NCBI RefSeq assembly: GCF_000243275.1
Contig: NZ_CM001437.1
Span: forward strand, 3,526,642 to 3,590,641
Length of the DNA stretch: 64,000 bases
Direction: 5' to 3'
Source: Myroides odoratus DSM 2801
Lineage (GTDB): Bacteria; Bacteroidota; Bacteroidia; Flavobacteriales; Flavobacteriaceae
The notes beneath the pieces were generated by a model that was given only the letters and a program-made list of their open reading frames with translations, ran no database searches and was not told the DNA's origin. Shown here piece after piece: positions 1 to 64,000 of the stretch; the stretch's first letter is position 1, and the number at the start of each line of letters is the position of its first letter. The translations under genes were made by a program, and so were the position numbers.

Positions 1-575
1 GATAATGTTTCGCAATACTGAAGGAGATTTGGGTAGTCTAAATTGAGTTTTTTACTTAGTTTATCACTCATACGGTGATATTCCCATTCTAGTGGATTAT
101 AGTCTTCAGAATTAAAAAAATGCAATAAACCTGTATAAAACAAAGCTACTAATTGCGTACGGGATATTGTTACTCTAAACATGATATCATCATATGCATT
201 GGCATTTTGTCGATTGCAAGCTAGTAACTCTTCCTTGGTTGCATACTTCCCATAATTCTGTTCACTAGGATAGGACACGGTGAAAATTTCAAGAGAACTT
301 CTTCTATATCCATTGATAAAGTCAGAAACAATCAATTCAGAACTAATAACGCGTTCAAAATTAAATCTAATAATAGAACCCTCATTATCATATGAAAAAG
401 AGGTTTGCTCAGCGCCAAGAACAATACTCTCGAGCCAAATTTTCAATTGAGGTAGTGGATCAAAACAATGAGATATACGTTCTTTTACAACTGTATTGTT
501 ATAGATAAACAATAGGTCAATCCATCCTGCTTCAGCATTAGAAAACGCCACTTGTAGTTCATTATCTTCTTTCAT
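1..575 (-). CDS. Hypothetical protein, C-terminus outside window
   Basis: A minus-strand reading frame starts at ATG 575 and stays open to the left edge of the window (about 191 codons seen, no stop). The N-terminus reads MKEDNELQVAFSNAEAGWID. It has no signal peptide, membrane segment or nucleotide-binding motif, and is rich in aromatic and acidic residues, like a soluble cytoplasmic protein. The start lies 34 bases downstream of the stop of the next minus-strand gene, so the two are probably co-transcribed. I do not recognise the family; in accessory regions such pairs are often immunity-type or phage-related, but nothing here proves that. Confidence 0.7.
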   Translation of the reverse strand, partial: MKEDNELQVAFSNAEAGWIDLLFIYNNTVVKERISHCFDPLPQLKIWLESIVLGAEQTSFSYDNEGSIIRFNFERVISSELIVSDFINGYRRSSLEIFTVSYPSEQNYGKYATKEELLACNRQNANAYDDIMFRVTISRTQLVALFYTGLLHFFNSEDYNPLEWEYHRMSDKLSKKLNLDYPNLLQYCETL

Positions 576-608
576 ATTCTGTTCAAAACTTGCGTTTAGG
601 TTTATGTT

Positions 609-1238
609 TTAGTCAAAATCGGCTTTACTTCTGTAAGCCCCTTCGCCTAAGTACTTAATTCTATCTCGGTGACGTTCATAAAAATCATCCATTTCTTTTT
701 GAAACTCTTCTAGAAATTCAACCAAGTTAAAAAAATTGGTTTGAAAGGAGAGCTTTAAAGTGGAATATTCTGAGATATCAAATATTTCGTGAGGAAGTGT
801 AATGATAAACTCTATATCTTCTTCAAAAAGAGAGGGAAACATACTGTTGAATTCATTATAGGGCAGATCGACAATCTCCCCATTTTCATTCAGTACTTTT
901 ACCGTTTTATTGATTTGTGATTTTTGTTTTTCTTCTTTTTTTTCTTCCCAAGTAATGGCTTGAAATTTCCATGTAGGGACCTCCATCGTTTCATAACTGC
1001 TCCCTTTTTTGGTTTTCAAAATATTATGAAAAAAAAGATGAAGCCAATCTTCCTCATAGCAATCCGTAATTTTAAATTTATCTTCGATAATAGCGTAATT
1101 GGCTTTAGCTAAGATACTCGGATTAAACAGTGGTTTTCCATTGAATAAAATAGCAAGAGAATATTCAATTTCATCACAGTTATTTAAGTCATAATAACTA
1201 AATTCTAAATCAAAAACTTGTGCTTTAAGTGTTGCCAT
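609..1238 (-). CDS. Hypothetical protein, 209 aa
   Basis: Complete minus-strand gene with ATG at 1238 and TAA at 609. The protein is soluble, with alternating beta-like and acidic stretches, a lysine/glutamate-rich linker around residues 98-110 (KKEEKQKSQ), and a C-terminal helix rich in E, F, D and R. No signal peptide or transmembrane segment is visible and no catalytic motif was recognised. It sits upstream of the partial gene at the window edge with a 34-base gap, consistent with one transcription unit. The function is unknown. Confidence 0.7.
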   Translation of the reverse strand: MATLKAQVFDLEFSYYDLNNCDEIEYSLAILFNGKPLFNPSILAKANYAIIEDKFKITDCYEEDWLHLFFHNILKTKKGSSYETMEVPTWKFQAITWEEKKEEKQKSQINKTVKVLNENGEIVDLPYNEFNSMFPSLFEEDIEFIITLPHEIFDISEYSTLKLSFQTNFFNLVEFLEEFQKEMDDFYERHRDRIKYLGEGAYRSKADFD

Positions 1239-1558
1239 TTCTTATTTTTTAGGTTGTAATGTAAATAAAACGATTATTTGTATTTGACTTTCTACAAGCC
1301 TATAACAAATATATAAAAGTTAACTAGTATTGATATAGTACTAGGGATAACTTATTCTTGTAAGTGTTAATATTGTTATAATCAAGGTGTTTCAGACAAA
1401 CTATTAAAGTATTTGTAAACATGAACGTTGTTAAAATATAAGTATCTAAAGTCTTAAGGGTTAAACTACTATTTATAGTCTAACCCTATTTTCTTTTGAA
1501 CTTTAACTAGTTGGTGTCGTGTTTTTAGCTTGAAAAAGAGGGGCATTTACGATTTTAG
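1239..1558. other. Gene-free stretch
   Basis: AT-rich DNA between the minus-strand gene pair and the DUF2493 pseudogene. No open frame of note, no RNA gene and no convincing terminator were seen. It presumably contains the promoter of the pair at 1238. Confidence 0.4.
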
Positions 1559-1807
1559 TATAAATGTGTAGAACGGCACTTTTATTTAGTTCGTTTTGCT
1601 GAGCAAAACAAAATCGAACTCTTGCTTTTTAAACCGGATTGGAAGCGTTTTGGCAAACGTGCGGGTCTTATTTGAAATATCGATATTATAACTCATGCGG
1701 ATTGTGTTGTTGCTTTTTGGGATGGACAATCTAAGGGGACGAAAGATTCAATTGATAAGGCAAGAGCAAGCGGTGTAAAGGTATTCATATTCATTATAGT
1801 TAGTTAA
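1559..1807 (+). pseudogene. DUF2493/YspA-type SLOG protein remnant, in-frame TGA
   Basis: Plus-strand frame that reads through the hallmark of DUF2493 (cpYpsA-related SLOG) proteins: an AEQNKIELLLFKPDW block, WKRFGKRAGLI, then a TGA at 1673-1675 where the family normally has the arginine of GLIRN. It then continues NIDIITHADCVVAFWDG and SKGTKDSI, and ends with TAA at 1805-1807. The upstream frame is closed by TAG at 1556-1558, and the expected N-terminal SLOG strand and GG motif are missing. So the gene has lost its start and carries a nonsense mutation (CGA to TGA is one transition). The family assignment is from recognition of the motif order. Readthrough or a sequencing error at 1673 cannot be excluded, but the missing 5' end argues for a dead gene. 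Confidence 0.65.
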
Positions 1808-1926
1808 TGGCAAAAGAATCACCGATCTGAAAAATAGGTGTCTTTACTCAAAAAAAGATTGGCTTTGCCCTTTATTTATAGGAAGAGCAAAAGCCTGATA
1901 CTATTTTTGAACTAAATTTTTCACGT

Positions 1927-2139
1927 ATGTCTAGATATGTAGCAACGGTTATCCGAACTTTTACAAACGAACAAGTATACTTGGAAAAGGGGATGCGAGT
2001 AGAGTTTGTTTCTTTTTCACCTCCTTGGATGGATAATGGGAAAGTAGTGCAACAAGCCTTTATGCGGGTATATGGTATTGATTTCTCAAAAGGTGGTGGA
2101 TGTAGCCCTGCTTTTATTGAGGTGGTAGAAATAAAATAG
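1927..2139 (+). CDS. Small DUF6140-like protein, 70 aa
   Basis: Plus-strand gene from ATG 1927 to TAG 2139. The peptide begins MSRYVATVIRTF and continues with YLEKGMRVEF, QQAFMRVYGID and FIEVVEIK. This pattern matches my memory of the small Bacteroidetes family named DUF6140, which often rides on mobile elements. Function is unknown. It follows a decayed SLOG gene and ends just before a bidirectional terminator, so it is likely a survivor of an older accessory cassette. A minus-strand frame over the same bases (1872-2177) is a shadow. Confidence 0.55.
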   Translation: MSRYVATVIRTFTNEQVYLEKGMRVEFVSFSPPWMDNGKVVQQAFMRVYGIDFSKGGGCSPAFIEVVEIK

Positions 2140-2202
2140 TTTTTTTTTGACTTGCGCATTTTGACAGACAACCCCATTATGTTTGCTCTGTCACTGTAAC
2201 AT

Positions 2203-2250
2203 AAAAAAATGGATAACGTTAGTGTAATTATTAGCGCTATCCATTTTTTA
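2203..2250. terminator. Bidirectional intrinsic terminator
   Basis: Long hairpin with A-run, TGGATA stem and T-run: left arm from about 2203, right arm ending in CTATCCATTTTTT. The 12-bp core is followed by an extended, partly wobble-paired stem. It lies between the convergent genes ending at 2139 (+) and 2263 (-) and can serve both. Confidence 0.75.
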
Positions 2251-2262
2251 TTTTATTGGTTT

Positions 2263-4380
2263 TTATCTATTGAACTTTTCAATGATTTGGAGCTTCATTT
2301 TAAAATATTGGTGTTCTGAAATTCCTAATCTATTTGCTAACCTAAGTAAGATTCTCTCTTCTCTATCTGTAATTTCTCCATCTTCTAGCATAAATTCTAT
2401 TTCATCTAGTAGTTCTTTTTCTTCAGCAGAGTAGCTGTTTAGTGATTTCGTAAGTTCCAAAGCGCGTGATTCAGTTATATTTAAGCGTTGGCGAAGTCTG
2501 TCTAAAATTCTAAGATCCCTTTCGGAAAACTCGCCATCTGCTGCTAAAAAAACATATTCTTCTATATATTCATTTTCATTAGTGGAAACGGATAAAGTCG
2601 GCGTATTATTAGGTGAATTTAATATAATTTCTTTATCATCGAATTGCTCAATAGGTTTAAACTGTACTTTTACTTTCCATTCTGTTGAAGTACTGTTCTT
2701 TATTTCTAAATCAATATCTTTTTTTACGTTCACATTAGCTTGAGCTAAAAATAATTTTAAATCTATTTTTAAATCATTAATTTCATTTGTGTTAAGAACC
2801 TGATTTTGACTTGAAGACATAAATTCATTATGTTCTAATAAACTCCCTTCTAATCGTTGTTTTATCAAACGCTGCCAACTAGCCTCATTTGATAACCAGG
2901 TTAAATCGCTTGGGACGTAAGGGTATTTGATAGGGTTGAATGTTTGGTTTTTTCCTATTCTCAAACTAATTTGTCTCTCAGAGGATTCTTTTTGAGTGTT
3001 TTTATTATCTACTTCTATACCATGCTTTAGTCCTGATAAACCTACATTGACATCGATTTGTTTGTTGGAGTTATTACTGTTACTATCACTATTAATATTT
3101 TCAATAGTTATTGATGTGGCTCCCAAACACTGTAACAGATAACAAAACTCATTGATGCGATCAATTAATAGTTCATTGTCATAATGTTGTATAGGAATGT
3201 ATAAATTTTGATTAAACGGATGACCTATATAGGTCTCATTGTTTATAGGATGGTGTGCAGGAAAAGAAATAGCAGGTAGTTTATTACTTTGTAAAACAGT
3301 TAATGTATCGGATTTAAATTTTTCATCTGTGTTAGAGATATAAATTACTTTTCGATCTTTATAGGGCAATTGATTGAAGTTGTCTAAATATTTGGTGTAT
3401 AATTCATTGGAGCGTTCTTCACTATAATACCCTGTTCTTTCTTTATCTTCAAAATTTTTTAATCCTTCGTTAAAAAGTTGTAAAGCTTCATAATAATTTC
3501 CTGTTTTTTCAATTAATGTTGATTTGAACATTTTGGCTCTATCTACCCAATAGTTTATTTCTTGTTCTTTAGCTGTTTTTATTAACTCGTTTAGAGTTTC
3601 AATTGCTATAGTATCTTTGTCTAGTTTCCCATAAACAAAGGCATAGTCGTATTGAAAAAATAAATAGTTTTTTAAGAAATCGTATTCTTCTAAAATGGTA
3701 TATGCTTTATGATAATCTTCAGCATCAAGTGCTTCATTTATTTCCGATTGATAATCTTCAACTAACTTTTCATGATCAAGATCAATACTGTCAATAGATT
3801 CTTTTACTTTTTGAAAGAAAGGCTCAATAGGATCAAAAAACGAGAAACATAGTAAACCAAAAAAACCGGAACCTATTCCAATATATTCACAATTATCGTG
3901 GCGTTCTTGCCAAATTTTTTTGTTGTTGGAATCAGTTGTATTAGCGATTTTATTTTTCCAATATTCTTTTTCATTAGCGATGTGTTCTTTGGTGTAAAAA
4001 AAATAAATGGCATCACTTTTAATTTCTATACTATCTATATCAGCATAATAAATGTACTTTTTCCATTCATCTTCTTTTCCAGATCCATGTTTGTATACTT
4101 CTTCACAAAAGGATATTCGATCGTCTAGAAAAACGGTAGAAAAAGTATAAGTTCGATCTGCGGTCCAAAAGTCACCTGCTACAAACTGTTCATTATAAAA
4201 TAAAATTAAAATATCTTCCTCATCACTTAGTTCATGTAGTTTTCTATACTGTATGTTATCAGTTTTTGATAAATTCAAATTTTGAAACGTCATAAATTTG
4301 GAGTTATCAAAATTGGTTGATTTCTCCATAGAATCATAAAAATGAGTATCTATAATTACCTGCTTGATTAAATCTTTCAT
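2263..4380 (-). CDS. Large cytoplasmic protein with TerB-like C-terminus, 705 aa
   Basis: Minus-strand gene with ATG at 4380 and TAG at 2263. There is no signal peptide. Residues 60-180 look like a beta-rich PH/GRAM-like region. Residues about 200-330 are helical and TPR-like (repeated EALQLFNEGLK-type helices). Residues 340-590 are a mixed region without recognised motifs. The last 100 residues hold two similar acidic segments, AADGEFSERDLRILDRL and LEDGEITDREERILLRL. They resemble the EF-hand-like acidic turns of TerB/tellurite-resistance-type helical domains, which in conflict and stress systems act as metal-dependent scaffolds. The whole-protein function is unknown. It is isolated between a terminator and a long gene-free gap. 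Confidence 0.7.
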   Translation of the reverse strand: MKDLIKQVIIDTHFYDSMEKSTNFDNSKFMTFQNLNLSKTDNIQYRKLHELSDEEDILILFYNEQFVAGDFWTADRTYTFSTVFLDDRISFCEEVYKHGSGKEDEWKKYIYYADIDSIEIKSDAIYFFYTKEHIANEKEYWKNKIANTTDSNNKKIWQERHDNCEYIGIGSGFFGLLCFSFFDPIEPFFQKVKESIDSIDLDHEKLVEDYQSEINEALDAEDYHKAYTILEEYDFLKNYLFFQYDYAFVYGKLDKDTIAIETLNELIKTAKEQEINYWVDRAKMFKSTLIEKTGNYYEALQLFNEGLKNFEDKERTGYYSEERSNELYTKYLDNFNQLPYKDRKVIYISNTDEKFKSDTLTVLQSNKLPAISFPAHHPINNETYIGHPFNQNLYIPIQHYDNELLIDRINEFCYLLQCLGATSITIENINSDSNSNNSNKQIDVNVGLSGLKHGIEVDNKNTQKESSERQISLRIGKNQTFNPIKYPYVPSDLTWLSNEASWQRLIKQRLEGSLLEHNEFMSSSQNQVLNTNEINDLKIDLKLFLAQANVNVKKDIDLEIKNSTSTEWKVKVQFKPIEQFDDKEIILNSPNNTPTLSVSTNENEYIEEYVFLAADGEFSERDLRILDRLRQRLNITESRALELTKSLNSYSAEEKELLDEIEFMLEDGEITDREERILLRLANRLGISEHQYFKMKLQIIEKFNR

Positions 4381-5041
4381 TTTTTTAAAAAATTATGCTA
4401 TCCTTTTTAAATAAAAATATATTTGATGTATCTTTCTCTTACATTATCTTTTTTCTACAAACTTAATAGCTAGTATAGTCAAGAGATGTCGGTGTTTTTT
4501 ATGCTTTTCCTATTTCTAGATAAAAGTATTTATAAAGAATAAAGAAGTGATTTTTTTTTGTTGAACTCCGTGTTTTATTTAGTGAAGAGTTTTTTTAAAA
4601 GTATATACCTACTAGAAACATTAAATTATTCGTTTAAATATCTCTATCCATATACTCCTCCAAGCCCTGTTTCAACTTATCTAAATAACAGGTTCTTGAT
4701 TTAGCCCTTGTTTTTATACGGTGATAAGCATGATGTATATCCAAGAGTATAATACCAAATAATTGCTGAAAGAGTACTGCAATTTTGCGTATTTCAAGTT
4801 TTCCATAATAAATGGAACCCGATACATAAACATAATGGTGAAGATAGATTAGACAATATTTTATGCCTTTGTCCTAATGATTACATTTTATTTGATAGAG
4901 GCTTTTTTGATTTCTGATACGTTTGGTTTAATTGAAGAATAAGGTCGATGGTAAATTAAAAGTGTCATCAAAATATCCAATCAGTACAAAGAATCTAAAA
5001 TATCATAGAGAGTCTCACGGATTTGAGTAAGTAGTATTAAA
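4381..5041. other. Gap with decayed coding remnant
   Basis: About 660 bases without an intact gene. It is AT-rich, with an open but start-less minus-strand stretch at 4634-4873 (listed separately). The remainder shows no RNA gene or ordered repeat; it must hold the promoter of the 4380 gene. Confidence 0.4.
4634..4873 (-). pseudogene. Start-less gene remnant, about 80 codons
   Basis: Minus-strand frame open from just after TAG (4874-4876) to TAA at 4634. It encodes a helical peptide containing GKLEIRKIAVLFQQLFGI, LDIHHAYHRIKTR and a tail LKQGLEEYMDRDI. There is no usable start codon apart from a methionine near the end. The amphipathic pattern resembles the C-terminal half of a helical protein such as a regulator, but the family is not identified. 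A decayed 3' gene fragment is the simplest reading. Confidence 0.3.
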
Positions 5042-5077
5042 CAAGAAAGCATCTAGTTAAATATAGATGCTTTCTTG
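5042..5077 (-). terminator. Intrinsic terminator of HNH-HIT pair
   Basis: Perfect 14-bp inverted repeat (5042-5055 with 5064-5077), stem CAAGAAAGCATCTA, 8-base loop. It is flanked by a T-run on each strand and placed 23 bases beyond the HIT stop codon. Confidence 0.8.
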
Positions 5078-5100
5078 TTTTTTGATTATTGTAATAAGAT

Positions 5101-5466
5101 TTAATAATTACCCTTAGAAGGAATAACGTGTCGAACACCACCACGAGGATTTTCCATATCTCCATTATAGCGAGGTATTAGATGACAGTGAAAATGAAAT
5201 ACCGTTTGACCCGCTGTAGCCCCGCAGTTCATACCGATATTAAATCCATCCGGATTATACTTGTTAATGATTATTTGTTTAGCAGCATCTATAGCTTTAG
5301 GAAGAGCTTGTTGCTCTTCTTGTGTTAGAGCAAAGTAATCCTCTCTTACTGTATTAGTAATAATAAGTAAATGACCAGGATTTACTGGAAAAATATCTTC
5401 GATTATAAAGAAGTACTGATCTTTATAAAGAATTCGTTCTTGTGGTATTTGAGTAAAATCTTTCAT
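5101..5466 (-). CDS. HIT-family nucleotide hydrolase/transferase, 121 aa
   Basis: Histidine-triad protein of normal length. The signature HFHCHLIPR provides His91-x-His93-x-His95, preceded by the conserved NCGATAGQTV segment and an N-terminal PVNPGHLLIIT block. HIT proteins cleave or transfer nucleotidyl groups from dinucleotides, AMP-amines and similar substrates, with the second His as nucleophile. The ATG at 5464-5466 directly follows the TAA of the HNH nuclease gene at 5467-5469, so translation is probably coupled. The actual substrate is not predictable from sequence. In this setting it may process or detoxify a nucleotide linked to the partner nuclease (inference). Confidence 0.9.
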   Translation of the reverse strand: MKDFTQIPQERILYKDQYFFIIEDIFPVNPGHLLIITNTVREDYFALTQEEQQALPKAIDAAKQIIINKYNPDGFNIGMNCGATAGQTVFHFHCHLIPRYNGDMENPRGGVRHVIPSKGNY

Positions 5467-6495
5467 TTAAAATAAAGGTTCAAATTCAACTTTAGGTTTC
5501 CATTTTTGGATGGATAAATCAACAGCTAAGTTATATTGTTTTTGTAAAAAAGCCCTTCTTACAGCTGGTGTTTTTCCTGTTTGATTGACAATGGTCTCTC
5601 CAAGAGGATGTTTACTTGCTATATAAAACTCGTTTCTCTTATAAAGTCTATCTAAATACTTTAGTTCAGGCACTTTAGCACTTTTGTCAAGATTGACATA
5701 TTGATTAGATAGAACTAAGTTCCAAATCCCATTTACATTAGCTCCATTTTCATTTAAATGCAATTTGTGCATATGAGGAAAAAAGTGATCTACTGCACAG
5801 AGATTATCACTTCCGGGTAGTATTGAAATATCTTGAAAGGAGTAAAAACACTTTCCTTTTTGATATCCATTTAAAGAAGCTCTTGAAGAAGTTATATCCT
5901 TGCGACGCATAAGGCTATTTTCTAGAAATAACGTGTTTAGATCCTCGTCTATTTTGACTTCTAATAAGTTGGGATTTAAATCTAAATTCCAAGCTGTTTC
6001 AACAAGATTCCATCTAGCTTCAACTTCACTATTTAAATTAGTGAATTGTACACTTTCTTTGAGTTTTAAAAGTTGATCAGTGATTACAATGTTTTTAGAT
6101 TTTCCTTGATAATCCTTTTCATAAAAGCGATTGAGTATTGTTCCTCCATTTATATTTTGAAAGGCATCTACAACATTAGTAAAGCCGTGTTTTTCAGTTA
6201 AGTGAATAAGCTGGTCATAAGTAATGGCATTGTTATTAAAGTCTCTGCAGGCGTTTAAAAACACACTAGAGGCGGAGTTTCCTTGTTTGTCATTCCTCTT
6301 TAAGTGTTCTAAGATACTCTCTACATATAAGGGTGCTATTTGAGATAAAGAAACAGTTGTAGTCTCTTTCTCAATAAGCTTTAGTAAAGCTTTACCAAAG
6401 GCAAACTTATAAGTGGCTGAATTCTTACCAAAGAGAATCAAAGCTCTCCATTGAGACTCTAAACTTGGATCGTTTTCTTGAAAATACAAAGACAT
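5467..6495 (-). CDS. HNH endonuclease-domain protein, 342 aa
   Basis: Residues 1-200 are helical with no known motif. The C-terminal third carries an HNH/McrA-like core: Cys216 in KGKCFYSF, the Asp-His pair in CAVDHFFP (Asp236-His237), then the Asn-containing GIWNLVLSNQ and VNLDKSAKVP segments. The second Cys of the usual CxxC zinc knuckle is replaced by Ser (CFYS), so structural zinc binding may be weaker or absent. There is no signal peptide. Its stop abuts the HIT start and it is the upstream gene of a two-gene operon ending in a strong terminator. HNH-HIT neighbours are plausible as a small defence or repair module, but no activity is demonstrated by sequence. Confidence 0.85.
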   Translation of the reverse strand: MSLYFQENDPSLESQWRALILFGKNSATYKFAFGKALLKLIEKETTTVSLSQIAPLYVESILEHLKRNDKQGNSASSVFLNACRDFNNNAITYDQLIHLTEKHGFTNVVDAFQNINGGTILNRFYEKDYQGKSKNIVITDQLLKLKESVQFTNLNSEVEARWNLVETAWNLDLNPNLLEVKIDEDLNTLFLENSLMRRKDITSSRASLNGYQKGKCFYSFQDISILPGSDNLCAVDHFFPHMHKLHLNENGANVNGIWNLVLSNQYVNLDKSAKVPELKYLDRLYKRNEFYIASKHPLGETIVNQTGKTPAVRRAFLQKQYNLAVDLSIQKWKPKVEFEPLF

Positions 6496-6748
6496 TAAAA
6501 AATCAAATATTTTAATGAACTAAGTTAGGGTAAGTTTTATATAAACTCAAGTATTGTTGGTATAAAGTTTGGTTGAGGTTTATAAGAATAAAATCGAAGC
6601 AAACTACAGTTAACTAGTAGAGAATGCATATCAAGTGTAATTTAGGGTAGTATTTGGCCAGTTTGGAATGGTTTTATAAATTTTAGATAATATGTAGGTA
6701 AGATAATATCTTCTGTACAAAGCGGCAATAAACAATCTTATTTAATAG

Positions 6749-6779
6749 TTGTTAAAATATTTTTATTACTATAGTTTTG
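6749..6779 (+). promoter_or_regulatory. Bacteroidetes-type promoter for secreted protein gene
   Basis: -33 element TTG at 6749-6751, a 20-base AT-rich spacer, and a perfect -7 box TAGTTTTG at 6772-6779. The predicted start of transcription lies just before the ATG at 6799. The rest of the 6496-6798 gap is AT-rich with no gene seen; it also holds the divergent promoter of the HNH-HIT pair. Confidence 0.55.
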
Positions 6780-6798
6780 TTGGATAAAATATTTGGCA

Positions 6799-7344
6799 AT
6801 GAAACAAATCATCGTACTACTTTTTTTATTATTTACAATTGTTGTTTTTTCACAAGATAGCATTCAATTAACCCCAAAAGGAATAGTCTCTACAACAACA
6901 GGGGAGAGTTTTGTTGTCATAAAATTTGATGAGATTCCCATTGAAACCTTGTATACAAATTCATTACTTTTTATAAGTAATAAATACGATAAACCTAACG
7001 AACAAATAAAATTTAGTATTGAAAATAAGAATATCAAGTATACAGAAGATATTAATACTAGAAGAATTACTAATAATCCCAGTTTAAAGGCTGGGTTTAA
7101 AAGAAACGTTCATATTGATTTTAGTTTATCTTTTAAAGAAAACACAGTAAAGTTTGAGATTATTAAATTTAATTTAGGAGCTATAGTGCTATCTGAAAAA
7201 ATGAGATCAAAATACCCTATTTGGGATTATGACAATGGACAACTATTACTTAACGAAGAAAAGGCTAATTTGGAAAACGTTATAAATGAGATTCTAAGTG
7301 ATTATATCCTTTTTATGGAAAAGAAAAATAGTGAGAAATGGTAA
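6799..7344 (+). CDS. Secreted hypothetical protein, 181 aa
   Basis: ATG at 6799 is preferred over the in-frame TTG at 6793 because it directly opens a signal peptide, MKQIIVLLFLLFTIVVFSQ, with cleavage expected after FSQ. The mature part is beta-rich with conserved-looking aromatic positions and a helical tail (LENVINEILSDYILFME). This is reminiscent of the TBP-like DUF4468 fold of Bacteroidetes, though I could not confirm it. Likely periplasmic or surface. A candidate promoter sits immediately upstream, and a tiny reading frame follows 12 bases after the stop. Confidence 0.7.
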   Translation: MKQIIVLLFLLFTIVVFSQDSIQLTPKGIVSTTTGESFVVIKFDEIPIETLYTNSLLFISNKYDKPNEQIKFSIENKNIKYTEDINTRRITNNPSLKAGFKRNVHIDFSLSFKENTVKFEIIKFNLGAIVLSEKMRSKYPIWDYDNGQLLLNEEKANLENVINEILSDYILFMEKKNSEKW

Positions 7345-7356
7345 TTCAAGTTTTAT

Positions 7357-7521
7357 ATGATAATTCTGAATATATGCCTGGTTATTAAATTGACTATTGA
7401 GCCAGAAGAGATATGTTGTATCCCTTTATTTATGCCAAAAGATTTTGGTACAAAAAAAGAAAGTTATATTCCTGATGATGAATCAGATGGTTATGAATTT
7501 TCAACGGTTTGTAGAAAATAG
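7357..7521 (+). CDS. Possible small protein, 54 aa
   Basis: ATG at 7357, TAG at 7519-7521. The N-terminus is hydrophobic (MIILNICLVIKL), followed by an acidic tail (DDESDGYEF). It begins 12 bases after the preceding stop and could be translated from the same messenger, or it may be a fragment of a former longer gene. No family recognised. Confidence 0.3.
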   Translation: MIILNICLVIKLTIEPEEICCIPLFMPKDFGTKKESYIPDDESDGYEFSTVCRK

Positions 7522-7571
7522 TATACTAAAATAGTTTACATTAGGGAGGTAAATGACTAAAAATTAAACGG

Positions 7572-10214
7572 ATGAAAATATTCCACTTGTTTTGGCTGTT
7601 GCTACTTCCTTTATTCGCGTTTGCGCAAAAACCCTTTGTAGGCGTATGGAAAACAAATAAGAGTAAAATTGAAATTTACTTAGAAGGAACCTATGCCTAC
7701 AGTTGGGAAAATATAAATGAATCTGATATGACAGGTGAAGGAAGTGGTGTAGATGTCTTACATCTCGATTTACCTAAAGAAGGAGAATACCGCATTCAAT
7801 TGACACCTGTTGGACCTGTTCCGCTTCATCGCTTGTACCCCAAACAGGTCGAAAAACAAGGGGTAGAAGGAAATAAAAAAATAAAACGAAGTGAATGGGA
7901 GAAACAAGAGAAAGAGAAGGATTGGATTTCCTTTTATTTTCCTTTAGAGGTGCAACTCATGGCGATAGAGCAGTGGGGAGATGTTTGTTGGAGTACAATG
8001 AAAGATGCGTTTAAGGGAGATAATAGTTTACGTGTATTAGCCACCGATTATCCCAACTTGAGTCAAGTTAGAGATATGTCCTATATGTTTTCAGGGATAA
8101 AACACAACCGAAGCATCTCTTTTGAGGCGTCAATTGCCCACTGGGAGGTGGGAAATGTCGTGAACATGGAAGGACTTTTTAAAAATACCTCTAATTTTAA
8201 TCAACCTTTAACGCATTGGGATGTCAGTCAGGTAACCAATATGTCCTATATGTTTGCAGAAGCGAAAGCTTTTAATCAACCTCTAGACTATTGGGATGTC
8301 AGTCAGGTGACCAATATGTCTTATATGTTTACAGAAGCGAAAGGTTTTAATCAACCCCTAGACCATTGGGATGTGAGTCGAGTTACCTCAATGGAAGGAA
8401 TGTTTAGTCGTAGTAATTTTAATCAACCTATAGGCAATTGGCAGGTGAATCAAGTGGTGAATATGAAGCGAATGTTTTTTTATACTGTCGCCTTCAATCA
8501 GCCATTGGATACTTGGAAGCTCGAAAGCTTGACGCAATTAGACGGAATGTTTCAATGGGCAAAGGTCTTTAATCAGCCTCTAAATAACTGGGATGTGAGT
8601 CAGGTCACTTCCATGAATAACTTGTTTGAAGGAGCTGCTAATTTCGATCAATCCTTGGACCACTGGGATGTCAGTCAGGTTACTTCCATGAATTCTCTAT
8701 TTAAGGGGGCTTCTAGTTTCAATCAATCTCTTGAAAATTGGGATGTGAGTCAGGTAAAGGATATGGGGTATATGTTTTATGATGCCTCTCGTTTTGATCA
8801 ACCTTTGGATCGATGGAAGGTGCATGGTGTTGTCAGTATGAAAGGAATGTTTAGTTGGGCTTCGAATTTTAATCAACCGCTCAATAGTTGGGATGTAAGT
8901 CAGGTCACTACAATGGAAGATATGTTTAATCTGGCCCTTCAATTTAATCAACCTTTAGATCAATGGAAAGTGAGTCAGGTAAAGAATATGTCGACTATGT
9001 TTCAGTCGGCCTATCGTTTTAATCAACCTCTGGAAGCTTGGGATGTAAGTCAAGTGGAACAGATGAGAAATATGTTTGCAGAATCAAAAGCTTTTAATCA
9101 ACCGTTAAATCATTGGAAGGTTGATCGTGTAATTACGATGAATCGCATGTTTTACAAGGCACTTTCTTTCAATCAGCCTGTGGATCAATGGGAGGTAAGT
9201 CAAGTGATGAATCTCAGCGAGATGTTTTGGGAAGCTACTTCATTCCAACAGTCTTTAGATGATTGGATTGTAAATAAATTCGCTAATGTGGGGGAGGTGT
9301 TTGGGTATACAAGAGAACAGCCCAAATGGAAGATAATCAAGCCTTTAGCTAATAAAGATTCTTTTCAAACCATTTGGGAGATTAAGGGAAATAAAGAAGC
9401 TGAAAACGAGATTATTATGGATGTAAGCGGCGAGTATATTTATCAATGGGAACATGTAGATAATCCAGCGTGGTATGGAGGAGGAATAAAAACCGATAAA
9501 TTAGAATTAAAACTAAAACTACCAGGTACAGGTAAATACCGTATATCACTTATTCCGTGGGGGGATGAGCCTTTGCATCAAATTTCTCAAGTAAGTCGAT
9601 CATCAGATAGAATGGCTAGACCTTTCCCAGGAGTGTCCAGTACTGTAGTAAGAAATCTTAGTCCCAATAGAGGAAAATTAATCAGCATTGAACAATGGGG
9701 AAGTGCGGTGTGGAGTACCATGAAGAATGCCTTTGTTTATTGTAATCTATCCATTAGAGCTCCAGATCTTCCCAATTTAAGTCAAGTGACTTCTATGGAT
9801 AGTATGTTTTATTATAGCACTATTTTCTGTAGGAGAATTAATGAATGGGATGTAAGCCATGTTGTTTCAATGACGGAAATGTTTTATGGATCGAGTTTCA
9901 ATCAACCCATAAACCATTGGAACGTGAGTCAAGTAACGGATATGGCAGGGATGTTTCAAAAATCAGATTTTAATCAATCTTTAGTACAATGGAATGTCAG
10001 TCAGGTGACAGATTTGTCTTATATGTTTGCAGAATCAAAAGCTTTTAATCAACCGTTAGATAGGTGGAAGATTAATAAAGAAGCAGATGTATCCTATATG
10101 TTTGCTGGAGCGAAAGCTTTTGATCAATCGTTAGCTTCTTGGAATTTGAATCAAATGCAACAGCAAGCGAATATGTTTTTAGATGTTCCAATAGAGGAAG
10201 ACAAAGCGTTTTAA
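7572..10214 (+). CDS. BspA-like secreted protein with DUF285 repeats, 880 aa
   Basis: A clear signal peptide (residues 1-18, ending FAFAQ) is followed by two copies of one architecture. Each begins with a short beta domain: residues about 20-100 with GTYAYSWENI and GEYRIQLTP, and about 585-690 with GEYIYQWEHV and GKYRISLIP. A run of 25-26-residue DUF285 repeats follows in each (consensus FNQPLDHWDVSQVTNMSYMF). The first block has about sixteen repeats and the second about seven. This repeat family occurs in surface proteins and lipoproteins of Bacteroidetes and Mycoplasma and is linked to host or surface binding. There is no T9SS C-terminal domain or lipobox, so how it is retained is unclear. 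Repeats are visible at DNA level (about 78 bp), which allows slippage or recombination to change length. It has no partner genes in the same direction. Confidence 0.9.
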   Translation: MKIFHLFWLLLLPLFAFAQKPFVGVWKTNKSKIEIYLEGTYAYSWENINESDMTGEGSGVDVLHLDLPKEGEYRIQLTPVGPVPLHRLYPKQVEKQGVEGNKKIKRSEWEKQEKEKDWISFYFPLEVQLMAIEQWGDVCWSTMKDAFKGDNSLRVLATDYPNLSQVRDMSYMFSGIKHNRSISFEASIAHWEVGNVVNMEGLFKNTSNFNQPLTHWDVSQVTNMSYMFAEAKAFNQPLDYWDVSQVTNMSYMFTEAKGFNQPLDHWDVSRVTSMEGMFSRSNFNQPIGNWQVNQVVNMKRMFFYTVAFNQPLDTWKLESLTQLDGMFQWAKVFNQPLNNWDVSQVTSMNNLFEGAANFDQSLDHWDVSQVTSMNSLFKGASSFNQSLENWDVSQVKDMGYMFYDASRFDQPLDRWKVHGVVSMKGMFSWASNFNQPLNSWDVSQVTTMEDMFNLALQFNQPLDQWKVSQVKNMSTMFQSAYRFNQPLEAWDVSQVEQMRNMFAESKAFNQPLNHWKVDRVITMNRMFYKALSFNQPVDQWEVSQVMNLSEMFWEATSFQQSLDDWIVNKFANVGEVFGYTREQPKWKIIKPLANKDSFQTIWEIKGNKEAENEIIMDVSGEYIYQWEHVDNPAWYGGGIKTDKLELKLKLPGTGKYRISLIPWGDEPLHQISQVSRSSDRMARPFPGVSSTVVRNLSPNRGKLISIEQWGSAVWSTMKNAFVYCNLSIRAPDLPNLSQVTSMDSMFYYSTIFCRRINEWDVSHVVSMTEMFYGSSFNQPINHWNVSQVTDMAGMFQKSDFNQSLVQWNVSQVTDLSYMFAESKAFNQPLDRWKINKEADVSYMFAGAKAFDQSLASWNLNQMQQQANMFLDVPIEEDKAF

Positions 10215-10374
10215 CGTTTGCTGGTAAGGTAAGTGGTAGATTTATATCCTTGTGTTTTGATTAAATGTCCAAGTAAAGGTGTATTTCTTTGATCCGTTTC
10301 GTAGGTTATGCAATGGAAACAAATGGCAAAGAAAAAGGTCTATAGGTCTGAAGTGTATTAGAACTATTAATTTT

Positions 10375-10411
10375 CCCTCTTTTTCTTTTAAAAACAAAAA
10401 GAGGGTTTTAT
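10375..10411 (+). terminator. Intrinsic terminator after BspA-like gene
   Basis: Perfect 10-bp stem CCCTCTTTTT (10375-10384) with AAAAAGAGGG (10396-10405), followed by a T-rich tail. It lies 160 bases past the stop. The remaining gap to 10698 is AT-rich and shows no gene; the 70-codon frame at 10279-10491 runs through this hairpin and is not credible. Confidence 0.7.
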
Positions 10412-10698
10412 TTTTTAAGCAAGAAATCCAATGTTGGCAATATTCTTGTAATCCTACCGTATTGCATTTCCAGTTTAACAAACAGGCCTAATAGTTGTTC
10501 TGTTATCTTTCCGATACAGTAAGTAATACTATACTAATATACAGCCAATTATCCCATTTGATCAGTACAGAATAAGTGCATATAGTAATATAAGATATTC
10601 TTAGATGTACTTATTTTAATTTCTCCGATACAATAATTTAAACATGTTGATTTACAAGAGATTGTAAGAATTATGCGATGCGGATGTGGTGAGATTAT

Positions 10699-11673
10699 TT
10701 AAAGTTCGATATTCCATTTAGGAGGAAAAAAATAATCTATATGACTGTTGTCTGGTTTATAAATCTGTTTAATACGTGTGCGGTTAGATAAACCGTTAAT
10801 ATCTGGATGTGCTACTCTAGAATACTTATCTACTTCACAGAATAGGTTTTGACAATCTATAAGTTGAAGTTTCCTTCCACCTAATGTTTTAAAGTCTAAA
10901 TTCTGTATCTCAAATTGTTGTTCTTGAATATCACACATATACATTATGATATCTTCAAATGTATAATCTCCATAATCATAAAAACATTTTCTAATACCAT
11001 CTTTTGCCCCTGGACCAGCTTTTACAAAATCCATTTCACTGAAGTTAGTTAGCTCACTATAATTTATATCTATAGTATATTGATAAGCTAAAAAACTACC
11101 AAAAGTAGGTGTCTCTAAAAGCGCTTTATATACTTCTTCCATATTTCTTGCATTTTCAATACAACTCAATAACTTACCATTTTGTACGTATTTTCTCAAT
11201 AGTTCTAGATGATTTTCATGTTTAAAAGTATGTCCAAATATACTTTTACCTGAAGTCATAATATATGCACCAGAGTATATAACTTCTTTAGCTTCTTTAG
11301 CCTCTGTAAGTAATCTGCTATATAATTGTGAGTCAAAATTATTTAACGTAATATCACCAAAATGGGTCTCTAGTAACTCCCACGTAGATATTTTATTGAA
11401 AATTTTGAACAATAGTATACGAAATAAAAGGTCATTTTGGGTATATGTTGTACCTTCTTTATAAATAACATTACGGATTAAATATTGACTAACACGATCA
11501 GAAGCGCGATAAACATTTGTAAAACGATGACGATCTAAAATGGGATCTTCTGTTAGCGGAATAATATTATTAATTTTATTAAAAAATACTTCTTGTCGTT
11601 TGGTAGCAAACTTCCAATATGTATCAAAAACTATACTTTTTTTGGGTTTATTTAATTTTTTAATTATTTCCAT
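10699..11673 (-). CDS. Putative DNA-base hypermodification protein (aGPT-Pplase/HMUDK-helical-like), 324 aa
   Basis: Last gene of the nine-gene TIR/SLOG operon. ATG at 11673 is preferred over the in-frame TTG at 11679. Conserved blocks, in order: KPKKSIVFDTYWKFATKRQE (residues 10-28), FTNVYRASDRVSQYLIRNVI (51-70), FRILLFKIFNKISTWELLE, FGSFLAYQYTIDINYSEL (191-208), the helix-hairpin-helix-like AGPGAKDGIRKCF (219-231), LIDCQNLFCEVDKYSRVAHP (271-290) and RTRIKQIY. I recognise this as the family associated with phage thymine/hydroxymethyluracil hypermodification (alpha-glutamyl/putrescinyl thymine pyrophosphorylase and 5-hmdU kinase helical domains), whose members resemble HhH DNA glycosylases. 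The expected role is acting on a modified base or nucleotide. It could be an enzyme on host DNA or a recogniser of modified phage DNA (inference). A hairpin separates it from the upstream gene. Confidence 0.75.
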   Translation of the reverse strand: MEIIKKLNKPKKSIVFDTYWKFATKRQEVFFNKINNIIPLTEDPILDRHRFTNVYRASDRVSQYLIRNVIYKEGTTYTQNDLLFRILLFKIFNKISTWELLETHFGDITLNNFDSQLYSRLLTEAKEAKEVIYSGAYIMTSGKSIFGHTFKHENHLELLRKYVQNGKLLSCIENARNMEEVYKALLETPTFGSFLAYQYTIDINYSELTNFSEMDFVKAGPGAKDGIRKCFYDYGDYTFEDIIMYMCDIQEQQFEIQNLDFKTLGGRKLQLIDCQNLFCEVDKYSRVAHPDINGLSNRTRIKQIYKPDNSHIDYFFPPKWNIEL

Positions 11674-11681
11674 AAACAATA

Positions 11682-11706
11682 AAAGCTGGAAATTAAATCC
11701 AGCTTT
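11682..11706 (-). promoter_or_regulatory. Intercistronic hairpin (attenuator or processing site)
   Basis: Perfect 9-bp stem AAAGCTGGA / TCCAGCTTT (11682-11690 with 11698-11706) with a 7-base loop, inside the only sizeable gap of the operon. On the minus strand it is followed by TTTTATTGTTT and then the ATG at 11673. It could be a leaky terminator lowering expression of the last gene, or an mRNA-stabilising structure. Confidence 0.5.
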
Positions 11707-11728
11707 ACTATATAAAATGTTATTTTGA

Positions 11729-12301
11729 TTAATTCAATTTTTCAAATTTAATTGTTTTATTTGTTGTGTCAAATAAAACTTGTCCTCCTTTATAAAGTAA
11801 AAGTAATCTGAAAACTCTATACGACTCATAGATTGCCTTTTTCCAATCATCAATAGTTTTTGATTGAACTTCAAATGGAGTGGTCATCTCTTTAATTATA
11901 GCAAGCAAATCTAAATCAATATCTTCAATGTTTTTGAAAAAATCTTTATTTTTAGCTCGGCTAAAAATCATTAAAGAAATACATTCTTCTGTAATAGCCG
12001 CTCTAGCACCATCTTCTATTCTATCTATATCGAAATCACTTTTTCTTTTTCTTTTCATCATTGAACGAGTACAAGGTGACCAGTCTAACATAGCGGCAAA
12101 TGTAAAATGAAAAATATCATGATAGCGATATCCATCATGGGTATAGGAATTATCATCTATAGTATCACCAACCTGAATATTATCTAAAGTAACTTTTACT
12201 TGAGGGTAGTTTAAACAATTATACTCCTCAAATCTTACTATAAAGTTTTGAGGTAAGTTTTCATTTTTATATAAGCTTGTATGTTTATTATTGCTTAACA
12301 T
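11729..12301 (-). CDS. MazG-C-like NTP pyrophosphatase, 190 aa
   Basis: All-alpha NTP-PPase-like protein. The segment YRYHDIFHFTFAAMLDWSP (residues 58-76) is followed by a basic loop MMKRKRKSD and then IEDGARAAITEECIS (95-109). The His/Asp and Glu-rich positions (His61, Asp62, Glu96, Asp97, Glu105, Glu106) match the metal-binding helices of the MazG C-terminal family (MazG_C-like). Enzymes of this superfamily hydrolyse (d)NTPs to NMP and pyrophosphate; MazG proteins also lower ppGpp. The ATG at 12301 lies inside the end of the dCTP-deaminase-like gene (14-bp overlap), so both are translated from one message. The likely role is removal of a nucleotide or signal within the operon (inference). 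Substrate unknown. Confidence 0.75.
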   Translation of the reverse strand: MLSNNKHTSLYKNENLPQNFIVRFEEYNCLNYPQVKVTLDNIQVGDTIDDNSYTHDGYRYHDIFHFTFAAMLDWSPCTRSMMKRKRKSDFDIDRIEDGARAAITEECISLMIFSRAKNKDFFKNIEDIDLDLLAIIKEMTTPFEVQSKTIDDWKKAIYESYRVFRLLLLYKGGQVLFDTTNKTIKFEKLN

Positions 12302-13139
12302 CTTTAGAATAAACTTTTTTTAAAGAGTCTTGTTTGTACAAAGATAAAAAAATTCTCTCTAACTTATCTAATCTTTCATTAGTTATTTTGTTTTCAATAC
12401 TTTTAACCCCTTCATTATAAGCATTAATATCTTTACCTTTGTTTATCCAAAAGGCTATATTAAGTGTTACTAATAAAGTAATACCTATAGAAACAGCCCA
12501 AAGTACTTTTTCGTTTTTTAGAGAGTTAGTATTTTCAACGCTTGCTATTTTATTTTCATTTAGTTTTATTTTCGATAAAAGCTCATGTGGAGATGCAATT
12601 TCACCATTAATTAATGGTGATGTATATTTCGAATCAATACTATTTTGATTTTGATGAGAGTTGTTTTTATAAATATACTCTTCACCTAAAGGGTTTTTTA
12701 ACTCGCTAAACCAAATCAAAAAATATTGTTTCCCTTTAGTTAATTGAATTTTAGAAGGACTAGCGTTATAAACTGAAAAAAGTAATTTGCCTTTAAATCC
12801 TGGGTCAACATGGAATCCTGATACATTTATTAAACCTTTTAGTTTCTCAGTAGCTTTAATTGAAATAAAACCTAACAAATTATTTGGTACTTTGACGACT
12901 TCCTCAGTTAATAGTAAAGCGAATTGCCCTGGATTAATCGTAATAACATCATTCTTATCATCTAAATATGTTTTAATTTTATTTTCATTATCTGTCAAGT
13001 ATACTTCATTTCCAAGACTTAATTCGTATGAAGCTTGTTTTATTCTACTAGGTTTATAATTGCATTTGTGTTCATCATTCAGTATAATTTTCCCATATAC
13101 TAATAATCGTGCTAAATCTTGTCCTCCAATAAATGCCAT
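12288..13139 (-). CDS. Membrane-anchored dCTP deaminase/dUTPase-fold protein, 283 aa
   Basis: Residues 1-150 follow the dCTP deaminase/dUTPase trimer fold: ASYELSLG (36-43), INPGQFALLLTEEVVKVP (68-85), VSGFHVDPGFKGKLLFSVYN (106-125) and LTKGKQYFLIWFSEL (133-147). In E. coli Dcd the catalytic Glu lies in the strand after DPGxxG (LEFYN); here that position is Ser122 (FSVYN), so cytosine deamination looks unlikely. The protein then has a polar linker, one transmembrane helix (about 213-231, VLWAVSIGITLLVTLNIAFW) and a helical tail. A deaminase domain held at the membrane is unusual for a metabolic enzyme and suggests a sensor or effector. It starts 2 bases after the SLOG gene stop and overlaps mazG by 14 bases. 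Standalone phage-defence dCTP deaminases are known, but they keep the catalytic residue. Confidence 0.8.
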   Translation of the reverse strand: MAFIGGQDLARLLVYGKIILNDEHKCNYKPSRIKQASYELSLGNEVYLTDNENKIKTYLDDKNDVITINPGQFALLLTEEVVKVPNNLLGFISIKATEKLKGLINVSGFHVDPGFKGKLLFSVYNASPSKIQLTKGKQYFLIWFSELKNPLGEEYIYKNNSHQNQNSIDSKYTSPLINGEIASPHELLSKIKLNENKIASVENTNSLKNEKVLWAVSIGITLLVTLNIAFWINKGKDINAYNEGVKSIENKITNERLDKLERIFLSLYKQDSLKKVYSKDVKQ

Positions 13140-13141
13140 AT

Positions 13142-14071
13142 TTAAACCTTAAATTTATTTAGTCCTTTCATTAATAAATACATTATTTGATGGATATTTT
13201 TACTTGTAAATAATACCTCATTTTCTTCTTCACTCAGTCCATTTAATTCAGACAAATTTTTTACGTCGAATTTTGACAACTCTGCTTTTAATACATCATA
13301 GTCTGTATAGTCACATTTAGAACTAACGTAATCTTTAAACTCACTTAAAAAACTTGTATCGTATTGAAAATCATTTGTCAATTCCTTGACTTTTTCTCCT
13401 TTAATAAGTTTAATTAATCTTTCAGTTGCTCCACCAAATGCTCCAACCAAATATAGGGGTTTATTGTCTTTCAATGTGTAAAGGGCCTCTTCAATAACAC
13501 CAGGTATATACCCCAGATAATTTTTGATTTTACCTCCAACTATTATTCTTGCCGTACAATCTTTAGCCATTTGGATTCTCATTTCTTTAAAACACTCAGA
13601 ATAAATGTATCTATGCTCAAAATTAGTTTTAGGATTATAACTTATGTTATAATCTATATTTAAACCCTTTGGAGGAATAACTTCATTTATTTCGATATTT
13701 TTGGATAGGAAATGAATTCTAGTACCTTGTGTTAATCCTTTTGTATTAGGGAAAACAAAATAATTGACAAATCCAGAAGTTTCATCATCCATTCTTTTGT
13801 ATTGATTTGATAGTTCTGAAAATAACGTAGTAAAACCATTTTGTCTTAAATCTCCACCATATAAAGCTTTCCCATCATTAGCAATTATATACCTGGCAAT
13901 TTCAATAGTAATATCATTTAAATGTTGGATAGTGAACCCTAATTTTTCTAAATCTTCATTTTCGGATACTGATATTGCAATTGATTTATTTGTTAAAAAC
14001 TTTTTTTTAATGCGTTTAATTTGCTCCTTTTCTACTGTTTTCTGTATTCCCGAAGTATTGATTTCTTCCAT
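13142..14071 (-). CDS. SLOG-superfamily nucleotide-binding protein, 309 aa
   Basis: ATG at 14071 is chosen over the TTG at 14083; with it, the gene starts 2 bases after the stop of the upstream TIR gene. The N-terminal half has the SLOG pattern: a strand KSIAISVSENEDLEKLGF (residues 29-46), helix HLNDITIEIARYIIAN, then the glycine-rich GKALYGGDLRQNGFTTLF (67-84). A second Rossmann-like part follows: ARIIVGGKIKNYLGYIPG and PLYLVGAFGGATERLIKLI. This looks like SLOG cluster 2 (LD_cluster2). SLOG domains bind nucleotide-derived ligands; in Thoeris ThsA the SLOG domain senses the cyclic ADP-ribose product of the TIR protein. A product of the neighbouring TIRs is therefore the natural candidate ligand (inference). 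No SIR2, macro or transmembrane effector domain is attached. Confidence 0.75.
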   Translation of the reverse strand: MEEINTSGIQKTVEKEQIKRIKKKFLTNKSIAISVSENEDLEKLGFTIQHLNDITIEIARYIIANDGKALYGGDLRQNGFTTLFSELSNQYKRMDDETSGFVNYFVFPNTKGLTQGTRIHFLSKNIEINEVIPPKGLNIDYNISYNPKTNFEHRYIYSECFKEMRIQMAKDCTARIIVGGKIKNYLGYIPGVIEEALYTLKDNKPLYLVGAFGGATERLIKLIKGEKVKELTNDFQYDTSFLSEFKDYVSSKCDYTDYDVLKAELSKFDVKNLSELNGLSEEENEVLFTSKNIHQIMYLLMKGLNKFKV

Positions 14072-14073
14072 TT

Positions 14074-15258
14074 TTAATAGCAATTTAAATTTGTTGGTGT
14101 CGTGAAATTTATTTTTTCATCTAATTCGTTTAAGATATCTAACTCTTCTATACCAAGAGGAGGGTCAGGATATAATACAATTAATTGCTTGTCATCAGTT
14201 GATATTTTTTTTATGTGAACATAATTGAATAATTCAGGAGGAGATGAAATTCCTAACACACTGTATTGATCAGTATTTATTAATTTTGAATATTGCTCTA
14301 GAAGTAATAATTGATATCTATTATTTAGTACTTGATATAATGTTAAATTAACTATTCTGTAAAATGATACAACTTCATCATCTATTAATACTGTTGTTGG
14401 CATATTTCCTAAATAGGGAAACGCTCTTCTTTCTCCCTTCCTAATATTATTAACTACAACAATTGGTGATTTAGACTTCTTGGCAAGTAGAACTTCTCGT
14501 CTACACCATTCTCTGTCAGAGTATTCATCTGTTTGAAAAACCACAAGTGCTGACTTTGTTATTTCTTGCTCAAATTGAGCATCAAATTCGTAACCATTAG
14601 CAATATCAACAGTGTCAAAAAATACATCAAGTTTTAAATTATGCTCAATAAATCTTTTAAATTTGAGGGCAATTTCTTCCCCATCTTTCTTTGCATGACT
14701 TAGGAATAATTTTACTGGCGACCCTATTCGTTGACTTTCTTTATCTTCTTGTTTATCTTGAAAATTCCATATCAAACGGCTTAGATCGTGAAGAAGTTCG
14801 CTTTTAATTTTATTAATACATTTTTCTTGATCAGCAGATTTATTAATATTAAGAGGGTCTCCAAAATATTTGATTGCATCAGTAAATTGAAGTTTATTTA
14901 ATCCGCAATTTATATTGTACGCATGCTCAAAAAGTTTGATAGGGAAAATTCTATTACTATCATTTGCCTGTTTAACAATTTCACGAGTATAATTTTTTAA
15001 ATGATCATCTAAAAAATATTCTTCGTCTATTAAAAGTATAATAGCATTCTTTTCTGCATCATTATAATTAATTGAGAGAGGCATATTATCTTCCAATTTT
15101 ATAAATCTAAAATAAACTGGAATATTAAGCCCTCTAGATAATGGATTATTAAAATCTCTACAAAAGGCTGTGTATAGTTCTTCTGCAATTGTCTTTCCAA
15201 AACCAAAATTAGGATGCCAAATTACATAGATATTTAAGGGATATTTAAAATCTTTCAT
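14074..15258 (-). CDS. Two-TIR-domain protein, 394 aa
   Basis: The second domain is a clear TIR: KLFLSHAKKDGEEIALKFKR (residues 183-202), LDVFFDTVDIANGYEF, ALVVFQTDEYSDREWCRREV (237-256) with the catalytic-position Glu255, and PIVVVNNI. The first domain (residues 8-110: NIYVIWHPNFGFGKTIAEEL, IILLIDEEYF) keeps the TIR-like strand order but lacks an obvious catalytic Glu in WxxxE form, and may be a regulatory or degenerate TIR. The C-terminal 110 residues are a helical and beta extension without a known family. TIR domains in bacterial immunity cleave NAD+ or make ADP-ribose-type signals. The gene overlaps the upstream DUF3892-TIR gene by 14 bases and is 2 bases from the SLOG gene, so TIR and SLOG products are probably made together. 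Confidence 0.8.
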   Translation of the reverse strand: MKDFKYPLNIYVIWHPNFGFGKTIAEELYTAFCRDFNNPLSRGLNIPVYFRFIKLEDNMPLSINYNDAEKNAIILLIDEEYFLDDHLKNYTREIVKQANDSNRIFPIKLFEHAYNINCGLNKLQFTDAIKYFGDPLNINKSADQEKCINKIKSELLHDLSRLIWNFQDKQEDKESQRIGSPVKLFLSHAKKDGEEIALKFKRFIEHNLKLDVFFDTVDIANGYEFDAQFEQEITKSALVVFQTDEYSDREWCRREVLLAKKSKSPIVVVNNIRKGERRAFPYLGNMPTTVLIDDEVVSFYRIVNLTLYQVLNNRYQLLLLEQYSKLINTDQYSVLGISSPPELFNYVHIKKISTDDKQLIVLYPDPPLGIEELDILNELDEKINFTTPTNLNCY

Positions 15259-16033
15259 TTGTATTTTCTTTCATTTGAAGTCTAGAGTTATCTCTAGCAT
15301 CATAGTTAGTATTTCTTTTTTCAAATGCAAGCTCAATATACTCCTGCATTTTTACTCTATCATATGTCCAATCTCGGATGATTGCATAATCACTTTCAAG
15401 GTTATCAGAAAGTCTAGCAGGGATTAAGCTGGAGTGGTAAGTTTCTTTTTTAAAGTCAGGATGAGTAGGTAAAAGTATACCTAAAATTCCTGCACATTTA
15501 TCTCCAACTTTAGGATTTAAAGCCCCAGATATTTCCCAATCAATGTGTTTTCGATATTTTGTGTTTGGTCCAATTAATACAATTAAGACTGTAGTATCAG
15601 CTAAAAAACCCTTCTGGATCAATTGCTTTATATATCCATCAGAATTATCAGGATTAATATCACCATCTTCAACAGATTTATGAATTATTAAATCACTAAA
15701 TAAATTCTTAAATTCCTCTTTATACTTTTGATCATCGTGATGGTAATAACTTATAAATGTCTTTCTTTTAACAATGTTTTTTGGAACAACTTTCCAACTA
15801 AATATTTTTCCATCATATGAAAAATCACCTATTTTACTCCAATCACCTCCTTTATTTTTCTTAATAGAACAAAGCGTTTTTCCCAACAATACCTCTTTAA
15901 CCATCCAGCTTCTATCCTGTTCATAAGATTGGTCAGATATGGCATCGCCATGGTCGTTATGATAGATTATATTATCAATGAACCCATTTTCATTCAAAGA
16001 TAGTTTAGTAACACAGTAATCTGCCCATTTCAT
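15245..16033 (-). CDS. DUF3892 + ThsB-type TIR fusion, 262 aa
   Basis: Residues 1-85 (MKWADYCVTKLSLN, MVKEVLLGKTLCSIKK, GDWSKIGDFSY) match the small DUF3892 fold. A TIR-like domain of the MTH538/DUF1863 type starts near residue 91: RKTFISYYHHDDQKYKEEF, a DGDI loop, then TTVLIVLIGPNTKYRKHIDW with Glu167. This is the TIR family of Thoeris ThsB, which makes cyclic or His-linked ADP-ribose signals on infection. DUF3892 may act as the trigger-binding part, giving this TIR its own specificity (inference). ATG at 16033 is 2 bases from the upstream TIR gene. Confidence 0.75.
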   Translation of the reverse strand: MKWADYCVTKLSLNENGFIDNIIYHNDHGDAISDQSYEQDRSWMVKEVLLGKTLCSIKKNKGGDWSKIGDFSYDGKIFSWKVVPKNIVKRKTFISYYHHDDQKYKEEFKNLFSDLIIHKSVEDGDINPDNSDGYIKQLIQKGFLADTTVLIVLIGPNTKYRKHIDWEISGALNPKVGDKCAGILGILLPTHPDFKKETYHSSLIPARLSDNLESDYAIIRDWTYDRVKMQEYIELAFEKRNTNYDARDNSRLQMKENTNERF

Positions 16034-16035
16034 AA

Positions 16036-16578
16036 TTAATAATTTTCAGTAATTAAACTATCCATTACAGTTAATAATGGATTAGTAGCATTTCTATAAT
16101 TAAATGTTTTTTGACTTTCAAAAAGTTGCACCATCTTTTCATCTATATTATTTGAAATAAATTCATTAATATCATAAATATCTCTAATAATAGTAGCAGA
16201 TCTTACATACTCAGGTAATCCGCCTTTATCAATTCCTTTTAAGCATAAAACATACAAATCTGTTTTATCATGTCCGTAGCCTATTTCAAAAGGTACCCAA
16301 TTAGAATGTAACGTATTTGGTGAAACTAATACTATCATATGTGAGCTATTATTTATTCCTTTTTTAATAGAATCAGTAACAGCTTTAGCATTATTAGACT
16401 GATGATGAATCTTTAAGTCGTTATCATAGGCATCGAAATAAACATCTATTCCTGAATCTATAAAATAATCTGCAATTATCTTTGCTGCATCTTTGTCTTT
16501 TTGTTGGTGAGATATAAATATGCATTTTACTCCAGAATACAAAATCTTGTTTCTAGTGCCATATCGGTTTAAAGCCAT
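16036..16578 (-). CDS. TIR-domain protein, 180 aa
   Basis: A single compact TIR: CIFISHQQKDKDAAKIIADY (residues 19-38), GIDVYFDAYDN, a helix that includes KAVTDSIKKGINNSSHMIVL, VSPNTLHSNWVPFEIGY with Glu98 at the NADase position, and LYVLCLKGI. No other domain is present. ATG at 16578 immediately follows the TAA of the Nmad2 gene (16579-16581), so translation is likely coupled. It probably hydrolyses or transforms NAD+ when triggered. Whether it is a signal maker or a direct killer cannot be told from sequence. Confidence 0.85.
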   Translation of the reverse strand: MALNRYGTRNKILYSGVKCIFISHQQKDKDAAKIIADYFIDSGIDVYFDAYDNDLKIHHQSNNAKAVTDSIKKGINNSSHMIVLVSPNTLHSNWVPFEIGYGHDKTDLYVLCLKGIDKGGLPEYVRSATIIRDIYDINEFISNNIDEKMVQLFESQKTFNYRNATNPLLTVMDSLITENY

Positions 16579-17199
16579 TTAGAATAATTTTATTTGTTTG
16601 TAAGTTTCCCAATGTATTGGGATGTCAATTAAACCACAACCAAAGTCTTCAGTTATTTTAGTTATTAATTCAAGCGCTAAGTCTTTGTTAATAACTGTTT
16701 TGTAGTCTCTATCTATTACATTATTAGAAGGACATAACTCTGAATATTTGGTAGGTACTTTCCATGTTTTTTTTCCAAAATATGTAAATGTATTAGAAAT
16801 TAAGACGTACTTTCCGCTTAGATCTTGTTTTTGATTTTTTATGTTAGCTTTTCCATCATAATCACTATGGTGAGAATCTAGTTGTACCCATTCATTGTTT
16901 TCATTATTATAAATATTATCACCATGTATTTGTTTTAAGCTTCCATTTAAAACTGGTTTTTTATTTTGGAATCTAGGGTCTTGCCAATACTCTTCAAATG
17001 TCATTTTTTCAGTTATTTTCATTATAAAAATAATATGGTATAATAGATTTATTTCAACTGAACCAGTTCCAATTATCCAATCGCCAACAGAAGCTTTCCG
17101 TCTTAAATGTGGTTTACAACATGCTAATGTGCAATACTCCCCAAATGGATTTGGAGCAAAACCATAATCACGAGTCATTTTGTATGAAAAGATATTCAT
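16579..17199 (-). CDS. Nmad2-family putative nucleotide modification protein, 206 aa
   Basis: Strong match to the family known as nucleotide modification associated domain 2: FSYKMTRDYGFAPNPFGEYC (residues 4-23), TLACCKPHLRRKASVGDWII (24-43), MTFEEYWQDPRFQNKKP, IHGDNIYNN, WVQLDSHHSDYDGKANI. Cys23, Cys27, Cys28 and the His110/His111 pair could bind metal. Nmad proteins were predicted, by gene neighbourhood, to participate in DNA base modification or nucleotide chemistry; no biochemical role is shown by sequence alone. The start overlaps the stop of the leading TIR gene by one base (TAATG). In this operon it is paired with the base-hypermodification-like protein at the other end. Confidence 0.8.
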   Translation of the reverse strand: MNIFSYKMTRDYGFAPNPFGEYCTLACCKPHLRRKASVGDWIIGTGSVEINLLYHIIFIMKITEKMTFEEYWQDPRFQNKKPVLNGSLKQIHGDNIYNNENNEWVQLDSHHSDYDGKANIKNQKQDLSGKYVLISNTFTYFGKKTWKVPTKYSELCPSNNVIDRDYKTVINKDLALELITKITEDFGCGLIDIPIHWETYKQIKLF

Positions 17200-17681
17200 T
17201 ATTGACAGCTAATTCTATTAACATGATTTACAGGTGTTCTGGGAGTTCCATTTGAGTTACACCACCCTACATCTTTTCCTTCTATGGCGTCTATTATTTT
17301 TTCAGAGTTCCAGCCAATTAAACCATCTCCGAATTTCTCCAAATTTTCAGGAATATCTGAGTCTTTCCCTCCATGCATGAACACACCTATAATTCTTTTA
17401 CCTAACTTAGCAGCTTGTTCGATTTCCCAATTTACCCACTTTCTAGTATGAGTTTGAGATCCAATTAAAACAATTACAGTACCTGCCCAACGCATTTTCA
17501 TCCGTAATAGCCTCTTTAACGTTTGCTCAGGTATTTGTTTTTTATTTAATCTATCTTGATTTTTAGGATTAGCTCTTATAGAACTATTTCGAATACCATA
17601 GTCTTTCCCTGATAAAAGTTTTGTAAAGTTCGTAACTGCATCATCATCTTTATGATGGTGACTAATAAAAACATTTTTCAC
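17199..17681 (-). CDS. ThsB-like TIR protein (DUF1863 type), 160 aa
   Basis: First gene of the operon. The start is GTG at 17679-17681 (no in-frame ATG upstream), and it opens directly at the first TIR strand (KNVFISHHHKDDDAVTNF). Further motifs: the SSIR loop, a helix QTLKRLLRMKMRWAGTVIVL, IGSQTHTRKWVNWEIEQAAK with Glu86, and RIIGVFMHGG. These match the MTH538/DUF1863 TIR family of Thoeris ThsB in length and order. ThsB proteins sense phage and synthesise an ADP-ribose-derived messenger. No ThsA gene (SIR2-SLOG or TM-macro) is present nearby; the SLOG, DCD-fold and MazG-like products are the candidate receivers. Confidence 0.85.
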   Translation of the reverse strand: MKNVFISHHHKDDDAVTNFTKLLSGKDYGIRNSSIRANPKNQDRLNKKQIPEQTLKRLLRMKMRWAGTVIVLIGSQTHTRKWVNWEIEQAAKLGKRIIGVFMHGGKDSDIPENLEKFGDGLIGWNSEKIIDAIEGKDVGWCNSNGTPRTPVNHVNRISCQ

Positions 17682-17810
17682 TAATAAAAATATAAAATTA
17701 ATAAAAGATAAATATACTTAATATTAACATAATAAACTAAAAGAAAAATGTGAGACTATTATAAAACTGAGGGAGGTTTATAATTACTTAATAATTAAAA
17801 GATAATTTAA

Positions 17811-17891
17811 TTATTGGGTACACTCTTTTTCAATCTCCCAAGTCAACCTAGCCCCCAAAGCATCCTTATATTTGATTAAAAGAAATTTGGT
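17811..17891 (-). pseudogene. Possible 3' remnant, 26 codons
   Basis: Minus-strand frame ending in TAA at 17811 encoding a polar tail that includes KYKDALGARLTWEIEKECTQ. It is closed upstream by TGA at 17892-17894. It sits between the divergent genes at 17681 (-) and 17894 (+) and has no start. It could be the end of a gene cut off when the accessory region was inserted; this is weak evidence. Confidence 0.2.
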
Positions 17892-17893
17892 TC

Positions 17894-18367
17894 ATGTTGG
17901 ATGTGAAAACTTTAGTTACAATCGCTCTTCCTATTTTGGGAGCTATTATAGGTTATTTTATAAAATCTTCAATAGATAAAAAACAAGCACTTTTATCTGA
18001 AGTTTCAAAAGAACGAAGAGAACATTATCAAGGATTTGTTGACTTAATGATTGAACTATTTAGCAATACAAAATCTGGAAAAAAAACTCCTGATAATGAG
18101 TTGGTGTTAAAATTATACACATTTTATAAAAAGTATATTTTATATGCTTCTCCTAAAGTTATCAATAGTTTCTCAGACTATTTTCAATACTTGTATAAGT
18201 ATAGTGAAAATAACGGTGTAGTAGATTCAAATGTACAATTGAGAAAGCTTACTAGAGTAATGATGGCGATGAGAACTGATTTAGGGTTGTCAAATAAGAA
18301 TTTAGAAAAGGATGGAGAGAAGATTTTGCGTGCCTTATTAAAAGACTTTGATGATATAATTAAATAG
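17894..18367 (+). CDS. Membrane-anchored hypothetical protein, 157 aa
   Basis: One N-terminal transmembrane helix (residues about 7-24, TLVTIALPILGAIIGYFI) is followed by a basic stretch and a soluble helical domain (EHYQGFVDLMIELF, YKKYILYASPKVINSF). This organisation resembles many uncharacterised helical membrane proteins found beside conflict systems. It is divergently placed next to the TIR operon with 212 bases between, so the two could share regulation. It ends at a terminator shared with mnmE. No known family identified. Confidence 0.65.
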   Translation: MLDVKTLVTIALPILGAIIGYFIKSSIDKKQALLSEVSKERREHYQGFVDLMIELFSNTKSGKKTPDNELVLKLYTFYKKYILYASPKVINSFSDYFQYLYKYSENNGVVDSNVQLRKLTRVMMAMRTDLGLSNKNLEKDGEKILRALLKDFDDIIK

Positions 18368-18432
18368 AATATACGCTTCTTTTCACATATATCACTGACA
18401 TCTTAAAAAACATAATCCCTTAAGAATAATAA

Positions 18433-18455
18433 AAAAACGCCCATAAGGCGTTTTT
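18433..18455. terminator. Bidirectional intrinsic terminator
   Basis: Stem AAAAACGCC (18433-18441) with GGCGTTTTT (18447-18455), 5-base loop. It lies between the convergent ends at 18367 (+) and 18477 (-). Confidence 0.8.
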
Positions 18456-18476
18456 ATACTATATGAGTAAAGTAAC

Positions 18477-19868
18477 TTATTTACCAATACAAAAATTAGC
18501 AAAAATATTCCCCAGCAACTCATCATTTGTAACCTGACCCGTAATTTCCCCGAAGAAGTAGAGTGCCTGGCGAATATCGATAGCCATAAGATCCGCGGAG
18601 AGATTCGTTTGCAGTCCCCATTTCACCTTTTCGATTTCCTCCAGTGCTTTCAGGAGTGAGTCGTAGTGGCGTGTATTCGTTACGATTGTTTCATTATTGC
18701 GTAGCGCCCCTGTGTTTACAAAGCCGAGTAGCGTCTGTTTCAGTTCCTCAATGCCTAGGTTGGCCTTGGCTGACATCAACATTAAGTTGTCAATTTTCGA
18801 CTGAATCAAAGCAATTTGTTCCGCAGAGAGTAAATCTTGCTTATTACAAACCACGAGAAGCGGTTTAAGCGGATATTTATTCTTTAATTTCTCCAGTTCG
18901 ATATTGATTTGTTCAATCGATTGGTTTGTTAACTGCCCTCCGTCAATCAAGTAGATCACCACTTGAGCCGCTTCAATTTTCTCGAAAGTCTTTTGAATAC
19001 CGATGCTTTCCACGACATCTTTCGTTTCGCGGATTCCAGCCGTATCAATGAATCGGAAACCGATTCCGTCGATGACCAATTCATCCTCAATCGTATCACG
19101 CGTAGTTCCTGCGATATCCGATACAATTGCACGTTCCTCATTTAGAAGAGCATTCAATAAAGTCGATTTACCCACATTAGGTTCCCCTACAATCGCAACC
19201 GGAATACCATTTTTGATTACATTTCCAACCGCGAAAGAATCGATTAAGCGTTTCAGGACAAATTCGATGCGATCAATCAGCGCTTTAAATTGCGTGCGAT
19301 CAGCAAATTCCACATCCTCCTCAGAGAAGTCCAATTCCAATTCAATCAGCGAAGCAAAATTGAGCAGTTGTTCCCGTAACAAAGCGATTTCATTCGAGAA
19401 ACCACCGCGCATTTGCTGCATGGCAATTTGGTGACTAGCCTCATTATCCGAAGCAATTAAATCCGCCACCGCTTCCGCTTGAGATAGATCTAATTTGCCA
19501 TTCAAGAACGCACGCATGGTAAACTCACCCGGTTGTGCCATTTTAGCCCCCTTTCGAAGGCAGAGCTGAATGATTTGCTGTTGGATGAAGGTTGAGCCGT
19601 GGCACGAAATTTCAATCGTGTCCTCACCCGTATAAGAATGCGGGTTTTTAAATACTGAAATCAAGACCTGATCCAGTACACGTTCCCCATCCACAATATG
19701 ACCAAGGTGAAGCGTATGCGTTTTTTGTTTCGTTAAATCTTTGTTTTTGATCGATTTAAAGATGCCGTTAACTAATGTAATAGCGTCTTTTCCCGATACC
19801 CGTATGATGGCAATGGCACCCGCACCCGAAGGAGTAGCTAAAGCGACAATAGTATCTTGTAATATCAT
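18477..19868 (-). CDS. mnmE: tRNA modification GTPase MnmE, 463 aa
   Basis: With MnmG, MnmE forms the 5-carboxymethylaminomethyl group on uridine 34 of certain tRNAs. The N-terminal tetrahydrofolate-binding domain starts MILQDTIVALATPSGAGAIA. The G domain has G1 GEPNVGKSTLLNAL, G2 TTRDT, G3 DTAGIRET and G4 NKQD. The C-terminus ends with the catalytic FCIGK motif. Length and order are normal for the family. Base composition is visibly richer in GC than the TIR operon to its left, so the accessory region probably ends at about 18400. A perfect -7 box lies upstream. Confidence 0.98.
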   Translation of the reverse strand: MILQDTIVALATPSGAGAIAIIRVSGKDAITLVNGIFKSIKNKDLTKQKTHTLHLGHIVDGERVLDQVLISVFKNPHSYTGEDTIEISCHGSTFIQQQIIQLCLRKGAKMAQPGEFTMRAFLNGKLDLSQAEAVADLIASDNEASHQIAMQQMRGGFSNEIALLREQLLNFASLIELELDFSEEDVEFADRTQFKALIDRIEFVLKRLIDSFAVGNVIKNGIPVAIVGEPNVGKSTLLNALLNEERAIVSDIAGTTRDTIEDELVIDGIGFRFIDTAGIRETKDVVESIGIQKTFEKIEAAQVVIYLIDGGQLTNQSIEQINIELEKLKNKYPLKPLLVVCNKQDLLSAEQIALIQSKIDNLMLMSAKANLGIEELKQTLLGFVNTGALRNNETIVTNTRHYDSLLKALEEIEKVKWGLQTNLSADLMAIDIRQALYFFGEITGQVTNDELLGNIFANFCIGK

Positions 19869-19890
19869 GGTTTACATCTATAATAAGGTA

Positions 19891-19898
19891 CAAAGATA
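19891..19898 (-). promoter_or_regulatory. Candidate -7 box for mnmE
   Basis: CAAAGATA on the plus strand, i.e. TATCTTTG (TAnnTTTG consensus) on the minus strand, 23 bases before the mnmE ATG. No good -33 TTG at the usual spacing, so moderate support only. Confidence 0.45.
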
Positions 19899-19983
19899 AT
19901 ACTTATTGAGCAATCTCAGTGTGGAAGATTCCAAGGTTAAATAGCGTGAATTCTCCTTATATTTGAGTTAAAATAAAAGGCCT

Positions 19984-21003
19984 ATGAAAGCTATTGTGTT
20001 CATTTTAATTTGTTTAAGTAGTGTGGCAATACATGCTCAGTCCTATCGAATGACTGAACAAGAAAAAGAAAAGGCAACGCAAATATCGTCAAAAGGAGTC
20101 GTTTTCCTGTTGAAGATAGAGAACGTATTAGATCAGAATAACATCAAACTGAAACAGGGCGATTTGAATATTCAGAATCCCGCAGTAGGCGAAATGATTA
20201 AACAAGGATTTAAAAACAATGCTACGGGAACAAAAACACAAGTAGCCCAAATAGTCTGTTTAGCATGTTATGAAGAAGAGTGGAAAAATCAAAGAATAGA
20301 ACTGCAGTTGATTCAATCCAACCAAACCTACAGCCGCGACAGCCTCTATCAAAGGGTCCAAGACCTCCGCGAAACATACCAAGTAGCCTTAGACAAGACA
20401 AAAGTTATCCCACAGTCAAAAGGTAAACAAGTGACAAGCGGTGAAAGCGAACCGGATGGAAGTTATGCTATGCTTGAACGACAGCTGTATGGGATGTCCA
20501 ATAATGAAGACTTTACGTTGTTTAGAAACTTGGATTACAATTTTGTTGTTTCTCGTTTTAGCGTTTATTTACAGCTGACGAAAGGAATGGCGTACTTGGG
20601 ACAAGAGAAAAAAGGAAATCAAATTATCGATAAATATACACCTGGCATCTCCATTAAAAAAGACGAGTACCTCTATGTGACGTATACGGTTGAAGAACAT
20701 CCAGATCGGAGGGGAGCCTTTGGAGAAGGACTCACAGAAATTCTAGCAGTTGAAATTACAGGAGATCCATTATTAGTGGTGCAATTGTTTACTTCCTATT
20801 GGAAGCGAGTGGAGCTAGATACAACTTTACTACGCGAATCGGATTTCATTACCTCATTAGACAAGATGAATGATCACATTGAATTAAGAGCAGTGGCTCC
20901 GAATGCCTATAAAATTGTTATTACCAAGGGAAATATGACAGTAAACTACGAGAAAACTTTTGGCATCCATCCCAAAATAGCTTCACTCAAGGAAAAAGAA
21001 TAA
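19984..21003 (+). CDS. Secreted hypothetical protein, 339 aa
   Basis: Signal peptide MKAIVFILICLSSVAIHAQ, then a soluble protein with polar helices in residues 20-160 and a beta-rich C-terminal half (YLYVTYTVEEHPDRRGAF, ITGDPLLVVQLFTSYWKRVE). A single CLACYEEEW segment (about residues 92-100) holds two cysteines that could form a disulfide or bind metal. A TATATTTG -7 box lies at 19958-19965, 18 bases before the ATG. No family recognised; likely periplasmic. Confidence 0.7.
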   Translation: MKAIVFILICLSSVAIHAQSYRMTEQEKEKATQISSKGVVFLLKIENVLDQNNIKLKQGDLNIQNPAVGEMIKQGFKNNATGTKTQVAQIVCLACYEEEWKNQRIELQLIQSNQTYSRDSLYQRVQDLRETYQVALDKTKVIPQSKGKQVTSGESEPDGSYAMLERQLYGMSNNEDFTLFRNLDYNFVVSRFSVYLQLTKGMAYLGQEKKGNQIIDKYTPGISIKKDEYLYVTYTVEEHPDRRGAFGEGLTEILAVEITGDPLLVVQLFTSYWKRVELDTTLLRESDFITSLDKMNDHIELRAVAPNAYKIVITKGNMTVNYEKTFGIHPKIASLKEKE

Positions 21004-21205
21004 AAAGAAAAATGCCTAGGAAGTAGAAAATAAAAATAGAACAAAAATCAAAAGACATTTTTACAAAATCCTTACATAATTTTTACCTTTTCAAGTCTTA
21101 TATTTTTATTTAAAAGTAGTGTAAATACTGTGATTTTTTGATGTTCGGAAACGAAAAAGTTAAGCTTAATTTCTTATCTTTATAGAAATCAAAATTAACA
21201 CTACT

Positions 21206-22039
21206 ATGAAAAAAATACTTTTTCCAACGGACTTTTCAGAGACAGCAAATAACGCTTTAATATACGCGCTAAAAATGGCAGACAGTCAAAAAGCAACCCT
21301 TTTTGTACTACATGCTTATGAGATGCCTGTAATTTCTGCAACAGCGAATCCTGTGATGGTCCAAGACGTGTATAAATCAATCGAATTAAGCAATTTCGAA
21401 AATTTTAAAGATCAAGTGCCTTTCATTCGCGATATCGCCAAAGAAAATAACTTAGATCACGTGCCGATGCATTTTATTCTTGAAGAAGGCTTCTTGAATA
21501 CCATTTTGAAGAAAAGAGTAGAAGAAGAAGAAATCGACTTAGTAGTAATGGGAACCAATGGAAATTCAGGATGGGACAGAAAATTGCTAGGATCTAATAC
21601 AGTGAATGCGATTAACTCTTTAAAAGCTCCTGTATTAAGCGTACCTCACGATGCGGTTTTCAACGGAATCAATTCGATTGCATTCTCAACTTTATTTGCT
21701 GCGAGCGATAAAATTGTATTGGACAAATTGGTAAAGATTGCCAAAGGATATGACGCTACTATCAAGTGTATTCATGTAATTGAAGATGTGGAGAAAGTAA
21801 ATCGCGAAGTAGTAGAAAGTTGGTTAGAATATTACGATGGACATCCAATTACCTTCACCTTAGTAGAAGGAAAAGACGTAGAAAAAGAAATCTTTACGTT
21901 CTTGGATAAAGAAAATATTGATTTACTTGTATCTGTGAAGCGCAATAGAAGTTTCTTAGAAAAACTGTTCACTTCCAGTATGACCAAAAAATTAAGCTAT
22001 CATACCCATGTGCCAATCATAGCATTCCATGAGGAATAG
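21206..22039 (+). CDS. Universal stress protein, tandem Usp domains, 277 aa
   Basis: Two UspA domains in one chain, the usual layout in Flavobacteriia. The first begins KKILFPTDFSETANNALIYA and ends VVMGTNGNSGWDRKLLGSNT with LKAPVLSVP; this G-x2-G...G-S/T loop is the ATP-binding motif. The second (residues about 150-277) is more divergent (IAFSTLFAASDKIVLDKLVK, HTHVPIIAFHEE) and lacks a clear ATP loop. Such proteins respond to starvation or redox stress. It is monocistronic, with a strong terminator 6 bases after the stop. Confidence 0.93.
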   Translation: MKKILFPTDFSETANNALIYALKMADSQKATLFVLHAYEMPVISATANPVMVQDVYKSIELSNFENFKDQVPFIRDIAKENNLDHVPMHFILEEGFLNTILKKRVEEEEIDLVVMGTNGNSGWDRKLLGSNTVNAINSLKAPVLSVPHDAVFNGINSIAFSTLFAASDKIVLDKLVKIAKGYDATIKCIHVIEDVEKVNREVVESWLEYYDGHPITFTLVEGKDVEKEIFTFLDKENIDLLVSVKRNRSFLEKLFTSSMTKKLSYHTHVPIIAFHEE

Positions 22040-22044
22040 AAATA

Positions 22045-22081
22045 AAAAAGTCGTAAAGTATCCGTTACTTTACGACTTTTT
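22045..22081. terminator. Bidirectional intrinsic terminator
   Basis: Perfect 16-bp stem (22045-22060 with 22066-22081), core AGTCGTAAAGTA, 5-base loop, T-run after. It lies between the convergent Usp gene and the coiled-coil membrane protein gene. Confidence 0.9.
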
Positions 22082-22108
22082 TTATTGGTTACTTTGCTGT
22101 AAAATAGC

Positions 22109-22687
22109 TTAGTCAACTTTATTTTTATTGATTTCATCCTGCAGTTGTCTTCTGATTTTCTGCTCTCGTTCCAAAGAAGATTTGCGAAATTCTTCCAATT
22201 CCTCATCCGTTTCTTTTAATTTAAGTAGTGCATTTTTTGTATCCACATGGCATCTTTTAAAGCGGTAGTAGAATAGTGCAACTAAGACAAACATAAAAGC
22301 AAATAATGCCAGTATAATGGTTTGAATGGTGTTTTTGTTTGCAGCAATTCCCAAAAACTCAAAGTGCTCTTCTTTGGCTAAAGAAGTTTTTAATTCTTGT
22401 TCTGCCGTAGCGAGCTTTTGCGTGGCTGTTGCTAAATCTTGTTTATGTTGATCAATAAGCGCTTGATTAGCGGTTACTGTGGTTTTATATTGACGAAGAG
22501 AATCCTCAACATTATGTTGTAAATCCAACAGACTTTGCTTATCAACAATTTTAAAATTTTGATAATTTGAAGAGGTATTAAATAGGGTAGAGAATTGATT
22601 TGTAATGGTTTTAACGTTGCCTTGTGCAAAAACGGTACTTGTCAATGCTAGGGTGGCAATCAGTAAAATACGTTTTATTCTTTTCAT
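22109..22687 (-). CDS. Coiled-coil membrane protein, 192 aa
   Basis: Signal peptide (MKRIKRILLIATLALTSTVFAQ), a long periplasmic coiled coil (residues about 55-115, LATATQKLATAEQELKTSLA), one transmembrane helix (about 122-144, TIQTIILALFAFMFVLVALF), and a cytoplasmic charged coiled coil ending EREQKIRRQLQDEINKNK. This family is widespread in Flavobacteriia and frequently mislabelled tRNA (guanine-N1)-methyltransferase; there is no methyltransferase motif here. Role unknown, probably envelope scaffolding. Confidence 0.8.
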   Translation of the reverse strand: MKRIKRILLIATLALTSTVFAQGNVKTITNQFSTLFNTSSNYQNFKIVDKQSLLDLQHNVEDSLRQYKTTVTANQALIDQHKQDLATATQKLATAEQELKTSLAKEEHFEFLGIAANKNTIQTIILALFAFMFVLVALFYYRFKRCHVDTKNALLKLKETDEELEEFRKSSLEREQKIRRQLQDEINKNKVD

Positions 22688-22937
22688 TGAGTCACTTTTT
22701 TGTATTACAATTTTATAAAGGCCTAAGATAAGTCATTTATTTTTATAAAAAAGCCTGGTGAAAGGTATTTTTTAAGAAAAAATTATTTTTATTTTTAGAA
22801 CAATTGTGAAAAAATATAGTTTTAATATAAGAAATGCGATTTTTTATTTGAGTCATTGATGAATTGTGGAAAATTAAAAGTCATTTTATACCATTTTGAA
22901 TTTTATAACGTTAGCTTAGATGTAAAATTGAGAACAA

Positions 22938-23924
22938 ATGATAGAAAATCTTTTTTCTAACATCCACCACAGGTTGCTATGCTTGAGCATTTTCTTTTTA
23001 GGATCGACCATTCTTTCGGCTCAATCCTTGAATCAAGATGAGTTGACAGCAGTTAAAATGTGGTTAGATGAAGATGGTGATACAAGTTTATATATTAAGG
23101 TAAGTGCTGCGTGTAACAATTATGATGGTAAAAGAGCCTTTGATTACATTGGTTTGCCTTCCGCTATTACGTTAAAGTTGAAGAACGATTTAGGTGAAGC
23201 AAACTTTGTGTATGAACATCCACGGTATGAATCTTCCATGCTCATGTTTTACAGTGAAGCCGTATGGTTCAAAACGTACGATTGGAAACAAGCGGTTTTT
23301 ATTCCGCTCTTTTATTGCAGTCAAAGGCACGGTGCAACTATGCCGTTGTCTTATCTTATTTTATACGACCAGCACATGCAGGTGGTTCACCTATCGTTTC
23401 AATGTAAGCCAGAAGTATGGGGAAGCTGTACGCCTGTATTTAAAAAACGCAACATCAAAAGTCAACTGAGACAACTTCCAGATGAACTTCAAGCTGATTT
23501 TACTCGCTATATTGAAAAAACGTATACCACTCGAGAGGATCTATATCCCAATCACATGACGTTTAAACAAAAGAAATACAAAGATTGGAATCTTGAATCT
23601 GTGGTTTCCATTGTAGAAGCAAGTTATCCGCATGAATTATTGCGCCGTTTACACACCTTTATTGAAGATCAAAAATGGTCATTGGCAGAGGCGTATCTCA
23701 ACGAATTCGAATACCTCTATATCCAAGAAGAGGGAGTAGTTGTCATTGCTGGATTCCGTACAAGTAAACAAACATTTCAAGAGGAAATGCAACGCTATGT
23801 AAACCAAAATGCAACAGAGGAAGAGAAACTCCTGAGGCAAGCGAGTCGTTATGTAGAGGATGGAGATTTTCAGCGGGGATACCAATTGTATAAAGCAATT
23901 TTAGAAGAATTCAAATCTCAATAG
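22938..23924 (+). CDS. Secreted hypothetical protein, 328 aa
   Basis: Signal peptide in residues 1-29 (hydrophobic LLCLSIFFLGSTILSAQ). The mature protein is mixed alpha/beta with a cysteine-containing middle (QCKPEVWGSC) and a helical tail with TPR-like spacing (LRQASRYVEDGDFQRGYQLY). No enzyme motif. It ends 54 bases before a thioesterase gene in the same direction and may be co-transcribed with it. Family unknown. Confidence 0.7.
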   Translation: MIENLFSNIHHRLLCLSIFFLGSTILSAQSLNQDELTAVKMWLDEDGDTSLYIKVSAACNNYDGKRAFDYIGLPSAITLKLKNDLGEANFVYEHPRYESSMLMFYSEAVWFKTYDWKQAVFIPLFYCSQRHGATMPLSYLILYDQHMQVVHLSFQCKPEVWGSCTPVFKKRNIKSQLRQLPDELQADFTRYIEKTYTTREDLYPNHMTFKQKKYKDWNLESVVSIVEASYPHELLRRLHTFIEDQKWSLAEAYLNEFEYLYIQEEGVVVIAGFRTSKQTFQEEMQRYVNQNATEEEKLLRQASRYVEDGDFQRGYQLYKAILEEFKSQ

Positions 23925-23977
23925 TGTTACAAATCAGCTAAAATACTTACCTTTTTAGCTCAACTAAAAAATAGAAT

Positions 23978-24436
23978 ATGAAAAAGGCAATACAGGATTT
24001 ATATCCAGAAAACTTAGCCCATTGTTATGGATGCGGAAAATTAAACCCAGCGGGACATCAATTGAAAACGTATGTAGAGGGAGAGAATGAAACAATCGCT
24101 CATTTTACACCGCAACCTCAATTTACGGCCTTGCCTGAAAGTGTATATGGTGGTTTGATTGCTTCCTTGCTGGATTGCCACGGGACAGGATCAGCCGCCG
24201 CTTTTATTTGTTTAGCAGAAAATCAACCGTTGGAAGAACCCATTCCGGTGCGTTGTGTGACGGCCTCACTCAAGGTGGATTTTAAAGCCATGACGCCTAT
24301 GGGAGTTCCCTTGGTTTTGAGAGGAAAATTGAGAAGTATCGAAGGAAGAAAGGTATGGGTAGACATGACATTGACTGCCAATGGTACGCTTTGTGCTACA
24401 GGCGAAATTTTAGCCATTCGATTAAAAGAAGAATAA
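23978..24436 (+). CDS. PaaI-family hotdog thioesterase, 152 aa
   Basis: Single hotdog domain: the N-terminal CYGCGKLNPAGHQLK is typical of the PaaI/YiiD-like subgroup. The catalytic-helix region has VYGGLIASLLDCHGTGSA with the Asp/His-Gly pattern after a Tyr-Gly-Gly, followed by strands ASLKVDFKAMTPMGVPL and GTLCATGEILAIRL. These enzymes hydrolyse acyl-CoA thioesters; the substrate is not predictable. It ends 5 bases before a terminator. Confidence 0.85.
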   Translation: MKKAIQDLYPENLAHCYGCGKLNPAGHQLKTYVEGENETIAHFTPQPQFTALPESVYGGLIASLLDCHGTGSAAAFICLAENQPLEEPIPVRCVTASLKVDFKAMTPMGVPLVLRGKLRSIEGRKVWVDMTLTANGTLCATGEILAIRLKEE

Positions 24437-24441
24437 AATAG

Positions 24442-24473
24442 AAAGCGAGCTACCGGTTAGGATAGCTCGCTTT
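24442..24473. terminator. Bidirectional intrinsic terminator
   Basis: Perfect 11-bp stem AAAGCGAGCTA (24442-24452) with TAGCTCGCTTT (24463-24473). It separates the convergent thioesterase and glycosyltransferase genes. Confidence 0.85.
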
Positions 24474-24494
24474 TTCAACTATGGATATCTACTA

Positions 24495-25934
24495 CTATTT
24501 AGTAGGAAGTGTTCGGGTTAACCAACCTCTTCGATTGGCCGTAGCAATGGCATAAGGCGTAATCCAGAAGAGTGTAAAGGTGTAAAAAATACTATATGTA
24601 TAAGCCCAAAATGAATCTTTTAGGTTGTATTTTTTCGCGTAAAAAAGTACTTGAATAGACGAGAAGATTAAAATCCCTGCCAAAGCACTACTGATAAACA
24701 TGATCGGATAGCTAAGGATTAGATACAACATCAAGAGCATCATAGGATAAGCTAAAATGACTTTCAACCATTGATTCAAGAGTAAAATACGAGGTCCAAC
24801 AGTAGAGCCTGCTCTAAACTTTTTGAAGGCAAATTTACTCATCATGATATTTTCCCTCACATTACTGCGTTCCCAACGGATGAACATCTTGTATAACCCT
24901 TTGAAACTATTAGGGGTGTCAGTCAAGACATAAGCATTCTTTTGAAATAACACGTGGTATCCTTGTTTTAGAATCATATTCGTCATGGCACGATCTTCTC
25001 CAATATCGGAAGGATTTCCCATAAACGTTTGGTTAATCCATTGTTCTAAACAATTCATAACTGCTTCTCTTCGGTAAGCTGCTAGCGCTCCAGGTGTACA
25101 TAAGACACTGTTTAACGCACTTTGAGCCGATCGAATAAATTCAAAACTAAAGACAAAACTTACATTCAACATTTTGGGAATAATTCCATCTTCTGTATTT
25201 AGAACCAATACGTTACCTCCAACAGCTCCACATAGTTCATTATGGGCAAATGGACTCACTAATTGTCTCAACGTATCTTGTCTTACAATCGAATCACTAT
25301 CAACCGTTACAAATACTTCGCCTTGCCCCAATTTAAATCCGCGATATAAGGCATGTCTTTTCCCCATATTACGCGGTTGTTGATAAATTTCAACACGAGA
25401 TCCTAAGACGGCTTTTGCTTTTTGCATCCAAACCCAGGTGTCATCTTTACTACCATCGTCAAAAGAAATAATCTCTAGTTTCTCTGCAGGATAGTCACTC
25501 TGAGCCAAGCTCAATAAGGTATCGTACACCAAACGCCCTTCATTATAGGCCGGAACAAGCACTGTACAAGTTGGTAATTCACTATCTCCAACGGGTGCAA
25601 CTGGTTTATATCTGAAATATTGATAAAATATATAGCATAAGAACAGTACCTGTACAGCCAAAAGTGCCATACTAAGTCCAAAGAATAGCTGTCCTCCCCA
25701 ACCTTCTAATTGCTTTAATTGCATGCGTTCAAAGTAGGGGTGAAAGTGATAAAGGATAACGACACTACTGAATAATAGGACAAAAGTTAGCGCTAACACC
25801 AAATAATCCGTTAGACTAAAGCGTTTCTGCTTATTCGAGTTTTGCGAAGTATCAAGAGATGAATACGCAAGCTGGGGGACTTTGTTTGTTTTCATATGTG
25901 TTTCAATTAGTGGAATAGATTGTGTCTTGGTCAT
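24495..25934 (-). CDS. Membrane glycosyltransferase, family 2, about 479 aa
   Basis: Processive-type GT2 membrane enzyme related to hyaluronan/chitin/cellulose-synthase-like transferases. Two N-terminal transmembrane helices precede the catalytic domain: CTVLVPAYNEGRLVYDTL, a DDGSKDDT loop, VTVDSDS (DxD), the acceptor-site GED in PSDIGEDRAM, and IRWERSN in place of the Q/RxxRW motif. At least three more transmembrane helices follow. It likely makes or exports a beta-linked polysaccharide. The longest frame opens with TTG at 25958; ATG at 25934 is used here, and ATG at 25895 (MKTNKVPQ) is also possible. It stands alone between a terminator and a 400-base gap. Confidence 0.88.
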   Translation of the reverse strand: MTKTQSIPLIETHMKTNKVPQLAYSSLDTSQNSNKQKRFSLTDYLVLALTFVLLFSSVVILYHFHPYFERMQLKQLEGWGGQLFFGLSMALLAVQVLFLCYIFYQYFRYKPVAPVGDSELPTCTVLVPAYNEGRLVYDTLLSLAQSDYPAEKLEIISFDDGSKDDTWVWMQKAKAVLGSRVEIYQQPRNMGKRHALYRGFKLGQGEVFVTVDSDSIVRQDTLRQLVSPFAHNELCGAVGGNVLVLNTEDGIIPKMLNVSFVFSFEFIRSAQSALNSVLCTPGALAAYRREAVMNCLEQWINQTFMGNPSDIGEDRAMTNMILKQGYHVLFQKNAYVLTDTPNSFKGLYKMFIRWERSNVRENIMMSKFAFKKFRAGSTVGPRILLLNQWLKVILAYPMMLLMLYLILSYPIMFISSALAGILIFSSIQVLFYAKKYNLKDSFWAYTYSIFYTFTLFWITPYAIATANRRGWLTRTLPTK

Positions 25935-26302
25935 CCTCCAGATTGGAGTAAAAAACAAGAAACCTGAGGAGATATGAATCTCTTGCGTTATCTAGTGCAA
26001 GATGCGTGCCATTCGATTTTACTAGGGTTTTAAGGCGTTTTTGAACGAATCACTTCCCCATATTGTTGAATTGGACAACACATTGTTTAGATTGAGTCCA
26101 AAAAAAGAGAAACCAAATGTTGAAATAAATACTGTTTTACGACGATAGATAGTCAAGTGAAAAGTGCATAAAATGAGAATTTGATGGTTGCTGCTTCAAG
26201 TAGAGGAAGCAAGACAGAGGTATTAATTATTGATTTGCAGGCATGCTGTTATCGTTTGCTTACGAGATTGAAATTTTACCGCTTAGTCGTGTAAAAATCT
26301 GT
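25935..26302. other. Gene-free intergenic region
   Basis: Divergent promoter region between the glycosyltransferase (-) and galE (+). No gene, RNA or repeat recognised. Confidence 0.4.
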
Positions 26303-26310
26303 TATCTTTG
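26303..26310 (+). promoter_or_regulatory. Candidate -7 box for galE
   Basis: TATCTTTG, a perfect TAnnTTTG, 26 bases before the galE ATG. The -33 TTG at the standard distance is missing. Confidence 0.45.
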
Positions 26311-26335
26311 AAAGATAACTTTTATAATAAATAGA

Positions 26336-27352
26336 ATGAAAATACTAGTAACAGGTGGGCTAGGATTTATAGGATCTCATACCGTTGTAGCTTTACAGCA
26401 AAAAGGCTATGAGGTAGTCATTATTGATGATTTATCCAATGCAGCTGTAGAAGTTGTAGATGGAATTAAAAATATCACAGGACATGCACCGCTATTCGAA
26501 AAAATAGATTTGCGTGATAAATCAAGTGTTTTTCAATTTTTTGATACGCATCAAGATATTGAGGGAGTCATTCACTTTGCTGCTTCGAAAGCGGTTGGAG
26601 AGAGCATGAAAGAGCCTTTAGCGTATTATGAAAATAATTTCTTCTCCTTAATTAATGTGCTATCGGCCATGAAACAGAAAGGGTTGGATAAAATAATATT
26701 TAGCTCTTCTTGTACTGTCTATGGACAGGGGGAGGTGATGCCGATTACAGAAGAAGAATCGATTAAAACGGCACTTTCTCCTTATGGAAATACCAAACAA
26801 GTAGGAGAGGAGATTATCGTAGATTTAGCTAAAGTTTATCCTTTACAAGCAGTTTTATTGCGTTATTTCAATCCCATTGGAGCACACGAATCGGGATTCA
26901 TCGGTGAATCTCCAGTAGGTGTACCGTATAATCTGATTCCTTATATTACACAGACAGCAGTGGGGATTCGTCCTTATTTATCTATTTATGGAGACGATTA
27001 TGATACTGCTGATGGAACTTGTGTGCGTGACTATATTCATGTAGTCGATTTAGCAGATGCTCATGTACGTGCTATGGAATATTTATTGAAAAAGGAAAAT
27101 ACAGCACAAGTAGAAGCGTTTAATGTAGGAAATGGTCAGGGATATTCTGTCCTCGAATTGGTACATTCATTTGAACGCGTAAGTGGAATCAAAATTAATT
27201 ATAAGATTGTAGAGCGCCGTCCTGGCGATATAGATAAAGCATGGGCAAATACAGATAAAATTGAGCGTGTATTAGGTTGGAAACCGACAAAAAACTTAGA
27301 TGATATGTTAGCCAGTGCTTGGAACTGGGAACGAAAATCAAGAAATTACTAA
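26336..27352 (+). CDS. galE: UDP-glucose 4-epimerase, 338 aa
   Basis: Extended short-chain dehydrogenase. The NAD-binding GGLGFIGSHTV is at the N-terminus, with acidic DDLSNA after strand 2, FAASKAVGES, the catalytic Ser-Ser-Cys-Thr segment IIFSSSCTVYG, and Tyr-x3-Lys as YGNTKQ. RYFNPIGAHESG and a C-terminal GWKPTKNLDD complete the family pattern. It interconverts UDP-glucose and UDP-galactose for surface sugars. It is followed 21 bases later by a DUF4199 gene, probably in the same transcript. Confidence 0.97.
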   Translation: MKILVTGGLGFIGSHTVVALQQKGYEVVIIDDLSNAAVEVVDGIKNITGHAPLFEKIDLRDKSSVFQFFDTHQDIEGVIHFAASKAVGESMKEPLAYYENNFFSLINVLSAMKQKGLDKIIFSSSCTVYGQGEVMPITEEESIKTALSPYGNTKQVGEEIIVDLAKVYPLQAVLLRYFNPIGAHESGFIGESPVGVPYNLIPYITQTAVGIRPYLSIYGDDYDTADGTCVRDYIHVVDLADAHVRAMEYLLKKENTAQVEAFNVGNGQGYSVLELVHSFERVSGIKINYKIVERRPGDIDKAWANTDKIERVLGWKPTKNLDDMLASAWNWERKSRNY

Positions 27353-27373
27353 ACTTAAATTGACCGTATACCA

Positions 27374-27865
27374 ATGAAAAATATTAGTATCGAACTAAAA
27401 TGGGGGGTTATTTTTTCTATTGTGGGATTACTGTGGATGGTCCTTGAAAAAGTAGGTGGATTACACGACCAATATATTGATTATCATTTATACCTAACAA
27501 ATTTATTTGCTATTCCTGCTATTGTAGTTATGGTACTTGCCTTAAAGGATAAGAAAAAAAACTTCTATGATGGAGATATGAATTACGGAGAAGGAATGCT
27601 ATCTGGGGTAGTGCTTTCTTTAATTATTGCGATATTAAGTCCTTTGACACAGTGGATTACAAGCTATATCATTACACCAGGTTTTTTCCCAACTGTTATT
27701 AAGCGGTCAGTTGAATTGGGTTTCTATGCAAATGAAGCGGATGCAGCTAGTTATTTTAACTATGGGAATTATGCCAGACAAGGATTTTTGATGACTTTGA
27801 TGATGGGCGTAATTACAACTGCTATTGTGATGATTTTTATTAAAACAAGAACCCCTAAACGCTAA
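27374..27865 (+). CDS. DUF4199 membrane protein, 163 aa
   Basis: Four predicted transmembrane segments (near residues 10-26, 41-57, 75-95 and 135-155), with the family's start ISIELKWGVIFSIVGLLWM and the central NYGEGMLSGVVLSLIIA. DUF4199 is a common inner-membrane family of Bacteroidetes with unknown role, often near glycosyltransferase or cell-wall genes. Here it is directly behind galE. Confidence 0.88.
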   Translation: MKNISIELKWGVIFSIVGLLWMVLEKVGGLHDQYIDYHLYLTNLFAIPAIVVMVLALKDKKKNFYDGDMNYGEGMLSGVVLSLIIAILSPLTQWITSYIITPGFFPTVIKRSVELGFYANEADAASYFNYGNYARQGFLMTLMMGVITTAIVMIFIKTRTPKR

Positions 27866-27937
27866 CGTAAAATTGAAGCTAAAATAAAAATGAAATTTAG
27901 GTTTTTTAAAAACAAAGTGATATTTAGTTTTAAATAA

Positions 27938-27968
27938 TTGTTAAATTTGTTTTTTTAAAATAAGTTTG
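27938..27968 (+). promoter_or_regulatory. Promoter of phosphoethanolamine-transferase-like gene
   Basis: -33 TTG at 27938-27940, a 20-base spacer, and a perfect -7 box TAAGTTTG at 27961-27968. It implies a leader of about 85 bases before the ATG at 28061. Confidence 0.6.
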
Positions 27969-28060
27969 CAACCGATTTCCCAAAACCAGTAGAGGAGTAT
28001 TTACTTTTTTAGCTATATAAAGTAAAAATCCAATACCTGATAATCGATTTGCACTACCTT

Positions 28061-29626
28061 ATGACATGGACTAAAAAAAGAAAAGAACTGTATCTTTTCA
28101 TCGGCTTATTTTTATTAGTTTTCTTACCTAATATCTTGTACTTTATACGTTATACGATGTTGGAGTTTAGGCTCTTCTTAAACAACGTAGTGTTATTGTG
28201 TATCATTCTCGCTTGTTGGAATATACCTAAAATAGGAAAATATCTAGGAGCCTTGTTGTTGGCGTTATTTGTAGGAAATAATGGCTTAACGATTATGAGC
28301 TTTCTGCTATACAAAGAATCCTTTAATGTAGCCTTGGCCTATAATTTCTTAACGACGAATAAGGCCGAAGCGTTAGAAGCGTTACTGACATTCAAACTAA
28401 CAATTGTATTGATATTCGTATATTATGCCGCACTGTTGTACGGAATGTATCGATTAGCTCAGTATAAGCTAAAAACGAAATATGTACTTCTTTTAGCTGT
28501 GGTTTTGTTGATCTACCCAATCGGATTTAAATCGTATAGCTTTTATCAAAAAGATAAAATACTAACTGGTGAATCCATGGGATGGATGGCAAAATACAAT
28601 ATGTTAACCAATACTCCACTGTATAATATCGCTTCTTTTTATGAAGCCAATCGTTTTATTAAAGAATTGGCAGATATTAAAAAGCAGCACATGGTATATC
28701 CTCCTTTTACAGTTGAAGATACAGATTTAGAGACAATTGTTGTAGTTCTTGGAGAGTCAGCGCGTAAAGATGCATTAGGAATTTATGGTTCCTCACTTGA
28801 AACCACACCTTTATTGAAAAAACGATTAGCTAATGTATTGATTTACGATCAAGCAGTCGCACCAAGTTCGTTTACAAATACGGCATTAACCTTCATGTTG
28901 TCAAAAGGAGTACCTGTGGAAAAGAAGGATTTTAAACTGGAAGCTTTGAATGATAATATTATCGGTCTTGCAAATAGTACAAAGCAATGGGAAACGTATT
29001 GGCTGTCTAATCAAGATGAAATAGGAATCTATGAAAACTTATATAGTATTATAACGAAAGACGCAAAACACAAGCAACACATCAAAGAGAAATCCCATGA
29101 TGAGGTTGTACTGCCGATGCTGGAACAAATACTACAAGATTCAACAAAAAAACGATTGGTGTTTATTCACCTGAAAGGAAGTCACATGAAGGTAAGTGAA
29201 CGATACCCGGAAACCTTTGAGCACTTTAAAGGAGATGATCGTCCACTAATCAATGCTTATTACAATAGTATCCTTTATACCGATTATGTGTTAGATGAAA
29301 TTATTAAAAAGGTAAATCACCAAAAAAGTATGGTACTATATGTCTCGGACCATGGTCAAACACAACGAAAAGATAAATTCGTTCATGGTTTTACGAAAAA
29401 AGGATTGGAAGTACCTTTCGTTATTTGGCATAGTGATTCGGTGAATGAACAATATAAAGTTGTAGGTCGAGATCAAACGCCTATCTCCACGACAAACCTA
29501 TATACAATTATTAGCGATTTAATGGGAGTGAAAGGGTTGGAGCCCAAGGACCCGAATACAAACTTAAAAGTACTTTCTCCCAGCTTCAATATCACTCGAT
29601 ATGAAGAAGTAGAAAGTGATGAATAA
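28061..29626 (+). CDS. Phosphoethanolamine transferase-like sulfatase-family protein, 521 aa
   Basis: EptA/OpgE-type layout. Five N-terminal transmembrane helices end at about residue 165. A periplasmic alkaline-phosphatase-fold domain follows, with the nucleophile motif VVVLGESARKDALGIYG (Thr is replaced by the Ser/Ala context around ESAR), a partner loop PSSFTNTALTFML, VFIHLKGSHMK, and the metal site YVSDHGQTQRKD. These enzymes transfer phosphoethanolamine to lipid A or glycans and can lower polymyxin sensitivity. The nucleophile in EptA is Thr, and the corresponding residue here should be checked by alignment. TTG at 28049 was rejected in favour of ATG 28061. A good promoter lies upstream. 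Confidence 0.82.
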   Translation: MTWTKKRKELYLFIGLFLLVFLPNILYFIRYTMLEFRLFLNNVVLLCIILACWNIPKIGKYLGALLLALFVGNNGLTIMSFLLYKESFNVALAYNFLTTNKAEALEALLTFKLTIVLIFVYYAALLYGMYRLAQYKLKTKYVLLLAVVLLIYPIGFKSYSFYQKDKILTGESMGWMAKYNMLTNTPLYNIASFYEANRFIKELADIKKQHMVYPPFTVEDTDLETIVVVLGESARKDALGIYGSSLETTPLLKKRLANVLIYDQAVAPSSFTNTALTFMLSKGVPVEKKDFKLEALNDNIIGLANSTKQWETYWLSNQDEIGIYENLYSIITKDAKHKQHIKEKSHDEVVLPMLEQILQDSTKKRLVFIHLKGSHMKVSERYPETFEHFKGDDRPLINAYYNSILYTDYVLDEIIKKVNHQKSMVLYVSDHGQTQRKDKFVHGFTKKGLEVPFVIWHSDSVNEQYKVVGRDQTPISTTNLYTIISDLMGVKGLEPKDPNTNLKVLSPSFNITRYEEVESDE

Positions 29627-29746
29627 TTTGTTTTTTTAGGAGAATTTAATGTGAATACTATTCGTGTTTTTATTTTAGAAGCTATTTATTGATTTTTTTT
29701 TCACAAAAGCCAATAAAGTTGTATCTTTAAAAGAAAAGATAAACAT

Positions 29747-30388
29747 ATGAGTAGTATTATTTTAAATCGCATCAAGCAAAATGTGAAACATTGGTATCTT
29801 CCCGTAATTCTAGGAGTCGTATTCATTATTGCTGGAATCTTCATCATGATGACACCAGTTGCATCGTATTTGTCACTAGCCTTATTGTTTAGCTGGCTTT
29901 TCTTCTTTTCGGGAATTGCTGAAATCGCCTTTGCCTTAAGCAATAGAAAGCAATTGGATGGCTGGGGATGGATTCTCTTTTCCGGAATTGTCGATGTAGT
30001 ATTAGGTTTAATTTTATTGAGTAAACCTGCTATTACCTTACAGGTTTTACCAATCTATGTCGGATGTGTTTTATTATTCCGTTCTGTGCGTAGTTTGAGT
30101 ATGGCTGTAGAATTAAATAATTATGGTGTAAAGGGAATTTCCTCTATGGTACTCTTCGGAATATTAGGTTTACTATTTGCTATTTTCATGATGACTAATT
30201 TAGAAGCAGGGGCATTTACCATTGTGTATTGGACAGCCTTCTCTATTATGACCTTAGGTTTATTTAGTATCCTCTATGGTATGAAGCTTAAAAAGTTGAA
30301 GAATAGAGGAGCGAAAATCAGTGATGAACTAACCAAGAAATGGGAAGCTGTTCAAGATGAAATTCGAAAAGCAATGGACAAAGAGTAA
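29747..30388 (+). CDS. HdeD-family (DUF308) membrane protein, 213 aa
   Basis: Six hydrophobic segments arranged as DUF308 repeats: WYLPVILGVVFIIAGIFIMM, LALLFSWLFFFSGIAEIA, GWGWILFSGIVDVVLGLILL, LPIYVGCVLLFRSVRSL, SSMVLFGILGLLFAIFMM, IVYWTAFSIMTLGLFSILYG. A cytoplasmic charged tail follows (KKWEAVQDEIRKAMDKE). HdeD proteins are linked to acid tolerance in enterobacteria; the role here is inferred only by family. A strong terminator follows. Confidence 0.9.
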   Translation: MSSIILNRIKQNVKHWYLPVILGVVFIIAGIFIMMTPVASYLSLALLFSWLFFFSGIAEIAFALSNRKQLDGWGWILFSGIVDVVLGLILLSKPAITLQVLPIYVGCVLLFRSVRSLSMAVELNNYGVKGISSMVLFGILGLLFAIFMMTNLEAGAFTIVYWTAFSIMTLGLFSILYGMKLKKLKNRGAKISDELTKKWEAVQDEIRKAMDKE

Positions 30389-30401
30389 CATGATAAAAAA
30401 T

Positions 30402-30440
30402 AAAAAAGAGGATCTAGTATAAGAATAGATCCTCTTTTTT
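30402..30440. terminator. Bidirectional intrinsic terminator
   Basis: Perfect 15-bp stem, 30402-30416 with 30426-30440 (core GAGGATCTA), and a T-run. It is shared by hdeD (+) and the TetR gene (-), whose stop codon overlaps the stem end. Confidence 0.88.
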
Positions 30441-31141
30441 TATTTTACTTTGTCGTAGGCATCAAAAATTAATTCCTGAATGATGTCTGAGATGCGTTGT
30501 TTACCGTCCTCTGTATTGATATCAATTCCACAGAATTTACTACCGTTATTTTTAGCGTGTAAAGTCAAATAGTAAATACCACTGATGACGATAGCAAATC
30601 GAGCGCGAACATCTACATCTGAATGCTCGAAATAGGGGATTGTTTTTGAAAACAATTCCTCGCCGATCTCTTCTCGTTTATCTGCTATTTTACGCAAAAT
30701 TTCGTTGCTTTCTCCTACCTCCCAATGTATAATGCGCTGAAGCGCTCGATTGGTCAATAAGGTCTCAAATTGATTTTGAAGGAGCTGATTGATGTGATCT
30801 TGCGTCAACTTATCAGGGTCTTGCAATAAGTCATCAATACCAGATTTTGCCGTGCTTTTAAAGAAGTCTTTGTCTTTCTGATTGATGTACTCTTCTACTA
30901 AGTTGTCAATCCCTCCAAAGTAGGTCCATACTAATTTTTTATCCACACCAGCAGCTTTAGCAATATTCGGCGCAGTAAGTCCTGTATAACCCTTTTTTTG
31001 TAATACTTTTCCTACCGCCGCAATCATTTTGTTCATGGTGCGTGCTTTATCGCGTATAGGTCCAGAAGATACTTTTCTGACTTTGACCGGTTCAGCGGCT
31101 TGATCCGTGTCTTGTATTGTTGTTTTTTTGTTCTTCTTCAT
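30440..31141 (-). CDS. TetR/AcrR-family regulator, about 233 aa
   Basis: An N-terminal TetR HTH (VLQKKGYTGLTAPNIAKAAG then VDKKLVWTYFGGIDNLVEEY) follows a basic, disordered lead (MKKNKKTTIQDTDQAAEPVK). The C-terminal ligand-binding domain is all-helical. ATG at 31141 is chosen; the longer frame starting at TTG 31228 would add 29 residues without similarity to TetR proteins. No target is obvious: the neighbours are hdeD (convergent) and a small membrane protein gene (divergent, from 31404), the latter being a possible target. Confidence 0.85.
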   Translation of the reverse strand: MKKNKKTTIQDTDQAAEPVKVRKVSSGPIRDKARTMNKMIAAVGKVLQKKGYTGLTAPNIAKAAGVDKKLVWTYFGGIDNLVEEYINQKDKDFFKSTAKSGIDDLLQDPDKLTQDHINQLLQNQFETLLTNRALQRIIHWEVGESNEILRKIADKREEIGEELFSKTIPYFEHSDVDVRARFAIVISGIYYLTLHAKNNGSKFCGIDINTEDGKQRISDIIQELIFDAYDKVK

Positions 31142-31403
31142 GTCCAATAAATTAAGGGGAGAATCAACCAAGGTCAATTCTTGAATGCTATAATCGTTTT
31201 GAAGTTTGTTTATGGTTTTGTTTGTCAAATGTAAAAAAAATAATTCAAATGCATTTTTACGTTTATTTTTGTAGTAAACTTGAATATACAGTAAAAATAG
31301 TCGTCAATAACACCTGAGCTTTTGTATTTCTTTCATTCAATTTGTGTACCCCTTTGCTACTTTCATAGGCTTTGTAATTAAAATGTTAAATTACAGATAA
31401 AAA

Positions 31404-31844
31404 ATGAATTTTAGTATACTATTTGATTCTAAATTAAAGAATCAAATAAAAAATAAAATGAAAGTTAGAATAGGGAGCATAATACTAGGATTAAGTATAC
31501 TAGCCTTAGTTATCCTTGGTGTAAAATCCATGAAGAGAGAGGTAGCCAAAGCAGTTTTTTTTGTGGGTAAGTATTCCGGAGTTGTACTATTTGAAAATGA
31601 AGATGCTGTCATCCAATGCCATAAAGGATTCATTCGAGTGGTTAAGATTGGAAATAAAGCAAGTTTTTTCTTTGCCCATAATATTCCAACATTAGCAGAT
31701 ATACCGTTAACGCAAGTAGACGGAGCTGCAATGATGACTATCGATGCAGAAGAAACAAATTACATCCGATTGGATCGCCATAAGTTAGAGATACTATTCT
31801 CAGTCGAAACTAAAAATTATACGGTGTATGCAATGCGAGAGTGA
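31404..31844 (+). CDS. Small membrane-anchored hypothetical protein, 146 aa
   Basis: ATG at 31404, with an alternative in-frame ATG at 31458 (MKVRIGSI) just before the single transmembrane helix (IILGLSILALVILGV). The rest is a small beta-rich domain (KYSGVVLFENEDAVIQC, IRVVKIGNKASFFFAH). No known family. Divergent from the TetR gene with about 260 bases between. Confidence 0.6.
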   Translation: MNFSILFDSKLKNQIKNKMKVRIGSIILGLSILALVILGVKSMKREVAKAVFFVGKYSGVVLFENEDAVIQCHKGFIRVVKIGNKASFFFAHNIPTLADIPLTQVDGAAMMTIDAEETNYIRLDRHKLEILFSVETKNYTVYAMRE

Positions 31845-31883
31845 AATAGTGGGGACTTATTGCTCTTCCTTTAATTTGCTTGA

Positions 31884-32372
31884 TTAAGCAATAAAAGTGT
31901 GATTGTTCATGGAGATCGCCTTGACTTTTGGAGTCAAATCTAATACGTTGCGCTGTCTAATTTTAGGCACAGGCGTAATGAGCTGTTGGTGTCGACCTTC
32001 GATGAGTTGCTTGTGCGTTATTTTTTTGAGCATTTGCACCTCTTGATTTTCCTTTTTTAATTCAATCAATAAGTATTTTACCGTAGGCAGATCACTATTG
32101 TTTAACGTCTTTTCACCCTTTAAAAATCCTTGTCCTTGGAAAAATATATCAGAGATGGAACCGTCAGATGCATCTAAGTGATGTTCGTTTTTCTTGAGTA
32201 ATTTAGAAAGCTGATTACTGTACAACGAACTTAAATGAGTCGCTTCATCTCGAGTAAGAAACAAAGGAATAAGTTCTAAATTTTCGCCAATAATCGCATA
32301 CACCTGTAGCACAATTGGCTCATTGAAATCCAAGAAAAGTTGGATTTGAGTGGTTAATTCAGTCGTTTTCAT
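31884..32372 (-). CDS. Hypothetical cytoplasmic protein, 162 aa
   Basis: Soluble protein without motifs. Residues 1-55 are beta-like (IVLQVYAIIGENLELIPLFL), then a helix with LYSNQLSKLLKKNEHH, a lysine/glutamate-rich segment (LLIELKKENQEVQMLKKI) and a basic tail (PKIRQRNVLDLTPKVKA). Convergent with the preceding plus-strand gene with only 39 bases between and no strong terminator. Function unknown. Confidence 0.6.
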   Translation of the reverse strand: MKTTELTTQIQLFLDFNEPIVLQVYAIIGENLELIPLFLTRDEATHLSSLYSNQLSKLLKKNEHHLDASDGSISDIFFQGQGFLKGEKTLNNSDLPTVKYLLIELKKENQEVQMLKKITHKQLIEGRHQQLITPVPKIRQRNVLDLTPKVKAISMNNHTFIA

Positions 32373-32885
32373 TGCAGATTTTTTTTTGGTTTTGTACTTA
32401 AATATACGCTTTTTTTTAATGCATTCCTCAGAATTTGAAACGGAGGAGTGGGGTAAATAGGGGGGTATAGCAGATAAAATAGAATAGAATGCCTTGTTAG
32501 GTCTTTATTTACCGCAAAAAAATAAAATGGAAAGGGGAGTTATTATTTTTTGTCTGTTTTTTAATTTTTAACTAAAATGAACGGATTTTAGGTTGGGCAG
32601 AAAGATTTTTTTTTAATTTTTATATTGGTGTAAGTTCTTGTTTTTAAGCTTTTTAAATTTGTTGTTATTTGCTGTTTTACGCAATTCGTAAAGCACTTTT
32701 CTTTAATTTGTTGAATGTTAGTTAAATATTTGTAAAAGAAATGTAAAAGAGTATTTTATTTATATAAAATACGAGACGTAATACTGAATTCAAAAACACT
32801 AAATTTAGATAGGCAATAAATCTGCATTGAAATAAATTCAGGTCCCCATTTTGATTGTTGTATTATTATATTTGTGTTTGATAGT
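32373..32885 (+). other. Gene-free stretch ending at an orphan terminator
   Basis: About 510 AT-rich bases with many T-runs and no credible open frame on either strand, ending at a strong plus-strand terminator (32886-32917). A small untranslated RNA transcribed rightward is possible, but no promoter with both elements was found. Confidence 0.35.
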
Positions 32886-32917
32886 AAGCCTATGTTTATT
32901 ACATAGGCTTTTTTTGA
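32886..32917 (+). terminator. Orphan intrinsic terminator
   Basis: Stem AAGCCTATGT (32886-32895) with ACATAGGCTT (32901-32910), 5-base loop and T7 tail. No plus-strand gene lies upstream within 1 kb, so it may end an unannotated small RNA. Confidence 0.7.
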
Positions 32918-33026
32918 GTTGCTTCAATTTAGTCCATCCCTTAAAGGATGGTAAATCTACCTGAAAGCAAGGAATAGTAACCCCTAGATCAACTAATATT
33001 TATAATATATAAGCAATATCCTCTGT

Positions 33027-33034
33027 TATATTTG
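33027..33034 (+). promoter_or_regulatory. Candidate -7 box for TPR-AraC regulator
   Basis: TATATTTG, perfect TAnnTTTG, 19 bases before the ATG at 33054. No clear -33 element. Confidence 0.4.
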
Positions 33035-33053
33035 CTTTAAAATAGCAATTTTA

Positions 33054-34601
33054 ATGAACTTTAGAATAATATTTTGTATTCTGATTACTACGACGGCTAG
33101 CCAAGCTCAAAATAACACCTTCGACAGCCTTTATCAGCAGATGTCGAAGGTGTCTTCCACATCTACTCCTCAAACTGCCTTATCGCATCTAATTAAGCTC
33201 GAAAAAGCCTCTACGACTAGTGAAGAACAAATAGAAGTTTATCTGTTACGCGCATCCTTGTTGCGGCAATACGGCAATAGAGACCGCGCAATCGTCACAT
33301 TAAAACAAGCCGATAGCTTAGCTGCGAGATATAAACATCCGAATTTACAAGCGCGAATACAAGGTGCTTTGTCAACCTTGTATCGTGAAAATGGTATTGA
33401 AACTTTAGGTAAGTTGTCGTTAATCAAAGCGAAATATTGGAGTAGGGCAATTCGCAATCCAATCGAACTGAGTATTTTGAAAGGCAATTTGATGCAAGAA
33501 CAAGCGTATTATCACATGAATGCAGCATTGTATACTGATGCAATTAAAAGCTTGTTAGAAGGAAGAAAGGAATTTGAAAAAATAGAAGACGCTAAATTGC
33601 GTTTTTTCCATTTGGCGAGTACTGATCAGTTAATAGGAGAAAATTATATTCGCTTAAAAGATACTCCAAAAGCAATTGATGTACTTGGTAATGCTCTAGA
33701 CGAGTTGAAAGACTCGGCTTATCCAGAAAGTCCCTTAAAAGGCTTTATTTACAATAGTTTAGGGATGGCGCATTTAATTGGACAAGATTATGAAACATCG
33801 TTTTCGCTTTTGATGAAAGCGCAACAAGTGGGAGAACAAGCCGACTTTTTAGAACTAAAAAAGCAAGTACTCGCTTCTTTAAAAGAGCATGCCAAACAGA
33901 TAGGAGATAACAAACAGTATGTCTTTTATAATGAGAAATACATGCAGTTAATTGAACAACAATTGGACGTGCAAATGAAAATTGCCGATTTCCTAGTGGG
34001 TTCGTATTATGAAAAAGAAGGCGAGACGAAGGATGCGTATAAAAAATATGTGCTATATAGCTTGTCTATAGGAAGTGGTATGCTTGTTTTTATTTCTTTG
34101 TTTTATTATCGTAGAAGAAAATACAGCAAAGAAAATGAAAGTAATTCCCGTATGCCAGCTCCAGTTATTGCCCCCGTTGTTGCGCCAAACGAAGTGGTGC
34201 ACAAAACAATAGATACCACCCCCGTGGATCACGGTTATATTGCAAAAGAAACGGAAGAATTAATTCTGCAAGGGATTCAACTATTCGAAGCGAGGAAGGA
34301 GTTTTTAAAGCATGAAATTTCTTTGAGTAAACTTGCAAGTCAAATCGGTGTGAATCACCGGTATTTATCGTATGTCATTAAGCACCATAAACAACAGGAC
34401 TTTTCGAGTTATATCAATACCTTGCGCATTGATTATATTGTCATGTTGTTGCAAGAGAATCCTGAAACCCTGAAATACAAAATTAGCTATTTAGCTGATT
34501 TGTGTGGATTCGCCTCTCATAGTCGCTTTACGATTACCTTCAAGCGTATTAAGGGGATTTCCCCTTCCTCTTTTATTGAGCAAATCAAAGACAAAAACTA
34601 A
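33054..34601 (+). CDS. Membrane-bound TPR protein with AraC-type HTH, 515 aa
   Basis: Signal or anchor sequence (MNFRIIFCILITTTASQAQ), then periplasmic TPR-like helices (residues 20-320), one transmembrane helix (about 338-355, LSIGSGMLVFISLFYYRRRK), and a cytoplasmic C-terminal AraC HTH pair. The HTH shows ISLSKLASQIGVNHRYLSYV (residues 421-440), INTLRIDYIVMLL, then LADLCGFASHSRFTITFKRI and SPSSFIEQI. This sensor-TM-AraC plan is common in Flavobacteriia, where a periplasmic cue controls DNA binding at the membrane. Target genes are not evident; the next gene starts about 115 bases downstream. Confidence 0.88.
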   Translation: MNFRIIFCILITTTASQAQNNTFDSLYQQMSKVSSTSTPQTALSHLIKLEKASTTSEEQIEVYLLRASLLRQYGNRDRAIVTLKQADSLAARYKHPNLQARIQGALSTLYRENGIETLGKLSLIKAKYWSRAIRNPIELSILKGNLMQEQAYYHMNAALYTDAIKSLLEGRKEFEKIEDAKLRFFHLASTDQLIGENYIRLKDTPKAIDVLGNALDELKDSAYPESPLKGFIYNSLGMAHLIGQDYETSFSLLMKAQQVGEQADFLELKKQVLASLKEHAKQIGDNKQYVFYNEKYMQLIEQQLDVQMKIADFLVGSYYEKEGETKDAYKKYVLYSLSIGSGMLVFISLFYYRRRKYSKENESNSRMPAPVIAPVVAPNEVVHKTIDTTPVDHGYIAKETEELILQGIQLFEARKEFLKHEISLSKLASQIGVNHRYLSYVIKHHKQQDFSSYINTLRIDYIVMLLQENPETLKYKISYLADLCGFASHSRFTITFKRIKGISPSSFIEQIKDKN

Positions 34602-34718
34602 TTTATCTCATCAGATTAGGTTCCATATTTTGTTCAGGTTATCAAAAGGTTATCTTATTGATCAGGGGATTCTTGTGTCAATTTTTTTGATGAAATTTAA
34701 GTAGTCAAAAAAAAAACG

Positions 34719-35252
34719 ATGGAACACTACCAAAAACATTTATTTTTCGTTGATTCTGGTGTAACTGTTGCAGTTGACAAAGAAATCAATGTACTACAGC
34801 GTCGATTTGGCTTTTCAGAAGAAATGCGCAAATTAATTTTGATCCAAACGCAAAGTGGAAGCGAAAATGCCAACTATTTAGGTAAACGGGAAAGTAAAAC
34901 GGAACCGATGGTTATTCAGTGGTACACTTTTGATGGGGTAGATGAGGTATGGGATATTATAGAACGCAATGAAGATTGTATTCTATCGGATTATTTGTTT
35001 GTTTTTGCACAAGATCAGGAGGGAAATCAATATGCAGAAATCACCAAAGGAAAGCGCAAGGGACATATCGTTTGGCTCAATGCCCTATGTTATGCAGATG
35101 TAGATAGTTTAGAGGAGTTGATAGAAGAGCGTTTGGAACAGTTAGGTGCATCTCCCTTGTGGATGGATGAAGAATTGATTTTTAATTTATTGTATACCGA
35201 TCATCAAATGGTAGAAATACGGGCCAATTCCTTGGACTTATTTCTAGCTTAA
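34719..35252 (+). CDS. Hypothetical protein, SUKH-like pattern, 177 aa
   Basis: Soluble acidic protein. The order of elements is helix RRFGFSEEMRKLIL, strand pair CILSDYLFVFAQDQEGNQYA, GKRKGHIVWLNALCYADVDS and a C-terminal helix. It recalls SMI1/KNR4 (SUKH) proteins, which serve as immunity proteins or generic scaffolds, but several family residues are uncertain. It lies after the AraC-type gene and ends before two consecutive terminators. Treat the family as tentative. Confidence 0.6.
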   Translation: MEHYQKHLFFVDSGVTVAVDKEINVLQRRFGFSEEMRKLILIQTQSGSENANYLGKRESKTEPMVIQWYTFDGVDEVWDIIERNEDCILSDYLFVFAQDQEGNQYAEITKGKRKGHIVWLNALCYADVDSLEELIEERLEQLGASPLWMDEELIFNLLYTDHQMVEIRANSLDLFLA

Positions 35253-35316
35253 AAGATAAAAAAGAAAATTACTTATTCACTGGAGTAAGAATTGATGCGT
35301 TTTTTTAGTTTGTCAG

Positions 35317-35345
35317 GCCTGTATATTCGTATGCAGGCTTTTTTT
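35317..35345 (+). terminator. Intrinsic terminator
   Basis: Stem of 9 pairs starting GCCTG (35317) and ending CAGGC (35338), tetraloop, T7 tail. Serves the gene ending at 35252. Confidence 0.7.
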
Positions 35346-35350
35346 AATGA

Positions 35351-35385
35351 AACAAGCGGGTAATCAACTAGATTACCCGCTTGTT
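35351..35385 (-). terminator. Intrinsic terminator of DPP4 gene
   Basis: Perfect 15-bp stem, 35351-35365 with 35371-35385 (core GCGGGTAATC). It lies 30 bases past the stop of the minus-strand peptidase, and an A-rich flank gives a T-run on that strand. Confidence 0.8.
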
Positions 35386-35414
35386 GTATTTGATTGTTTG
35401 AATCACGAGACTGT

Positions 35415-37607
35415 TTAGTTTCTAGGCTTAGCCAAGTGATCAAAGAAGTATTGTGCGATTTTCGTATTCAAGTGAACGCGATCAAGTCCACGTACATTGT
35501 GTTCGTGTGTAGGGTACAAGAAGTAATCTACTTGCTTATTTGCTTTGATACAAGCTTCAATGAATAGCATCGAGTGCTGCTGTACAACAACAGGATCTTG
35601 TGCGCCGTGAATAATCAATAATTTATTATCTAATTGCGTCGCTTTGTTTAATAAACTGGTGCGCTCATAGCCTTCTGGGTTTTCTTGTGGGGTATCCATG
35701 TAACGTTCACCATACATGATTTCGTACATTTTCCAATCCATTACAGGACCACCTGCAACACCAACTTTAAAAATTGAAGGATGTGTAACGGACAACGTTG
35801 TGGTCATAAACCCACCAAAACTCCAACCGTAAACGCCGATTTTTTCTTGATCAACATACGGAAGGGACTGTAAATACTTAACCCCTTGCATTTGATCTGC
35901 CATTTCATTTTGTCCCAGTTGACGGTGAATTACATGCTCGAAATCTCTTCCTCTATTGAAACTTCCTCTATTGTCAACCGTAAAAACAAGATAACCTTGT
36001 TGGGCCATGTATTGGAAGAATAAAGAAGAACCACCCAACCAAGTATTCGTAATTAACTGAGCATGCGGTCCTCCGTATACATACACCATAACAGGGTAAG
36101 TTTTCGTAGCATCAAAATTAGTAGGATAGATCACACGCGCATTTAATGGTGTTTTTCCATCAGCTGCAGTAAGGGTAACCAATTCCATCTTAGGCATGTC
36201 AATCACTCCTTGGTAAGGATCCTTAGCCGTTAAGAGCTCCACTTCTTTTTGATTTGATGCTTGTACAATAGAAACAGTTGTAGGTACCTCAATGCTGTTA
36301 AAAGAATCTACGAATAAGGTTTTATCTTGGTTGAATACAATGTCATGTGTTCCTGTACGAGTGGTCAGCTGTTCTGTTTTTGCTTTTTTAAGGTTTACTT
36401 TAAACAACTGTCTATCTAATCCTTGATTGGTGATTCCTGTATAGTACAGGTTTTTTCCTTCTTTATCAAAGCCTAGAACTTCCTCTACAATAACTGAAGC
36501 ATGACCTAAGGCTTGGATGAGTTTACCTTCCGTTGAATATAAATACAGTTGACGGTAGCCTCCTCTTTCAGATAAATAAAGGAATGATTTGCTATCTGCT
36601 GGATTGAAAATTAAACCTTGAGAAGGTTCAGTATAGGTAGTCGATTTTTCTTCAAATAACGTTCCTTCAAATGCACCTGTTGCTGCATTGTACTTATTTA
36701 CTTTCAGGTGATTTTGCTCGCGGTTTAATACCCCAACGTACACATAGTTTCCAGAAGGATCCCAAGTAACCATCGTTAAAAATTGATCTGCATCTCCTGT
36801 TTGTAACGTAACTTTAGCATTGGTATAGACATCAAAAATAACCAAGGAAACACGTTCATTCGCCATGCCTGCCATAGGGTATTTGATGTTTTTATTTTCA
36901 GCTACTCTAGAATTCCACTGTACCAACGGGTAATCAGTTACCTGAGACTGGTCATTTCTATAGTATAATAATTGCTCTTGTTTGGGACTCCACCACATTC
37001 CTTTGTTGATGCCAAACTCATTGCGGTGTGTATTGGAACTACCATTAACAATAGCAGCATCTGTATCTTGAGTAACCGCTATTTGTTGTCCTTTTTTATC
37101 GCTAATTACAATATTGTTGTCTTGCAACCAAGCAACGTAATCATAGTTTCTGGATACAATATGTTCCTGGCCTTTTGCAGGTACTTTTTGCAGAACTTCT
37201 ACTTTTTTATCCTGTGTGTTGTATTGCAATAACCATCTGAATTTTCCCTCTGTATCTAAAATAGAGAAATTCATCGTTACATCGCTTTTCCAACGCAGAT
37301 CAGAAGGAAAAGAAGCTACTTTAAATTGAGCCTCTGTAATTGATTGACCAATTGCTTGATTGAGGTCTGCTGCTGTAAGTAAAAAAGAAGATTCCCATTG
37401 TACGGATGACGTGCGGATAAACATACTGTCTCGCTTGGTATTCAAATGCGTCAAAGCATTAGACGACTTCCAACTCGGTTGAGTAAGTTTTTCAGGTGCA
37501 AAAGAAGTATACTGCCCTAAAGTTGCTTCTTGCATAGTCAAATTGCGTTGAGCAAAGAGAACATGGCTTGAAAGTATAGCTAGAGCAAGTAAATGTATTT
37601 TTTTCAT
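35415..37607 (-). CDS. Dipeptidyl peptidase IV (S9 family), 730 aa
   Basis: Exported by a signal peptide (MKKIHLLALAILSSHVLFAQ). Residues 25-470 form the DPPIV_N beta-propeller (repeated WDPSGNYVYVGVLN-type blades). The C-terminal 250 residues are the S9 catalytic alpha/beta-hydrolase domain: VYGGPHAQLITNTW, the nucleophile GWSFGGFMT, Asp in IIHGAQDPVV, and His in THEHNVRG. It removes Xaa-Pro/Ala dipeptides from peptides, probably in the periplasm, for peptide nutrition. Length is normal for bacterial DPP4. Confidence 0.95.
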   Translation of the reverse strand: MKKIHLLALAILSSHVLFAQRNLTMQEATLGQYTSFAPEKLTQPSWKSSNALTHLNTKRDSMFIRTSSVQWESSFLLTAADLNQAIGQSITEAQFKVASFPSDLRWKSDVTMNFSILDTEGKFRWLLQYNTQDKKVEVLQKVPAKGQEHIVSRNYDYVAWLQDNNIVISDKKGQQIAVTQDTDAAIVNGSSNTHRNEFGINKGMWWSPKQEQLLYYRNDQSQVTDYPLVQWNSRVAENKNIKYPMAGMANERVSLVIFDVYTNAKVTLQTGDADQFLTMVTWDPSGNYVYVGVLNREQNHLKVNKYNAATGAFEGTLFEEKSTTYTEPSQGLIFNPADSKSFLYLSERGGYRQLYLYSTEGKLIQALGHASVIVEEVLGFDKEGKNLYYTGITNQGLDRQLFKVNLKKAKTEQLTTRTGTHDIVFNQDKTLFVDSFNSIEVPTTVSIVQASNQKEVELLTAKDPYQGVIDMPKMELVTLTAADGKTPLNARVIYPTNFDATKTYPVMVYVYGGPHAQLITNTWLGGSSLFFQYMAQQGYLVFTVDNRGSFNRGRDFEHVIHRQLGQNEMADQMQGVKYLQSLPYVDQEKIGVYGWSFGGFMTTTLSVTHPSIFKVGVAGGPVMDWKMYEIMYGERYMDTPQENPEGYERTSLLNKATQLDNKLLIIHGAQDPVVVQQHSMLFIEACIKANKQVDYFLYPTHEHNVRGLDRVHLNTKIAQYFFDHLAKPRN

Positions 37608-38004
37608 TCTATTGTGTGATTAATTTTATCGTGCACTAAGGTAGGGTTTTTTCTCTTTTGTGACCAATAGGATGTTGTATTTGTCTGTCGTTTCTTCAAT
37701 AAAAAAGAGAAAATAAGAGAGAAAAAGGAGTAAGCAGCGAAGCCAAAAAGCTCTTTTTAAGAAGTTGTACTTCTAAATGAGGTGAAATGCAGTTTTTTTG
37801 CAAAAACAAAACATTCTCAAATTGAGAATTTATAAATAACAATGCTGTATATTTCACTAGAGAATGAAATAAGCCTTAGGAATAAGAAGTGTAGTATGTT
37901 TTATTTGATAAAGATATAATAAAATGAGCGATGTTTTTAAATAGATATATTTGGTTGAGCAATTGAGGAAGTTGCTTTCTACCATTTAAATGTTTTAGGT
38001 TAAT
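37608..38004. other. Gene-free divergent promoter region
   Basis: About 400 bases between the DPP4 gene (-) and the MarR-type gene (+). AT-rich; an ATTCTCAAATTGAGAAT inverted repeat at about 37811-37827 could be an operator for the MarR-type protein. No gene seen. Confidence 0.4.
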
Positions 38005-38661
38005 ATGAACCACAAATTATTACTTGAATTTATGCACCTTCTTTTCGAATTTGAAAAGGAAACTGAGGGAGGTTTATTGCCAACCTATGCTCAAACAATC
38101 GATGGATTTAAGAAGTGGATTCGCGAAACAAAAGAAGAATCGATTCCAAGCGAGGCTTTAGAATCTACAGCTAGAAAGCTAACAACAGAACAACAGATTA
38201 CATTAGCCTTATTTAAAATGGCCAATTACAGTAAAATGTATTGGCGCTCCTTGTTGGCGGATGGATCTCTAACAAACCAAGATAATTGGATTGTTTTATT
38301 GAATTTGTCGATACATGGTGAAATGACAAAAATGGAATTAATTCGCAGAAGTACACAAGAGAAGCCTACTGGGATGCAAATCATCAACCGCTTGATTCAA
38401 TTAGAATTTGTACTTCAGAAGGATTCGGAAGTAGATAAAAGAAGTAAAATTATAGAAATTACTCCAACAGGACAACGAGAATTACTAATTCAAATGAGTG
38501 AAATTCAGCGTGTTTCCTCATTAGTTACGGGAGATTTACGTCCGAGTGAAAAACAACAGTCGCTTTATCTTTTAAACAAGTTGATGGATTTTCACGAAGA
38601 TGTATTTAAGGAAAATAAAACAAAAGCTGAATTGCTTCATCTTGCCTTTCAACAGAAATAG
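38005..38661 (+). CDS. MarR-type winged-helix regulator, 218 aa
   Basis: A central winged helix (WIVLLNLSIHGEMTKMELIR, then EKPTGMQIINRLIQLEFVLQ and a wing DSEVDKRSKIIEITPTGQR) is flanked by dimerisation helices, the MarR layout. It is longer than classic MarR because of an N-terminal 80-residue helical region. Ligand and targets are unknown. The stop is followed by a long hairpin reaching the convergent permease gene. Confidence 0.8.
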   Translation: MNHKLLLEFMHLLFEFEKETEGGLLPTYAQTIDGFKKWIRETKEESIPSEALESTARKLTTEQQITLALFKMANYSKMYWRSLLADGSLTNQDNWIVLLNLSIHGEMTKMELIRRSTQEKPTGMQIINRLIQLEFVLQKDSEVDKRSKIIEITPTGQRELLIQMSEIQRVSSLVTGDLRPSEKQQSLYLLNKLMDFHEDVFKENKTKAELLHLAFQQK

Positions 38662-38680
38662 TTGACAGTGAACGGTTAAT

Positions 38681-38727
38681 TTGGTTTACGATGAACTGTT
38701 AACTGTTAACAGTTCACCGTAAACCAA
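38681..38727. terminator. Long hairpin, terminator and dispersed-repeat copy
   Basis: Inverted repeat of 22 bp with one mismatch (38681-38702 with 38706-38727, 3-base loop) containing AACTGTTAA. It lies between the convergent MarR-type and permease genes. It is also a member of the GTTAAC-rich repeat family seen at 45186, 50716 and 60656. Confidence 0.7.
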
Positions 38728-38731
38728 AAAA

Positions 38732-40198
38732 CTATCGCTTCAAATCCACTTCTTTCAGTGGAATGAGTTTCGTTTTGTATTTCAACTTATGATAAAAGTA
38801 GAAGAATAAGAAAAAAGGAATACCCATATAGGTGATAAAAATCCCATGCCAATCGACGATTCCTTCAAAAATCATTTTACTATCTTGACCAATAATCACA
38901 CATAAACAAAGGATAAAGGCAAAGATAGGGCCAAAGGGGAACAGTTTTGCGCGGTACACCAATTGTTTAGGATTGTGACCTTGTGCAACATACGCACGTC
39001 TAAAGCGGTAGTGACTAATGGCAATACCCAACCAAGCAATAAAACCAGTTAAACCAGAAGCTGCTAAGATAAAATCAACGGCTTTTGGCGTGATGGATTG
39101 AATGATAAAAATAAGCAATACCACTAAAGCAGTGGCTAACAAGGATAGAATAGGAACTCCATTTTTATTGGTCCTACCAAATGAACGATGAGCCATTCCA
39201 TCTTTTCCCATTGCATATAACATACGAGTAGAAGCGTACATACCTGAATTACCCGCAGAGAGAATAGAGGTTAAGATGACCGCATTCATCAAAGCGGCAG
39301 CAAATGCCCAATGCGCCTTTTCAAAAACTAAGGTGAAAGGGGATTTGGCTATTTCCGTGATGTCAGCACCTAGAAGCTCCGGACTAGTATAAGGGATAAT
39401 CAATCCAATCACAAAAATAGAAAGGATATAAAAGATAAGAATACGCCAAAAGACCTGCTTGATGGCTTTGGGAATATTTTTCTCAGGATTCTCAGACTCT
39501 CCAGCTGTGATTCCGATGAGTTCTGTCCCCTGAAAAGAGAATCCCGCAATAAGGAATACTCCTAAAACAGTAAGAAACTTACCTGAAAATCCATCCCCTA
39601 TAAAAGGAGCATCTCCAATAGTGAAGTTTTTAAAACCAATGTATTCGCCTCCTAAAATACCGAAGATGGTCAATAAACCAACCCCTAAAAAGACAATAAC
39701 TGTAATAACTTTAATAAAGGCAAACCAATATTCAGATTCTCCATATGCCTTTACAGATAAGGTATTTAACCCTAATATAATTCCAAAGAATAGTAAACTC
39801 CAAGCCCAAGGAGGAAGGAAACTCAAAGGTTCCCAATACGAAATAACTAGGGCAGCAATCGAAACATCAACGGCTACAGTAATAACCCAATTGAACCAGT
39901 AATTCCAACCCAAAGCATACCCAAGTGAAGGATCCACAAATCGAGAAGCATAGGTGCTAAATGATCCAGATACAGGTAAATAGGTAGCCATTTCACCTAA
40001 GGAGGTCATTAAAAAATACACCATTACACCAATAGCAATATAGGCTAATACCGCGCCTCCAGGCCCTGCTTGATGAATGGCTTCACCACTGGCCATAAAT
40101 AAACCAGTTCCAATACAACCGCCTATGGCAATCATGGTTAAGTGTCGAGCTTTGAGTTTGCGTTGTACGCCAGCATTATCGTTGTGTTCTTCCGTCAT
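38732..40198 (-). CDS. Amino-acid permease, APC family (LysP-like), 488 aa
   Basis: Twelve transmembrane helices. The AAT-subfamily signature appears at the N-terminus: LKARHLTMIAIGGCIGTGLF, then GPGGAVLAYIAIGVMVYFLM, SLGEMATYLPVSGSF, and GFSFQGTELIGITAGESENP. These match proton-coupled basic or neutral amino-acid importers such as LysP; the exact substrate is not certain from sequence. It stands alone after a strong hairpin and has its own 356-base upstream region. Confidence 0.93.
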   Translation of the reverse strand: MTEEHNDNAGVQRKLKARHLTMIAIGGCIGTGLFMASGEAIHQAGPGGAVLAYIAIGVMVYFLMTSLGEMATYLPVSGSFSTYASRFVDPSLGYALGWNYWFNWVITVAVDVSIAALVISYWEPLSFLPPWAWSLLFFGIILGLNTLSVKAYGESEYWFAFIKVITVIVFLGVGLLTIFGILGGEYIGFKNFTIGDAPFIGDGFSGKFLTVLGVFLIAGFSFQGTELIGITAGESENPEKNIPKAIKQVFWRILIFYILSIFVIGLIIPYTSPELLGADITEIAKSPFTLVFEKAHWAFAAALMNAVILTSILSAGNSGMYASTRMLYAMGKDGMAHRSFGRTNKNGVPILSLLATALVVLLIFIIQSITPKAVDFILAASGLTGFIAWLGIAISHYRFRRAYVAQGHNPKQLVYRAKLFPFGPIFAFILCLCVIIGQDSKMIFEGIVDWHGIFITYMGIPFFLFFYFYHKLKYKTKLIPLKEVDLKR

Positions 40199-40554
40199 TT
40201 TTAGTTCATTTCTAACAAATGTAAGTATTAATCAATAGGAATGGGAATTTTCCCTTTCGAATATGCGAAAAATATAAGCAATAGCAGAGGTATCTTTCGT
40301 TTTTATCACTTTTTTTCTTTCAAAAAAACAGAAAATGAAGAGCAACAAGCAAATACAAAGTGTTAAAAAAACAAAAACAACAACTTCATTTTTGTTGTGA
40401 TTTATTATGTTATTCTTTTGTAATTGGGGTTATTTGTTTGATTTTGGTTTTTTTGAAGACAATTTATTTTGTTTATATAACTATAGGGGTGTTTTTTTAA
40501 CTAAATTTTTGTTTAATTTAGTTCATTCATAGTAGTAATAGTAAAAAAAAATTT
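40199..40554. other. Gene-free divergent promoter region
   Basis: Very AT-rich bases between the permease (-) and the first adhesin (+). No gene; no promoter with both canonical elements identified. Confidence 0.4.
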
Positions 40555-43500
40555 ATGGCAAAAAGAAAGCAATTACTTAAGGGAGTGCTACTCGCTCTCT
40601 TAGTAATACCTGCATTTGTTTTAGCCTCACCAAAGATTAAAGTTTGGATGGAGGATAGAGGAATGCATTGGTTTGAAACGAGTGGTATCTTAAATGTACT
40701 AGGAGGAAACGATGAAACAATCTTATTATTTGATGATCCTACTACTTGTACTGTTATCACTACTCTTCCCTTTGTTGAAACCTTTGCTTCCGACTCTCCG
40801 ACAAAAGAGTGTTGGACAGTCTTAGATGAGAATGAAGACGAGGCAACATGGGATTTGGATTACGACAGTAACCCTTATGTTGGGGACGCAGTAGCTGTGT
40901 TATATACAGATTATAACGATGGAGATAATGATGATTGGTTAATTTCTCCAAAAATTCAGCTGAACGGCAATCAACGCTTGCGTTATTTCTATCGTGTTCA
41001 GTCTCAGGGTGAACCCAATGATTTTAGAGTGATGCTGTCAACAAGTGGAACCGCACCCGCTAATTTTACACGTGAATTAGTCCCGCTGAATCAATACTCT
41101 AATATAGAGTACCGAGAAGAAATCGTGTATTTAGCAGATGAAAATGGTGCACTTTATACAGGAGATGTTCATATTGCGTGGCACGTACCACCAGGAGGAT
41201 TAGATGGATGGCGTTTATATATTGACAATGTTATTGTGGAAGATATTCCGGCTTGTCCTACGCCGAGCGGAATAGCAGTTTCTAATCGAACGGTAGATAG
41301 CGCGCAAATCAACTGGACGGCGGGGTATCAAGAAGAAGAGTGGGAAGTGGCTGTACAAGTAGCTGGTATGGGTGAGCCTACTTCAGGTGTAGAAGTACAA
41401 GCCGCTACTTATAACGCAACGCAGCTTATATCGAATACAGTATACGAAGTATATGTTCGAGCGAAATGTACAGATAATGAGTTTTCTGATTGGGTTGGAC
41501 CAGTGAATTTCAGTACTCAAATGGTTCCAGCTGCACTGCCTTTTATAGATGATTTCGAAGGAACAAATAACTTTATATTCCTTGGGAATAAAGTGAATAA
41601 ATGGGTCGTTGGTACTGCTGTAAATAACGGCGGAACGCACGCCATGTACATCAGCGATGATGAAGGGGTCTCACATCATTATGAAACAGAGGATGAAGAT
41701 TGGGAATCAACGGTTGCACATGCGTATAAAGATTTTACTATTGATGCAGATGTCAATGAATTACAACTAACCTTTGATTGGCTCTGTATGGGAGACAGTG
41801 AGTTTTGGCCTAGTGATTATTTTAAAGTTTGGGTGGTTCCTACTGATTATGTACTGGTGGCCAATGAAGAAATTGACGAAGATGAGGATGGAGTGGTTCA
41901 AATTGGACAGTCCAATTATTATTGGAATAATACCTTTCGCAATGAATTAATCTTCTTTGATGGAACGCCTTATGCAGGCAGTACAATGCGCTTGGTTTTT
42001 GAATGGGAAAACGATGCTTTTGGCGGTACACAACCTCCTGCTGCTATTGATAATGTCAATTTGAGCAAAGTGCTTTGTAGTAGACCTCAAGACTTAACAG
42101 TAAATGCAGTTACTAGAACAAGCTTTACTGTTGGTTGGACACCTGCAACTGGCATAGATAACTACGAGTTTTTATTGAGAACAAATCCATTGCCATTAGC
42201 TTTGGATACTGACGTAGCTACACATAGCGCTACTGGAAATACCTATACATTTGCCAATCTTACTACGGGTTCTTTTTATTATGTGTGGATGAGAACGGCT
42301 TGTGATGCAACAACCAAGAGTAAATGGATTGGGCCTATTGCGGTTAATATCCCCAATATGACAGCTCAAGCGCTACCATACAACGAGTCTTTTGAAGAAG
42401 ATGTCTATTTTCAAACGACTCAAAACGATTTTCATCAGTGGGTAGCTGGAAATGCAGTAAGTGCATACGGAACTCGTTCTTTGTACGTAACGAATAACAG
42501 TGGAGTTAGGAATACCTACAACGTGAACGAGGAAACGGTAATTCATGCATTTAAAGACTTTATTATTCCTGCAAATACACAGCAACTCGATATTTCTTTT
42601 GTCTGGCGAGCAATGGGTGACTTTGACGTGAGATGGGATGATGAACCAAGTGATTTTATGAAGGTCTGGATGGTGCCGGCCTCATTTACACCAACAGCAG
42701 ATGCACCAATCACCCCAGCTGCTAATCGCATAGAGGTTGATCCAACGGCCTTGTTTGTTAATGCGAATCAATTTAGAGTTCAGCGAAATGTGGTCGACGT
42801 AACAGCTTTTGCGGGTCAAAATATGCGCCTTGTTTTTGAATGGATACAAAATTCATATTCAGGAACTCAACCACCTGCAGCTGTAGATAACATAGTAGTT
42901 AAGCCTTATACATGTCAAGATGTGACAGATTTGAATGCTCTGTTGATTGAAAATACAAATAATTTTGAGATAACGTGGACTCCTGGACCGGGGCAAACCA
43001 AATGGGAGGTTTTTATTATCGAAAATGGAGAGCCGTATCCAACGGAATCGGATACAGGGATTATAGTAGAAGGAGATCCTTCTTATATCGTAGAGGATGT
43101 GCCGGAAGAGACGTTCTATAAAGTGTTCGTTCGTCCTATTTGTTCAGATACGGAAAAAGGTTGGTGGACAGGACCTAAAGATTATTCTATCTTTCACCCC
43201 CCTGGATGTGCAGGGATTACCTTAGATGATATTGAATTGAATATTTCGGCAGATGGTGAGTATATCATCTGTTCCGATGATCCGTATACCTTGGACTTAA
43301 AAGCAAATTATTACGATATCAAAGCAACGACAGATTATGTGGTTGAATCGATTGACTACGCACCACCATTCCCATTCTTTGGTGGTGATGCAGTAGATTT
43401 AACTGAAGATGATGAATGGTCAGATATTATCGATTTAGGGTTTGATTTCTGTTTTTATGGCAATAGTTACAACAAAGTGCTAATTTCAACTAATGGGGCT

Positions 43501-45165
43501 CTTACATTTAGTATTGCAGGAGAGGTAGAAAATGGCTTGTATGAACCGTTGGATCGATGTGCATGGAGTTTTGAAGAAGAATTACCTTTCGCAAGTGAAG
43601 GTTTAAATGCTCCTTTTAGAAATGCTATATTTGGAGTGATGCAGGATTTGTTTCCAGATACTTCACCTGATGATTATTCGGTAAATTATCAAATTATTGG
43701 TTCTTATCCATGTAGAGCCTTAGTTTTTAATGTATATCATTTAGGATTATTTAATGTTCCATATGATCAGAATGATATTGAAGGAAGTACACAGACATCA
43801 CAAATTGTGTTGTATGAAATAACAAATATTGTTGAGATTTATGTTAAAAATAGACCAGTTTTACCAGCGGCGGATTTTAGACATAATGATGCAAATGGAA
43901 TTTTAGGGATGCAAAATGCAGATGGTACTTTAGCGCATGTTCCTCCAGGAAGAAATACAGGGGATTGGACAGCACAAAATGAAGCATGGCGCTTTACGCC
44001 AAACGGAGAATCCATTGCTAGTTTTGAGTGGTTGAAAGACGGAGAGGTACTTACTACAGATACAGATATTACCGTAACGATTGAAGAGTCTACAACGTAT
44101 ACCGGAAGAATTAAGTATGAACACTGTAATGGTGAAGAGATGGTCATCGAAAAAAGCTTTAAGTTTTTGAAAGAACCAATGATTCTAGGAACACCAAAAA
44201 CAGTATTTGATTGTGCGAAAAAACCAGGTAGTACGTATACGTATAATTTGGATGAAAATATTCCAAATGTACTGCAGCAGTTAAATGTAGATGACTTTAC
44301 AATTGAATATTATGCCACAGAAGCAGAGGCTGAAAATGGAGAAAATCAGTTGGAAACGCTACATACAACTACGGATCCATTGGCAGAAACCATCTTTATG
44401 AAGGTTACCAACAACATTACGGAATGTTCTAAAACAATAAGTTTTAAATTGGGCATTAATACTCAGTTAGGAGCAACGAAAGTAAAAGATATTTTCGTTT
44501 GTAAAGAGATAATACTCCCAGCATTAGCCGAAGGAGAAGCGTATTATACAGCACCGTATGGAGCGGGTACCCGATACAATGCAGGGGATCGATACGATGT
44601 GGTAGGAATCAACACTCTTTATGTCTATCACGAAGACGAGAAACAATGTTATGGGGAATCGAATTTTAAAATAGAGATTTTACCAGAGGTGTTTGCTCCG
44701 GTATTGGAAAGTAAGGTGCTTACATGTGAGGTGTTTACTCTACCAGAACTTCCTGCGGATAGCAAATATTACACCGGAGAAGGAGAAACTGGAATAGAGC
44801 TTTTTGAAGGTTATGAGGTCATTGTACCGATGACTATTTATATTGTAACACGAAACGGAAATAAAACGGTGTACTGTTATGATGAGAGTAGCTTTACCAT
44901 TGATTTTGAAGATTGTCCTTTACCTAAAGGCTTCTCACCAAATGGAGATGGAATCAATGATTCCTTTGATTTAACGGAGTATGGCGTAGCCAAAATACAA
45001 GTGTTTAATCGAAATGGAGTAGAGGTATATAGCCATGGTTTAGGATATAAAAATGAATGGATGGGACAAGATAAATCAGGAAATAAATTACCTTCTGGTA
45101 CGTACTATTACGTGATTGTATCCCATGGTAAATTAAAAACAGGCTGGGTACAGTTGAATTATTAA
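40555..45165 (+). CDS. Giant T9SS-sorted adhesin, 1536 aa
   Basis: An N-terminal signal-anchor (KGVLLALLVIPAFVLAS) is followed by three rounds of a cleaved-adhesin-like jelly roll plus a fibronectin III module. The jelly rolls show DDWLISPKIQLNGNQRLRYF near residues 125-144 and two further copies near 330-500 and 610-780; the FnIII modules show WEVAVQVAG and YEFLLRTNPL. A nidogen-like domain follows (about 930-1140, GFDFCFYGNSYNKVLISTNG), then Ig-like segments. The gliding-motility-associated C-terminal domain ends it: FSPNGDGINDSFDL ... SGNKLPSGTYYYVI ... GWVQLNY, the type B T9SS sorting signal. It is expected on the cell surface or released, acting in adhesion or gliding. A close paralog lies downstream. 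Confidence 0.93.
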   Translation: MAKRKQLLKGVLLALLVIPAFVLASPKIKVWMEDRGMHWFETSGILNVLGGNDETILLFDDPTTCTVITTLPFVETFASDSPTKECWTVLDENEDEATWDLDYDSNPYVGDAVAVLYTDYNDGDNDDWLISPKIQLNGNQRLRYFYRVQSQGEPNDFRVMLSTSGTAPANFTRELVPLNQYSNIEYREEIVYLADENGALYTGDVHIAWHVPPGGLDGWRLYIDNVIVEDIPACPTPSGIAVSNRTVDSAQINWTAGYQEEEWEVAVQVAGMGEPTSGVEVQAATYNATQLISNTVYEVYVRAKCTDNEFSDWVGPVNFSTQMVPAALPFIDDFEGTNNFIFLGNKVNKWVVGTAVNNGGTHAMYISDDEGVSHHYETEDEDWESTVAHAYKDFTIDADVNELQLTFDWLCMGDSEFWPSDYFKVWVVPTDYVLVANEEIDEDEDGVVQIGQSNYYWNNTFRNELIFFDGTPYAGSTMRLVFEWENDAFGGTQPPAAIDNVNLSKVLCSRPQDLTVNAVTRTSFTVGWTPATGIDNYEFLLRTNPLPLALDTDVATHSATGNTYTFANLTTGSFYYVWMRTACDATTKSKWIGPIAVNIPNMTAQALPYNESFEEDVYFQTTQNDFHQWVAGNAVSAYGTRSLYVTNNSGVRNTYNVNEETVIHAFKDFIIPANTQQLDISFVWRAMGDFDVRWDDEPSDFMKVWMVPASFTPTADAPITPAANRIEVDPTALFVNANQFRVQRNVVDVTAFAGQNMRLVFEWIQNSYSGTQPPAAVDNIVVKPYTCQDVTDLNALLIENTNNFEITWTPGPGQTKWEVFIIENGEPYPTESDTGIIVEGDPSYIVEDVPEETFYKVFVRPICSDTEKGWWTGPKDYSIFHPPGCAGITLDDIELNISADGEYIICSDDPYTLDLKANYYDIKATTDYVVESIDYAPPFPFFGGDAVDLTEDDEWSDIIDLGFDFCFYGNSYNKVLISTNGALTFSIAGEVENGLYEPLDRCAWSFEEELPFASEGLNAPFRNAIFGVMQDLFPDTSPDDYSVNYQIIGSYPCRALVFNVYHLGLFNVPYDQNDIEGSTQTSQIVLYEITNIVEIYVKNRPVLPAADFRHNDANGILGMQNADGTLAHVPPGRNTGDWTAQNEAWRFTPNGESIASFEWLKDGEVLTTDTDITVTIEESTTYTGRIKYEHCNGEEMVIEKSFKFLKEPMILGTPKTVFDCAKKPGSTYTYNLDENIPNVLQQLNVDDFTIEYYATEAEAENGENQLETLHTTTDPLAETIFMKVTNNITECSKTISFKLGINTQLGATKVKDIFVCKEIILPALAEGEAYYTAPYGAGTRYNAGDRYDVVGINTLYVYHEDEKQCYGESNFKIEILPEVFAPVLESKVLTCEVFTLPELPADSKYYTGEGETGIELFEGYEVIVPMTIYIVTRNGNKTVYCYDESSFTIDFEDCPLPKGFSPNGDGINDSFDLTEYGVAKIQVFNRNGVEVYSHGLGYKNEWMGQDKSGNKLPSGTYYYVIVSHGKLKTGWVQLNY

Positions 45166-45212
45166 GGAGTTAAGAGTTAAGAGTTGACGGTTAACTGTTG
45201 ACAACAGATATG
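45166..45212 (+). repeat. Dispersed GTTAAC-rich 3' element
   Basis: The GAGTTAAGAGTTGACGGTTA stretch and its continuation to ACAACAGATATGC directly follow the adhesin stop. Related copies occur at 50702-50736, 60651-60692 and within 38665-38727. Confidence 0.6.
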
Positions 45213-45220
45213 CTAAAATG

Positions 45221-45259
45221 AAAAAGCCAATCCTTGAAATAGGATTGGCTTTTTTTTTT
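45221..45259 (+). terminator. Intrinsic terminator of adhesin gene
   Basis: Stem AAAAAGCCAATCCT with AGGATTGGCTTTTT and a T-run. The stem is the same as the one after the second adhesin (50745-50780). Confidence 0.85.
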
Positions 45260-45263
45260 GTAT

Positions 45264-45362
45264 CTACTGCCATTTACGCCAAAATTTACGTAAAGGATGT
45301 TCTTCAGTAAATCCTATTTGTTTCTTCTCGTTTTTTAAAGGGAAAAAGGTGTTAAATATTTT
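45264..45362 (-). pseudogene. Possible 3' gene remnant, 32 codons
   Basis: Minus-strand open stretch ending with TAG at 45264. It encodes a tail with FPLKNEKKQIGFTEEHPLRK and FWRKWQ, has no start codon, and is closed upstream by TAG at 45363. It sits between the two adhesin paralogs and could be what remains of a gene displaced by the duplication. Weak evidence. Confidence 0.25.
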
Positions 45363-45531
45363 CTATCAAATCAAGTTTATCTGACTTTATTGGGTTTTTT
45401 ATTTCATAATTGCTTGCTTTCATCTCTTGTGTTAAGTGAATTGTTTATTTATGTTAATTTGGTATGTTTTTAATAGGTTTTAATTTTTGCTATTTTAGTA
45501 TTTTTAATAGTATTAATTAAATAAAAGTTTT

Positions 45532-48500
45532 ATGATAGGTAATAAAACGTGGCTGAAGATAATTGTCATGGGATTGGTAGTTATTCCTTCTTTGGCAATT
45601 TCTGCTACAGGGATGGACTTTTGGATGGATAAAATCGAGGGTATTTGGTTAACAAAATCAAATCAAACAACAGACCAAATAGATAGAGATAATTTGAATC
45701 CAGAGATTATTTTTGAAGATTCTTTTGCTAATAATGCTGCGGGATGGGTATTTAGTCATTCTTCTATCAATAATTGGCTTGCTGGATTTCCGTCTCAATA
45801 TTTAGAGGAGGGCGATTCAAATACAGGACTGTATATTAGTTCAAATGGACGGGACTTTACCTATTCTAATTCAGTTTCGGGTATTTCGCATGCCTATAAA
45901 ACTTTTCAAATACCTGAGGGTGTAGATAAAATTAATATTTCTTTTGATTGGATAGCAGGCGGATATGCCATATTTGATGCAACTACATCAAGTTTTATTC
46001 AAAAGGATTATATGAAAGTATGGTTAGTTCCTGCAGCTTATACGCCCAGAGCAGATCAAGCTATTACAGTAGAAAATAGTCAAGGCATACACATTGGAAA
46101 TCAATATTACAGTCAAAATGAATGGATTCTACGAAGAGAAGCAATTCATGTAGAACTTGGTGCTTTAGCTGATCAAGAAGTAAAAATAGTTTTTGAATGG
46201 GTAACTCATGGAGAAGGGAATGGAAGGGTTCCAGTGGCTGTTAGGCAATTAGTGATTCACGATATTACTTGCAGAGCAGTGGAGCAGTTTCCTTTTTTAG
46301 AAAATTTTTCTGCTCAGTCGACTACACGAGATTGCTGGACCATTTTAGATGCAAATGAAGATGATTTCACTTGGAAGTACAAAGATGTAGAAGTTTATGA
46401 CCCGAATACTCAAACGTATGTTCAATTTACTGTCGCATCTATAGAAACAGATGGAAGAAATGGTGCAAATGATGATTGGTTGATTTCGCCTACTTTCCGT
46501 CTTTCTGGAAATCAACGGTTACGCTATTCTTATCGTGTACACTCATCTTTACATCCCAATGACTTTCGTGTAGTATTTTCGACTTCTGGAAGAGATATGG
46601 CGAACTTTACCAATACATTAGTACCTTTAACAACATACAATAATGAAACTTATCAGGAAGAAATCCTGGAGTTAAGAGGAGAGAATGGAGCGATGTTTAC
46701 TGGGGATATTACCTTTGCTTGGCATGTACCATCAGGGGGATCAGAGGGATGGGAATTGATGATTCGAGATGTTGTAGTAGAAGATATCCCCCTGTGTTCA
46801 TTACCTGAGGAAATTGCCGTTACGACGACGCAGATGGATACAGCTGAGGTACATTGGACTACTGAAATGGATATTCATGAAGCAGAAGTAGCAGTTCAAC
46901 TTGCCAATAGTGGAATTCCGACGCAAGGAGAACGGGTAACTCATGCAGATTATACAGCAAATGGATTAATCCCTAATACAGCGTATGAAGTGTATATTCG
47001 TTCCATTTGCATGGAAAATGGAGTGGAAATATATTCAGAATGGGTGGGGCCTGTATTGTTTCGTACGCCTTTAGAACCCGTCGATTTACCTTATGTAGAA
47101 GACTTTGAAGATAACCCTATTTGGGGAGTGAGTAATGATACCACGAATCAATGGGTAATAGGATCAGCCGTACATAACGGAGGTACAAAGGCATTGTATA
47201 TTTCAAACAATCAGGGAGAAGATAATCAATATAGTATAGATCTAGCTCAAGTTTCTCATTATTATAAAGACATCATGATTCCTTCTACTGCTATTGATTT
47301 AGAAGTAGTATTGGATTGGCGAAATGTAGGGGAACGAGGAAGTGATGATTTTAGAATTTGGTTGGTTCCTATTGCTTTTACACCTGAAGCAGGTCAAAGA
47401 ATTACAGTAAGCAACAGCAGGGGAATTCAATTAGATCGCAATCAGTTTTACGATCAAGAAGCGTTTTCGACTGTGGTAATAGAACGGGAGGTTACTCGAT
47501 ATGCAGGACAAACCATGCGCCTTATCTTAGAATGGAAAAATAATGGAGGCGATGGAAATCAACCACCTGCAGCTATTGATAACCTAAAACTACAAGTAAC
47601 GCATTGTGTAAAACCAACGCGAGTAACCGTCAATCAAATTACTCAAAATACAGCAGAGATTGCCTGGAGAAATGCAACGGATGTTGAACAATATGATATT
47701 TATGTTACTTCAAATGCCCTAGAACCAAATGAAGAAACGGTTCCTACTTACGCGGGGGTAACTAATCCATATACGGTACAAAATTTGCTCCCAAATACTC
47801 GTTACTATGTATGGGTACGATCTGCTTGTAGTGCAACAAATAAAAGCTTGTGGATCGGAGGGCAAAATTTTATAACGCAACAAATTCCTGCAATATTGCC
47901 TTTTGAAGATCAATTTGAAAACGAATTTTCATGGAGTACAACCATTGAGGCAGCGAATACTTGGGAGGTAGGAACGGCTGTCCATAATGGTGGTACACGG
48001 GCCTTGTATATCTCTGATGATGAGGGAGTAAGTTATCATTCCAATACAAGTGAATCCGCTGTAGCGCACGTTTATCGTGATATTGTGATTCCAGAAGGTA
48101 TAGAAGAGTTAACAATCACCTATGACTGGCTTGTGGAAGGAATGGTTATGCAGCAGATACCAATTGATTATTTTAGATTGATTAAGACCACATTGGATGT
48201 TATACCAACAAGCGATGAGGAAATTGATACGGATTTTGACGGGCAAGTGATAGGAAGACCGTATTATACTCATTCAGAAGGATGGCAAACAGAAGTAGTT
48301 ACGGTAGATGTTTCTGCCAATCAAGGAGAAACTATTCGTTTGATTTTTGAATGGATAAATTATGTAACTGATGGCGATCAACTTCCTGCAGCAATTGATA
48401 ACTTTTCTGTTAAAGCATCCAGTTGTCAGAGTCCTACTAAGGCGAAAGCTGAAATTGTCAGATTTACGAATAATATACGACTTTCTTGGGTGCCTCAAGG

Positions 48501-50703
48501 CAATGAAACCCAATGGGAAGTTTATATAGCTTATCACGGATCTACGCCACCTACTGCCACTACAGGAGGGATAATTGTAGAAGAAACACCCACCTATTTG
48601 ATAGAAAATGTGGAAGAGGGACAGTACTTTGTTTATTATGTACGGGCTATTTGTAGGGATGAAAATGGAGAAAATAAAACGGCTTGGGTAGGTCCTATTT
48701 CTTTTTCGTATTTTATTCCGCCTGTTTGCGCAGATTTGGATGGTGGAGTAGATGGAATGCCCAATGCAGAAGATGATAGGTATATTATCTGTGAGGATGG
48801 AATCGTCAAGAAAACGTTACGCGCTCAGTATTACGATATTAAAAAAACCAATGATTATCTAGTTGAATCGATTGAATACAATTCCCCATTCCCTTTTATT
48901 GGCGGTGATATGGTAACATTAAGAGAAGATGATCAATGGTCTGAAGTGATTGATTTAGGTTTCGATTTTTGTTTTTATGGAATCAGTTATAATAAGGTTC
49001 TAATCTCAACAAATGGGACAATTACTTTTAGTATTCAGGATGAAATAGAAGACGGTCACTATGAACCTGAAGGATGGAGTGAATGGGAATTCAATCAGTC
49101 AATTCCATACCCTAGCGAAGGAGAGGATGCCCCATTTTTAAATGCTGTTTTTGGCGTTATGCAAGATTTAGATCCTCGTTTTTCACCAGAAGATCACTCA
49201 GTAAACTATCAAATTGTTGGAGCATTTCCTTGTAGAGCTTTGGTTTTTAATATTTATCATTTGGGACTGTACGATATGGATTATGATCCAGAGGATATCG
49301 AAGGATCTACACAAACTTCGCAGATTATATTATATGAAGGCACAAATATTATTGAAGTTTACGTAAAAAACAGACCTGTTCTTCCTGACGAACCAGGTCG
49401 TCATAATCAAGGAAATGGAGTAATTGGTATTCAAAATGCTGATGGTACAGTTGCTCATTACCCAGGGATGTATCCCGGGGATACAATTAATAGAAATACA
49501 GGGGATTGGGTTACAACAAACGAAGCTTGGCGATTTACTCCTAAAGGAGATTCATCTGTGGAATTTACATGGTTAAAAGATGGAGTGCCTTTTTCAACGG
49601 ATGAAGTAATTGACGTTGATATTACTTCATCAGTGACTTACACAGCCCGCGCAAGGTATGAAGTTTGTGAGGGCAATGAACTGGTGATTGAACGAGTATT
49701 TAACTTTATAAAAGATGACTTTGATTTAAGTGAATTGACGGATTATCAGGTGTGTGGAAGTGTGAATGATCCAGGCAATAGCGTGGAAATTAATCTTGTT
49801 GATACTACAGAAAAAATTGTAGCACTAATAGGAGAAGCTAATCTTGATAATTATACGATTGAATATTATGAAGATGCTGATTTAACCCAGCCGTTAGGTG
49901 AAATAATTCAGGTACAGCGTACAAAACGAGTCTATGTAAAGCTATTTAATAAAACCACCCAATGTATTAAAACAGGGTCTTTTAATGCAGTTCGTATACA
50001 ACCAATTGTCACGAGTGAGTTTAAAACAATAGAAGCCTGTGAACGTTTAGAACTACCAAGTTTAAAAGAAGGTGAACGCTATTTTACTGAAGAAAATGGA
50101 CAGGGTAGGGAATATGTTGCAGGAGAAATTTATGAGATCATGGGGGCTTCTACACTTTATATTTATAAAAAAGGGGAAGGGGATTGTTTTGGACAAAGTA
50201 AAGTCGATTTTCTTATATATGAACCAATTGTAGCGGATGTAATAGAAAATCAGTTTATACAATGCGGAAGCTTTATTTTACCTGAACGCTCTGAAGGAAA
50301 TACCTATTATACAAAGCCCAATGGTGAAGGAGTTATCTTAGCGGCTGGTACGGAGATTATCCTGCCAATGACCATATATATTTATGCAAAAAATGGATCT
50401 GATCAAGTATATTGTTTCGATGAAAGTAGTTTTGATATAACGTATGAAGATTGCCCTATTCCAAAAGGGTTTTCCCCTAATGGTGATGGAATTAATGATA
50501 CGTTCGATTTAACTCAACATGGAATTAGTAAAATTCAAGTCTTTAATCGTTATGGTATAGAAGTATATGCGCATGGAATGGGGTATACCAATCAGTTTGA
50601 TGGAAAGGATAAATCCGGTAACAAATTACCTGCAGGGACGTATTACTATATTGTCATTTCTCATGGAAAACAACGAACAGGCTGGGTGCAGTTGAATTAT
50701 TAA
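45532..50703 (+). CDS. Giant T9SS-sorted adhesin, paralog, 1723 aa
   Basis: Same plan as the preceding gene with one extra jelly-roll module at the N-terminus (residues about 55-245: GWVFSHSSINNWLAGF, MKVWLVPAAYTP). A second jelly roll holds DDWLISPTFRLSGNQRLRYS, then FnIII modules, two more jelly-roll/FnIII rounds and a nidogen-like domain (GFDFCFYGISYNKVLISTNG). The tail is almost the same (FSPNGDGINDTFDL, RTGWVQLNY), giving T9SS type B sorting. The last 800 residues are clearly the more conserved part of the pair. N-terminal modules differ, so the two proteins may bind different ligands while sharing a secretion route. Both end in the same terminator cassette. Confidence 0.93.
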   Translation: MIGNKTWLKIIVMGLVVIPSLAISATGMDFWMDKIEGIWLTKSNQTTDQIDRDNLNPEIIFEDSFANNAAGWVFSHSSINNWLAGFPSQYLEEGDSNTGLYISSNGRDFTYSNSVSGISHAYKTFQIPEGVDKINISFDWIAGGYAIFDATTSSFIQKDYMKVWLVPAAYTPRADQAITVENSQGIHIGNQYYSQNEWILRREAIHVELGALADQEVKIVFEWVTHGEGNGRVPVAVRQLVIHDITCRAVEQFPFLENFSAQSTTRDCWTILDANEDDFTWKYKDVEVYDPNTQTYVQFTVASIETDGRNGANDDWLISPTFRLSGNQRLRYSYRVHSSLHPNDFRVVFSTSGRDMANFTNTLVPLTTYNNETYQEEILELRGENGAMFTGDITFAWHVPSGGSEGWELMIRDVVVEDIPLCSLPEEIAVTTTQMDTAEVHWTTEMDIHEAEVAVQLANSGIPTQGERVTHADYTANGLIPNTAYEVYIRSICMENGVEIYSEWVGPVLFRTPLEPVDLPYVEDFEDNPIWGVSNDTTNQWVIGSAVHNGGTKALYISNNQGEDNQYSIDLAQVSHYYKDIMIPSTAIDLEVVLDWRNVGERGSDDFRIWLVPIAFTPEAGQRITVSNSRGIQLDRNQFYDQEAFSTVVIEREVTRYAGQTMRLILEWKNNGGDGNQPPAAIDNLKLQVTHCVKPTRVTVNQITQNTAEIAWRNATDVEQYDIYVTSNALEPNEETVPTYAGVTNPYTVQNLLPNTRYYVWVRSACSATNKSLWIGGQNFITQQIPAILPFEDQFENEFSWSTTIEAANTWEVGTAVHNGGTRALYISDDEGVSYHSNTSESAVAHVYRDIVIPEGIEELTITYDWLVEGMVMQQIPIDYFRLIKTTLDVIPTSDEEIDTDFDGQVIGRPYYTHSEGWQTEVVTVDVSANQGETIRLIFEWINYVTDGDQLPAAIDNFSVKASSCQSPTKAKAEIVRFTNNIRLSWVPQGNETQWEVYIAYHGSTPPTATTGGIIVEETPTYLIENVEEGQYFVYYVRAICRDENGENKTAWVGPISFSYFIPPVCADLDGGVDGMPNAEDDRYIICEDGIVKKTLRAQYYDIKKTNDYLVESIEYNSPFPFIGGDMVTLREDDQWSEVIDLGFDFCFYGISYNKVLISTNGTITFSIQDEIEDGHYEPEGWSEWEFNQSIPYPSEGEDAPFLNAVFGVMQDLDPRFSPEDHSVNYQIVGAFPCRALVFNIYHLGLYDMDYDPEDIEGSTQTSQIILYEGTNIIEVYVKNRPVLPDEPGRHNQGNGVIGIQNADGTVAHYPGMYPGDTINRNTGDWVTTNEAWRFTPKGDSSVEFTWLKDGVPFSTDEVIDVDITSSVTYTARARYEVCEGNELVIERVFNFIKDDFDLSELTDYQVCGSVNDPGNSVEINLVDTTEKIVALIGEANLDNYTIEYYEDADLTQPLGEIIQVQRTKRVYVKLFNKTTQCIKTGSFNAVRIQPIVTSEFKTIEACERLELPSLKEGERYFTEENGQGREYVAGEIYEIMGASTLYIYKKGEGDCFGQSKVDFLIYEPIVADVIENQFIQCGSFILPERSEGNTYYTKPNGEGVILAAGTEIILPMTIYIYAKNGSDQVYCFDESSFDITYEDCPIPKGFSPNGDGINDTFDLTQHGISKIQVFNRYGIEVYAHGMGYTNQFDGKDKSGNKLPAGTYYYIVISHGKQRTGWVQLNY

Positions 50704-50736
50704 GGGGGTAAGAGTTAAGAGTTAACAACAGATAAG
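50702..50736 (+). repeat. Dispersed GTTAAC-rich 3' element, copy 2
   Basis: GTAAGAGTTAAGAGTTAACA and ACAGATAAGC follow the second adhesin. This is a shorter version of the element after the first adhesin. Confidence 0.55.
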
Positions 50737-50744
50737 CTAAAATG

Positions 50745-50780
50745 AAAAAGCCAATCCTTGAAAGAGGATTGGCTTTTTTT
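50745..50780 (+). terminator. Intrinsic terminator of second adhesin
   Basis: AAAAAGCCAATCCT stem with AGGATTGGCTTTTT, short loop and a T-run. Confidence 0.85.
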
Positions 50781-50891
50781 GTACGTTGGTTGTTGTTGCG
50801 ACGATGAGGTGTGTAGGGGCCAATGGTAATTGGTCTTATGACATGATTCAATATCGATATCACCGATTACCGATCACCTATAACCAACAAT

Positions 50892-50920
50892 AAAGCCCAT
50901 TCTACAGTGGAATGGGCTTT
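50892..50920. terminator. Intrinsic terminator of esterase gene
   Basis: Perfect 11-bp stem AAAGCCCATTC (50892-50902) with GAATGGGCTTT (50910-50920), 24 bases past the minus-strand esterase stop. Confidence 0.8.
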
Positions 50921-50944
50921 ATTGTAAATATATTCGATTACGAA

Positions 50945-51595
50945 TTAACCAATCAAAAACTGCTTAAAGTCTGCAAAGTTCAACGGATGAACACCATGAC
51001 CTACAGGATACTCTTTGTATTGGTGTTGAACTTGTAAGGCATCCAAAATAGGCGATGTTTTTCTAGCCCATTCAACAGGAATGACCTGATCTACTGTACC
51101 ATGAGACGCAAACAAGCGCAACTGGCTGAAATCGTGTTGTTCAAAACCAGGGGTAATGATATTCGCATTGAAGTAACCACTTAAGGCAACCACTTTATTG
51201 ATTTTCTCTGGATAAGAAAGTGCAATCGCGTAGCTTAAAATAGCCCCTTGACTAAATCCTACCAAGTTTATATTGTCTGCATCAATCGCGTATTTTGCTG
51301 TTAATTCAGCAATGAATTTTACGATTAAATCGCGAGATTCAATGGCTTGTTGATCATCAGAAAACTTATTAGCATCAGCGTCAAAGTGAATCGCATACCA
51401 AGCATAACCATAGGGTGGAACAGGGTAGGGCGCTTGAGCAGATACAATATAATAGTCTTCAGGAAGTTCACTTGCAAATGAAAATAAATCCTCCTCATTG
51501 CTACCATAACCATGAAGCAATAGAATTAAAGGATTCTTATCCTTCTTTACCTTAGGTTCTTGAATCAAGTAATTGATTGATAACGATGTTTCCAT
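50945..51595 (-). CDS. Alpha/beta hydrolase, phospholipase/carboxylesterase type, 216 aa
   Basis: Small esterase of the YpfH/carboxylesterase-2 group. Motifs are the oxyanion-hole segment LILLLHGYGSNEEDLF, the nucleophile elbow NLVGFSQGAILS (Ser), the Asp in SHGTVDQVIPVEWA, and the His in YPVGHGVHP. No signal peptide, so cytoplasmic. It hydrolyses short acyl esters or lysophospholipids; substrate unknown. It starts 2 bases after the small membrane protein gene on the same strand and may be co-transcribed with it. Confidence 0.9.
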   Translation of the reverse strand: METSLSINYLIQEPKVKKDKNPLILLLHGYGSNEEDLFSFASELPEDYYIVSAQAPYPVPPYGYAWYAIHFDADANKFSDDQQAIESRDLIVKFIAELTAKYAIDADNINLVGFSQGAILSYAIALSYPEKINKVVALSGYFNANIITPGFEQHDFSQLRLFASHGTVDQVIPVEWARKTSPILDALQVQHQYKEYPVGHGVHPLNFADFKQFLIG

Positions 51596-51597
51596 AT

Positions 51598-51942
51598 TTA
51601 TGCTGATAATTTGTCAAACCATTTTTGAAAATAACCTCCTATTCCAGGTAGTACACGTACGTCCCCCTGAATAGAGCCTAAAAAGCTATAGAACCACAAG
51701 ACAACAAAACAAAGATAAAAGGGAACTGTTGCAATGAGGGAGTCCACATTGGATACAAAATACCCAAAAACATAAAACATCAAATGCAACCCAAACGTTT
51801 GCTTGATGTAGAATCCAGCGTATTTGTTCTTCGGCTCAATATTCATAAAGATGACAATCATACACCCTAAAATAGTAAGGTGTGAGGCAAGTGCCATATT
51901 CTTTCCGCTTTCAATTTCTTTGGCCGTAAAAGTTTTAATCAT
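51598..51942 (-). CDS. DUF4870-like small membrane protein, 114 aa
   Basis: Three or four hydrophobic segments (ALASHLTILGCMIVIFMNIE, FGLHLMFYVFGYFV, ATVPFYLCFVVLWFYSFLG). An amphipathic GDVRVLPGIGGYFQKWFD tail is the usual end of DUF4870/Tic20-like small membrane proteins. Function unknown. Located between pyrC-like and esterase genes, same strand, 2-base and 35-base gaps. Confidence 0.78.
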   Translation of the reverse strand: MIKTFTAKEIESGKNMALASHLTILGCMIVIFMNIEPKNKYAGFYIKQTFGLHLMFYVFGYFVSNVDSLIATVPFYLCFVVLWFYSFLGSIQGDVRVLPGIGGYFQKWFDKLSA

Positions 51943-51977
51943 AATACTTGAATAATATAAGTTGTTTTTTAGTCAAA

Positions 51978-53231
51978 CTAAAAATTAAATGTTTGCTTGT
52001 CAAGGCGAATGGTACCATATACTTTTCCTTGCATCGCTGTTCCTAAAAACGCTGAGTTTTTCGATTTTGACAGGATGTTTTCCTTTCCGAATGTCCAGGT
52101 ACCTTCCGTAGAGAATAAGCTAAGGTTGGCCTCATTTCCTTCTTGGATACTAGCCGTTGGTACACCATAAATAGCGCGACCTGCTGTTAGTTTTTGAATG
52201 ATAATCTCAATAGGCAACACGGTATTCAAGGCTCCAAAAGCAGACTCCAGTCCAATAGTTCCAGACGTAGCCATATCAAATTCCAGCTTTTTATGCTCGA
52301 TATCTAAAGGCGTATGATCCGTAGTAATACAATCGATCGTATGATCTAAGACACCTTGTAGTAACGCTTGTCTTGTTGCTTCATCGCGTAGCGGAGGAGA
52401 TACTTTATGACGGCTATCAAATTCCGTTAATTTAGCATCCGTTAAAACCAACTGATGAACCGCCACACTACATGTTACTTGTAGCCCTTTTGCCTTAGCT
52501 TCGCGGATTAGCTCTACTGATTTAGCTGTTGAAATAGTCGGAATGTGCATTTTTCCACCCGTATATTCCAACAAGAATAAATTGCGAGCCACTTGTAATT
52601 CCTCTGCTAAAGGAGGAATTCCTTTTAATCCTAATGTCGTACTCGTTACCCCTTCGTGTGCTACTCCTTTTCCTTTGATGCTCTTATCTTGAGAAAAAGC
52701 AAGAATCAATCCATCAAAATCCTGTACATATTGCAACGCAATTTTTAAGACATTCGCATTGTCAATCGCTTTTTTATAATCGCCGAATGCTACAGCACCC
52801 GCGTTTTTCATATCGTATAATTCTGCTAGATCCGTTCCTTCACTTTTTACCGTTAACGCACCAATTGGAAAAGCTTCCGTTGTTTGTCCGAATGCCTTTT
52901 GTTTGATAAAGCTCACAATACTTTGGTTGTCTGTGATAGGGTTGTTGTTCGATTCAATAGCCACTTGAGTAAAACCACTCTTTGCCGCTACTTCTAATCC
53001 ATGAACCAAGGTTTCTCTCTCTTCATATCCTGGTTCACCAAAGGAAACAGAAGTATCAAACCAACCTGGAGAAACACTTAAATGATCCAATTGAACAACA
53101 GTAGCATCAGCTTCTGTAATCGAAGCCGCTATTTTTTCAATTTTTCCATCTTTTACATGTATATCCACAACTTGATTGTTGAAAGGACTTGTTGAATCTA
53201 TGACTTTTGCAGATTTTAAAATGATATTCAT
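51978..53231 (-). CDS. pyrC: Dihydroorotase-like amidohydrolase lacking HxH, 417 aa
   Basis: Overall order and length are those of type I dihydroorotase: LSVSPGWFDTSVSFGEPGYE, ESNNNPITD, MHIPTISTAK, RHKVSPPLRDE, CITTDHTPLDIEHKK, and a C-terminal beta sandwich. However, the metal-binding D-x-H-x-H of active enzymes reads DTSVS here (both His replaced by Ser), and the following Arg of REP is Gly. The later TDH remains. It therefore looks catalytically impaired or changed, like the pseudo-dihydroorotases that support aspartate transcarbamoylase in some bacteria. An active enzyme would then have to be encoded elsewhere. The symbol reflects family, not proven activity. Confidence 0.8.
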   Translation of the reverse strand: MNIILKSAKVIDSTSPFNNQVVDIHVKDGKIEKIAASITEADATVVQLDHLSVSPGWFDTSVSFGEPGYEERETLVHGLEVAAKSGFTQVAIESNNNPITDNQSIVSFIKQKAFGQTTEAFPIGALTVKSEGTDLAELYDMKNAGAVAFGDYKKAIDNANVLKIALQYVQDFDGLILAFSQDKSIKGKGVAHEGVTSTTLGLKGIPPLAEELQVARNLFLLEYTGGKMHIPTISTAKSVELIREAKAKGLQVTCSVAVHQLVLTDAKLTEFDSRHKVSPPLRDEATRQALLQGVLDHTIDCITTDHTPLDIEHKKLEFDMATSGTIGLESAFGALNTVLPIEIIIQKLTAGRAIYGVPTASIQEGNEANLSLFSTEGTWTFGKENILSKSKNSAFLGTAMQGKVYGTIRLDKQTFNF

Positions 53232-53343
53232 TTTAGTGCGAGAATTAAAATTAGTTATGTGTAGTTATTGCGTACAAAAATACTTTTTATTTTTTGGTTT
53301 TGCGAGGAAGTATCCGAAGAAAAGAACAAAAAAAATACACCCC

Positions 53344-54099
53344 TTATCTGGATGTATTATTTTGTTTTTTTACTAATATTTTCGAATTCTCAAAACATTC
53401 ATTTAGCGCCTGATAAATTTGAAAATCAGTAGCGGTATAAATGAAGCGATCCGATTGGTTGCAGTTTTTTAGTGTTTTTATGATATCTTCTTGTGTGATA
53501 CCCAATAATCCACAAACAATCTCACGGTCATAGCGTGTTTGCATCAAAGCAATCATGTTTTGATCCTCTCGAATGTCCTCGATCTTTTTAAGTTCTTTGG
53601 CTTTTCCTTTGAATAAGTTGTATACGGCATCTACAGGGCTAAAATAACTACCTACCGCAATATTATACGTTGGCATACTTGTACGTCTGTAAAAGTCAAC
53701 CTGTAGCTTATCATTCAGCTCGATTAATTTAGTATCAACTTCTAGAATTCCAGTTAAGTCGTATTTCTTGATGAAGATTTCAGCCAATTCAATAGACTGT
53801 TCCGTCAAGTACAGTTTAAGATTATCGTTGTTTAACCAGTCATTGGTTACCTTTAACTTAATAGGCAAATAACCAGGAAATGAAAAGTGAATCGAGTCGT
53901 TGAGGTTAGCAGCGATAGAGAATGATCCATCCCTTTTGCTGACTGTTCCTTTCACTTGGGTGACGTTAATCACGTTGACATCGTCCACTGGTAAAAGCGA
54001 TTTGTCGTTGTAGATTGTACCTTTCACTTGGGAAGACTGACTCCATGCCGCGAAAGAGATTAGGCATGTAAATAAAAAAACTGTAAAATTTCTCATCAT
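53344..54099 (-). CDS. Secreted protein with carboxypeptidase-like regulatory domain, 251 aa
   Basis: Signal peptide (MMRNFTVFLFTCLISFAAWS; two adjacent ATG codons are possible starts). A CarboxypepD_reg-like beta sandwich follows in residues 22-100: VKGTIYNDKSLLPVDDVNVI, SKRDGSFSIAANLNDSIHFS and FPGYLPIKL. The rest is helical without known motifs. Such domains often precede TonB-dependent receptors or sit in stand-alone periplasmic proteins of Bacteroidetes. Function unknown. Confidence 0.8.
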   Translation of the reverse strand: MMRNFTVFLFTCLISFAAWSQSSQVKGTIYNDKSLLPVDDVNVINVTQVKGTVSKRDGSFSIAANLNDSIHFSFPGYLPIKLKVTNDWLNNDNLKLYLTEQSIELAEIFIKKYDLTGILEVDTKLIELNDKLQVDFYRRTSMPTYNIAVGSYFSPVDAVYNLFKGKAKELKKIEDIREDQNMIALMQTRYDREIVCGLLGITQEDIIKTLKNCNQSDRFIYTATDFQIYQALNECFENSKILVKKQNNTSR

Positions 54100-54166
54100 T
54101 TTTAAAATTGCTTAAAAATAGTGGATATTTTACAGTTTTATATCTTATTTGAAAAAAATTAACAGA

Positions 54167-56080
54167 TTAACTTCTTCTTGGACGTCTTGGTGCGCTGTTG
54201 TCACCACTTCTTCTAGAAGAATTTGATGAGCTTCTCTCATTACGAGGGGCTCTGTCGTTTCTGTTTCCTCTGTCACCACGATCATTTCTGTCGTTGCGAT
54301 CATTAGAACGTCCTCCGCGATCTGAACGGTTGCTCGTTGAACGATCACCGCCTCTTCTGTCACCACCTCTGTCATTTCTATCACCGCGATCTCTACGCTC
54401 AGAACGGAAACCTCCATCTCCGCCACGTCCACCGCCTCCGCGTCTGTTGTGGTCTCTTCTACCAGCGTTTCTTCCGCCGTCATTATTCGAGATTTCAACA
54501 TTTACTCGACGATCTTGGTACGTTTCGTTGTTTAAGATAGTCATAATCTTATCCGCATGCTCAGCATCTGTATTGAAGAAAGAGAATCCTTCTTTTACAT
54601 CTACTTTGAACAAGTCATCACGTCCTAATTCTAAGGTATCACGTAAGTAATCTTTCAAGCTCATCCAATCGAAACCGTCTTTTGCTCCTAAGTTTAAGAA
54701 GAAACGAACTGCTCCGTCTGTAGGAACCTCTTTAGAAGTTCTTCCTGCAGAACCTACATTAGTTAAGCTATTACCTGATTTTTGGTAGTACTCTAATAAG
54801 TGGTTAAACTCAACAGAAACTACTTTCTTGATTAATTCTTCCGTTGTTAAATCTTCCAATAACTCCATGATAGAAGGTAAGAAAGTATCAATTTCAGAAC
54901 TAACCGCTACATTTTTGATACGATTAGCAATGTGGTACAACTGAATTTCGCAGATTTCAATTCCTGAAGGAATCGGTTTCTCTTCGAATTTCGTTTTCAT
55001 GATGCGTTCGATTTGAGAAATCTTACGAGCTTCACTTTTCGTAATAATCACCATAGAAACTCCAGATTTTCCAGCACGTCCTGTACGACCACTACGGTGT
55101 GTGTACGTTTCGATTTCGTCCGGAAGTTGGTAGTTTACTACGTGTGTAATATCATCCACGTCAATTCCACGAGCAGCAACGTCTGTCGCTACTAACATTT
55201 GAATTTGCTTTCCTCTAAACGCTTTCATTACCGAATCACGTTGTGCTTGCGATAAATCACCGTGTAAAGCTGCTGCGTTATAACCGTCTTCGATTAATTT
55301 TTCAGCAATCGCTTGTGTATCTCTCTTTGTTCTACAAAAGATTACAGAGAAGATATTTGGATTGGCATCTGCTAAACGTTTTAACGCTAAATAGCGATCT
55401 CTAGCAGAAACTACATAATACTCGTGACTAACATTAGTAGAACCTTGATTTTTATGTCCAACTGTGATTTCAGCAGGATTAGACATAAATTCTCTTGCGA
55501 TGCTCGCTACTTCAGCAGGCATTGTTGCAGAGAATAACCAAGTACTTTTGTCTTCTGGTGTGTCAGCTAAAATAGAGGTGATGTCCTCATAAAACCCCAT
55601 ATTCAACATTTCATCTGCCTCATCTAACACACAGTACTCAATATGTTTGATGTCAACCATTCCGCGGTTAATCATATCTTGCATTCTACCTGGAGTAGCT
55701 ACAATGATGTGTGCACCACGTTTGATTTCTCTTGCTTGCTCTGTAATACTCGCCCCACCGTATACAGCTACTGTATGAAGTCCTTTTACGTACTTAGAGT
55801 ATTGTTTGATTTCATTTGCAATTTGCAAGCATAACTCACGCGTTGGCGATAAAATCAACGCTTGAGTGTGTTTTTTAGACAGGTCAATTTTCTGAATAAG
55901 CGGAAAACCAAATGCTGCGGTTTTCCCAGTCCCTGTTTGGGCTAACGCAACAATATCGGTATTTTTTTCTAATAATAAAGGAATTGCTTTTTCTTGGATT
56001 TCTGAGGGATTCTCAAATCCCAAATCATTAATTGCAGATACTAGCAATTCATTTAGACCTAATAGTTCGAAATTGTTCAT
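54167..56080 (-). CDS. DEAD-box RNA helicase, CsdA/DeaD type, 637 aa
   Basis: ATG at 56080 is used; the frame is open to a GTG at 56101, which adds only seven residues. Motifs: Q motif PSEIQEKAIP, I AQTGTGKTAAFG, Ia PTRELCLQIA, II DEADEML, III SATMP, V ARGIDVDDI, VI HRSGRTGRAG. A DbpA-type RNA-binding domain follows at about residues 460-540 (AVRFFLNLGAKDGFDWM, ... EGFSFFNTDAEHADKI), then a 95-residue Arg/Gly/Asp-rich tail (RRGGGGRGGDGGF...). This is the cold-shock/ribosome-assembly helicase layout of Bacteroidetes. Several frames on other strands in the RG-tail region are composition artefacts. Confidence 0.95.
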   Translation of the reverse strand: MNNFELLGLNELLVSAINDLGFENPSEIQEKAIPLLLEKNTDIVALAQTGTGKTAAFGFPLIQKIDLSKKHTQALILSPTRELCLQIANEIKQYSKYVKGLHTVAVYGGASITEQAREIKRGAHIIVATPGRMQDMINRGMVDIKHIEYCVLDEADEMLNMGFYEDITSILADTPEDKSTWLFSATMPAEVASIAREFMSNPAEITVGHKNQGSTNVSHEYYVVSARDRYLALKRLADANPNIFSVIFCRTKRDTQAIAEKLIEDGYNAAALHGDLSQAQRDSVMKAFRGKQIQMLVATDVAARGIDVDDITHVVNYQLPDEIETYTHRSGRTGRAGKSGVSMVIITKSEARKISQIERIMKTKFEEKPIPSGIEICEIQLYHIANRIKNVAVSSEIDTFLPSIMELLEDLTTEELIKKVVSVEFNHLLEYYQKSGNSLTNVGSAGRTSKEVPTDGAVRFFLNLGAKDGFDWMSLKDYLRDTLELGRDDLFKVDVKEGFSFFNTDAEHADKIMTILNNETYQDRRVNVEISNNDGGRNAGRRDHNRRGGGGRGGDGGFRSERRDRGDRNDRGGDRRGGDRSTSNRSDRGGRSNDRNDRNDRGDRGNRNDRAPRNERSSSNSSRRSGDNSAPRRPRRS

Positions 56081-56635
56081 ATAAAATTTAAAAATAGCCA
56101 CAAAGGTACTACTATTCTTTTATAAAATAGGGATTTATATCTATAAAAAAAATAAAAATAATGATTTATGCCGTTGAAATTAGAATTATTTTCATTTTAT
56201 GACGTAAAATCATGGAAAGATTGTGAATTATTAAATCCTAAACCCGAATTCCTACGGTCCAAAGTAAGGAATCTCAAAAATGAAATAAGAAGCCCACCTA
56301 GTAAATATAAGGTGGATATGAACGGAGCCAATAGAAGAAAAACGGGCAATACCATAGAGAGAAAAACTTTACTTCTATTCTGTTTTTTCTAATAGTACTG
56401 GTTTTAAAACGGTTGACTGTTTTTTTATCCTTGCTATTTGACGAAGTAAGCGGGAGAGAGGGACGAAAGAAGTAAAAAAAAGAACGGATGTGCTTTGTTT
56501 TTACAAAACTACTTGTAATTTTGTCCTAGGAGTTTGAAAATAGTACACAAAATCTACTTGTGTATGAACATTTTAAGATATCATAAAAATATTAGTGGGG
56601 ACTAAATATATTATACTGAATTCTTAAAGATATAT
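56081..56635. other. Gene-free stretch
   Basis: AT-rich region upstream of the helicase. A 74-codon plus-strand frame (56168-56392) is open but has no family, a low-complexity ending and no visible promoter; not accepted as a gene. No RNA gene recognised. Confidence 0.4.
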
Positions 56636-56687
56636 AAACCCTTTGATAGCCTCAAACTTCTTTCTGCTATTGAAGGGTTTTTTTGTG
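56636..56687 (+). terminator. Orphan intrinsic terminator
   Basis: 15-pair stem with two G-T wobbles (56636-56650 with 56666-56680) followed by a T-run on the plus strand. No plus-strand gene precedes it within 500 bases except the doubtful 56168-56392 frame. It may end a small RNA. Confidence 0.55.
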
Positions 56688-56920
56688 CTTTTTTGTGAAA
56701 GAATAAACCGAAACGATGAGAGGGTGAGGCGGTGAGGTGGTGAAATCGGAACGAAGTGAAAATCGGAACGCAGTGTAGATTCATCGAACACCAAAACAAA
56801 ATAGTAACTCGGTGAGATATATTCATCGAATACGAAAACAAATATAAACCCATGAGATAGATGGTGAGGTTTGATCTTTGTAAGGTTTGTGAAATCGTGG
56901 GTTTTATCGATTAAAGAGAC

Positions 56921-57445
56921 AAACCTCATATAGGTAGGTCGCTTTTTTGGTTTTTTGTGAAGTTGTAGGGTTTATCGACTAAAGACAATTTGCAAAAAAG
57001 CAAACCTCACGAAGCACAAACCTCATATAGGTAGGTCGCTTTTTTGGTTTTTTGTGAAGTTGTAGGGTTTATCGACTAAAGACAATTTGCAAAAAAGCAA
57101 ACCTCACGAAGCACAAACCTCATATAGGTAGGTCGCTTTTTTGGTTTTTTGTGAAGTTGTAGAGTTTATCGACTAAAGGCGATTTGCAAAAAAGCAAACC
57201 TCACGAAGCACAAACCTCATATAGGTAGGTCGCTTTTTCGTTTTTTTGTGAAGTTGTTAGGTTTATCGACTAAAGACAATTTGCAAAAAAGCAAACCTCA
57301 CGAAGCACAAACCTCATATAGGTAGGTCGCTTTTTCGTTTTTTTGTGAAGTTGTTAGGTTTATCGACTAAAGACAATTTGCAAAAAAGCAAACCTCACAA
57401 AGCACAAACCTCACAAAGCACAAACCTCACAAAGCACAAAACTAC
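56921..57445 (+). repeat. Five 97-bp tandem repeats plus 16-bp subrepeats
   Basis: Units begin AAACCTCATATAGGTAGGTC at 56921, 57018, 57115, 57212 and 57309, an exact 97-base period with only a few substitutions. Each unit contains GCTTTTTT and AAAAAAGC in opposite order (a long-armed hairpin) and a GTTTATCGACTAAAG block. A degenerate partial unit precedes the array (about 56860-56920). Three 16-base steps of CACAAAGCACAAACCT follow, up to the end of the lipoprotein gene. No reading frame runs through the array. Confidence 0.92.
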
Positions 57446-57450
57446 ATCAC

Positions 57451-58857
57451 CTATTTCAACAATTGCTCCATATTGCGGTCAAAAATATTGACGAAGGCTT
57501 CTTGAATGCTACCGTCTTTATTTAAGATGATGCTGCGTTGAATTTTGGTAATGATCCATTTATCTTTCATGTCATTAAAATCCGTACAACGCAATTCGAT
57601 AAGGTTAGGATGTTTATAAGGACTTACTAGTTCTTTCCATTCTTGGTGTTCTCCATCAATACAAACAGAAATTACCTGGATGTGTGGAAGTTTTTCCAAT
57701 AAATCTAATGCTCTTTTGTGACTCGCTTCTGCATGTGCTAAACCATTTTTAGTCCAAACGAACATCAGTGTTTTTTTGTGGATTAACTTTTTGAAATCTA
57801 CGGGTTTCTCATCTAGGTCGACTAAATCAACCTTAGGCAAGCGATTTTCGTATTTCAAATTTTGAACAGCTGTTTGAATCTTAATAATCTCTTGGTGTTG
57901 GGTGGTATCCGTAGAGAGTTTAAAGTAAGCATCAAAAAACTTGTCGTTGTTATTTAGATTTTGATCTTCCAATAAGTAGATCAATGCAATATTATCTAAA
58001 ATCGTATTTTTTACCTTCTCATTGCGAATCAAGGTATCCACAACATTGAGCTTGGTGATATTTTTATCAAATTTTGTTTCACTGTCAAAATCAATATCCG
58101 ATTCATCGCTAATAGAGCTCAGCATGATAGCCAAGTATTTTGTAAAAGAAGAGTAGCGGATGAGTTTTTCGTTATTAAAATCTACCTTATTGCGGAAATC
58201 GTAGTAATTCGCTGGTAGTTGCTCGCGAATATCCTCTTTCGTACGCACGTAGTGAGCGATAGGATAAATCTCTTTCTGACTGTAAAAATGAAGGTCTAAT
58301 TTTGTTTTGGCGTATACGTCAAATTCTGGTCCCCAGCCAATAATTGCCTTACTCCTCAAATAGTTGGTAGTACGAGCTGCATGCGTCGAATCAATAAAAC
58401 GAATAAATCGATCCACACCATAGTCGTAATTCTCGTAGCGAGTCGATTCATCTACTAAATTCTTTACCGTTAAGTTCATCAAGTAGTTGTTCTTTTCAGA
58501 ACCACGACCAGAAAAGATAATAGAATGATCAAAGTCTCTTGAGTTTAAACGCAAGTGTAAACTATCGTTTTTATCAAAGTACACGTATTGAAATTCAGGA
58601 TTAATCCTGTAGATATACATGCCTGGACTAAGCGAATCAAATTTCTTCTCAAAGCGATTGTTTTCATCTAGGTAGATGGTGTCTAACAAGTCGTTATCTT
58701 TGAAAAATAGAATATAATTGCTCGTTGGGTTTTGTATTTCACCACTGAAATAGGCCGAGTAATCCGTTGCTTCAAATTTCTTCTGACAAGAAAATAGCAA
58801 CGTGATTAATGGCAATAAACCATAGCGAATACTTGTATGTAAAAAGTTACTACACAT
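57451..58857 (-). CDS. Lipoprotein with thioredoxin-like fold, no CxxC, 468 aa
   Basis: A lipobox after a short hydrophobic segment (ITLLFSCQKKF, Cys near residue 24) marks an outer-membrane or periplasmic lipoprotein. Residues 30-125 resemble the DUF4369-type beta domain (FSGEIQNPTSNYILFF). The long middle is helical. Residues 330-468 look like a TlpA/AhpC thioredoxin fold (LPKVDLVDLDEKPVDFKKL, KTLMFVWTKNGLAHAEASHK, IQVISVCIDGEHQEWKEL, RSIILNKDGSI). Where redox-active relatives have WCxxC after the FVW strand, this protein has TKNGLAH, so it cannot act as a dithiol oxidoreductase. The 3' end abuts the tandem repeat array. Confidence 0.8.
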   Translation of the reverse strand: MCSNFLHTSIRYGLLPLITLLFSCQKKFEATDYSAYFSGEIQNPTSNYILFFKDNDLLDTIYLDENNRFEKKFDSLSPGMYIYRINPEFQYVYFDKNDSLHLRLNSRDFDHSIIFSGRGSEKNNYLMNLTVKNLVDESTRYENYDYGVDRFIRFIDSTHAARTTNYLRSKAIIGWGPEFDVYAKTKLDLHFYSQKEIYPIAHYVRTKEDIREQLPANYYDFRNKVDFNNEKLIRYSSFTKYLAIMLSSISDESDIDFDSETKFDKNITKLNVVDTLIRNEKVKNTILDNIALIYLLEDQNLNNNDKFFDAYFKLSTDTTQHQEIIKIQTAVQNLKYENRLPKVDLVDLDEKPVDFKKLIHKKTLMFVWTKNGLAHAEASHKRALDLLEKLPHIQVISVCIDGEHQEWKELVSPYKHPNLIELRCTDFNDMKDKWIITKIQRSIILNKDGSIQEAFVNIFDRNMEQLLK

Positions 58858-59000
58858 TGTTTTGGGGAATAATGCTAGTTAAAAATTGACGTCGATAGCA
58901 AAAGTAAGTTTTACGATTATTTAAACTTGTTAATAGATGGTTAAAATAAGTAATTCAAAATTGAAATAAATAAGAGGGATTAAATCTCATATATATTTAG

Positions 59001-59008
59001 TAATTTTG
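59001..59008 (+). promoter_or_regulatory. Candidate -7 box for ABC-F gene
   Basis: TAATTTTG, perfect TAnnTTTG, 25 bases before the ATG at 59034. No matching -33 TTG. Confidence 0.4.
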
Positions 59009-59018
59009 CACAAATTAA

Positions 59019-60650
<1,632 letters not shown>

Positions 60651-60692
60651 TTGTTTACGGTTAACAGTTTGCTGTTGACGGTAGATAATCTG
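60651..60692 (+). repeat. Dispersed GTTAAC-rich 3' element, copy 3
   Basis: TTTACGGTTAACAGTTTGCT then GTTGACGGTAGATAATCTG, related to the elements after both adhesins and to the 38681 hairpin. Confidence 0.5.
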
Positions 60693-60699
60693 AAATAAA

Positions 60700-60735
60700 A
60701 AAGACCAATCCTTTTTAGGGTTGGTTTTTTTTTTG
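60700..60735 (+). terminator. Intrinsic terminator of ABC-F gene
   Basis: Stem ACCAATCC with GGGTTGGT around a short T-rich loop, then a run of ten T. Confidence 0.78.
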
Positions 60736-60743
60736 CTCTTTGT

Positions 60744-61016
60744 GAGATTGGTGAGGCGGTGAGATTGGTGAGATTGGTGAGGCGGTGAGATTGGTGAGGC
60801 GGTGAGAAGGTGAAAAAAACGTAGGGGCAAATGGCAATTTGCCAAGTGTCACCCTCACACCTTCTCACCTTCTCACCCTCACACCCTCACCACCTCACAC
60901 CCTCACCACCTCACCCTCACACCATCTCACCCTCACACCATCTCACCTCCACACCGCCTCACCCTCACACCCTCACACCCTCACACCACCTCACCCTCAC
61001 ACCGCCTCACCACCCC
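60744..61016. repeat. GGTGAG minisatellites in both orientations
   Basis: The left block (60744-60812) is made of GAGATTGGTGAGGCGGTGAG-type units. The right block (60847-61016) is made of the opposite strand's units (CACCTTCTCACCTTCTCACC, CACCCTCACACCCTCACC). Together they can pair as a large imperfect inverted repeat around a 30-base spacer that holds GGGGCAAATGGCAATTTGCC. The plus-strand open frames here (60831-61172, 60839-61024) are a by-product of the repeats. Confidence 0.85.
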
Positions 61017-61037
61017 ATCCCTGAACCCTCTTCCAAT

Positions 61038-61075
61038 AAAAAAAGCCAATCAACATACATTGACTGGCTTTTTTT
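61038..61075 (-). terminator. Intrinsic terminator of cold-shock gene
   Basis: Stem AAAAAAGCCA...CA with TG...TGGCTTTTTT (61038-61052 with 61061-61075, two internal mismatches). It lies 36 bases past the minus-strand csp stop. Confidence 0.72.
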
Positions 61076-61111
61076 AATCATCTACGGGAAAACCGTAAAA
61101 GTTAGGTGTAA

Positions 61112-61306
61112 TTATCTTACTCTTCTAACTTCAACTGCGTTTAATCCTTTTTTACCTTTTTCAACTTCGTAAGTAACTACATCGTTTTCACGAATGCGGT
61201 CAACTAAACCTGAAGTGTGAACGAAAATATCTGCTCCGTTATCGTCTGGTGTGATAAAACCAAATCCTTTAGTTTCATTAAAAAACTTTACTGTTCCTTG
61301 TTGCAT
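61112..61306 (-). CDS. Cold-shock protein, CspA family, 64 aa
   Basis: A single cold-shock domain: QGTVKFFNETKGFGFITPDD contains RNP1 (KGFGFI), and DIFVHTSGL contains RNP2. Length and start are normal. It binds single-stranded RNA/DNA as an RNA chaperone. A related, longer cold-shock-domain gene ends 18 bases upstream on the same strand. Confidence 0.97.
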   Translation of the reverse strand: MQQGTVKFFNETKGFGFITPDDNGADIFVHTSGLVDRIRENDVVTYEVEKGKKGLNAVEVRRVR

Positions 61307-61323
61307 AATGTATTAAAATTAAT

Positions 61324-61743
61324 TTATTCTTTTTTAGCGGCGTGTACCGCGCGTATTCCGTTTTTACTTTGTTCTAGCTTAAAGCTTATCTTTAATCCCT
61401 TTTCTAATGGGACACTTAATTCATTTTGATGAAGAAAGATGCTTTCTCTTGTTTGAGAATCGATAACGAATGCATATCCTTTATCTGTTACATAGCTGAT
61501 AATACCTTCGTGTTCCTCTTGTGTGATCTTTTCGATCTTTACTGCTTCTTTTTTCTCTTGAGCAGCTTGTTCTTCCGGAGTAAGGTGGGTTAATTGTCCC
61601 ATCTTATCCACGTAAACAAATAAATCCTCTAAATCCTTCCCTTTGTTGTTGTTTTGTTTACGCTCCTCGCGGCGTTTTAATTTTTCGTCTTGCTTTTGTT
61701 TTTTCTTTTTGTTGTTTTCTTTCTTAAAAAATGAGTCTGCCAT
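61324..61743 (-). CDS. Lysine-rich cold-shock-domain protein, 139 aa
   Basis: ATG at 61743 (MADSFFKKENNKKKKQKQDE) is preferred; the longer frame to 61827 adds a hydrophobic segment that is probably not translated. Residues 5-40 are strongly basic. Residues 70-139 form a cold-shock-like fold: GIISYVTDKGYAFVID with YAFVI at the RNP1 position, then SIFLHQNELSVPLEKGLKIS and NGIRAVHAAK. The family is typical of Flavobacteriia and is expected to bind RNA. It shares orientation with the cspA-type gene and may be co-transcribed. Confidence 0.85.
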   Translation of the reverse strand: MADSFFKKENNKKKKQKQDEKLKRREERKQNNNKGKDLEDLFVYVDKMGQLTHLTPEEQAAQEKKEAVKIEKITQEEHEGIISYVTDKGYAFVIDSQTRESIFLHQNELSVPLEKGLKISFKLEQSKNGIRAVHAAKKE

Positions 61744-62298
61744 TAATTGAATTATAAGTGAACAAATATTTGCGGTATTCGTTAGTTTGTAAATTGTTAT
61801 CGTTTTGCAAACGATAAAGAAGAACACTTGATTATTAAATTAGTAGTCATCATTTAGATCGTTTCTATCACTAGAAACGAACGTGTGTTGCAAAGTTGTT
61901 TAGAAAAACCTACTTACTACGAATGAAAATAAAAAAATATTTATCCTTTGGTTGATAAATGCAAAAACAGTAGTAAAGGTTTGAAAAAAATAAACACAGT
62001 TTAGAGCTGTGGATGAAATTTACCAGGCTATACAATTTTGTTTAATTGCCAAAATCGAAGCAAAGGTAGAGTTTTTTTAATTAGCAACGGGTTTTTTAGT
62101 AAAAAGATTATTCTTTATTTAAGTGTTATTCCACATAAAATAGACTTGGAATGAGAATTTCAACAATTGATGCCTGTTTTTTTTCCATTTCTTGACGTAA
62201 GAATGTGAAAAAAGCACAGTTTACAAGATAAAATGAATGGACATTCTTTTCGATCGATTTCTAGTTTAAAGCGAAAGGAGGAAAAAGAAAGAGAGATA

Positions 62299-62353
62299 GC
62301 AAAGAGAAAGCAAAGAGAAAGCAAAGAGAAAGCAAAGAGAAAGCAAAGAGAGA
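62299..62353 (+). repeat. Five copies of an 11-bp tandem repeat
   Basis: Unit GCAAAGAGAAA repeated at 62299, 62310, 62321, 62332 and 62343 (the last copy ends GAGA). Purine-only on this strand apart from one C per unit. Confidence 0.9.
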
Positions 62354-62471
62354 TGTTGGGTAAAGCCTCAAATAAATAAAAATTAAATTGGGTGTAAAGG
62401 TTATAAAAATGTACCTTTGGGTATAAAATATTGTAGAGTAATAATTTTTTTTATAAAAAACCGTTTGATTC

Positions 62472-62488
62472 AAACGAAGACTTCGTTT
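62472..62488. promoter_or_regulatory. 17-base palindrome upstream of wecB
   Basis: AAACGAAG-A-CTTCGTTT, perfect with a one-base centre, about 120 bases before the wecB start. Shape fits a dimeric-regulator operator; no regulator is known. Confidence 0.35.
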
Positions 62489-62610
62489 CGGTGTCAAAAT
62501 CTGAGTATTATGGGGTGTTGAAACGGATTGTTTCGCTAGCAATGCTTATTGAACATAGCGACAACTAAAATAAAACAAGACATAAGTTCTCCCTTTTAAG
62601 AATTAAAAAA

Positions 62611-63729
62611 ATGAAAAAAAATTTAATTGTATTTGGTACTAGGCCAGAAGCAATCAAAATGGCACCTTTGGTAAAGGCGTTTAAAGAACAAAATCATCAA
62701 TTTGATACTCGAGTTTGTGTAACAGCACAACATAGAGAAATGTTAGATCAAGTGTTGGATTTTTTTGATATTGTACCAGAGTACGATTTGAATCTCATGA
62801 AACCCAATCAGAACCTATATAGCCTAACAGGAGATATCATCGTGGGGTTAAAGGAAGTATTGGAAGATTTTCAACCCGATTATGTATATGTACACGGAGA
62901 TACCACCACTACAATGGCAGCGAGTTTAGCCGCTTTTTACAGTGGAGCGAAAGTATGCCATGTAGAAGCAGGATTGCGTACCCATAATAAACGAGCACCC
63001 TTTCCAGAAGAGATGAACCGACAAATTACGGGACGAATCAGCGATTATCATTTTGCACCTACAGCAGCTTCTCAGGCTAATTTATTGCGTGAGAATATCA
63101 ACCCACAAGAGATTAGCATTACTGGAAATACAGTTATTGATGCCTTATTAGAAAGTGTAGAACGCGTAAAGGATATTCAAAATGAGGAGATTTCACAGTT
63201 AAAGGATATCGTAGACCCAACGAAGAAATTAATTCTAGTAACAGGACACCGACGTGAAAATCACGGTGATGGATTTATCCGTATCTGTGAAGCCTTAAAA
63301 GAAATTGCTACCACGCATGCGGATGTACAAATTATTTATCCCGTTCATTTGAATCCAAATGTGATGAAACCAGTATATGAGATACTCTCTGAGATTGACA
63401 ATATTAAGCTGATCGATCCTTTGGCTTATCCGTCTTTCGTGTGGTTGATGAATCAAAGCTATTTGATTATTACAGACAGTGGAGGAGTACAAGAAGAAGC
63501 ACCAAGTTTGGGTAAACCCGTATTGGTGATGCGCAATACAACAGAACGACCAGAAGCCGTTGAAGCAGGTACAGTCATCTTAGTGGGAACTGATAAACAG
63601 AAAATTGTGAACGAGGCTCATCGTTTACTAACCGATGCAACGCGCTATGCAACAATGTCGGCCCTACACAATCCGTATGGCGACGGAAAAGCCTGCCAAC
63701 GTATTGTTGAGTTTATTGGGAAATTGTAA
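62611..63729 (+). CDS. wecB: UDP-N-acetylglucosamine 2-epimerase, 372 aa
   Basis: Non-hydrolysing epimerase of normal length: [115 protein letters not shown]. It makes UDP-ManNAc for surface polysaccharides. The start ATG at 62611 follows an A-rich leader. The stop at 63727-63729 is immediately followed by a GGTGAG minisatellite that runs to the window edge. Confidence 0.97.
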
Positions 63730-64000
63730 GATGGTGAGACGGTGAGATTGGTGAGACGGTGAGATTGGTGAGACGATGAGATTGGTGAGTGGATGAGAAG
63801 GTGAGATTGGTGAGAGGGTGAGATTGGTGAGTGGATGAGACGGTGAGATTGGTGAGACGATGAGATTGGTGAGTGGATGAGAAGGTGAGATTGGTGAGAG
63901 GGTGAGATTGGTGAGTGGATGAGAGGGTGAGATTGGTGAGACGATGAGATTGGTGAGTGGATGAGAAGGTGAGATTGGTGAGAGGGTGAGATTGAACGTC
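63730..64000 (+). repeat. GGTGAG minisatellite at window edge
   Basis: Starts at the base after the wecB stop and runs to position 64000: GATGGTGAGACGGTGAGATT and variants with a higher-order unit of about 60-70 bases (GTGGATGAGAAGGTGAGATT recurs). The same core occurs at 60744-61016 and briefly at 56717-56737. It is not coding on either strand in any credible way; it continues beyond the window. Confidence 0.9.

Follow-up and report, generated by a model that had tools for sequence, protein, structure and literature searches.

Among the described systems closest to the locus reported here, Thoeris type I has a SIR2-SLOG ThsA and type II a TM-macro ThsA, and type III is an operon that unites several TIR genes and a SLOG gene. 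To our knowledge, how Thoeris-like TIR systems recognize infection is largely open; in one case a capsid is reportedly sensed. A second point of comparison is thymidine hypermodification in phages, for which PMC6449724 names 5hmdU DNA kinase and aGPT-PPlase, citing Iyer 2013 and Lee 2018. DefensePredictor supplies a third: according to PMC13092281, MazG, MazG-C, aGPT-Pplase, dUTPase and NMAD are predicted, unvalidated defense domains, and Burroughs 2015 is credited there with earlier predictions of several such domains.

Gene content and layout of the operon

The window, a 64,000-nt stretch of Myroides odoratus DSM 2801 DNA, carries nine minus-strand ORFs at 10699..17681 (Table 1). The gaps at their junctions, from g1 to g9, are -1, 0, 2, -14, -10, 2, -14 and 49 bases, and g1–g8, eight of the nine genes, are thus spaced by 2 bases or less; this bears out the nine-gene set with tight junctions described in an earlier note on this DNA. 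The nine proteins were scanned against Pfam, with absence called at E <= 0.1, and the matches of g2, g6, g8 and g9 all have E values of 1e-62 or better. The start of g9 is probably the ATG two codons in, giving a protein of 324 aa. As judged from these assignments, the operon is a TIR/SLOG pair resembling Thoeris type III, accompanied by two more TIRs, by a further TIR that is paired with Nmad2 and by three genes related to nucleotides or bases.

Table 1. Operon genes and the intergenic hairpin, with window positions
Feature	Assignment	Positions	Strand	Support
g1	TIRa, ThsB-type TIR, partner of Nmad2	17199..17681	-	Pfam ThsB_TIR 80.6 bits; PADLOC ThsB 188.8 bits
g2	Nmad2, predicted PUA-like (YTH/EVE-like) modified-base reader	16579..17199	-	Pfam Nmad2 218.7 bits
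g3	TIRb	16036..16578	-	Pfam TIR_2 48.2 bits (also ThsB_TIR)
g4	TIRc, N-terminal extension + ThsB_TIR	15245..16033	-	Pfam ThsB_TIR 65.2 bits, residues 93-190
g5	TIRd, ThcB4-like TIR, SLOG partner (often fused)	14074..15258	-	Pfam TIR_2 41.4 bits, residues 185-268
g6	SLOG, LD_cluster2, proposed signal receiver	13142..14083	-	Pfam 257.1 bits
g7	DCD-fold + single C-terminal transmembrane stretch (about residues 212-230)	12288..13139	-	Pfam DCD 55.8 bits
g8	MazG_C, without N-terminal MazG domain	11729..12301	-	Pfam MazG_C 212.6 bits, no MazG match
Hairpin	Terminator-like, g8/g9 gap	11682..11706	-	Fold z-score -2.44
g9	HMUDK_hel, aGPT-PPlase/5-hmdU DNA kinase helical domain	10699..11679	-	Pfam HMUDK_hel 332.2 bits

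TIR and SLOG proteins

All four window TIRs keep the TIR NADase glutamate, which we take, from its position, to be the catalytic residue. With TIR classes defined by the best single-sequence score against the four window TIRs, the residue is present as Glu86 of g1 in 34/34 TIRa-class members, as Glu98 of g3 in 43/43 TIRb-class members, as Glu167 of g4 in 71/71 TIRc-class members and as Glu255 of g5 in 79 of the 81 TIRd-class members. g1 also matches solved ThsB/ThsB1 structures. The DUF3892 domain that the earlier note had placed in g4 found no Pfam match at E <= 0.1, and the "double TIR" it had assigned to g5 was likewise not confirmed: Pfam detects a single TIR in this protein, and the N-terminal half is a weak match in which the equivalent Glu is not conserved. 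Over its TIR stretch g5 scores 46.7 bits against the NCBIfam ThcB4 model (NF058526), below the cut-off of 220.

Of 185 confirmed loci around SLOG genes, the best 80 were surveyed; within these 80, TIRd is fused or adjacent to SLOG in 79 and fused to it in 48. g6 itself has no NCBIfam match at E <= 0.1, hence none to ThcA (NF058525, cut-off 110 bits), and the ThcA model has 0 matches in the genome of M. odoratus. The suggestion of a Thoeris-like TIR and SLOG logic is supported by the presence of several TIRs and a SLOG in one operon and by the ThcB4-like g5.

Nmad2 and HMUDK_hel proteins

The AlphaFold model of g2 has a pLDDT of 88.8, and YTH, EVE and ASCH structures dominate among the Foldseek matches listed (the best 50 of 148, and another 50). 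This predicted fold may resemble that of modified-base readers, which would favor the earlier view of Nmad2 as a protein that may deal with modified bases. The EVE family was found in 0 of 31 genomes of relatives.

By homology, g9 is a relative of phage thymidine-hypermodification proteins. A tblastn search of 50,697 phage records matches it in 414, many of them from Salmonella and some from Pseudomonas phages, groups that presumably include the ViI- and M6-like hypermodified phages; one match is annotated "Alpha-glutamyl/putrescinyl thymine pyrophosphorylase clade 1," and g9 scores 187.7 bits against phrog_2396. Neither Nmad2 nor g8 has a tblastn match in this collection of 50,697 records, and g8 matches the phage MazG-like family phrog_229 weakly, at 22.8 bits. 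Comparison of HMUDK_hel with endonuclease-III-like proteins by hhalign gave no result; a crude motif filter passed 3 proteins, and 0 in the MutY-size set.

Recurrence and genomic surroundings

Relatives of most operon genes recur together, in reshuffled order, in distant bacterial phyla. A neighborhood search had been set beforehand as a check, and it found most of the gene set co-occurring elsewhere; this recurrence, the pairings and the conserved TIR glutamates rule out a chance neighborhood. Among the surveyed loci, L027 and L028 look near-identical, L037 and L039 show the same pattern, and some others run into the end of their contig. The TIR-SLOG module and the Nmad2/HMUDK module each also occur without the other, and the latter brings its own TIR (TIRa). 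In sister loci, uracil-DNA glycosylase (UDG) takes the place of HMUDK_hel, and six plasmids carry UDG without HMUDK (16 plasmid records matched in the Nmad2 search, of which 12 were taken in, 1 of the 12 without annotation). On a Sulfitobacter plasmid, one gene separates ThcB4 and ThcA from a TIR-Nmad2-MazG-UDG module. Other swaps replace MazG by thymidylate synthase or by the DCD-fold protein; thymidylate synthase is found in L046, L120, L127 and L128, and further extras of sister loci are thymidylate kinase, O-methyltransferase and radical SAM. Mutual exclusion of the Nmad2/HMUDK module and type I restriction was not significant (p 0.26).

The sequence after mnmE is different in all 11 readable of 12 relatives, and integrase-like ORFs follow mnmE in five relatives, as judged by eye. 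Flank DNA at 17700-18470 has matches in 19/150 same-genus genomes, all short except the window's own. A direct repeat of the mnmE end was considered as an attachment site; its one extra match, at 18056 with 3 mismatches against 0.23 expected, is unconvincing.

Proposed mechanism and rival explanations

We favor, tentatively, a reading of these gene assignments in which the operon may act as an abortive-infection alarm whose trigger would be unusual bases of the thymine or uracil type, present either in phage DNA or in the dNTP pool. An unusual pyrimidine would be engaged by g9 (by UDG in sister loci); the altered base would be read by Nmad2, with its predicted YTH/EVE-like fold, switching on the partner TIRa; the TIRs, all with the presumed catalytic glutamate, would convert NAD+ to ADP-ribose-type signals; and the SLOG would receive the signal and unleash TIRd, leading to NAD+ depletion and an arrest of phage growth. 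The deoxyuridine-type nucleotide would be handled by MazG/MazG_C, by thymidylate synthase or, here, by the membrane-bound DCD-fold protein, such that the host itself would be kept from triggering the alarm. A broader formulation, which we hold as doubtful, is that a TIR, a YTH/EVE-like reader and deoxyuridine/thymidine enzymes might form a base-composition sensor that detects phages by unusual pyrimidines of their DNA and signals via a Thoeris-type TIR-SLOG alarm, with the swaps tuning it to different bases.

The operon might instead hold a writer: a modified thymine-type base made by the nucleotide module, as in hypermodified phages, would tag DNA, and tagged and untagged DNA would be told apart by Nmad2 together with the TIRs, in an R-M-like manner with an NAD-depleting effector. 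The HMUDK_hel relatives in phage records are consistent with such a role, as are the thymidylate synthase, thymidylate kinase, O-methyltransferase and radical SAM genes of sister loci; however, by Pfam the window operon has neither dUMP hydroxymethylase (TS family) nor 5hmdU kinase, nor does it have a thymidylate synthase, kinase or tailoring enzyme, and the UDG of the six plasmids removes a base and does not write one, which makes this reading unlikely. We consider it quite unlikely that two neighboring systems, one Thoeris-like (TIR-SLOG) and one formed by Nmad2/HMUDK, travel together in a defense hotspot with no common signal. The separate occurrence of each module and the variable, in places integrase-like, sequence after mnmE would fit, but the spacing of the first eight genes, the retention of both modules together across phyla despite reshuffled order, and the possession of TIRa by the Nmad2/HMUDK module speak against it.

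A further reading, which follows the link drawn in the earlier note to nucleotide-depletion immunity, is that upon infection the DCD-fold and MazG-type proteins would degrade dNTPs, with the TIRs signaling or using up NAD+. The family names point that way, as do MazG domains that precede MazG_C in L002 and L007 (over the cut-off; just under it in L062), and the MazG part of the profile finds matches among solved structures, namely those of dCTP pyrophosphatases and of MazG proteins. In g7, whose transmembrane stretch has a hydropathy of 2.14, alignment to solved dCTP deaminases places Ser122 where the aligned 4xjc sequence has the Glu that we take to be the catalytic residue of these enzymes; Ser stands there in 120/120 listed homologs, the window's own included, and g7 scores 81.8 bits against TIGR02274, under the cut-off of 92.8. 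Nor is a DCD-fold/TM gene a general part, being present in 0 of the 80 other SLOG loci (best 80 of 185 confirmed). MazG-type dNTP depletion is weakly founded because g8 has no MazG domain; MazG_C ORFs in the best 80 of 185 SLOG loci are longer than g8 in 24/24 cases, at least 292 aa. Ser122 and the lack of a MazG domain led us to reject dNTP depletion as the main mechanism here, and we regard it overall as very improbable. If the base-triggered alarm is true, base chemistry would be a trigger of TIR immunity, via a recurrent module of TIR, predicted reader, HMUDK or UDG, and nucleotide enzyme, and this module would give context to Nmad2, MazG_C and HMUDK_hel, families named from sequence context.

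Comparison with known systems

The gene set had been put forward as undescribed. This calls for caution, as MazG, MazG-C, aGPT-Pplase and NMAD are already among the predicted defense domains of DefensePredictor (PMC13092281); in a comparison by text and legend abbreviations, "TIR" has 0 occurrences in the main text of that source. Between them, the E. coli systems described there have 5hmdU kinase, thymidylate synthase and NMAD domains, to which genes in our sister loci are related, closely or distantly; they also have a dNMP kinase domain and were validated against phage there. Phage thymidine hypermodification resembles the operon through the homology of g9 to HMUDK/aGPT-PPlase proteins, whereas here the setting is bacterial and coupled to TIRs and Nmad2, g9 has no P-loop kinase domain (Pfam), and the phage matches of g9 do not extend to Nmad2 or, beyond the weak phrog_229 score, to g8.

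With Thoeris types I and II the operon has in common the ThsB-type TIR g1 and a SLOG that is the likely receiver, although the nine proteins contain neither the SIR2 domain of type I nor the macro domain of type II (Pfam, E <= 0.1). Type III differs in that the window SLOG is LD_cluster2 and not LD_cluster3, g5 falls below and g6 outside the curated ThcB4 and ThcA models, profile comparison with ThcA gives 19.8% probability (E 0.0012), and the window adds a nucleotide/base module. Like type III, as compared through the loci around ThcA matches (L115-L119), the operon has a SLOG gene alongside multiple TIR genes; a TIR of ThcB4 size adjoins the SLOG, and three plasmids carry curated ThcB4 and ThcA beside a TIR-Nmad2-MazG-UDG module.

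Operon Architecture and Gene Identities

ORF calling returned nine minus-strand genes (g1–g9) at the positions assigned to them in the earlier note, with junctions of −1, 0, 2, −14, −10, 2, −14, and 49 bases; the single wider gap, ahead of g9, holds a terminator-like hairpin. The operon has a G+C content of 28.7%, compared with 36.7% in the window from 18,477 onward. Pfam assigns the products, in gene order, to ThsB_TIR (TIRa), Nmad2, TIR (TIRb), ThsB_TIR (TIRc), TIR (TIRd), SLOG LD_cluster2, DCD (a DCD-fold protein with TM, DCD-TM), MazG_C, and HMUDK_hel, a helical domain related to phage thymidine-hypermodification proteins; neither the DUF3892 label nor the second TIR domain of g5, both proposed earlier, was recovered by Pfam. 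Among the named relatives of g9, the best come from Myroides. For the predicted model of Nmad2, the first Foldseek row is DrmAB of DISARM (E 0.011).

Two Conserved Modules

A scan for SLOG relatives, with one genome per species, gave 185 confirmed stretches, and we read the best 80 of these 185 loci, searching all ORFs with iterated profiles and classing each TIR by the best-scoring window TIR. The conserved genes resolve into two modules. In module A, TIRd and SLOG are fused (48 loci) or adjacent (31), hence paired in 79 of the 80, and at least two TIR ORFs are present in 73 of the 80 clusters. Module B contains Nmad2 (31/80), immediately preceded in all 31 loci by a TIRa-class ORF (in L046 and L067 the two ORFs, as called, overlap by more than 200 bases), together with HMUDK_hel (29/80) and MazG_C (24/80). 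Of the 80 loci, 28 have both Nmad2 and HMUDK_hel, three have Nmad2 without HMUDK_hel, one has HMUDK_hel without Nmad2, and 48 lack both (p = 4e-17, which is a guide only because the loci are related). The loci are spread across phyla (assigned by hand from record titles as Bacteroidota, Planctomycetota, Pseudomonadota, Myxococcota, Chloroflexota, Bacillota, Actinomycetota, and others), gene order differs among groups (e.g., L004, L007, L022, and L047), and the profile search found the DCD-TM gene in none of the 80 loci. Across 296 genomes sampled evenly from the window's phylum, the window's own among them, HMUDK_hel occurs in 5, Nmad2 in 11, LD_cluster2 in 6, and ThcA, the curated model for the SLOG protein of type III Thoeris, in 5; these are thus accessory genes.

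Exchange of Nucleotide and Base Genes

Among the 29 SLOG loci with HMUDK, 22 carry MazG_C, 6 carry thymidylate synthase, and none carries both; the remaining locus, L032, has a radical SAM gene. Pfam confirmed the thymidylate synthases of L046, L120, L127, and L128, and a profile built from these four confirmed the others; full-length rows retain the catalytic Cys as well as the Asn that marks dUMP-type enzymes. The exclusion is valid only within SLOG loci, since MazG_C and thymidylate synthase coexist outside them in L128, L086, and L087. Cyanobacterial and rhizobial plasmids carry HTH, ImmA/IrrE, thymidylate synthase, HMUDK, and MazG genes in one stretch that lacks TIR. Genome G063 has the order HMUDK, thymidylate synthase, small ORF, TIR, Nmad2, with no LD_cluster2 in the genome. 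SLOG locus L067 has Nmad2 and MazG_C without HMUDK, but with a uracil-DNA glycosylase (UDG) of the plasmid type; L066 has neither HMUDK nor UDG.

For plasmid Nmad2, 16 records matched, 12 were fetched, and 11 annotated loci were counted. An annotated TIR gene lies immediately before Nmad2 in 8 of the 11, and six have annotated NTP pyrophosphohydrolase and UDG genes, with no HMUDK match anywhere on those six plasmids; Pfam checks covered UDG in Cupriavidus (27.0 bits, cut-off 24.3) and MazG_C in Cupriavidus and Beijerinckia. HMUDK is found in three of the 11, accompanied by MazG in Gloeothece, radical SAM in Parabacteroides, and thymidylate synthase plus a TylF-type methyltransferase in Sinorhizobium; UDG and HMUDK occur together in none of the 11. 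The phospholipase beside the Gloeothece module suggests a swapped effector.

Genomic Setting

HsdM-/HsdR-like genes are present in 16 of the 80 SLOG loci and flank SLOG on both sides in 12, both with and without module B (these calls were checked with Pfam on L027 only). The window operon follows the 3′ end of mnmE, and the sequence at this place differs in 11 of 12 relatives, those where it is readable; by eye, five readable relatives have integrase-like ORFs and one an HsdR-like ORF. The 3′ ends of mnmE resemble a hotspot for insertion.

Positions of the operon and of features in the window and in loci of other genomes (L numbers)
Locus	Position	Feature
Window	10699–17681	Nine-gene operon, minus strand
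Window	7572–10214	Adjoining the operon: 880-aa protein with seven DUF285 stretches
Window	18056–18074	19-base copy (3 mismatches, same orientation) of mnmE 3′ end, 18477–18495
L086, L087	6819–10914, 1741–6058	TIR-less thymidylate synthase/HMUDK/MazG module, cyanobacterium and Rhizobium plasmids
L180	114–4660	Gloeothece plasmid: HMUDK, MazG, TIR, Nmad2 adjoining CBASS-type phospholipase
L124	1924–3383	Another genome of the phylum: Nmad2 then Nmad3; no TIR match in 5.5-kb contig
L038	7780–9981	Beside SLOG: TIR protein with N-terminal KGGVGR-type AAA ATPase domain
L011, L014–L017, L027, L028, L033, L040, L053, L062, L063		TIR-SLOG clusters inside type I restriction loci

Possible Sensing or Writing of Unusual Pyrimidines

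HMUDK_hel matches occur in 414 of 50,697 phage records, all below 60% identity and many from phages of Salmonella, Vibrio, Klebsiella, Microbacterium, Escherichia, and Pseudomonas; some are annotated as pyrophosphorylase, and one adjoins thymidylate synthase and glycosyltransferase genes. Across the same records, tblastn gave no match to Nmad2 or g8; g8 weakly matches a phage MazG-like family. The pairs TIRd–SLOG and TIRa–Nmad2 are constant, and most of the swaps stay within deoxyuridine/thymidine chemistry, a pattern that suggests the sensing of unusual pyrimidines to feed a TIR-SLOG alarm, all functional steps of which we infer. The main rival reading, that the nucleotide module writes a modified thymine-type base, draws on the use by phages of HMUDK and thymidylate-synthase relatives for base writing and on possible tailoring enzymes in sister loci.

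Relation to Known Defense Systems

PMC13092281 places a 5-hydroxymethyluracil kinase and a thymidylate synthase in validated E. coli defense systems, lists aGPT-Pplase, MazG, MazG-C, dUTPase, and NMAD among unvalidated predictions, and credits a 2015 bioinformatic study; PMC9503650 mentions TIR-SLOG antiviral systems in general terms. We found no description of module B combined with type III Thoeris-like modules in the literature searched, which excludes the 2015 study.

Against the curated type III Thoeris models, g5 scores 46.7 bits with the TIR model ThcB4 (cut-off 220), and g6 has no match to ThcA. Module B adjoins ThcB4 and ThcA on plasmids of Beijerinckia (417 and 225 bits, respectively), Cupriavidus (477 and 252), and, with one gene between, Sulfitobacter (388 and 216; ThcA cut-off 110); two further loci, in Sinorhizobium and Mesorhizobium (TIR only), do not reach the cut-offs. 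The Cupriavidus ThcA is a SLOG of Pfam LD_cluster3. ThcA and LD_cluster2 share a short motif stretch around GG and GGA (hhalign probability 19.8%, E 0.0012). Based on the model scores, the plasmid neighborhoods, and this short common motif, the window operon, as judged from sequence, resembles type III Thoeris in its parts and in how they pair, but the curated models do not class it as a member.
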